From positions 30,105,172 to 30,169,171 of the forward strand of contig OY720344.1 of assembly GCA_963082975.1 (NCBI GenBank): DNA of 64,000 nt, given 5' to 3'. This DNA comes from Labia minor. Its lineage: Eukaryota; Arthropoda; Insecta; Dermaptera; Spongiphoridae. Positions 1 to 64,000 of this stretch are shown here, piece by piece; position 1 is the stretch's first letter; each line of letters begins with the position of its first letter. The notes under the pieces were generated by a model, which searched no databases, had not been told where the DNA came from, and was given only the letters and a program-made list of their open reading frames with translations. A program made the translations under genes and the position numbers.

Positions 1-1801
1 TTCGGCGCCCATTTTGGCTTCATTTTCAAGAGAAGTTATTTAGGAGGGAATTTGTTGAGATTTTGGGTTGAATAGGCACACAGTAAGTTCAAAATCACCC
101 ATCCATTCAACCAATTGAATTATAACAATATAGAAATTTAATATGTATTAATTAATATTAATTTAAATATGTATATAAATAATATATATATCATATATTA
201 TTAATTTATGCAGTTAAATACCCTCAATTCTTTTTATTTGTTTATTTCAGTATATAGGTTAAATTTAATGACAAGAACAACAACAATATTATATTAATAA
301 GTATATTATTAATATTATAGAATTGCTTTTATATTGATCAATTTCAATCATTATTCTTTAATAATAATTTTTGAGAGAGTTGTCTACACGATAATGTATT
401 AACTTTTAATTATGTTCATTTTCACTATGTAAAAATATTTCAACAGAATAGAATCTATGTAATTGATTTCATCATATTTGTTTGTGCAATATTTTAATTT
501 TTAATAAATAATTTGTTAGAGACAAAAAAACAACATTTCAAACACCTACAAGACAACTGTTATTATTATTATTATGTTAAAATTAGTTTTAATAAATATC
601 TCATCATCAATTAGAAAATAGAATAGATATATTATAAATCTAAATATAAAATGAATTGTAATTTAGAAAAATTCTTAATGAATTGGCAAAGTGTAGTTGT
701 TAAGTTGTCTTTTAATGTTCGTTAATCTTTTAAGTTCTTCCTAGAAAGTCTTTGGGAGAATGGTCGTAGACGTTGCTGTCTCCTCATTGCTGACAGCCTG
801 CAAATGATGCCTAATTTGTGTTTATTTAATAAGACACAACTCCTATTAAATGATCGACTATCGAGTTCCAAGTAGATCGATTGTATTCTTGTCATCGAGT
901 TCCAGTCGGCCATTAGAAACTAACTGGACCTCAACAAAAAAAAAAAAAATTACTTCGATTGCACTGTCAGGTTGATTGATTTAACTAACCGAAAATAAAG
1001 ATCATTCATTCTAGTGGATGAAAAAAAAAATCACTACTCATTCATTATGCTTGTATGTTTTCTAACAATTTTTATAAGTATTTATCAAAGTATTTAGATC
1101 GACTCATTTAAATTATTTTCTAGGATCTACGCCTGTCAAAATCAATGAATGTAAAATTGACATTTTGTAATTTATTAATTCAAGTAACTAATATTATTAT
1201 ATAGATATTTTTTTCATTTTAGAATTAGACAAGTGATCTTATTTTTCATACTCAACTAATAAACTAAAATAATATATCAATCAAGCTAATGTAAGAAACA
1301 ATTATTCAATTAAACAATTTGTATAAATATGTTTATATAAATTTCATAATACATATGAACTTAACATGAAATATAAATTAAATAGTATAAGTATTAAATA
1401 ACTAAATTCATTATCTTTTTTTTACTGTTTCAAAGATGTTACACAAATCAAAAACAATAATAATTTTATTTCAATTATTTAGTTATTTTTTAAATGAGTG
1501 AATAGTTTACAGATTATTTCATATAATGGATATAATATAATTCATACAATGTTTAAAGTTTTTCAAACTTTTTGTGTTTAAGAGTTCACCAAAATTTGGA
1601 ATTTCCCCCTTAAAATAATAATCGAAATCTTAATTTAATTATAACGAGTGTTATCCACTGAGATCAAATATAAGTTCTGATGTTGTTAATTTATTTATTC
1701 TTTTTAAATTATTTGAATTTACATGGACCATATGAATATAACTAAACAAATTTAACTTTATTTAAAAATTTATTCAATTAAATCCATAATTTACTCTGGA
1801 T

Positions 1802-1832
<31 letters not shown>

Positions 1833-2130
1833 TATTTTTGCTTATGAATATGATAAAATTGATTAATTTATTTTGTTAATAAATTAAATACATAATGAGC
1901 AATATGTTAATGATCAACTTAAATTTATCTAAAATTTACCCAAAAATTTATTTCTATTAAAAACAAACAATATAAAGAGTTATTTTTTAGAATGAAAATG
2001 AATGTATTGAGTTCGACTATTTTTTTTTTATATAGTTACAAGCTAACTTGTTTTTTTTATGAGTTGATATATTTTGAAAAATAAATCTATTTAAAAAAAA
2101 TCTCCATATGTTAATTTGATAACATTGATT
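1..2130. other. AT-rich sequence, no supported gene
   Basis: I see no exon with a recognisable product here. A 63-codon open frame on the minus strand (722-913) lies in a slightly GC-richer patch but matches nothing I know and has no clear splice partners. An (AT)n microsatellite lies near 1806-1832. Missing 5' exons of the semaphorin gene could lie here, but I could not find them. Confidence 0.5.
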
Positions 2131-2313
2131 AGGCGTCAAAACAACAGTCAGTAGGAACATTCGAGTAAATTTTCATTAACCGCCCAGAGTGAACTAGTTT
2201 CATTGATGAACAAGCAGCCTCCACATTCTTCTTATTACTCAACTTAGCTATAACCATTTTTGGTAGCCATTGAGAATCTTCACAGAACAAGAGCCCATCA
2301 CAGTTCAAATGAA
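2130..2313 (-). CDS. possible terminal exon of an unknown minus-strand gene
   Basis: Reading the minus strand from about 2313 down gives roughly 60 open codons ending in TAA near 2130. The segment is distinctly less AT-rich than its surroundings. A possible acceptor (TTAATTAAG) precedes it. The peptide has six cysteines and ends in VPTDCCFDA. I do not recognise the family. It could be a genuine last coding exon, a fragment of an old mobile-element gene, or chance. No companion exon was identified. Confidence 0.2.
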
Positions 2314-2628
2314 ACTTAATTAATCAAAAATGAAAAATCGCTTCAGAATAGGCTCATTTTTTACAGTGAAAGAAATGAGGACCCGAGGCCTTTATTAATT
2401 TATCATTGAGCATTTGCATATTTCTTAGGAAGAAAATATTAACATTCCAATAAAATAAATAAATAAAATTTTCTTAAAAAATTTCATAAATTACTTTATA
2501 AGACCAACAATCAAAACTAAAAATGAAAGCATTCGGTCAAAAATTGTAGAAGCAAATGAATTATAATAACAGAAATTCCTAAATACCTATATCTAATATG
2601 GATTCTTCATCATTAGTTTACATTTTTT

Positions 2629-3003
2629 ACTATCTCGTAAGAGATAGTATTGCGATCACGAAAATTTTCGATGTTGAGATTTTGATGTTTTTATACGTTT
2701 TGAAGGTTCCTGAATCATTTTCACTAAGGTTGAGAAAAATGTCTGTGTGTGTGTATGTGTGTGTGTATGTATGTAACCAAGATTACGGAAAAACGGTTTG
2801 AGCTAGAATGATGAAATTTGGTACATGAACATTATTCAAAATTCGTAGTTTTCTATCAACTTTTGAGAAATGTAGCTCAACCGGAAGAGGGTCATTACCT
2901 ACAACGTTTTGATTTTTTTTCCTCTAAAGTGACCGTAAAAATAAAGATATATGTTTGATAATTTTTCACATGATTAATAATTGTATAAAACTGGTATATA
3001 TAG
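2629..3003 (+). repeat. repeat family A, truncated copy 1
   Basis: Starts with ACTATCTCG followed by the family A body: a TG-rich microsatellite, then GATGAAATTTGGTACATG, then CCGGAAGAGGGTCATTACC. It matches copies at 15613-16190 (minus), 40228-40860 and 52858-53438. The right-hand part, including the GCGAGATAGT end, is missing. Confidence 0.85.
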
Positions 3004-3190
3004 GAAATAGATATATTCTGAATAATTATATTTTATTTTTTAAAAAATTATTATTTATATTATTAACACTATAAATTACTTATATAAATATAATTTTACT
3101 TTATAAATAAAAATATTTTAATTTTCAAACAGTATCATTCAAGAATATTAAAAAAAAAATTATGTCCCAAGGGCATTGATAATTCGAAAT

Positions 3191-3292
3191 AATTTTATAA
3201 CAATCCGAGAGCATGTTGCTTGGAAACCGCCCGACGCCAAAGGCGGAGGGCTGTTTCCTGTAAACATGCTTGAGGTAATTGTTATAAAATTA
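3191..3292. repeat. imperfect 102-bp palindrome (hairpin)
   Basis: Two arms of about 48 bases flank an AAA loop near 3239-3241. The outer arms AATTTTATAACAAT and ATTGTTATAAAATT pair perfectly. The GC-rich inner arms (GCCCGACGCC against GGCGGAGGGC) pair with several mismatches. It could be a small foldback element or give a hairpin RNA. The minus-strand open frame across it is probably incidental. Confidence 0.6.
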
Positions 3293-3299
3293 TAAGAGA

Positions 3300-5590
3300 G
3301 AGTATTTATAATATATAATATAATTTCATTAATAGAATCATTATTTTCGTCACCATATCGTGAAAATGACATTTTAAAATGCAAAGGATTACTATTTATT
3401 AAATGACAAAACAAGCAACAAGTAAGAGGCATCTTACCAAACGGAGGGATCTTTTCAGTGTAATTGTTGTCTTATTGACGGCTATTTTTGATCACGTGAC
3501 TTGGAATTGATGAATTCATTTCATCAAAAAATTTTCAAGATATTTACTAATAATTTGTAACAAACAAAAATTATTATTATGATGAATTTTAAATAAATTT
3601 TGTATAATGAAATTGAAATGTTCTATCTATGGTGGTCCTAATAGGAATTGAATTTTGTTGTTTTTTCATTTTTATCTTATTAATGTAAATTCCTTTCTTT
3701 GAATGATTTTAATTTTATTTATATCAAAGTAAATGAGTATATTATTAAAATAAGGAAGAATTTCAGGTGTTATATGAATAGAAATTGTCTTTTCCTTAAG
3801 ATAAAAATAATAGGTTTGTATCTTTAGACGAGCAAATAAATGGTCTATTTTCCATCTTTTATAATATAAAAAGCCACACCCAATTATTTCACCTACCTTA
3901 TAGGTATCTGTTTCAGAAATGAACAATTTGCAAGATAGATAGATAGATCTCTGTCCTTAATGAGATTTACTGGAATATATGAGAGATTCTTTTATCAGGT
4001 AATTCGGTTATTCCATGAGTTTGTTTCACAAGATCACACTCTTCGTTCTATGCATTTAAATAGCATCATAATTTAATTCTGAGCTGAGCATTAAATTATT
4101 CCAACTTGATGCTGAAAGCCACCCATTAATAAGTGGAATCGGGATACATTCGGCCCACAGGAAGCTTACGAGTTGAGCTTTTCATCTCCTTATTCTTTCA
4201 GAATTAAGATGAAGGCGTTTGTGCCCTGAGGTTCTTTCTCATCTTAACCATTTTGTACTCTAGCAAGAGAATATTTTATCGAAAAAAAAGTAAATTTTCT
4301 ATTCAATTTTTTTTTTACATTTTCTTTAATTCAATCAACAAAGATTAAAAAAATCTTTGAAAAAATTATTTATAATATAAGTTTAGAAATTTTCGAGTAT
4401 TAATATGTATATTATTATTGTGCTCTATTGTAATTATAGATATAATTCTATTCTTTCGAAATTACATATAAGCTTTTAAAGGAAATGTTTGAATTCTACT
4501 TTCCTGTCTTTTTTTAATTTTAATATCTTTAATACGCGTTAAAAATATCTAAATAATTTTCTAAATAATAATTAATTAAAAATATGTTGATTCACACTAT
4601 TAATTTAAGTACATAATTTCTTATATTAACATTTAAAGTTCATAATGTTATTAATTTTACAAATCTTCAGTTGATATTGATCTGATTGGATTCTCTATTA
4701 AATAAATAAAGAGCTTTTATTGGATTATGGTAGGAACCTTCATCAGAACTTTTTTTACATAAAAAAAAGTTTCCATAAATCTTGAAATTGGATTTATATC
4801 AGCTTAGTCACTAAATTAATGGATTTTCGATATTAAAGACCATCAGGAAAATAAGTTCATGTTCTTTTCAGGTTAAAAAAAATTGTTTAAGAGATTTTAT
4901 AATAAAATTTGATAAAAAGTGTTATATAATATTGACATATTTCAAGTAACATTAGAAATTTATATACTCTTTTATTATTAATCAAGTGAACAAAAGCAAA
5001 TATTTATATGTATATGTATATATTAAAAGTTTTTTATTCACAAATTTTCATGTATTATGATGTACTGTACATATATTTATGCACATTTTTCGAAAATATC
5101 TAAATAAAAGGCAATTTAACAACTATCGATATTCGTTCCTTTAATTTAATTGAATATATAATAGTGAATTTATCTTATCATATTAATGCTTCTCTCTTTA
5201 TTCATTCTTCTGATCTCAATGAAGAAATATTTTATTGTAACTATTTTTTTTAAATAAAATCTTACTTCCTATTAATAAAGTTAATTTAAAAGTATTTTTA
5301 TTAAGATTTAAAAAAATAATTTCAATATTTCAAATCTTAAGTAAATAAAATTTAGTCACTCTTTCATTCGCTTGAAAACCTTGGAGCCGGTATCTAAATA
5401 AGGAGAGTAAAAAAAAAGATAAACTTAGGTGATATACAAACAGACACAGACAATAACACAATGGGTATTTATATATAAATATATTTTACATAAATATATA
5501 TATATATATAACTTTAAAAAATTGAATAAATAATTCTTTAATATGATCTTGTTCAGTTTGATTTTCAAACTGAAAGAAAGATTATTAAAA
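3300..5590. other. AT-rich spacer, no supported gene
   Basis: No exon is recognisable. A less AT-rich patch at about 4080-4260 has only short open frames. A GATA tract sits at about 3935-3947, a type of tail that also follows LINE 3' ends elsewhere in this window. Confidence 0.5.
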
Positions 5591-5674
5591 AAGCATTTCT
5601 TTCTTTCCACGCCTCCTATATAAACTTTGCGATTACTAAATGTTCCTCTGTTTCGAGAGGCTAGATTGAGGTCG

Positions 5675-5983
5675 TCAGGTTGTAGGAAGGGGCGTATTCC
5701 CCTTTTCCGTCACCTTGCACGTCGCCCACCAGAAACAAGAGCCAGCATCCATCCATTCTGGTCGTCCTCTGAATTCATTTCCCAAAAGAATAAAAATCCC
5801 CCCGACTTTCTCTTCACTTGTTCTTCTCAAGTTCTTGGCCATAGGGTGTAACATCCAAAACAAAAACCTACAGTCAAGGTTGGCTAGCATTTGAATATTC
5901 ACAATGAACATAAGCATAACAACGCCTAACAACAGGGGCGGTATTAAACTGCTAGACCGCCCTGAGTCATCTTCATAATTCAC
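5675..5983 (-). CDS. uncertain open frame with a hydrophobic segment
   Basis: A 102-codon minus-strand frame in a GC-richer island (about 5590-5980). It begins MNYEDDSGRSSS, then has a stretch of about 20 hydrophobic residues (LIPPLLLGVVMLMFIVNIQM) like a signal anchor, and later a short Cys-loop-like string SCFWWATC. I do not recognise it. No splice partner or homologue is evident, and the same island is also partly open on the plus strand (5627-5851). It may be a first exon, an untranslated exon or chance. Confidence 0.15.
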   Translation of the reverse strand: MNYEDDSGRSSSLIPPLLLGVVMLMFIVNIQMLANLDCRFLFWMLHPMAKNLRRTSEEKVGGIFILLGNEFRGRPEWMDAGSCFWWATCKVTEKGNTPLPTT

Positions 5984-6646
5984 ATTTTACTCTCATCTCT
6001 TATTTTAATAAATTAAATTCAACTTAAAACTTTATTATAATTATTATATATAGTAAGTTCTTGTTCTCTAGTTTTGGGAATATAAACATTATTGATGTTG
6101 TAAAATTCTAATAGAAAAGTGATTTATTTCCACTAATTATAATATACAAGGATACGCGTTAATTTTAATAATTATTACATATTTCATTTGTTAAGTAAAT
6201 ATATAATTTGATAATAAAGCTGTATATATACTGTTTTTAGAATGTATTATTATAAAAATTAATAATATTTCATTTAATTCCTATATCAGCAAATGGTATT
6301 GATATTTTATCATCCAAAGATGTAAAATAATTATTAATTATTATTAATTAAATTTTGATTTAATTTTAGTCTATGAATAATTATTTTTTATTTGTATATG
6401 TTTTTAATTTAAAATAATAATTATATTTCATAAATAAATTTTATTAACATAAACGAAACACAAAAATAAAAAAAAAGTTTTCTTCAAAAAAACTTTTGAA
6501 ATATTAATTATTTTGGGTTTTTTTTTTGGTAAAATAAGTATATTTAAGAAAATGTTCTAATAATAAATTGTTAGAAATTTAATTGAATTTATATAGAGTG
6601 ATTTTTGGTGAAATATCTAATATGATATTTATTATTTATGTTACAG

Positions 6647-9600
6647 AGATGCGCTTCTTCGTTTGAGTGTTGATAGATTAAAGCCTCTTGAAAAGGCTTT
6701 ATGGCCCTCTTCGACTAATAAAACAACACTTTGTTTAACCAAGGGTCAGTCAGAACGAGACTGTCACAATTATATTAAAGTTCTTCTTACGAATGGAAAA
6801 CGAATCTTCACTTGCGGAACCAACGCTTTCTCGCCTCTTTGCTCTTGGAGAGATGTATGAGATTCACACAATTATAATTTTATTATTTTTTAAATAAAAA
6901 AGAAATTAACGTTTGTTTTCCTAAATTCAGGTTGAAAATGTGAATAATGTTGCTGAATGGGTGAATGGTGTAGCCAAATGCCCCTATAGTCCACGAGCAA
7001 ATAGTACTGCGCTCCTTTCACATAATGGCGGTCACTATTTTTCGGGCACTGCCACAGATTTTAGTGGATCTGATCCAGCGATTTTTAGAACTTTGGGTGG
7101 TTCTCCTCCAGGATCCTCTGGATCGTCTTTACCACCCCCACTCCGGACAAATCAATATAATAGCAAGTGGCTTAACGAACCTCAATTTGTGGGTTCTTAT
7201 GAAACAGATACATTTGTATATTTTCTATTTCGAGAAAGTGCAGTTGAATATATTAATTGCGGAAAGGTATTTTTGACTATTATTCTTTTGAAAGGGATAT
7301 ATCATTTTAAATTTGTTAAATTATTTTCAGATAATATATTCTCGTATTGCACGCGTGTGTAAAAATGACAGTGGCGGTGGGCAATTGATGCTCAAAGATA
7401 ATTGGACTACCTTTGTTAAGGCTCGTCTTAATTGCTCACTTCCTGGAGAATATCCATTTTATTTTGACGAAATTCAGGGCATGCATTACATTGCTGAAGA
7501 AGGTTTAGTTTATGCCACATTCACCACTCCATCGTAAGAATATAATTTTTAATTATTTTGGATATTTTTAATATAATTTATTGTAAAAATTCTCACCTTA
7601 AAATAATTTATTCTTTTAATTAGAAATTCGATTCCTGGTTCTGCAATCTGCGCATTTAATGCTACAGCCATTGCCACTGCATTTAATGGCCCATTTAAAC
7701 ATCAAGAAACTCCTGGATCTGCTTGGGAAAGACATAGTACACAACATCGAGCTCATTTTGAGTGTCAACAAACAGCAGCTGGTGGTCAATTACTTGATTC
7801 GAACAAATATCAACTCATGGATCTTGCTGTCCAACCACATACACCGAAACCATTATATTCTTCGAAACTAGAAACTTTCACACATATTACTATTGACGTT
7901 CTAGCAACAAAACTTCATTTGTAAGTTATACTATTTATATACATATATATTAGAATGTGTTGTTTACATTCAATTAAAGAAATTCTCATATTTAAAAAAT
8001 ATAATTTTTTCTTTAAATATATTTACAATTTTTTGTTTTATTCATACACAATTATTTCATTTGTTTAATTCATTTAAAGACACCTAAAAATAATACTATA
8101 GTACTAGTAGTATTAATATAATATTTTTTTATTAGGAAAGTTCATGTGATGTATGTAGCAACTATAGAAGGATATATTAAAAAGATTTCAATCTTACCAC
8201 GGACTCAAGAAACGTGCGTTGTAGAAGTTTGGAAAGCATCACCACCTAACAATGCCGATCCTCATATTTTAGCTCTACGTTATCTTAAAGAAACCGATTC
8301 GGTAATACTTTTATCTCTTTTAAAAATAAATTTAATCTCAAACTTAAAGTATTTTTGTAATTAAGATATTATATGTATATTATACCGATAGAAAATATTT
8401 TAGAAACTACTTAAAATAATTGTTTATTGTAATATTTTAGGTTTACGTTGGATTTGAACATAGTTTAATGCGAGTACCTGCTCAACGATGCTCTCGATTT
8501 AAATCACTTCAGACTTGTTTGAATGCTATGGATCCTTATTGTGGCTGGAATGAACACAAAGAACAATGTACTCCAGCTCCTAATAGAGATCCTTTGGCAG
8601 GTTATTGGGCACAAGGAGTGACGCAATGCCCAGTGCTTACAGCTCCTGGTAAAAATGATCTCTTGATTTGTATATACTATATATTTTATATAATTATTAA
8701 TTAATTATATTATTTCATCATAGTGGATGGTGGCTGGTCTACTTGGTCTGCATGGTTTACCTGTGCAAGTCATTCTTCAAGTAATTCTCCAGATTCTCAA
8801 GATAGTGCTCCGTTAGATTCAAGTACATCCAGTGTAATTGGAGTTTCTTCTTCAACTCCTAGTTCCAATGGGGATCAATGTCTTTGTCGTACCCGACAAT
8901 GCAACAATCCTGAACCGTCAAACGGTGGTTCATCATGTCGAGGGACTAGTGTGTCTGTCACCAATTGCACAGTTCACGGTCAATGGACAGCTTGGTCTGC
9001 GTGGTCTGCTTGTAGTGAAACCTGTGGAATAGCTGTTAAAACACGAACAAGAACTTGTGGAAATCCTGCGCCTGCTCACGGCGGACGAGTCTGTGTTGGA
9101 CAGGATCGTACAGAAATCTATTGTGCATCTAATCCACCATGTCCAGGTATTTAAATAATAATATTTATTATTTAATACAATTTCATTAAAATTAAATTTT
9201 ATATAATCAAAATAAAAAAAATAAATAACTAAAAATTATTTTTATAGAAACGACTAATATACCAAGAGATGGTCAGTGGGGTGCATGGAGTACATGGGAT
9301 GAATGTAGTGTTTCTTGTGGTGGAGGTTTCCGAACTCGACGTCGAAGATGTGATTCGCCTCCACCAAGAGACGGAGGACAAGATTGTACAGGATGTCACC
9401 TGGAATATTCGTCATGTAATCAACATCCATGTCCTGAACAAAAACGCTTCACGGCCTGGACGCCGTGGTTAGCAGTTCAAAATTATTCAAGTCATAATGG
9501 ATGGACAGAAAGACGATATCGATTTACTTGTCGAGCACCTGTTTCTGAACAAGGACAAATTAAAGCATCGTTAGCTAAGGAAGAAGAGAGACAATGTCAA

Positions 9601-12600
9601 GCTAACGGACAATGTCATCGTTCAGGTATATTTAATAATTCATGTTATATTAAAAAATAAAAAAAATAAATATAATTTTTATTGTGTAAACATACTCATT
9701 AAATTGAGAAGAATTATTAAATATTAAATAATAAAAGTATATAGATGTCGATAGTTTAAAAAATATTTCAAATTAAAATTCAAATTTGAAATTATTCCCG
9801 CCTCTAATTTACCTTCTCCTGGATAGAAAGTCCCTCTTAAGTGAGAATATTTACTTAGGAAATCGTAGCGTATTTGTAAGAGCGACATCTTCTGATATAT
9901 AAGTACCAAGTTCAAATCTCACCTACAGGCTGGAAATTTTATTATATGCTTTCTTTCTCTTATAAGAAAGTGTAACGTTTCAGAGCCAATAATAAAAAGT
10001 CTTACTCATAGTACCCTTATTGAGATTTATTCAATTAGGACCTCCAATGTAAGAGACAATTCAAAATAATACATTTTTGCTTTAATTTAAATAAAATCAA
10101 AATAATTTGATTTGATAATTTGATTTTTTAAAATTTCTCCTTAAAAAATTAATTTTTAATAATTAAAAAAGTTTCAATTATTTTATTTAATTTATTAATT
10201 AATTTTAATAGATCGAAGTGATAATGATGATGTCTGGTCCGAATGGTCTCCGTGGTCTCCTTGTTCTGTTGAATGTGGGGGAGGTCAACAATCTCGTGTA
10301 CGTCAGTGTGAAGGAAGAACTGAACAATGTGTGGGCTCTTCGCATATGACTCGTTCATGTAACACACATCGATGTAAAGGTAATTATGTCTAATTCATTT
10401 GCAATTTTCATTTAAAAAAATGATATTAATATATAGTATAAGCTTTGAAGCAATTGTGAACCTTCCTCAAAATGTGATTATTTGTAATAATTAACTATAT
10501 CTTTATGACAAGGAAAACTAATCGATGAAAAACCACGAATAGAATAAAATTGATTGTAAAATATATTTACAAAAAGAAATAAGAATAAATGAATTAGAAT
10601 GGAGAATGAATAATCATTTGTAAGATAAGGAAGCATTGTTTATTGAATTCAACAAAATTTTTGAGTAAAATTTAATTTATACTTCAAATAGGTTTTATTC
10701 AAAATGTTATAAGTTTGATAATACATAAAATACAATTTATATAAGTAAATTTATACGATGATAATTAAAATTTGATAGCTCAGGATAGGGAAGCAAAGAA
10801 TATTCACAAGTTCAGTACCTCCAAAGAGATAGAATAATTTTCTATGGAATGTTATTAAAATATAAGGAATTATAGTCAGATTTAAAATATTTTCAAATTC
10901 CATGAGTAAAGTTTATTTGTCAAATTTTATATAACATTCATTGATTATTTTGATTTTTAGAAATTAAATTATATATTTTCTTTTTTACATTCATAGTAAG
11001 TAATAAAACATGTTTATTTTCAATTCAAACTGAATTAAAATACAAAATCGTTAGGGTGCAAAGTGTTAATATTTAGACATTAATTATAAGCTTTTACCTT
11101 ATGAATTTATTAAAATTTGCACACCAAATAGATCAAGGTTTTATGAGATTATATTATTTATGTTATTTTTATTAAAATTTTAATAAAAGTATACAACTTA
11201 AATTGTAGTTTATCTATCTTAATAATAAAAATATTAGATATGAGAAAATTAATAAGTTACAACTAGAAATGGAAATGCTCCCTGACCTTATTAACACCGG
11301 TCCGTGTTGCTTGAATCAGCTTAATGCCCGTTCTACTGGGAGATAATAATTTAATTGATTTTTGAGATAATCGTATTACATATTGTATTTACTTAAACAA
11401 TATAATTACTTAAATAATTATGTTATGATAAAAAAATATCATAAAATTTGGATCCGAGTTTTTCATCAATTATAAAATTGATTTTCTTTAGAATAAAATA
11501 TTTATTATTTAAGAATTATAAATAAACAATACTTATAATTTAATATTATGATTTCTAGCTGAATGGGGATGTTGGAGTGAATGGTCGGGCTGTTCTGCAA
11601 GCTGTGATCATGGAATTCGTCAACGAACAAGACATTGTCTGAATTTATCAAATAGAGAAAGAATTAGTGGTGGGTGTGAAGGACAGGCTGTTCAAAAGGA
11701 GCCTTGTGAAGGACCCGCTTGTCATTGTAAGAATCATTTTATTTAATAAATTTAATTATTATGATAATATTAAAATTGATCTATAATAAATTGATCTATT
11801 ATAATTTATAGCTCTCCATGGTTGGGAACCATGGACTGAATGGAGCGAATGTGACCATAATGAAGAACAACATAGAAGAAGACATTGTGTAACTTCAAAT
11901 CCCGGTCCTGATCTTTGTAGGGGTGATGATCAACAAACACGAATGTGCACTCCCGATCTTGTTAATGGTATAGATTTTATATTCTTCTATTATAGAAAAT
12001 TGTTTTTTAGTCATTACTAGATTTTCTAAAAGGATAAGCTTTTGTTTAAAATCTTCAGGTTAAAGGAAACCTATATTTGAGTAGTAAAAATTTACTAATA
12101 AATGTTATAAACACTTTAATTTATGGGTAAAGTTGAAACAAAATTAAATAAGTTGACCTGTGGCCAGGTCCGAACCGACCGACGGTTTGAAGTAAATTAA
12201 TTTCCAGCTACAGAAACAATTTAAAATAATTTTTATATATCTACTAATGTAATAAAAAACAGATATGGATATAACATAAATATTTTTAATTTTATTTTAT
12301 TTATAATATATATGTAAGACCTTAAGACCAGGCTGTGACTTCATGAATGGCAGGATGACGTCATATAATTTTAAATTAAGAAAAAAGTTGGGTATACACA
12401 AGAGAATTATAGAAAGGCTAATGCAATCTAGGGCATAATTGAAAAAACTTTTCGATATGATATGATTAAAACTACTAAAAGAAATATTCTTTCTAGATCT
12501 AGCAGCTCTTCGAGAACATCGACCTCAAATGGCTGGAAGTATTACCGTAGCTGTGGTATTAAGTTGTTGTTTGGCAGCATTTTGCATTGGACTTCTTCTT

Positions 12601-12975
12601 GCTGGATTTATTTCTTATTGGTATACGCACCGGCGAAGGCCTCGAGTCCCTGGAAGTCCCCATTATATTTCAAGCAAACAAAATCCTTATGTCACAGTTC
12701 CACTTAAAGATACTGCACCACCTTTAAAGAGAGCCTCTTCATCAACATCTTCAAATGGAGGTGGTTCATGCACATCTGGAAATGGAACTACTGGACGTAA
12801 TGGAAAACTTCATCATCACCATCACCACCATCACCATGGTAATGGTGATTTAAATACAACTCCAAAGTTATTTTCAAAATCATCGGACTACGAAACAGCT
12901 ACCATTAAAAGGAATAGTCATAGTCTAGCAAATGGACATATTCGTAACGATTTAGAACAAGATAAATTTTATTAA
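6647..12975 (+). CDS. SEMA5: class 5 semaphorin, transmembrane, 5'-partial
   Basis: A cell-surface guidance protein with sema and thrombospondin type 1 (TSR) domains. Twelve exons join in phase: 6647-6854, 6931-7266, 7331-7533, 7624-7920, 8136-8301, 8441-8648, 8724-9146, 9248-9625, 10212-10379, 11559-11726, 11812-11967, 12497-12975 (1062 visible residues). Residues 1-403 are the sema domain (TNAFSPLC, VYATFTTPS). Exon 6 carries the PSI motif (MDPYCGWNE). Then follow seven TSR units, including WTAWSAWSACSETCG and WSEWSPWSPCSVECGGG. The first and fourth are degenerate. A membrane segment (about 919-943) is followed by a short tail with nine consecutive histidines. Seven TSRs after sema-PSI define class 5. 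The signal peptide and first part of the sema domain are upstream and were not found. Introns are mostly under 300 bp; the larger ones carry repeats. Confidence 0.93.
12149..12392 (-). repeat. repeat family B, internally deleted copy 1
   Basis: Begins TAAGTTGACCTGTGGCCAGG and continues through the CCGACCGACGG end, matching full family B copies at 38256-38895 and 44810-45457. It stops after the GACGTCATATAATTTTA block and lacks the other terminus. It sits in the last intron of the semaphorin gene and resembles the deletion copy at 49111-49419. Confidence 0.85.
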
Positions 12976-14396
12976 AAAGACAATTATTTTGTAAATTTAA
13001 AGAGATAAACTCTTTATTCTTAGGCTTTTTTTTAATAACGAAATAACAGATATTTTATTCATTATTTAAAGCCTATATTCTTTTAATAATTGTGATAGTG
13101 GCAAGTTTTCCAGATATTTCTGGAGTGACAGTCATAATACCTTTGTACATATCATTAGTGTTTAAAAGTGCTCAAGAATGTGTAAAAATTGTGAATGATT
13201 TCGTTTTGGTACTAAGTACCTTGGAATGTTTTAAACAGTCTTGAAAAATATTTTAAAAAATACTGGATTCATTCAGCTTTAGGTATGTTCATTTTTATAG
13301 GGATAAACACAAATCGGCCAAGTTATTAACTAATTAAATAAAATAAATTAACATTTTTACAAAATAACAGTGTGTGTGAAACATTTTTATTTAAATGGTC
13401 TCAAAATAAGAACAATTAATTTATTAGATCTAATTTAGAAATTTAATGTACAAGTTAACGTGTGATAATTGTTTTAGAACAATTAGATTAATTAAAATAA
13501 AAAATAGAAAACAAAAAATATTTGCACATTTAAATTTGTTTATGTAAGACTTATATTTAATTTATTTATTGTAAATAAATGGTTATTTATAATGTGTAAT
13601 AATAATAAAAATAATAATATTAATAATAACTTAAATGAATAAATTTTAAATTTTTCAAAACTTAGGAGATAGAATATAAAGCTTTTTTTTCATTTTAATT
13701 GTCAATATAATTTTCTTTCAATAGAAAGTAAAATCAAGCATTTATAAATTACAATATATAAGATTCTAATAATACCTAGAGCAATATATTTCATGTAAGA
13801 AAGTTATATTTTAGACTATAATGTGCCATTTAATAGTTTTATTAAAATAACCTGGCTTTGTATTTGTTAAAAAAAATTTTGTAAATAATTTTAGTTAATC
13901 TTAAACAAATGACTCATATTGAGTTTAATTAATTTCATATTTTTTTTAATAAAATAGACTGGTATATAAAATTACTAAATATATATATATTTTTTTTGAT
14001 TTTTAGTTCCTTTATTTTTTCAGTTTATAATTTTTTAAGTTTATATTTGTATTTTTTTTTAAGAAAATATATTAATAATATTATACAATATAACTTTTAA
14101 CAATAATAAAAACAATTCTGAAATTTTACTTTGATTGCAACTTATTTCTTAATTAATATAATTTAATAAACATGAATTATAAGGCTATTCATTTCATCCT
14201 TTAAAGATTAAATAAAAAATTACATATTTATAAATTAAATATTAAATCTTAATATTATAAAAATCAATTAATTTATAAAAAAGGTATTTTAATTTTAAAA
14301 AAAATATGATGAATATATGAAGGAATATATGATAAATATATACAAAAATAAATAAAAATATAAAAATGATAGTAATATATCACTCGATTATTTTCT
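12976..14396. other. 3' region between convergent genes
   Basis: Holds the 3' untranslated regions of the semaphorin (+) and SANBR-like (-) genes, which are tail to tail. Extremely AT-rich, with several AATAAA motifs (for example around 13335-13347), so the real poly(A) sites cannot be chosen. No other gene is visible. Confidence 0.6.
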
Positions 14397-29304
<14,908 letters not shown>

Positions 29305-31769
29305 TGGATTGGTTTGTTTGAGGAAAATCGTTCCAACAAATACCACCGTTAAGATAATATGAAAATAATATAATTAAATATTTTTTTCAAAGTAAAATAG
29401 TATAGTGCATTCAAGGTAATCTGTAAAAACAAATCAATAATATTATTGTATTATTATTAGGATATAAGAAAGATTATCAGAAATTAGAATGGAAATGAAT
29501 AAACAAACTGCCTAGCAACGAATTTGTTCATAGCCTTTCAAAAATATTGATTAATCTCTAATATTATTTGTAAAATAGGTATTTCTCAATAAATTAAATT
29601 TAATTATAATGGAAAAAGATTAAAGAAGACAATAACTTACAATACACAATGAAATACACGTCAAAAAATTTTTCTTTTTCTCACAGCCTTTTAGCCAAAA
29701 TAGCCAAAATATAAATAAACAAAATTAATAGTGATTGATATGTATTTATAATCTATAAGGTATATAATTGAATAATTAGTTAAATTATAAAATAAATTAT
29801 AATTATTCAATGATTTCATTTTTTTCCTTATTCTTAAATATTTAAACAGCTTATGAGATAATCTTTTTTAATTTTATTTTTAATAAATACTTTTACCATT
29901 AATAGGATATAGATTTTATTTATGTATTTATAATCTATAAAGAATATAATTGTATAATTAATTAAATTATAAAATAAATTATAATTATTCAATGATTTTA
30001 TATTTTTCCTTATTCTTAAAATTTTAAAAAGCTTATAAGATAATCTTTTTTAATTCTATTTTTATTAAATTCTTTTACCATTAATAGGATATAGATTTTA
30101 TCATAAAACAAAGATAACAAATATTTCATTAAAATTAATAAAAAAAAACAGAATTAATTGTAATAGGAAACGCCTAATCCTGATAATTTTTTTTAGATAA
30201 TTAATCGATTTCAATTTATTTTATTTACGTGCAATTTTTTATAATAATTAAAAAATTCCCACTTACTCATTTTATTTTATTGATTTAATAATTATTATAT
30301 TTATATTTTTTTTCAAACTAGTTTTAAAGATAAGGTGGATTCAGATATATAAAATGAAATTTAGTAACACCCACCTCAAAATTTTGTATTATTTTGGATA
30401 AATATATATTTATAACATATTTTTGTAGAATATTTATTTTATCTTTTATACCACACACATAAGTACGTTCTTCCTTTTAGAAAAACGTACATATTTTTGT
30501 ACATATTAATAATTCTTCATTTATACAATTATTATATATTCAAGTATATTATATTAGAGACAATAAATGATAAGTATATCTTAAATCAAAATGATGATTT
30601 ATTATTCATTAAGGCTATAGAATTATTAGATAATTTTTTTAATTGAATAGAAAAATATATATAATTTATATATATAATTTATATATATATATATATCAGA
30701 AAAAATGGATTTTAATACATATAAAGAGTAAGATATCCATCTACATCAAAAGAGAAAAAAAAATTTTACATATAAAATAAAAAGATTGAAAGTAAAGAAA
30801 AGAGATGAAAGTGCAATTGAAAGAAAGAAAGGACTGGTGTGTCTAGTGTCATGAGGTTGGAGTTAAATTAAAATAAATTAAAATAATATTAAAACAAATA
30901 AATTAGATAATTAGATAGATAGATAATTATATAGAAGATAATTAGATTTCATAAGAAAAGCGAATTAACCATAAAGTCGATATATTTTAACTATTAAGAT
31001 CAAGATCTTTTTCTTCGATAATCTCTACATATTTTTCTTGGTTTATTAAACTTTATATATTAAAATCTTAGGGGGATAATTAAAAATTATTTGTACAAAA
31101 GTAGGAACTATTTGAAATTTGTAAATATAGTAACTCACTCAATAAAATAGATAATAGTCGATAGAAATGATAATGATGGCACGTGTCAGTATTTATTTAG
31201 CATTTAGTAATTAATGGTATATAATTAAAAAAATAAGATAATTATATGTAATTCGAAATATAACTATAAAAACTATAAATAAAATAAAGTAACTCGAAGT
31301 TAATAATATATTGTATAATATAGTGATATATTTACTGTTATTTTAAGATAAAAATGATAATTTTGACAAGTACTAGATTATTAATTATTAATCCTTAAAA
31401 AATAAGATAAATTTTTTAATAAATAAAAACTACCAAAAACTATAGATAAATTTAAATATCACCTATTGAATAATATGTTGAATATAAATATTTAAATATT
31501 TGTTATTATTTTGTTAAAAAAATTCCTAATATGGTATGATGTAACACAATTTAAAGAATAATTTTTATCAAATGTGTAATTTTTAATGATTTTCTTTATC
31601 ATAAATGCATTCATTTATTATGAAATACATTTATCCTTTTATATAAAAAATTAATAAATCGTTAATAGATATCCGATATTAACCATCAATTAAAGAGATA
31701 AGTTTTTGATATAAATTCAGAATTGAAATTTTTAATATTATTATACTAAGTAATTATTGAAGGAATAGG
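29305..31769. other. divergent intergenic region
   Basis: About 2.5 kb between the start codons of the SANBR-like gene (-) and the chitin-binding repeat gene (+). Must hold both promoters, but no TATA/initiator pair can be chosen in this AT-rich sequence. It contains a 182-bp tandem duplication (29740-30104) and short GATA and TA tracts. Confidence 0.5.
29740..30104. repeat. two-copy tandem duplication, 182-bp period
   Basis: The string TGTATTTATAATCTATAA starts at 29741 and again at 29923. The following sequence, including TATAATTATTCAATGATTT and ACCATTAATAGGATATAGA, repeats with few differences. No coding content. Confidence 0.85.
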
Positions 31770-34700
31770 ATGATGTCAAGGTATCTGGGTGAGTAAAAAA
31801 TGAATAGTTTGTTAAATATTATAAAAAAAAATAGTAATGTTAAAAGATATTAATTGTTATTATTATATATATTTATAGGTATTTTGTTCATCATCGCTTT
31901 ATTGATATATAACGTAAAGAGTCACAGTAGAAAGCAATCGAGTAATAATGGTTGTATTGGAACATGCCCCTCAAGAGATCCAATGGACACGTCCATATAC
32001 TTACCCAATACAGATTGCTCTAAATTTTGTCAATGTAGTAATGGAGTAGCCATAGTAATGAATTGTCCAAAGGGTTTAGAATTTAATCCCAAATTAAATG
32101 TTTGCGATTGGCCTTATAGCGCAGGATGTTCTGGTAATGGAAACCCTCCTACTTCACCTCCTAAAACTACCAATAGCCCTTCTCATACAACTGATAATCC
32201 AATTACCCCCACGAATAAACCAGTAGATCCACCAAGTAATAATGGCTGTATTGGAACATGTCCCTCAAGAGATCTAATGGACACGTCTATATACTTACCT
32301 AATACAAATTGCTCCAAATTTTGTCAATGTAGCAATGGAGTAGCAATAGTAATGAATTGTTCTAAGGGTTTAGAATTTAATCCCATATTAAATGTTTGCG
32401 ATTGGCCTTATAGGGCAGGATGTTCTGGTAATGGAAACCCTCCTACTTCACCTCCTAAAACTACCAATAGCCCTCCTCATACAACTGATAATCCAATTAC
32501 CCCCACGAATAAACCAGTAGATCCACCAAGTAATAATGGTTGTATTGGAACATGCCCCTCAAGAGATCCAATGGACACGTCTATATACTTACCCAATACA
32601 GATTGCTCTAAATTTTGTCAATGTAGTAATGGAGTAGCCATAGTAATGAATTGTCCAAAGGGTTTAGAATTTAATCCCAAATTAAATGTTTGCGATTGGC
32701 CTTATAGCGCAGGATGTTCTGGTAATGGAAACCCTCCTACTTCACCTCCTAAAACTACCAATAGCCCTCCTCATACAACTGATAATCCAATTACCCCCAC
32801 GAATAAACCAGTAGATCCACCAAGTAATAATGGCTGTATTGGAACATGTCCCTCAAGAGATCCAATGGACACGTCTATATACTTACCTAATACAAATTGC
32901 TCCAAATTTTGTCAATGTAGCAATGGAGTAGCAATAGTAATGAATTGTTCTAAGGGTTTAGAATTTAATTCCAAATTAAATGTTTGCGATTGGCCTTATA
33001 GGGCAGGATGTTCTGGTAATGGAAACCCTCCTACTTCACCTCCTAAAACTACCAATAGCCCTCCTCATACAACTGATAATCCAATTACCCCCACGGATAA
33101 ACCAGTAGATCCACCAAGTAATAATGGTTGTATTGGAACATGCCCCTCAAGAGATCCAATGGACACGTCTATATACTTACCCAATACAGATTGCTCTAAA
33201 TTTTGTCAATGTAGTAATGGAGTAGCCATAGTAATGAATTGTCCAAAGGGTTTAGAATTTAATCCCAAATTAAATGTTTGCGATTGGCCTTATAGCGCAG
33301 GATGTTCTGGTAATGGAAACCCTCCTACTTCACCTCCTAAAACTACCAATAGCCCTCCTCATACAACTGATAATCCAATTACCCCCACGAATAAACCAGT
33401 AGATCCACCAAGTAATAATGGTTGTATTGGAACATGCCCCTCAAGAGATCCAATGGACACGTCCATATACTTACCCAATACAGATTGCTCTAAATTTTGT
33501 CAATGTAGTAATGGAGTAGCCATAGTAATGAATTGTCCAAAGGGTTTAGAATTTAATCCCAAATTAAATGTTTGCGATTGGCCTTATAGCGCAGGATGTT
33601 CTGGTAATGGAAACCCTCCTACTTCACCTCCTAAAACTACCAATAGCCCTCCTCATACAACTGATAATCCAATTACCCCCACGAATAAACCAGTAGATCC
33701 ACCAAGTAATAATGGCTGTATTGGAACATGTCCCTCAAGAGATCCAATGGACACGTCTATATACTTACCTAATACAAATTGCTCCAAATTTTGTCAATGT
33801 AGCAATGGAGTAGCAATAGTAATGAATTGTTCTAAGGGTTTAGAATTTAATCCCATATTAAATGTTTGCGATTGGCCTTATAGGGCAGGATGTTCTGGTA
33901 ATGGAAACCCTCCTACTTCACCTCCTAAAACTACCAATAGCCCTCCTCATACAACTGATAATCCAATTACCCCCACGAATAAACCAGTAGATCCACCAAG
34001 TAATAATGGTTGTATTGGAACATGCCCCTCAAGAGATCCAATGGACACGTCCATATACTTACCCAATACAAATTGCTCCAAATTTTGTCAATGTAGCAAT
34101 GGAGTAGCAATAGTAATGAATTGTTCTAAGGGTTTAGAATTTAATCCCATATTAAATGTTTGCGATTGGCCTTATAGGGCAGGATGTTCTGGTAATGGAA
34201 ACCCTCCTACTTCACCTCCTAAAACTACCAATAGCCCTCCTCATACAACTGATAATCCAATTACCTCCACGAATAAACCAGTAGATCCACCAAGTAATAA
34301 TGGCTGTATTGGAACATGCCCCTCAAGAGATCCAATGGACACGTCCATATACTTACCCAATACAAATTGCTCCAAATTTTGTCAATGTAGCAATGGAGTA
34401 GCAATAGTAATGAATTGTTCTAAGGGTTTAGAATTTAATCCCAAATTAAATGTTTGCGATTGGCCTTATAGGGCAGGATGTTCTGGTAATGGAAACCCTC
34501 CTACTTCACCTCCTAAAACCACCAATAGCCCTCCTCATACAACTGATAATCCAATTACCCCCACGAATAAACCAGTAGATCCACCAAGTAATAATGGTTG
34601 TATTGGAACATGCCCCTCAAGAGATCCAATGGACACGTCCATATACTTACCCAATACAGATTGCTCTAAATTTTGTCAATGTAGTAATGGAGTAGCCATA

Positions 34701-37700
34701 GTAATGAATTGTCCAAAGGGTTTAGAATTTAATCCCAAATTAAATGTTTGCGATTGGCCTTATAGCGCAGGATGTTCTGGTAATGGAAACCCTCCTACTT
34801 CACCTCCTAAAACTACCAATAGCCCTCCTCATACAACTGATAATCCAATTACCCCCACGAATAAACCAGTAGATCTACCAAGTAATAATGGCTGTATTGG
34901 AACATGTCCCTCAAGAGATCCAATGGACACGTCCATATACTTACCCAATACAAATTGCTCCAAATTTTGTCAATGTAGCAATGGAGTAGCAATAGTAATG
35001 AATTGTTCTAAGGGTTTAGAATTTAATCCCATATTAAATGTTTGCGATTGGCCTTATAGGGCAGGATGTTCTGGTAATGGAAACCCTCCTACTTCACCTC
35101 CTAAAACTACCAATAGCCCTCCTCATACAACTGATAATCCAATTACCTCCACGAATAAACCAGTAGATCCACCAAGTAATAATGGCTGTATTGGAACATG
35201 CCCCTCAAGAGATCCAATGGACACGTCCATATACTTACCCAATACAAATTGCTCCAAATTTTGTCAATGTAGCAATGGAGTAGCAATAGTAATGAATTGT
35301 TCTAAGGGTTTAGAATTTAATTCCAAATTAAATGTTTGCGATTGGCCTTATAGGGCAGGATGTTCTGGTAATGGAAACCCTCCTACTTCACCTCCTAAAA
35401 CTACCAATAGCCCTTCTCATACAACTGATAATCCAATTACCTCCACGAATAAACCAGTAGATCCACCAAGTAATAATGGCTGTATTGGAACATGCCCCTC
35501 AAGAGATCCAATGGACACGTCTATATACTTACCCAATACAGATTGCTCCAAATTTTGTCAATGTAGCAATGGAGTAGCAATAGTAATGAATTGTTCTAAG
35601 GGTTTAGAATTTAATCCCAAATTAAATGTTTGCGATTGGCCTTATAGGGCAGGATGTTCTGGTAATGGAAACCCTCCTACTTCACCTCCTAAAACTACCA
35701 ATAGCCCTTCTCATACAACTGATAATCCAATTACCTCCACGAATAAACCTGTAGATCCACCAAGTAATAATGGCTGTATTGGAACATGCCCCTCAAGAGA
35801 TCCAATGGACACGTCTATATACTTACCCAATACAGATTGCTCCAAATTTTGTCAATGTAGCAATGGAGTTGCAAAAGTAATGAATTGTTCTAAGGGTTTA
35901 GAATTTAATCCGAAATTAAATGTTTGCGATTGGCCTCATAAAGCCGGATGTGTTTCACGTAATTATATATAAACATATAATAATTTATAATAAATAATTA
36001 TTAATAATAAAGAATTAATAATATTTTATAATTTTTTTTTATCTTTCAGTCTGTCCTGCACTCAAACAAGATTCCACCTATGGAATTTGGAGTCCAATTG
36101 GATGTAGTACCGGACCCAGTAAAACTGGTACTTCTTGCTATTTTACTTGCAATAAAGGTTATCAACTCGTGGGTTCTCGTGTTACCACTTGTGGTGATTC
36201 CGGTTGGAATGGAATTATACCATATTGTCAAAGTATGTTTCTAATGTTATAAGTTATTATTTTATTTCTTTATTTTATTAATAAAATATTTTATCTATTT
36301 ATAATATATATCAATTTAGGTATAAATGAAATTGGGGATGATATTATAAATCGTCTTAATAAAACTATTTCTAATAAACCATATACTTTAATCTTTCTAA
36401 TGGATGAATCAGGTTCTGTTCATTTAAGTGAGTTTGAATTACAAAAACTATTTGTCGAATCTTTAGTAGCTGCATTTCCGTAAGTTATTATTCATTATCA
36501 ATTTATTTTTAAAACTAATAATAATAAATTACTATAATAAAAACAAATGAATAGGTTAAGTGCTCAACTTTCTGCGGGGGTGATAACATTTGCTTCTGAT
36601 GCTTATGAAGATATTTCACCTAATACAGATGATACATGTACTTTTATTCAAAACATTAAAAACATAAAGTATACCAGTGGTGGAACACATATTGCTAAAG
36701 CATTAGAAGTTGCTTATAAATCAATCAAGGATGTTGATTATCTTAATCGACCAGCACTTATATGTAAGAAAGTATTTATAAACACATTTTTTTCTCATAT
36801 TTTTAACATGATATGATTGAAATTAGAAAAATGATATTGTTAATAAGAAAGAGCATTTGTCTTCCCCCATAAATAAACTCTCTTGAAAACGGTGTCAAGA
36901 GAGAGAGAGAAGGGCGCCGAAACTTTAAAACCCAAATCTTACAATAACAAACAATAACAGTGAAACAGTGGCGTACCTAGGGGGTGGCGGTGGGTGCCGT
37001 CCGCACCGGGCGGCACTTATCTTGGGGCGGCATTTTTTATATTTAGTTATAGTTATAAAAAGCAACTTATTTATTTCATATTTATTTTTTTTCTTTCTTG
37101 AATAATAAATGATTATTATGATTATTATAAGATTACGATTTGATTTATATAAATTATGATTAACTATATGATTTCGAATATTATTCCTCGGTGTATGTAA
37201 ATGCATTTTAGTGTAAATTTTGAATTCTAATTCCAAGAACAGGATAATAATTTTATTTTATTGTATCCATTAAAATTCGTTGAATTCGTAAACGCATCTT
37301 TACGATTTTGTTCGGCAATTTTTCCTAACTAAAATTTTTTGATCTCAGTTTATAAATGTCATTTCTTTTGAAAAGTTTATATGATTACTTTGAAGTGATA
37401 TACCAATATTTTTTTTAAATAATCGATTTTTCTTTTGAAAAGCAGTGCCGGCGGAAGGCGGTCTGCTAGGTTTAAAATTTACTCTGTGTATTATTAATTA
37501 ATATTGATTAAATAACTTAATAATTTATTTATGTGTATTAATTTATAAAAACCACTATTTGATTGACTTATAATAGAAAGGGTGGCAAAATGGAGATCGC
37601 TCCGGGGGGCAAAAGTTCTAGGTACGCCACTGCAGTGAAATGTTTCCTTACAATAATAAAAACTTTCACGGAAACCTAAATATATATAGATAAATAGATA

Positions 37701-39667
37701 TATACTAATATTAATATTGATAATAATAATAAAATTACCTTATATATATATATAATATTCAATAAATATAATATTTCCACGACTATATGAAATCACCGTA
37801 ATGTTTTGATTTGGATATTTATTGAAACCCCTTATTGAGTACTTTAACTATGAAAAAAACAATAAAAATTATTTTTCCCATAAATAAGAGCTATCAGACC
37901 TCAATAACCACCTAATACTTGAATTTCGAACACTGAAAGTTATTCATACACAATTTATATATACTCATATTCAATTTTTACTAGTATAATAAGATTAAAT
38001 ATATAAATATTGTGCTAGTAGAGTTCAGATTATTATTTTCCTAGAATTTAATTATGGTTTCTCCTAAAACGAGTTTTTAAAAATCTTTGTAGAAAATTTA
38101 ATATCTGAACCACCAATCCTCCTTGATAAATTTTTCATGGCATTTTTTATTTAAATTTTATAATAAATTATCGATTTTAGAATTCTCTAATCTTTACTTA
38201 TTTTATTTTTAAAAAGTAAAAAAAATTGCCATTTTTGAAAGTTATATATATTTATTACCGACCGACGATAGTAAGGGAGGTATTGTTTTCACACCAAATT
38301 TCACATGTGGAGATTTTTACATATCTCCACGAATCATGGATTTTCTTAACAGAAAAAGTATTTTTAGCATGATGTCTGTCCGTCTGTCCGTCTGTCCGTC
38401 CGTATAGATGTGTACAGCCTGAACGGCTTAACGGATTTTGATGAAATTTGGTATATTTACTTAATGCATCAGTGGGATGAATTGATCAACTTTTGGTGCA
38501 AATCCGGAAACCGGAAGTGGTAGTATTAGCTATCGACGATAAGAAGGAAAGGGTTATTTTCGCACCAAATTTCACATAAGGAGATTTTTTTACATATCAC
38601 CACGAATGTATTGGTTTTATCCTCGGGAAAAATCATCTTCATTATGTTTTTCTTAATTTAAAATTATATGACGTCACCCAGCCCTTCATGACGTCACAGC
38701 CTCGGGTAACGCCGGCAACGCCGGCTACTTCAGCTATATATTATAAATAAAATAAAATTAAAAATATTTGTTCTATCCATATCTGTTTTTTATTACATTA
38801 ATAGATATATTAAAATTATTTGAAATTGTTTCTGTAGCTGGAAATTAATTTATTTCAAACGTCGGTCGGTTCGGACCTGGCCACAGGTCAACTTATTATA
38901 TATTTGATCAGCATCAGCATGATTGAAATGTGAATAGATGTAAAATACAGTTGATTTACATATACTCGTAAACAGATATGTACAATGGTATCTTATATCT
39001 TCATTGAATTTTTGTTTAATAATTAAAATAATAGGTTACCCTCCATTCCTCACCTCAAAAGAGCTTCTTTATTACATTATAAATAAAAAAGGTAAATATT
39101 AGATCATCATAATCCGAATAACTGTATTTCTTAAAATCTCTCTTTAATCATTATATTTTTCTTATGTTACTCTGTTATTATTATTTCAAACAACTATTCT
39201 CACTCTGCCCAAAAATCTTCGTTCGTATCATAACAGTATAATATAACCAATTGAGAGGACGTTCAAAGATATATTATATTTATCAAAAAATATAAAAATA
39301 AAATTATACAACACTTTACTGACATCAAAAATTTGTACAATAAACTTTTAGTTTTATTAACGGATGGAGTAAGTTTTTCTGATCCTACTCCGGAAGCTGT
39401 AAAAATTAAAAATAATGGAGATATAATTTGGACAATGGGAATTGGTGGATATCACAAAGGACAACTTGAAAATATTGCCTCTAGTGATTTGGATGGAAAT
39501 CCATTATTCTTTGGAATTACAGATTTTAAAGCTTTTGGCGAATTAAGTAAATACCTTCAAAAAAGTAAGTAATATTGTATAGTTTTATAATATAATAAAA
39601 ATAATAATTTATTTTAATTAAATATTTTTTTTTAGAATATATGAATAAAAATAATTTGAATTGTTAA
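31770..39667 (+). CDS. secreted chitin-binding repeat, sushi, VWA protein
   Basis: Seven exons join in phase to 1631 codons plus stop: 31770-31788, 31879-35958, 36050-36232, 36320-36479, 36555-36763, 39352-39564, 39636-39667. Exon 1 encodes only MMSRYLG (last codon split) and completes a signal peptide (GILFIIALLIYNV). Residues 31 to about 1366 are 14 chitin-binding type 2 (peritrophin-A) domains, each with eight cysteines (CIGTC, DCSKFCQC, NVCDWP, AGC) and joined by Pro/Thr-rich linkers. Exon 3 is a sushi/CCP domain (TSCYFTCNKGYQLVG). Exons 4-6 are a VWA domain with intact MIDAS (DESGS, GGTH, LLTDG). Chitin-binding repeats suggest a cuticle, peritrophic or egg-coat matrix protein, or an immune lectin; this is inference. 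Without exon 1, a non-ATG start in the intron would be chosen. The 2.6-kb intron 5 holds a hAT and a family B element. Confidence 0.9.
31950..35958 (+). repeat. 14-copy coding tandem array, 294-bp unit
   Basis: The unit starts at 31950 and recurs every 294 bp exactly (second at 32244, fourteenth at 35772), 98 codons per unit. The last copy lacks the linker. Copies fall into two main types: A (NTDC, NCPKG, YSAGC) and B (NTNC, NCSKG, YRAGC). My reading of the order is A B A B A A B B B A B B, then two hybrid copies. Types also differ at silent sites. The final copy is most divergent (VAKVMN, PHKAGC). Confidence 0.95.
36966..37632. mobile_element. non-autonomous hAT element, 667 bp
   Basis: Perfect 15-bp inverted ends, CAGTGGCGTACCTAG and CTAGGTACGCCACTG, are flanked by the 8-bp duplication CAGTGAAA (36958-36965 and 37633-37640). 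The interior is AT-rich with GC-rich edges and has no transposase. Inserted in intron 5 of the chitin-binding repeat gene. Confidence 0.95.
38256..38895 (+). repeat. repeat family B, full-length copy 2
   Basis: About 640 bp from TACCGACCGACGATAG to GGTCAACTTA. Interior landmarks: CACCAAATTTCACATGTGG, tandem CTGTCCGT units, GATGAAATTTGGTATA, ACCGGAAGTGG and two TGACGTCA-type sites. The right end carries the subterminal palindrome GGACCTGGCCACAGGTC-like sequence next to CGTCGGTCGGT. Copies: 12149-12392, 44810-45457, 49111-49419. No coding capacity. Likely a non-autonomous DNA transposon. Confidence 0.9.
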
Positions 39668-39831
39668 TTTAAAATCCATATATATATATATAAATATATG
39701 GATATAAGATGATTTAGTAAATGTAGAAAATGTATAAATATTAAATTATATTTAAATTATACTTTATTTTCATGGATTACGATTTTATATATAAATAAAA
39801 AAGAAATAATAATTACAATGTTTGATATCTA

Positions 39832-42800
39832 TTATTTTCGATACCACATTTGCAAAGTTTTAGAACGTTTAATTTTTTTCTGCAGTAGAAGAAATCCATA
39901 AAGAAGAGCTTCCGCTGGGGGCGGACAACCTTAAAAAAATAAAATATACCTATATTTATATATACTTATATATTTTAATGAGCAAATACATAAATGTATA
40001 CGTTACTAGGGATGGCGAATCTTACAATGAATGATACAATAAATTATTTTAACGAATAATTTTTTTTATAAATTATAAAAAAAAATGGTGATATAATATG
40101 TAAAAAGTTTTTAGTGTAAAGTTGAATACCAACTATTTCATTTTTTCTTAAAAATTTTTTTTTTCTTTTCAAACTCAGTTCTATCTTTATAATAGACAGA
40201 TTCACTAGGTTAAAATAATTTTTAAAGTTTTTACTATCTCGCCAGAGATAGTATTGCGATCATGAAAATTTTCGATGTTGAGATTTTGATGTTTTTATAC
40301 GTTTTGAAGGTTCCTGAATCATTTTCACTAAGGTTGAGAAAAATGTCTGTGTGTGTGTATGTGTGTGTGTATGTGTGTATGTGTGTATGTGTGTATGTAT
40401 GTAGGCAAGATTACGCAAAAACGGTTTGAGCTAGAATGATGAAATTTGGTACATGGACATTATTCAAAATTCATAGTTTTCTATCAACTTTTGAGAAATG
40501 TAGCTCAACCGGAAGAGGGTCATTACCTACAACGTTTTGATTTTTTTTCCTCTAAAGTGACCGTAAAAATAAAGATATATGTTTGATAATTTTTCACATG
40601 ATTAATAATTATATAAAACTGCTATATATAGAATTTCAGCTTGATTGATTCGCTGAAATTACCAGAATTAATTTTTTAACACTGAAAATCTCACGCGTCA
40701 ACACGTGACGTGGTGCCATCAACAAAAAGCCAAACATGCGCTGGTTTAATATTTATTATTTATTATTTATAATTTATAATTAATTAAATTTAATTTAAAT
40801 ATAATATATTATGTTATTTAATCCAATTCAAATTGCGAGATAGTCGAGTGGAGACACTCCAGCTAATTTTTTTATTTTATTTCATTGACATTTTAGTTAT
40901 TTCATAGAGTTTGTGGTACAGGCAAGGAAAAGGTTTGCCATCCCTAGCTTATATCATACCTGGAACATATATATCCACAGGTATTACTCGATCTGCTCCT
41001 CTCAGAACAGAATAAGAATAATAATAATAACCACCTCCATTAGCACAGGAACCATAAGAAATAACCCATTTAGGTTCAGCCGTCTAAACAAAATTACAAA
41101 TTATATAAGGAGAGTGATTAAGTAAATAAAATTAAAAAAATATATTATTTTTTTAAATTATCTGTAAAATTTTAAATAAAATCTATTATAAAACATTTAT
41201 TTATATAATTTTAATTATTTTTCTATTAACTAAGAAAATATTTTATAAAAACAATTTACAATTGAATTATTATCATGGATTAAGTAGATTTGGTTGCATA
41301 TGTTTCAGGCTTAGTATAAATTAATATCTTATCTTATTATACTAGCAAAAATTGTTTCTATATATATATATATTTGTATATATATTTATATATTTTTGAG
41401 ATATTAAACCGCTCCATGGATTTTTTTGATATTCACACCATATATCTGTATTGGTTTCAGCCTCGAGAAAAATCAACTTTATTATATTAGTATTTTCTTA
41501 ATTTGAAATAGTAAATCCAAATGACGTCATCCATATTTGCCTCTTGCCATACTTTTTGTATTGTATTGATATTGTATTAATATATTTTTTTTATATTTAA
41601 AATATTTTAAAAATTTTTAAAAATTTTTATTTAATTTCGAAATAAAATTCAAAATATTTATTTTAATAATATTTTAGAATCAAATTACGAAATATATTTA
41701 CCAAAAAAATCTAAAATTTATCTTATTTGTCTTGCAAACATTGTAAGTATATATTACCTTTCTGTGTTTCTCTTAACATATTATTTATGATATTTTAAAA
41801 ACAATTTCTTTCATTAATTAATATTCATTTAAAATAATTTAAAGAATATCTTATTCAAAATAATTGTTGAATAAATATGATCTAATAATATTAAATAGAA
41901 ATAGAAAAGCATATTAGCAGCATAGCTGAAATGTCAGTTTTATCTCTAAATAAATATTTTTTTTTAATTCCCAATATTCCTCTTAAATAAAAATAAATTT
42001 AAAAAACCTTTCAAGTCCGTTTTTTCTTTAGTTCTTCTTGGGGCTTTAAACAGTGTTTCAAAAATTAACATTTAGTGTCCGAGTCTGTTAAGTTAATATT
42101 TAATAATATTTATGAGAACGTTTAGAGGATTTTCGCTAACGATCAGGGCATATTCACTGATACCGGCGAAATGCATTAAGTTCAGCAGCCAGGGCCGCCC
42201 TAACCACCCTAGGGCGCAATCCTTCTGGGGGCGGCATTTTTTATTGGTTTATATATTTTTTCTTATTGTTAAATAGTAGTTTTATAGTAACCTCCAACCC
42301 GGAGTGACATCACTTCAAAAATTTGAATCATGCACATTCAAAATACATATCTATTTTTCTTATTCATTATATCCGTATGAGCATTGAAAAAATAATTTTA
42401 ATAAGAATCCTAACAGCAGCTATAATTGTGAAGTTTGAAAATGTTGACATATAACATTTTCCACACAAATGACACTGTTTCAAATTTTATTGAAGAGTGT
42501 CTTTATTTTACGTGAATTTATTAGAAAATTTCTTATGAAAAGGGGCGCAAAATTTTAGAAGCCCAGGGGTGTCGAAAATCTTAGGACGGCTCTGTCAGCA
42601 GCATTAGGACATTTAAGGGATGTATAATTCCATAGGTTTTTTAAGATATTTTTTTGATTTGTGTTCCTTTAAAATTTGAAATTTTTTAATCTGTTTTGTC
42701 GTTTAATTTTTTGTTAATTCTTATAAATTTTTATTAGTCAATTTTATGTTTCTTTTAATCTATTTTCGTGTTTATTTTTTATTAAATTACTAATATTTAT

Positions 42801-43561
42801 TTATTCATTGTTCTTTTAAAAATTAATTTTTAGACAGTTTTATAATTTTTAATATTTTTTCGCTAAAATATTATTTAATATTTATTAATATTATTTATTA
42901 TTATTGAGGTCCCCAAGTTCCCCTCATTTCAATCTGATTGATGCAATGATGTAACATTTAATAATTGTAATAAATAATTAAAGAATTGTATATCAATATT
43001 TTTTAAAGGGTAGTGCGATAGCTCGGTGTTCCAGATACTTATATAATAGTAAAGCGTACATATAGTAAAACATGATGCCTTGTAAGAATGAAATGAATTT
43101 GATAGAATGGTTATAGAAGCTTATAAGAGTTAGGCCTAACTTAATTGATTAATTTTAAAGTATATATAATACTAATTTTATTGAAAATATTGTCACCTGA
43201 TCATATAATTTTCTTAAAGCTCTTGCCATTTTATTTGTAACTGTTCCAGCGACAATTATACAATCAGCTTGTCGTGGTGAAGCTCGAAAAACTATTCCAT
43301 AACGATCCATATCATAGCGTGGCGAAGCCATGTGCATCATTTCAATTGCACAACATGCTAATCCAAATGTAAGAGGATAAATAGAATTCTAATATAAACA
43401 AAAATAGAATTTAATAAGAAATAAAATAAACAAAATTGAAAAAAAGAAATTCACCTTTCTACCCCAGTTTAAGAGATCATCAATTCGAGCAACCATCCAT
43501 TCTCCTTTGCTTGGTAAATTTTGGAAAGGAGAGTATACTCGTTTTGTGTTTGTTTTTGATT
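39832..43561 (-). CDS. NDUFS7: NDUFS7 (PSST) complex I subunit, 5'-partial
   Basis: The complex I subunit that carries the last iron-sulfur cluster (N2) before ubiquinone, in the mitochondrial inner membrane. Four exons join in phase: 43561-43455, 43388-43197, 41083-40960, 39929-39832, giving 172 residues plus stop. Visible are [56 protein letters not shown] and the C-terminus [13 protein letters not shown]. The adjacent Cys pair plus the Cys of GSCANG and of PGCPP are the cluster ligands, all present. The first visible exon starts inside a codon, so the exon(s) with the targeting peptide lie upstream and were not found. Introns hold family A, F and D repeats and a hAT element. A possible poly(A) signal (AATAAA on the minus strand) is at 39763-39768. 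Confidence 0.94.
40228..40860 (+). repeat. repeat family A, full-length copy 3
   Basis: From TTACTATCTCGCCAG to GCGAGATAGT and the GTGGAGACACTCC block. It contains an expanded (TGTG/TATG)n microsatellite at about 40349-40403. Inserted in the last intron of NDUFS7, opposite strand, ending about 100 bp from the exon 41083-40960. Confidence 0.9.
41325..41690 (+). repeat. repeat family F, copy 1
   Basis: Shares its left edge (TCTTATCTTATTAT), a TGACGTCA-like site and a right block (TTTAATTTCGAAATAAAATT) with 47968-48345. The middle is poorly conserved. No coding frame. In the large NDUFS7 intron (41084-43196). Confidence 0.65.
42190..42594. mobile_element. non-autonomous hAT element, 405 bp
   Basis: Ends CAGGGCCGCCCTAA and TTAGGACGGCTCTG are inverted with two mismatches. 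The 8-bp target duplication TCAGCAGC flanks it (42182-42189 and 42595-42602). No transposase inside. It lies in the large NDUFS7 intron. Confidence 0.93.
42903..43035 (+). repeat. repeat family D, partial copy 1
   Basis: Starts ATTGAGGTCCCCAAGTTC and contains GATTGATGCAATGATG, shared with copies at 50237-50425 and 51687-51900. It breaks off after GATAGCTCGGTGT. Confidence 0.7.
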
Positions 43562-43839
43562 CTAAAATTCAATAATTTTTTAAAATAAAAAAATTCATTG
43601 ATTTATGTATATATATTGTATTACATAGGCATTAAAATGCCCTTTAATAGAGAAAAATAGAAAAAATACTATAAATTAACATTTATAACAGACATTGATC
43701 ACCCTTAATAAATTAAATTCGTAAAAGTTTAATAGAACAAAAAGACCGAAAAATAAATATTTTCAATTGATGAAGAGAAAATATTTCATGAATTATTTTT
43801 TTTGAAAACTCATAAATTACTTGATCTATGGTTATCAAT

Positions 43840-44097
43840 ATTTGCAAGAAGTGACCACAAGATGGGAAGAGTAAGTCAAAAGTTAAAATACGATTTGGAG
43901 GGAATAAATAATTTTCCCTATGCAAGGAAGGACAATTTTCACTCAGTCTTCAGGATAGCTGGGAGAGAAGCAAATCATGCCTAAGTGGATACCAGGAGGA
44001 GACATCGCCCCCCCCCCCCCCGCCAGCTCTCAGAAGATGTCTGATTGAGGTGACTGAGTTTGGTTCCTGCCCCCATGAACTTTCGAGTTCCGTAGGG
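43840..44097 (+). other. probable LINE 3' region fragment
   Basis: A less AT-rich stretch with a 40-odd-codon open frame, a C14 tract (about 44009-44022) and AACTTTCGAGTTCCGTAG followed by GATAGATAGATA. The final part resembles the tails of the LINE copies at 24986 and 52040. The open frame (ending REANHA) is unrecognised. It lies upstream of the last NDUFS7 exon found, so it might conceal untranslated exon sequence. Confidence 0.35.
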
Positions 44098-45625
44098 CCA
44101 CAGAGATAGATAGATAGATAAATTATTTTATTTTATTAAATATTAATTTTATCTTAATATAATACCTGACGTTTTTCTTCTGAATTAATTCAACTATACC
44201 TTTTCCCTTATCAACCGTCGCTGGATTCACTAACAAACTATTTTCTATTCAAATTAACTAGAGTGCTACCAAATTAAATTCGATATTAAATTTATTAATT
44301 TTAAAACCCAATTTTTTCATAACCCAACCCATTCTAAGCCTCCAATATACTACAATTTATTATTTAATTTAACTTTTTATAATTTTTTCTCAACTTCACT
44401 TGGCGTCTGTCTATCTGTCGGTCTGTTCGCTCTTTTGACAATTGAAATCGATTTTTCATCATCTTAATATTGAGATAAACTTTTGAAAAATTTTATAGAT
44501 ATTTCAATCGATCCCTAGAAGGAATAGAAGAAATATAACTGAATTATAATTAATTAGTGATTAATTATTTTTAGTAACTAACTCCTTTTGTATTGCTTCG
44601 ATTAATTTTTTTCGACGCATTCTGAAGCATAAATATTGTTTTCAGGATAGATTTTCATTTTGAACGTATTTAAAAATATTTTATTGCATTAAAATTAATG
44701 ATGAATTCTTATTAATAAGTTTGTAGCGCCAATGAAGACTTTTTTTTTCCCTCAAATAGCATAAAGAAAAGATCCTTTATATATATATATATATGTCCCC
44801 GATAGAAAATAAGTGGACCTGTGGCCAGGTCCGAACCGACCGACGGTTTGAAATAAATTAATTTCCAGCTACAGAAACAATTTCAAATAATTTTAATATA
44901 TCTATTAATGTAATAAAAAACAGATATGGATATAACATAAATATTTTTAATTTTATTTTATTTATAATATATAGCTGAAGAAGCCGGCGTTGCCGGCGTT
45001 ACCCGAGGCTGTGACGTCATGAAGGGCTGGGTGACGTCATATAATTTTACATTAAGAAAAACATAATGAAGATGATTTTTCCCGAGGATAAAACCAATTC
45101 GTGGTGATATGTAAAAAAATCTCCTTATGTGAAATTTGGTGCGAAAATAACCCTTCCCTTCTTATCGTCGATCGCTAATACTACCACTTCCGGTTTCCGG
45201 ATTTGCACCAAAAGTTGATCAATTCATCCCACTGATGCATTAAGGAAATATACCGAATTTCATCAAAATCCGTTAAGCCGTTCAGGCTGTACACATCTAT
45301 ACGGACGGACAGACGGACGGACAGACGGACGGACAGACATCATGCTAAAAATACTTTTTTCTGTCAAGAAAATGCATGATTCGTGGAGATATGTAAAAAT
45401 CTCCACATGTGAAATTTGGTGTGAAAACAATACCTCCCTTACTATCGTCGGTCGGTAAAAAACAAACAAAGCATTGACCTTTTTTTGAAGACAATATAAG
45501 TACAAACAATATCCTATATATATATACATTTATATACATTTATAAAATCTCATATAAATAAAAATTATTTATTTATAAATATAATATAATAATTATTATT
45601 CAATAATAACATTTACTTATTATAA
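44098..45625 (+). repeat. repeat family C, copy 2, split by a family B insert
   Basis: Aligns along its whole length with family C copy 1 (23484-24350) except for the extra block 44810-45457. The flanking blocks, GATAGAAAA on the left and ACAAACAAAGCATTGACC on the right, are continuous in copy 1. Confidence 0.85.
44810..45457 (-). mobile_element. repeat family B, copy 3, with defined insertion site
   Basis: Runs from TAAGTGGACCTGTGGCC to GTCGGTCGGTA, the reverse of copy 2 (38256-38895). Because the empty site is preserved in family C copy 1, both ends are defined directly: the insertion split an A8 tract into A4 and A6, consistent with a 2-bp (AA) duplication. This behaves as one transposed unit of about 648 bp. 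Confidence 0.88.
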
Positions 45626-45667
45626 ATACATTTGTCAATGTCTAATATAAAAAAACAGAATATAATA

Positions 45668-46580
45668 GGTTGTCAAATATCTCCCTTCCGCCTTTTTGTC
45701 TTATGAATTTCGCGGCTATGTATAAAGCGCTACAGAGCTCGTATCTGGCAATACTATACATCATTTGAAAGGTCTTGACCTAATCTACAAAACGACACTA
45801 TGCATGATTAGTTTGGATCAGTGATTCTCAACCTGGGAGTATCGCCCCTGGGGGCGATCGACATCTTAAAGGGGGCGATTATTTGACTATACTATTTTGG
45901 GGGACGATAAGTTATTTTTGGGGGGCGAAATCATTTTCAACTCTAAAAAAAGGTAAGATGATTTTGCGAACAGTCTTTTTAAACATTTCCTTTTTTCAAT
46001 TTTTTTTATCAATATGGTTCTAAAAAATGATTTTGCAATCAGGTTCTGAAACTCGATTTGGCTCTAAGTATCACCTACCTTATATTAGGGATTATCATGC
46101 AATTTTTATCTGTAAAAATTTATAGGGGGGCGAATTAAGAAGCGGGTCTTACAAAGGGGGCGTTTGGTCCAAAAAGGTTGAGAAACACTGGTTTGGATGA
46201 AGCGTCCAGAATTAGCCAAAAGGAAGGGTGTAGTGTTCCACCAGGACAACGCCAGAAGCTACGGGAGCTCGGATAGAAGGTTTTATCGCATCCACCATAT
46301 AGCCTGAACATAGCGCCAAGTGATTATCACCTGTTCCTGTCTATGGCGAACGCCCTTGTTGGTGTAAAGTTGGACTCAAAAGAGGCTTGTGAAAAGTGGC
46401 TGTCCGAGTTCTTCGCAAATAAGGAGGGGGTTTCTACGAGGGGGGGTATGAAGTTGCCGTCTAGATGGAAACAGATTATCTAACAAAATGGCGCATATTT
46501 GAACTAAATCCGATCACCGTAATATTTTTTATAAAGCATAGAATAAAGAGCAAAAAGCGGAAGGAAGATATTTGACAACC
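45668..46580 (+). mobile_element. second mariner-like copy, deleted and interrupted
   Basis: Ends GGTTGTCAAATATCTCCC and its inverse (46550-46580) match over about 30 bp with TA on both sides. Residual transposase reads RPELAKRKGVVFHQDNARSY, containing the HQDNAR catalytic block, then is broken by stops and frameshifts. The N-terminal half is missing. A hAT element (45819-46190) interrupts it. Different termini from the copy at 21646, so a different mariner lineage. Confidence 0.88.
45819..46190. mobile_element. non-autonomous hAT element nested in mariner
   Basis: Ends CAGTGATTCTCAACC and GGTTGAGAAACACTG are inverted with one mismatch. The 8-bp duplication GTTTGGAT flanks it (45811-45818 and 46191-46198). 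It is 372 bp, rich in GGGGGCGA-type blocks, with no coding frame. It must be younger than the mariner it interrupts. Confidence 0.95.
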
Positions 46581-46911
46581 TAATATTATTTTTAATGTTT
46601 TATAAATACAAAAATATTTTCAAAACGTCAATTAACATGACTAAATTATATTATTTTTGTTTTTGTTTCAATTATTAATTACAACTATATTTTAAGTTCA
46701 AAAATAATTTTTTGGTTATATAAAATTAAAATATGATTTTATAGACAAATGATATAAACGAGATGTTTTAAATTTTTGACTTTTTTAAATTGATTATTTT
46801 TTTAAATTTGTTTTAAATCATTATTCTTGTATTCTATTATAATTTTTTTATTAATAGGTTTCTTTTTTTTATTTTTAATTTTTAATAAATTCTTTTTTAT
46901 ATGATATTAAT

Positions 46912-47155
46912 AAAAAATATTTAAATTTGTTTAAATTTTAACACATGTTATCAATCATATGCATAAAAAATAGAAAATTTTGAAAATCAACTTGGTATTA
47001 AATTCAGAAAAAAAAATATTGATATATAGAATATATTGACTATTCGAATATAATTGAAACTCTTTCTCTTCCTCTATTTTAAATTTAAAAAAACGAAGTG
47101 TTAAGAAATTAAGATGTCTTATGCAACATGAATGGGTAAATGAATTGGGCTGGAA
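46912..47155 (+). repeat. repeat family E, copy 1
   Basis: Matches 51167-51408 over about 240 bp, including ATCAATCATATGCATAAA, AATCAACTTGGTATTAAATT and GAAACTCTTTCTCT. No inverted ends or coding frame seen. Confidence 0.8.
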
Positions 47156-47368
47156 GAGGAGGCAATTTATAATTTTCTTCTAATTCAGATTAAGGACAAA
47201 TCGGACAAGATTATATCAAATCTCGCTAAGAACATTCAATATTTTTGTACACAAATTAAACGAGGAAACTTAAACTTAATAATAAAGGAGTTATTTATAA
47301 AAAACTACTTTAAGATTTCGAAAGCTTTTCGTTCGCTCGTAGTGGCAAGATATTTTGAAAGAAATCAT

Positions 47369-47685
47369 GTAAAAATCCCTAAGAAAAAATCCCTAAATCA
47401 AAAATCCCTAAGTAAAATATCCCTAAAAGAATAAATCCCTAATTAAAAAAATCCCTAAATAAAAAATTTCCCTAATTTTTTAACTTATTTAGTAATGAAT
47501 AGCCGAAGAGACTTGAATGAGGTAGTTATACATCAAGCTTGGTGTCATCACATCTGTTCCATCTGGTTTTTCTAGCGTCCATTTTTTCAGTCAGCGATAT
47601 TTTTATTTAGGGATTTTCGCTTTTGGGGATTTTCGGTTTTAGGGATTTTTGACTTTTATGGATTTTTTCCTTTAGGGATTTTTAC
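47369..47685. mobile_element. foldback element with AAATCCCTAA subrepeats
   Basis: Perfect 14-bp inverted ends GTAAAAATCCCTAA (47369-47382) and TTAGGGATTTTTAC (47672-47685). The left arm to about 47475 holds about seven ATCCCTAA units and the right arm from about 47601 holds about five TTAGGGAT units or close variants, so long arms can pair around a unique ~125-bp centre. No coding frame. Confidence 0.75.
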
Positions 47686-47967
47686 CCGTTTCCATTTTGA
47701 AAAAATTAGTCTTCGCTTCATAATTTTTATGAAATTAGCAATCAATGTATTAATAATATAAAATATTTAGAATTTGAGTAATATTTTTATTTATTTTATA
47801 TTTAAATAATAGTCGAATTGGAAATTTCACAATCATATCTAGTAATCTTATATTAAGTCTTTTGTTTTTTATGATTTAGGAGAAATAATAAAATAATTTT
47901 TTTATTTCTTATATTAAATTCTGTACGAAAAAATAAGCAATTTTTATTTTTGTTAAAATTTTTTTAA

Positions 47968-48345
47968 AATAAAATCTTATCTTATTATGCTAGCTAAAAT
48001 TGTATATATCTATCTATATATCTATATTTCTATATATAGCCATTGGTTCTCAAAAACCATTCTAACGATTTTTTTCAAATTCACACTAGATATAGTATTT
48101 ATAAAGAAAAATTAAGTTTTATTGATCATATCTCTTGAAACATACAGCTTCATTATTTATTTCTTAATTAAAAATTATATATGGGTGACGTCAAAATTGG
48201 CATCCATTTTGAAATTTTACTCCCGCCTTTTTTTAAAGGATATTGTATTAATATTTTTTTTATATTTAAAATATTTTAAAAATTTTTATTTAATTTCGAA
48301 ATAAAATTAAAAATATATATTTTAATAATATTTTATAATTATAAA
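47968..48345 (+). repeat. repeat family F, copy 2
   Basis: Shares edges with 41325-41690: TCTTATCTTATTATGCTAGC on the left and TTTAATTTCGAAATAAAATT on the right, with GGGTGACGTCA in the middle. No coding capacity. Confidence 0.65.
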
Positions 48346-48429
48346 TTACGATAAATATATATCATTCTTCCAATAAAAAAAAATATTCATGCACTTAGAA
48401 TTACATATTTATGTATTACTAGCTGATCA

Positions 48430-48476
48430 GAGCGCCTTCCAGGCGCTCTTCACACCTAGACGGGGGCTCCGCCCCC
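48430..48476. repeat. two adjacent GC-rich perfect hairpins
   Basis: GAGCGCC-TTCCA-GGCGCTC (48430-48448) and GGGGGC-TCC-GCCCCC (48462-48476) lie 13 bp apart in sequence that is otherwise very AT-rich. Not part of a recognised gene. Confidence 0.7.
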
Positions 48477-48559
48477 TGTACCCCCGAGTGATACATAGTA
48501 TTTGGTTGAAAGTCTGTATGTAAAAGGTTTTCATCCATTTTGTTTCAATCAGTATAAGT

Positions 48560-48785
48560 AGATAAGACATATATTTGTTTTCTTAGAAAATATATATTTT
48601 AATTTAATCAGTAAATTAATTATATATTATTATTGTATATGTTATATTTATCTAACTCTGTGTCTATACAGTTTTCGAAAGTTCTTAGCCGCAGCATCCA
48701 CTTTTCTCTAAGAGTCCCTATCCTGAGCTACAACCAAATCCTACCCTGTCCCATCTCTCCCATGTCCCTTCCTTCATTGTCCACC
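48560..48785 (-). mobile_element. LINE 3' end fragment, copy 2
   Basis: On the minus strand it carries the same block as the copies at 24986 and 52040 (GATGGGACA, GCTCAGGATAGGGAC, AAGAACTTTCGA), followed by the shared AT-rich 3' tail. The coding part is frameshifted. Confidence 0.7.
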
Positions 48786-49110
48786 CACCTTGATCTTTGG
48801 TCTTCCACCGGATGTTTCCCAATATTTGCATGTGTGTCTGCATACATATCTACGTATATGATAACTGAACACTTAATAATAATAATAATAATAATAATGT
48901 ATTAAATGAATATAATTGAAATTTTAGTTTTAATTGCACTTTTTTTTTGGTTTTTATTTTTATTTATTTTTATTGGAATTATTACAAATAATAATAATAA
49001 TAATAATATACCGTTTAATACGTGAAAATAATAATAATAATAATAATAATTTATTAAATTAATATAATTGAAATTTTATTTTTTATTGTTACATTTTTAT
49101 TTTTATTTTT

Positions 49111-49419
49111 TACCGACCGACGATAGTAAGGGAGGTATTGTTTTCACACCAAATTTCACATGTGGAGATTTTTACATATCTCCACGAATATTTCTTAATT
49201 TAAAATTATATATAAGTCACCCAGCCATTCATGACGTCACAGCCTGGTCTTACATATATATTACAAATAAAATAAAATTAAAAATATTTATGTTATGTCC
49301 ATATCTGTTTTTTTATTACATTAATAGATATATTAAAATTATTTGAAATTGTTTCTGTAGCTGGAAATTAATTTACTTCAAACCGTCGGTCGGTTCGGAC
49401 CTGGCCACAGGTCAACTTA
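49111..49419 (+). repeat. repeat family B, internally deleted copy 4
   Basis: Both termini are present (TACCGACCGACGATAG and GGTCAACTTA), but the centre from after CATATCTCCACGAAT to before TTTAAAATTATAT is missing. It shares GGTCTTACATATAT near the right end with copy 1 (12149-12392), pointing to a deletion subfamily. Confidence 0.88.
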
Positions 49420-49949
49420 TTTTGTTAATAATTTATTTTTATTTTTTATTTTTTTTGTTAATAATTATTACATTTTTATTTGTTCGAAAATTATTTCTAA
49501 TTTATTAATTGTTAATAGTTATTACATTTTAATTAACAGTTTTCGGAATAAGTATATTCTCTTATTTTATAGAGATTTTTATTGTTTGTCTCAAAAGTCT
49601 ACCTACAATATTTCATTACCATTGTATGATTCAAAAAAAAATTCAAAATATTTAATAGGACATGACATGATCTTAGTATTTTTCCCATCCCAGAATATTT
49701 GCTAATATTACATGTTGGAGTTCCAATTACCTGCATATTTAATGGCAATTTCAATGCTGAATATACTTTTAAATAAAAAATTTAAAAAATTTGAAGTAAA
49801 TGGAATTATTATACTTAATAAATCTATATATAAATTTAATATATATTCAAACAATAATTGAAACAATATAAATAAAACGATTCAATATTTTACTTACATT
49901 GTGATTTATATTTCTATTTTTATTACAACTGTTATTATGTGTATGTTAT

Positions 49950-50222
49950 TTTTGACAGTTTAAAAAAAATTAAAAATATTTGAATTTGGAAGATTATATG
50001 TAGCGCCATCTGTCGATAGTTTTGTGACACTAAAGACTTTTAGCAATATATTACTAATTAAATTAATTTTGGATAAATTAATTTTGGATTTAACTACACT
50101 AAAACCTTCCTTGGTATGCCCACAACAATTCCTGAAAGTTTCACCGTAATCGGACGGGTAGTTTTTGAGTCTATAAGAGACAGACAGACAGACAGACACA
50201 CAGACAGACACACAGACATTGC
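49950..50222 (-). repeat. repeat family G with GACA array
   Basis: Contains GTAGCGCCATCTGTCGATAG, then CGTAATCGGACGGGTAG and a (GACAGACA)n tract ending ACACAGACATTGCC. On the minus strand it shows the same order as families A and B: a simple TGTCTG array followed by a degenerate sentence-like block. Single copy in this window. Confidence 0.5.
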
Positions 50223-50236
50223 CTTTTATATATATA

Positions 50237-50425
50237 GATTGAGGACCCCAGTTCCATTCATTTTAATCAGATTGATGCAATGATAATAATTGTAATAAAT
50301 CAATTAAAAAATTGTATATCAGCTCGGTGTCCCAAGTATTAATATTACCAGCCAAACCCAATAATAATGAATTAATTTTTTTTAACTTAATTACCGAGCC
50401 GAGGCTCAGGGTCACGGTATGATCT
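50237..50425 (+). repeat. repeat family D, copy 2
   Basis: Contains GATTGATGCAATGAT, AGCTCGGTGTCCCAAG, TATTACCAGCCAAACCCAA and ACCGAGCCGAGGCTC; the last includes the palindrome GAGCC-GA-GGCTC. Closely matches 51687-51900. Confidence 0.8.
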
Positions 50426-50814
50426 TAATATATTGTGAGAATTAGATAAATAATGTATAGAGAAAAAAATATTTAAAAATAGATATTTATTTAAATGAAA
50501 TAAAATTATTTAATTTACAGAATGAAAATATCTACAATAATATCTAAGTATTTTTTCTTTATAATTTTACATTAAAATAATACTAATTACAGTAGTTATA
50601 ATATATGGGGGAATTTTCAACTTTGACCGCCGATTTGACCATGTTCCCAAATGAATTTTAAAAAACCAAGACCACACTTTACATTTACACATTTTAAACT
50701 CTAATCGAATCCAAAATCAAAATTTAAAAAATCGAGAAACAGACACACTAATATAATTAATTTGAAACATTTTAGGAAACAAATTTTGAATGGGTCATTT
50801 TTAGAAATCCCATT

Positions 50815-50930
50815 TAACAATTATAATAAATAATTAAAAAATTGTAAAATTTTTAAAGTATATAAAAATAAATTGTATAAATTGGTTAAAGGGTCGAGTG
50901 ATAGTTCGGTGTCCCAAGTATATATTTTAT
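50815..50930 (+). repeat. repeat family D, partial copy 3
   Basis: Shares AATAAATAATTAAA and AAAGGGTCGAGTGATAG followed by TCGGTGTCCCAAGTA with the other family D copies. The right half is missing. Confidence 0.65.
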
Positions 50931-51166
50931 ATTAACACGCCTACTTTTCTGTATAATAAAGATATAACGTAAAATATTTTAATTTTTATATAACCAAGAA
51001 ATCATTTTTTCACTTAAAATATTGTTCTAAAGCCCAAATCTCCGATCCATATAACATCATCGACTGGGCCGCTACCTTAAGGAGTCTTCTCTTGCTCTGA
51101 TTAGGGCCACCGGTATTTGCCATTAGTCTCGAAAAAATAATATTAAATTATATATAAATTTAAAAA

Positions 51167-51408
51167 TTAGAATATTTGAATTTGTTTAAATTTTAACACA
51201 TGTAATCAATCATATGCATAAAGAATAGAAAATTTTGAAAATCAACTTGGTATTAAATTCAGAAAAAAAATACTGATATATAGAATAGATCGACTATTCG
51301 AATATAATTGAAACTCTTTCTCTCCCTCTATTTTAAATTTTAAAAAAGGGAGTGTTAAGACATTATTTTGCCTTATGTAACATGGATGGTTAAATGAATT
51401 AGGCCTCC
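51167..51408 (+). repeat. repeat family E, copy 2
   Basis: Near-identical to 46912-47155 (see that entry). Confidence 0.8.
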
Positions 51409-51686
51409 CTGAGAAATTTCCACTAAAAATGTTTATAATATTTTATTTTAGTTTATTAAATCAAACTATTATTTTTTATTTCAATATTTTTAATGTTAAT
51501 ACAATAATTTTTATTTTATAATCTTTAAAATAATTTAATTATTTTAAAAAACGGCGGTGTTCAATTACAATTTTTTTACTCTCTACTGACTGTTCATTTC
51601 ATAACTGAAAATAGTGTCGAATAGAAATAGACGATATTACTTGGATTAATCTTATTATGCTAGCTAAAATTGTTTGTTTGTATTAT

Positions 51687-51900
51687 TGAGGTCCCCAGTT
51701 CAATTCATTTTAATCAGATTGATGCAATGATGCAACATTTAATAATTGTAATAAATAATTAAAGAATTATATATTAATATTTTTTAAAGGGTCGAGCGAC
51801 AGCTCGGTATCCCAGGTATTAATATTACCAGCCAAACCCAATAATAATGAATCATTTTTTTTAACTTAAGTACCGAGCCGAGGCTCGGGGTCCCGGTACT
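51687..51900 (+). repeat. repeat family D, copy 4 (longest)
   Basis: Runs from ATTGAGGTCCCCAGTTC through GCGACAGCTCGGTATCCC to ACCGAGCCGAGGCTCGGGG. It combines the segments held separately by the other copies. Confidence 0.8.
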
Positions 51901-51989
51901 AAACTTATTATACACTAAGTTATACTTTAAGAATTTTTTTTTCAAATAAATGTAATATAGTACATAATATACAGCAATTATAATTTTTT

Positions 51990-52236
51990 TCTCTCCTGGG
52001 AGGGGGGGTTAAAACCCCCAAAACCCCCCCTGGTTGCGCCACTGGGCTAGAGGAAAAAGATATTGGTGGGTAGACTGATTGGAAAATGTCCGCTTGGAAG
52101 ACAAAGGACGCGTAGGAAGGGACATAAGAGAGATGGGACATGGTAGGAGTTGGATGAATGTGGCTCAGGATAGGGACACTTGGAGAAATGTGGTTGTTGC
52201 AGCCAAGAACTTTCGAGTACCGTTGAAAAATTTTAT
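51990..52236 (+). mobile_element. LINE 3' end fragment, copy 3, with hAT-like edge
   Basis: From about 52040 the frame reads DIREMGHGRSWMNVAQDRD then TWRNVVVAAKNFRVP, the typical C-terminus of a LINE reverse-transcriptase protein. Just before it, GGTTGCGCCACTG (about 52032-52044) looks like the end of a hAT-type element. No second hAT end was found. Confidence 0.65.
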
Positions 52237-52857
52237 ATGATAACATTTTTCCAATGGACTAAAAAGAATAAAATATTTTTTCTATAAGCCTGACAAAGTT
52301 TATGGATGGATTGCTTCTTATTCAACTAAAAACGTTGGGTGCTTTTAGTTTTCATTTGATATCTATACAATTAACTTCCTTTAAAGAGCTATAATTCATA
52401 TATATATATATAGCACACTAAGACACTTCATTAACAAGTAACACTATTTCTTCAAATATAATCAACCATTTTGGTTTTGATTGATAATATGTAAATTTAA
52501 TAAAAATTATTTTAAATTTTGATACACATACTTTGATATAAGTATATTACAGTGAAAAATAATAAAAGATTAATTTTTTAGCTCTTAACCTATCAAGTTT
52601 ATTGCATTATAAAAAAATTTGTCAGTTTATGTGTTTAATAAAATTTTTATTATTACAAAAATGTGACTTGATTTTTCATATAAATAAATAAAACCAAATG
52701 CGCCCAACATTTTTCGTTGAATATGAAGCAATTCATCAATAAACTTTGTCAGGCTTTTATTCTTTTTAGTCCATTAGCAAAACGTTATTTTAATTAAATT
52801 AAATTGTTTATATTTATATTATTTTTTCCATATATATCCAATTTATTTTTCACAGTA

Positions 52858-53438
52858 TTTTTACTATCTCGCCAGAGTTAGTATTGCGATCACGAAAATT
52901 TTCGATGTCGAGATTTTGATGTTTTTATACGTTTTGAAGGTTCCTGAATCATTTTCACTTGAGAAAAATGTCTGTGTGTGTGTGTGTATGTGTATGTAGA
53001 CAAGATTACACAAACGGTTTGAGCTAGACTCATGAAATTTGGTACAAGGGGATTATTCAAAATTAGTAGTTTTCTATCAACTTTTGAGAAATGTAGCTCA
53101 GCCGGAAGAGGGTCATTACCTACCACGTTTTGATTTTTTTTCCTCTAAAGTGACCGTAAAAATAAAGATATATGTTTGATAATTTTTCACATGATTAAAA
53201 ATTGTATAAAACTGCTATATATAGAATTTCAGCTTGATTGAATCGCTGAAAGTACCGGAATTAATTTTTTAACACTGCAAATCACGCGCCAGCACATGAC
53301 GTGATGCCATCAACAAAAACCAAACACGCGCTGGTTTAATAAATATTATTTATTAATTTTAATTTATAATTTAATTAATTAAATTTAATTTAAATATATC
53401 CAATTCAAATTTGCGAGATAGTCGAGTGGAGACACTCC
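52858..53438 (+). repeat. repeat family A, full-length copy 4
   Basis: From TTACTATCTCGCCAG to GCGAGATAGTCGAGTGG and GACACTCC. The same body as the other copies, with a shorter TG microsatellite. Confidence 0.9.
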
Positions 53439-53439
53439 A

Positions 53440-56400
53440 TATTATTTATCAAACGAAAGTAAAACATTTCTTGGCGGACCATAGACAAAAAAATTCAACT
53501 TAATAAATTATAAAACCTTAAACTCTTCACATAATATTAACATGTGGCTTTCACAATTGTTGTAGCGATTATTATAAAATATATATAATTGACTGTTAAT
53601 TAATTGACCTTAATCATGTGGCCCGAAAATGTTTTGGATACCAATAAAATGATATTATACTATTAGGCTTGGCGGGTCGCTAAAAAATCTGGGCCATGGG
53701 TTGCCCATATAGAAAATAGTACTAATTTATATTTAAATCTCTATATATTAGGAGAAAAAAACTTTAATAATAATACATATTTTTCATTTTTAAATGATTC
53801 AAAAATATTTTCTCTGCATTATCATTTTATAATAAATTTATAAATTATATATTACATGTTATCAAATAAATGATTAATTATTTTACCTTTGGGAATATTT
53901 AAATGAAAATTTTGAAATGGATAAAATAAACATTCATGGACAAGTCTGGGTTTAAATAATAATTCTGAAATTATACAAAAACATGAATATTATTTTATTT
54001 AAAAATATTTAATATAACGTAATTAACAAATAAATACTTTTTAATATATTCATATTTGAATAAATAAATATTTAAATTGAGAAAAGAAAATGATTTTGCT
54101 AAAAATGAATATTTGTGTTAGAAAAATAAATCTATTGATTTGTTTTGATATTTTGTTATAATAAATAGGATATATATTTATCACAGATTATATTATATAT
54201 ATATTCTTAAATTTTAATTGATATATTTTATTTTAATTCCTTGATTATTATATAAATTTATATATTTATTTTAATTTAAAAATAAGATCTTATTTGAAAT
54301 TTGTGTGTATACAATATTTTTTTAAATTATTTTAAATTATTTAAAATATAATAAAACACTGATATTCAGCATATATTGTATATGAAGTGTCATATCAGGA
54401 AACTTATTAAATCTGGAATTATGTTTAAAATTTTAATTTTCTCTTTTAGTTTCAAATTAACATTATAAAAATAGATTATTTTAAATGGAAACGTTGATAA
54501 TTGACCTTAGATAGAATTCAAATTCATAAAAATGCACAAAATAGGAAAACAATTTTATTGTTTAATTAGGTTCTTCATATTAATATAATTTTTTTTTTCT
54601 AATTTTCCTTAAATCTCTCTGAATCTAAGATTTGTATGTATTGAGAGGTTTCGATGGGTCACCAAAGATGGAATGAAAGTAAGACACCTCGAACCTCACG
54701 AAGGAAGGAGAAGTGACGTCACAAGTGTGGGGGTCTTATACCAAAGTGAGGTCATCCATATATTGAGTTGTACTGGTGTTGATATAACCAATGATAGCTA
54801 TGACTCATACTGTGATCATATCCATATATTGCTATTAAACTAAGGATTCGATTAAATTTCGAAAAAAAATTTTGGAATCTAAATAATAATTTTAACTAAA
54901 TAAATACATTAAATAGCTAACATGATAAGATAAACACAATTAAAAAATTTTATCAAAACAATATATATTTGAGATGAGATCTTAATTATAATAAAATAAT
55001 AACCAACCATTTTTTATTGTTAGAATAAAACAATTTGATCATTTTAAACATTTATCATATTAAAGATGGGGATGCTTTCGAGTTTGAATGTACCAAAACA
55101 AAAACAATAAAAGATTACATTTTTTCTTTCATATACCTAAAATGTTATTCTCCTTTTATAATTAAAAATAAAATTGTTGAGAGGGAGATAACTCAAAAAT
55201 ATTCTAACTTTGAAAAAAATTAAATATTTTGTACTGTTAAGAATTTTTTTATTTTTTGTAGAATAATTAATATTTAATATTTTTAATAAAATATGTAAAT
55301 ATATTTTTAACTGGCTTAATCAAAAAAAACAAATGTAAATAATTATTAATCAAAAATATTGTATGATTGAGTCCTTTCGTTAAAATTAATAATTTAATAT
55401 AACATAATAAAAAACAATATTTATTTATTTAAATTTCATTAGAATTAAATAATTAATTATTTTATCAAATTAATATTATATATTATTTCAATTTAATTAT
55501 TTAGTTATATGATGTTTCACATTTAAATAAACTAATAAACTATTGAATTCTGTTCTATTTTTTATCAATACAGACATACCTATATTTATTAAAAATATTT
55601 AAATAATATTTACTACTGAAAAAAATACTCAAAATTTTGTATTTTTTTTTTTAAAGATCAAGTTGTTCTGTATGAAATGTTAAACTTTAGATACTTTTAT
55701 ATAAAAATTTTAAAGAAGAATCTATATTATTGACTCAGTCTGAGATTCAAGAGGGTGATACAGTCACAAAGTTAAAATATCAGCTATTTTTAACTGATAC
55801 ATCCCTTCAAGGTTCAAGGTGAATGTTTTCTATTCGACAGATAAAATCTTGGAGAAAGAGCAATGTAAAAGAATGTCACGCAGGGCTTAAAACAAAATCA
55901 ATTTAATCTTATTTAAATTCAAATCACGTTTAAAAATAATCAATAAATTCAATTATTTACCAAAAATGAATTGCTTGTAAATAAATATTTACATCTAGTA
56001 TGTATTAATATATTAAAGGTATTATTATAATAATTATAAGGTATAAATTTAGTGAAATATTTATTTAGAATATATAATCTAAGGATAGCCAATCCAAATG
56101 ATCTTACGGGCAATTTTAGAAATCACAACTTCACAGGCTACATGAGATAATTTTTGGGATAGATTGTAGGATTGGGAATTATATCCTATAAAATTCAATA
56201 AATGTTTTGTGTTTTTTTTGTTTTCGCCATTATAAAAAATAAATACATTTTATAAAAGTGTGATAAATCTCGCGTGCCGAAAAAATGGATAAAGCAGGTC
56301 GCTGGTTGACCACCCCCTGTATAAACAAATATCAAACAAAAATAAATATTATTGTTTTCTTAGTGAAATTTTCATATTTATTACTAAACTTCATCTTTCA

Positions 56401-56569
56401 AAATATAGATGTAAATTTAAAATATTAAATTAATAAATTTAACTGTAGGCTATAGTTAAAAGATTTTAATAAGCTATGTAAACTAAAATCAAACTTGATG
56501 AATATAAAATTTTTAATTAATTTTTAATTAGACATTAGGTAAAGTTTCAAGTTGATTGATATATTTATT

Positions 56570-56606
<37 letters not shown>

Positions 56607-57880
56607 TTATAAATATAATATATTTATTTGCTTTATGCGCATTTCGACTGTTACTCCATGATCAAAAGCTTCATCAAAGCTTTCATCTTGTCAACTTAAA
56701 TTTACTTTACTTAACTTACTAGTAGTATATAATAAATAATTTTTTCTGGAGGCATGAAAGGGAATTAACTTTATCTTATCACTTTTCAGCAAATTATTGG
56801 CCTAATATTTTATTTATTTTATAATAATATTTTTAAAATTTAACTTTGTCATCTATTATTTTTGTACATATATTATTTCATATATTATTATATTGTTATA
56901 TTATTATATATATATATATTATGATTAGCCTTTAATTATTAATTTACTAAAGTAAAAATGTATTTGAAAATACAATTTCTTATAAAATATTCTGATAATT
57001 TTTCACTAATCTTTTTTCTATCGAGAAAAGATGGTGATGACCTCTCTTTTCCTTTAAAATAAAAAAAGAGTATACCAACCGTGTAGGTGTTCATATGCAA
57101 AGCAATCGCCTACATGAGATCTACCCACTTGAAATTAAAAAAACTAAGGAACAAGTTTAAAGGTTTTTTTTTCACCTATACACCACCACTTAACTTTATA
57201 TGGATAAGGAATAAGGTCAAAAATATAGACAAATTAAAATAATCGTTATGCTCTGTAAATAATGATTCTGTTTAATATATTATGATACGCTAGGTAAGTT
57301 CAAGTCTTCCATACAAGTCATTGCCCTTTAACTAGAGGAGAAAAAAGAATTGATTTTACTAGGTAAAAATAAAAATCTAAAATTGATTGTTTTTTTTTTA
57401 TTTAAATTCGAAACAAAAACAAAATTACATAAACAAAATGTATTTTTGATATCAACTACCAAATAAATATAATAAAAATGTTATAAGAATTAATAAGATT
57501 AATTTATTAAAACTTAAATTAATTATTGATTTACTAAAGTAAATTATTTTATTTTAATTGTCGAATCAGAATCATTAGTAAATTATTGTTTTAAATATAG
57601 ATTAATATTTTAGTACAATTTATAAAAAAATTAAATAATATTATTAAAAAAAGAAAAAAAAAATGATTAATTTGAATGAAATTAATTATTTTATAAGAAG
57701 TAATATTTAAAGATGAATGAAACGGATATATTTGAAGAAAAAAACAGCGAAAGAAATCCTGTAAATAAGGACATTGTATCTTCATTGTCTTTATGGTATT
57801 ATTAAGGAAATTGAGAAAGAGAGATGATTTGAATGGACTAGAGAAATATATGGAAAAGAAAGGCTTGAAGTTGAGTTGGA
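53440..57880. other. AT-rich spacer upstream of alpha-tubulin
   Basis: No recognisable gene. A GC-richer patch at about 54650-54835 has a 70-odd-codon open frame on the plus strand ending at a TAA near 54840, without any family I recognise. A long (AT)n tract is at about 56573-56602. The NDUFS7 first exon could be here or in 43562-53440, but I did not find it. Confidence 0.45.
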
Positions 57881-57966
57881 GGCTCGATTTGGGTGTGATG
57901 CAGTGGGAGAATGGGGGACGATAAAATGGAGGCGGAGGGGACGGAAGCCCCCTTTACTGCCTAGGC

Positions 57967-58008
57967 TATATATAAACGGCGTCATCAGCCTTGGTCGCAG
58001 ATTCAGTT
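57967..58008 (+). promoter_or_regulatory. alpha-tubulin core promoter (TATA plus initiator)
   Basis: TATATATAAA at 57967-57976 is followed by an arthropod-type initiator TCAGTT at 58003-58008. The A of the initiator is about 34 bp from the TATAAA hexamer, roughly the usual spacing. A purine-rich GC island (57900-57960) lies upstream. The predicted transcript start at 58005 gives a 99-base leader before the ATG at 58104. Confidence 0.6.
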
Positions 58009-58103
58009 TGGAGAAGACCCATTGACCGCTTCGACCGAACTTTATAACAAATTTAATTTAATTTTTATATTTCTATTGTTTTATTTAATTTACACATATC
58101 AAA

Positions 58104-60775
<2,672 letters not shown>

Positions 60776-62994
60776 ACGCACATACTATCATTGGAATCCA
60801 AAAGGATAGAAAATAAAAATTTGAGAAATCAATTTTATTTTTGTTTTATTCAAGTCCCATTTCCCTAATATTCCTTAAATTGCACATTGATCTAAGATTT
60901 ATAAAAAATCTTTTATATTAAATTTCCAAGTCTCATTTTAATTATAAATTTAAATTTTTAATTATTGATTTTCACTAAAATTATCATTCAAAATATTATT
61001 AATTAAAATTAATCTTCCAATTTTTAATATTTTTCGATTTAACCGTAAGTACTCGTAATATTTTATTTTTTAAAACTTTACATTTAATAAGAATTTAAAT
61101 TATAATTTCAAATTGTCATTCAATTTTTAGTAACTCCAACATAAACAAAAATATTTTTCACGTAAATATAATTATTAGTATTAGATCATTTGGTTATAAA
61201 ATAACATTCCCAACGATTATTTATTTTCCTAAATTAATTATTAAAATAATTTAAAATGTGTGTAATTCGTATTTGATAAATAATTTTGGAACCTGCACAA
61301 AAATTTTAAAAATTAAAATATCGATAATTGTGTAAACTGGATATTTTATAGTATTTACCAGGAATGATATTTATTTACGCTTAATTGAATTGGAAAAAAT
61401 AAATTCTTTGACTTTCTTTGTGAAATAAGAATAACATTTTTTATAATAAATTTATTCAACATTATATATAAATATTTAAATTCAGGTACAAAAGAGAAGC
61501 ACATTATTTCTGGTCTGCTTTCCTTGAGAAAGTGGCAGTATATATTTAATTTACTAAATAATAATTAACTAATATACTAATTAAAGAAATAATCTGTCAA
61601 GTAAGAATAAAATTGAATAATATTTAATAATAATAAAATTAGTAATAACTCTAAAAAAATGAAAACAATACTCAAATGGTTAAATTCAAGTTGTATTAAA
61701 TATTTTATTTTTTAATATATATAATATATATTAATTAAAAAAATAAATATTAAAAGTAATATAAAATTTATCTATAGATATAAATATATTATAAAGATTT
61801 TTTTAAATCTTTTTAAATAAAAAGTATTTTTAAATAGTTAATTTTTAATTTACAATGTATTAATTGATTTTATAAAAATACAAACATTAGAATTATATTA
61901 TAATTAAAATGGACGTATAGTATACTTTTGGTAAAAAGGCATATAAGAAAAATATATGTATTTTAATTAAAGTTAAAAAAATTAAATAATTAATAAAATT
62001 AATCATTCAATGTAATGTTTTAGTTATTTAGAATTTTAGTTTAAATTTTAAATTAAAAAAATGAGGTAGGCCCTAATATAATAAATAATATTGCTGGGTT
62101 TCTAAAACATCTAATAAATTTTAAATAAAAGATAATGGAATGTTTTATTATTTGAAAGATTGATTTTATTGTCATACGAAATTTTGTAGTTATTTTCTCA
62201 AAATTAATATCTATTATGTATACCAGGTAAATGTAGCGCTATTGATGATAAAGTAAAAATATATGCCTTCTACTTACTCAATTTTTAAATGGAATTATTT
62301 ATCAGTTTTAACAAAATTATTCATGTTTTGATTTAAGTTAAGCAGAAAAAATGATTGATATTTGCTTTTTAAATGCACAAGGCAAAATTATTTTTGATGA
62401 GTTCTTTGAAAAAATATTAAATTAGTAAAAATTATATCAATAACAAACATAAATTCATTACCAGTTTTTTTTTTATTTTCATTCACCTTTTATGAGTAAT
62501 TATTTATATAAATATAATAAAAAAGTATTTCTTAATAATAAATATAACAATAAATAAGTTTATAATTCTTGTTTTGTTTAAGTATTTTCGAGTTAAGATA
62601 TCCTATCCTTTTAGCAGTGATAATAATTGGAACGTATCCCGAGGGTTAATATGGAACTTTTGGTCCCAGATAATATTCTATACATATACCATATACATAT
62701 ATATTTTTAATAACAAATGAATAAAATATTTTAATGATAGAAATTAGCAAAAATTACCAATTCGTTTTAGTCATTTCGTGCATAATTATCTATATTTAAT
62801 TGAAATGATGAAAAATTTAGAAGATCTTCATCAAAATTAAGGGTAATAAAATAAATATAAGAAAAAAATAAATGAATGAAAAATATTATAAATAAAGGTT
62901 ATATATATACGAATGTATATATAGTTATAATTATAACAATTAATTAAATTATACTTTCCTTCACCTAAACATTTAATACATTATTTTTTAATAC
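60776..62994. other. 3' region between convergent genes
   Basis: Spacer between the stop codons of alpha-tubulin (+) and the NHLRC2-like gene (-). A probable alpha-tubulin poly(A) signal AATAAA lies at 60812-60817, 37 bp after the stop and followed by a T-rich stretch. Otherwise AT-rich with no exon or repeat that I recognise. Confidence 0.55.
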
Positions 62995-63951
62995 CTACTT
63001 TGAATAGGTATTCATATCATATTTGATTAGAGGTTTTAAAACATGAGAATAATTTTTAGGACCTTCTGATTTATAATTAAAATTAATTTGTATTTTAATT
63101 TTTTGAGAAAAACATACATTTTTATCAGTGCAGCCGTAAATTTGAAGATTAATAAAAATAATCTCTGAAGATTTGGATGATTTTAAAATTTTCATTTCTA
63201 TTTTTTCATTCAATAATCCATTTAATGTTGATCTTATAATACTTGAATCAGAACCTGTAAATAAAGAAAAGATTAATAAAATTTTAACAAAATATATAAT
63301 CAAATTTCTCAATGTCACTGAATTTACTAAAAACTTTAGATTTTAAATAATTTCTTTTGTATGAGTACAAATTGTTTTTGAAAATTTTGTCTTTTCACTT
63401 GTTAAAATTTAGTAGACTCAATAAAAAAAATTATAAATAAATAGTCAAAACAGTTTAAACTCAACAAATAACCTAGCTTTATCAATAATCAATAATTTTT
63501 TAAATTTATCAAAAATTTCCAAATCTTAATGAATGATTTATAATTTTCTTTCTGAGAAATAATTTATTAATAAAATGTTTATTTAAATAATACTTTTGCT
63601 TAATGTCCAACGAGATGGTCCTGAACTTAAGTGAATTCCGTCACCAAATAAAGGTTCAAAATATAATTGTAAGTCACAGCCTTGATTATTAATCTCAATT
63701 GTTTCTTCTAAATCTACTTTAATAGAATTTCTTTCTTTTGATTGTTGTGGCATTATTAAATTTAACTGTAAAAGAAAAATACTCTAAAATGATTTATTTT
63801 TGTTAAAATTAAAAAAAAATTAAAAGTAAATAAAAATTACCTCTTTAACATAAATATTTTTAGATAAATCCCAAATTTTTATAGAATGATTATTAGTATC
63901 AGCAATATAAAGTAAATTGTTAATGATACATAAACCACTTGGTTCAAATAA
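62995..63951 (-). CDS. NHLRC2: NHLRC2-like protein, 3' end only
   Basis: The last three exons (63951-63841, 63765-63594, 63254-62995) join in phase to 180 codons plus stop; the gene continues past the right edge. The first exon is an NHL-repeat blade (EPSGLC, YIADTNNHSIKIWDL). The rest matches the all-beta C-terminal domain of NHLRC2 as I remember it, including LQIYGCTDKNVCFSQ. The whole protein has a thioredoxin-like domain, then the NHL propeller, then this domain; only the end is here. In vertebrates it is essential but its biochemistry is unsettled. Introns are 75 and about 340 bp. Confidence 0.85.
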
Positions 63952-64000
63952 CTGAAAATAAATTTGCCTTCAGTTCTTAAATAAGAACGATTAACAGTAC

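Follow-up and report, generated by a model that had tools for sequence, protein, structure and literature searches.

A gene of seven exons (31770-39667 on the + strand), modelled from splice sites and reading frame in the window, i.e., the whole stretch of 64,000 nucleotides analysed here (C1:30105172-30169171 in a 604-Mb genome assembly of 71 contigs), is predicted to encode a protein of 1631 amino acids composed of a signal peptide, 14 CBM14 (peritrophin-A) domains, one sushi domain, one VWA domain and a short tail. The most interesting aspects of this gene are the repeated concerted amplification within the family to which it appears to belong and the difference in N-glycosylation sequons between the two types, A and B, of its repeated unit. 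In our opinion the deduced product is probably a secreted extracellular-matrix linker, multivalent for chitin and interacting with a second partner through its sushi-VWA end, hereafter the head. An earlier note on this DNA had recognized the domains, the MIDAS letters of the VWA, the homogenisation of the array and the recombination between its units, and these stand; what does not hold is the alternation of the two types as a pattern and the identity at silent sites regardless of type.

On the sequence alone, which is the basis of the gene model (the signal peptide, whose predicted start is MMSRYLGILFIIALLIYNVKS, being judged by eye), the gene appears real and well-formed. The reading frame of exon 2 is open across 1372 codons, and the array exon 2, the sushi exon 3 and the VWA block formed by exons 4-6 are all phase 1-1, the classic arrangement of shuffled extracellular modules. 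A scan of the window for Rfam families and tRNAs yielded no matches.

Table 1. Positions of the exons and repeat units of the predicted gene within the window
Feature	Position	Strand	Content and basis
Exon 1	31770..31788	+	Start codon and first part of signal peptide; donor gtgagt; end phase 1; from splice sites and frame
Exon 2	31879..35958	+	Phase 1-1, 4080 bp; rest of signal peptide, 14 CBM14, 13 Pro/Thr/Ser-rich linkers
13 full 294-bp units	31941..35762	+	98 aa each: CBM14 core and 35-aa linker; from exact spacing and pairwise identities
Unit 14	35763..35958	+	Diverged last core, 90-93% identity to the others, without linker, spliced to sushi exon
Exon 3	36050..36232	+	Phase 1-1, sushi/CCP domain; Pfam Sushi E 1.4e-6 and splice sites
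Exon 4	36320..36479	+	VWA start, MIDAS DESGS; Pfam VWA E 1.2e-23 and alignment with anthrax toxin receptor 2
Exon 5	36555..36763	+	VWA middle, MIDAS threonine (SGGTH)
Exon 6	39352..39564	+	VWA end, MIDAS aspartate (LLTDG); preceded by a 2588-bp intron
Exon 7	39636..39667	+	Short C-terminal tail and stop; 32 nt, domain-free; least certain exon

The domain assignments are based on profile matches. Pfam recognizes 14 stretches of CBM_14 (PF01607; E 2.2e-162) with 527.6 bits as compared to a curated cut-off of 22.1, and the six core cysteines of CBM14/peritrophin-A are present; indeed, eight cysteines and Trp57, as well as Asn49 and Val54, are kept in all 14 units. The Pfam matches of the array to CoV_NSP15_M and DUF5451 are taken to be repeat artefacts, no single stretch having passed, and an NCBIfam search of the units gave no match. 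AlphaFold modelled the unit poorly (mean pLDDT 57.7), so that its fold rests on sequence homology. The core aligns with tachycitin (PDB 1dqc) at E 3.5e-8 and has in common with it the stretches NCPKGL, VCDWP and AGC. Unlike the window protein with its 14 CBM14 units, tachycitin is a single small domain; it has 10 cysteines, and its Tyr49 is a binding residue, at the equivalent position of which the units have Lys (10/14) or Ile (4/14). As to the linkers, Pro, Thr and Ser account for 21 of the 35 residues in that of unit 1. The sushi/CCP domain scores 29.1 bits (Pfam cut-off 20.7), and the VWA has all the DxSxS...T...D letters of a MIDAS, the three stretches aligning with anthrax toxin receptor 2; the two NCBIfam VWA matches of the head are weak, both being far below the cut-offs.

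The sequences point to the unit being a member of a family of secreted eight-cysteine CBM14 proteins of this genome. The DNA of the unit has 15 genome matches, namely the 14 of the window array plus a single further match, of 75%, at C1:72.11 Mb, whereas a protein search with the CBM14 core gives 65 matches at E<=0.001, including the same 14, and Pfam CBM_14 at least 134 (150 of 171 candidates scored). Relatives that have a hydrophobic start, continue with low-complexity sequence and end in a single CBM14 are found at C1:15.867, 72.112 and 64.816 Mb. The terminal domains of L019, L029 and L026 have the eight cysteines of the window units; L019 is Ser-rich with Asp/Glu (489 of the 737 residues of the open frame are Ser), L029 contains 39 PTPTDDPGT repeats, L026 GGPPRGGGK repeats, and a further relative, L022, is His-rich. 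These four and the window gene alike have a phase-1 acceptor inside the hydrophobic start, the upstream ATG exon of the relatives being read for L026 (C1:15.867).

A second array is present at C1:72137651-72146049 (- strand), where 22 CBM14 exons of 291 nt (18) or 318 nt (4) are separated by 21 introns of 90 nt (one of 89), with a further CBM14 unit 4 kb upstream. The eighteen 291-nt exons have a mean identity of 98.3%, the same value as the twenty 90-nt introns. The linkers of this array are rich in Gly and, on visual inspection, show no relationship to those of the window gene. Thus, two members of one family appear to have amplified CBM14 independently and by different units, a single genome containing two strongly homogenised arrays, one inside an exon and the other made of exon-intron cassettes, a circumstance that makes the concerted evolution and possible copy-number variation of chitin-binding arrays amenable to testing.

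Of the head no second copy was found. A search of the genome for a second copy at E<=0.001 (13 candidates scored) returned four matches, all being its own exons; no relative of the head was confirmed in a separate collection of genome contigs, nor of the head, the unit or a retrotransposon ORF in viral contigs, in which no repeat-element pattern was found either. Over the genome Pfam matches VWA six times (two from the window gene) and Sushi 49 times (one from the window gene), and among the matches listed the CBM14 nearest to any other sushi or VWA lies 3.56 Mb away from it. As far as a search made exon by exon can tell, the window gene is therefore the only locus found in which CBM14 is joined to sushi or VWA.

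The matrix-linker reading is preferred because tachycitin-type cores, Pro/Thr/Ser-rich linkers and a MIDAS-bearing VWA fit it. The fourteen domains of tachycitin/peritrophin-A type would grip chitin with high avidity, spaced by linkers that are probably O-glycosylated, and the sushi-VWA head would bind, in a metal-dependent manner via the MIDAS, a second partner that would thereby be tied to a matrix of chitin, for example that of cuticle, peritrophic matrix, tracheal lining or eggshell. The gene may have arisen within the family of secreted eight-cysteine CBM14 proteins, the unit being amplified in one exon via unequal exchange and its likeness maintained by recombination, and sushi and VWA lying on symmetrical phase-1 modules, as exon shuffling predicts.

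An alternative that we consider unlikely, yet worth weighing, is that the product is a mucin of the peritrophic matrix or cuticle, in which the array is functional and the sushi-VWA end is the incidental outcome of a recent fusion, having little role. That the genome search yielded no further head agrees with this view, as does the related 22-exon gene, whose last exon, as read from the splice sites, is joined to a short tail with a stop codon and to neither sushi nor VWA; furthermore, insect peritrophic CBM14-array proteins are known, such as the beetle HpCBP45 that has eight CBM14 domains and binds chitin (PMC6271151). With the latter the window protein has in common the tandem CBM14 and likely multivalent chitin binding, but the abstract describing HpCBP45 mentions neither sushi nor VWA nor near-identical units, all three of which are found in the window gene (PMC6271151). 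On the other hand, the five exons encoding the head have good splice sites, and the head itself is intact and lacks none of the MIDAS letters; an old functionless fusion should have decayed.

Sushi followed by VWA is the order of factor B/C2, and complement factor B consists of three sushi, VWA and a serine protease. By analogy, the array could be the chitin- or glycan-binding sensor of an immune or clotting recognition protein and the sushi-VWA its effector dock, and in the PDB the sushi part indeed matches complement proteins best. We hold this to be very improbable: there is one sushi instead of three, no protease is matched and the model stops 15 residues past the VWA match, which also leads us to reject complement factor B as the class of the protein, while the VWA is matched best in the PDB by anthrax toxin receptor 2 and MIC2, the 27 matches listed not including factor B.

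SVEP1, in turn, is made of VWA, EGF, many sushi and a pentraxin. A locus at C1:42.178-42.192 Mb, named SVEP1-like by domain reading, resembles the window gene in having VWA and sushi together (identity to the window head is 38% in a VWA stretch of 47 aa and 37% in a sushi stretch of 46 aa; three loci searched), but its VWA precedes five sushi matches and no CBM14 match is near, whereas in the window gene one sushi precedes the VWA. This order, along with the lack of EGF and pentraxin matches at E<=0.01 in the modelled protein, excludes the window protein from the SVEP1 class.

Concerning the novelty of the architecture, the premise that CBM14, sushi and VWA form an undescribed combination must be revised, since the trio is known from the bivalve PifCCP, a subfamily of the mollusc Pif/BMSP shell-matrix proteins combining VWA, many sushi/CCP, CBM14 and laminin G (PMC11291548); what stands is that the order seen here was not found in the open-licence literature. 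In PifCCP, which also has laminin G, the order is VWA, CCP repeats and chitin-binding domains (PMC11291548), as opposed to 14 CBM14, one sushi and VWA in the window gene, whose modelled protein has no laminin G match at E<=0.01 and is accordingly not a PifCCP. The authors of that study state that, apart from PifCCP, VWA, CCP, CBM14 and laminin G had not been reported together in a mollusc or brachiopod shell-matrix protein (PMC11291548), and a land-snail paper mentions that, in other molluscs, VWA matrix proteins mostly bear extra domains, for instance CCP or chitin-binding ones (PMC6368272). A search of the open-licence literature for these three domain types in one protein of an arthropod brought up mollusc papers and one plant-lectin review but no such protein, an absence that weighs little. 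The resemblance to PifCCP is likely convergent, and the order CBM14-sushi-VWA would represent a second, probably convergent, use of the recipe of chitin binding, VWA and CCP adopted in bivalve shells.

As to the array itself, its position, previously given as 31950..35958, is essentially right in view of an exon spanning 31879-35958, and the absence of indels from the 294-bp unit over 14 copies is borne out by TRF analysis of 31941-35951 (period 294, 13.6 copies, 97% matches, 0% indels) and by a start-to-start distance of exactly 294 bp in 13/13 cases, the 14th copy consisting of the 196-nt core without linker. Although near-identical tandem repeats are easily miscounted, the count comes from one assembly and units 3 and 5 are identical, it is highly improbable that the exact copy number or order is a product of the assembly, for 20 sites vary, in register, across the 13 full units, all 13 spacings are exact, one uninterrupted frame runs through the array with the flanking exons in place, and the assembly has 71 contigs for 604 Mb.

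The units follow one another in the order A,B,A,B,A,A,B,B,B,A,B,B, hybrid (13) and diverged (14), type A comprising units 1, 3, 5, 6 and 10 and type B units 2, 4, 7, 8, 9, 11 and 12. Fourteen of the variable sites are in the core (nt 12-180) and six in the linker (nt 228-290), and the two types are distinguished by fixed differences at seven sites in six codons, all within nt 73-180 of the unit, a clustering (P 0.027 for six events) that is only suggestive. The two types are thus real, but their alternation, as claimed earlier, is within chance (eight runs; P(>=8)=0.35), a start ABAB or BABA being expected in 14% of unit orders. No significant likeness of units was found at P 0.05 when lags 1-7 were tested against shuffles (best lag 5, P=0.058), and units 1-2 are closer to units 6-7 (one difference each) than to units 3-4 (two and four differences). 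The alternation is a description, not a signal.

Near-identity at silent sites, likewise claimed for the array as a whole, holds within types, with pS/pN of 0.0093/0.0035 within A and 0.035/0.011 within B, but neither between A and B (0.100/0.022) nor between unit 14 and the other 13 (0.197/0.057); pN/pS is <1 in every group compared. On average, two units differ at 3.4% of positions in the core and at 1.4% in the linker, even though the latter holds about 27 of the 65 synonymous sites of the unit. When only the 59 core residues are considered, pS between unit 3 and units 7 and 14 is 0.17 and 0.20, respectively, as opposed to 0.66-0.86, at or near saturation, between unit 3 and six related domains. 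In view of this difference, and of a codon choice that varies along the unit (the 17 prolines are encoded by CCC 4, CCA 6 and CCT 7 times), the silent identity reflects shared descent and not codon bias.

The four-gamete test fails in 34 of 105 informative site pairs, with Rm=4 within the unit, even if recurrent mutation could mimic some of these failures. Unit 8 is a mosaic with A letters at nt 12, 27 and 66 but, from nt 73 on, B letters at every one of the seven fixed sites, while unit 13 has the A letter at nt 73 and B letters at the other six fixed sites. Hence, of the last copies, regarded earlier as hybrids, unit 13 is one, but unit 14 is instead diverged, and mosaics occur elsewhere too. 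Taken together, the silent identity within types, the Rm value and the mosaic units support a recent homogenisation with recombination between units, and the array appears to be kept alike through recombination.

Three of the six fixed A/B codons entail residue changes (D25N, P43S and S60R), and the first two each create in B an N-C-S sequon (N25 and N41), so that among the 14 units there are none in five (A), two in seven (B) and one in two (units 13 and 14). Since most related domains keep D25 and P43, B looks derived at both sites, D25 being found in four of the six (arr2 has N and arr2_5p E) and P43 in five (L029 has D). A cysteine at the middle position of the sequon lowers its efficiency. 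N41 precedes the chitin-binding hairpin, as placed by alignment to tachycitin. It is conceivable, albeit rather improbable, that the array is a two-state glycan code in which plain A cores and B cores with putative N-glycans, the latter acting as weaker chitin grips, are shuffled by recombination, in which case alleles would vary in how many glycosylated weaker grips precede the adhesive head and in what order. The second array of the genome also carries NCS at the place of the first sequon.

A second CBM14 array in the same genome (minus strand of the same contig) is built of exon-intron cassettes that share 98.3% identity in exons and 98.3% in introns. Judged from its domain order, the VWA-sushi locus found elsewhere appears to be SVEP1-like, its similarity to the sushi-VWA head of the window gene being weak.

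Three of the other eight-cysteine CBM14 relatives carry extreme low-complexity stretches, L019 having serine at 489 of 737 residues, L029 39 PTPTDDPGT repeats and L026 GGPPRGGGK repeats; the relative interrupted by a stop is possibly a pseudogene.

Within the window, the AT-rich tandem pair lies ~1.7 kb upstream of exon 1 of the window gene, the frame matching reverse transcriptase would be a relic or copy of a retrotransposon, and the thrombospondin exons probably belong to a semaphorin-5 gene.

Features in the window (W) and elsewhere in its genome (G000; C1, contig OY720344.1)
Feature	Position	Strand
Thrombospondin type 1 exons, SEMA5B-like domain (E 1.8e-23)	W 8705-9660	+
HTH_48 match (E 5.3e-6), the N-terminal domain of Mos1-type transposases	W 21804-22139	+
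Open frame, reverse transcriptase match (PF00078, E 1e-9)	W 25200-26882	+
AT-rich tandem repeat, two 182-bp copies, 92% matches	W 29739-30101	
Open frame, putative alpha-tubulin (recognised by eye)	W 59606-60775	+
CBM14 relative, low-complexity	L019 6288-8501	-
CBM14 relative, low-complexity	L026 6913-7647	-
CBM14 relative, low-complexity	L029 5381-7849	+
CBM14 relative with stop	G000:C1:79171776-79171958	
VWA, then five sushi matches	G000:C1:42178428-42192089 (L043, L044)	
Second CBM14 array, 22 cassettes	G000:C1:72137651-72146049 (L023, L024)	-
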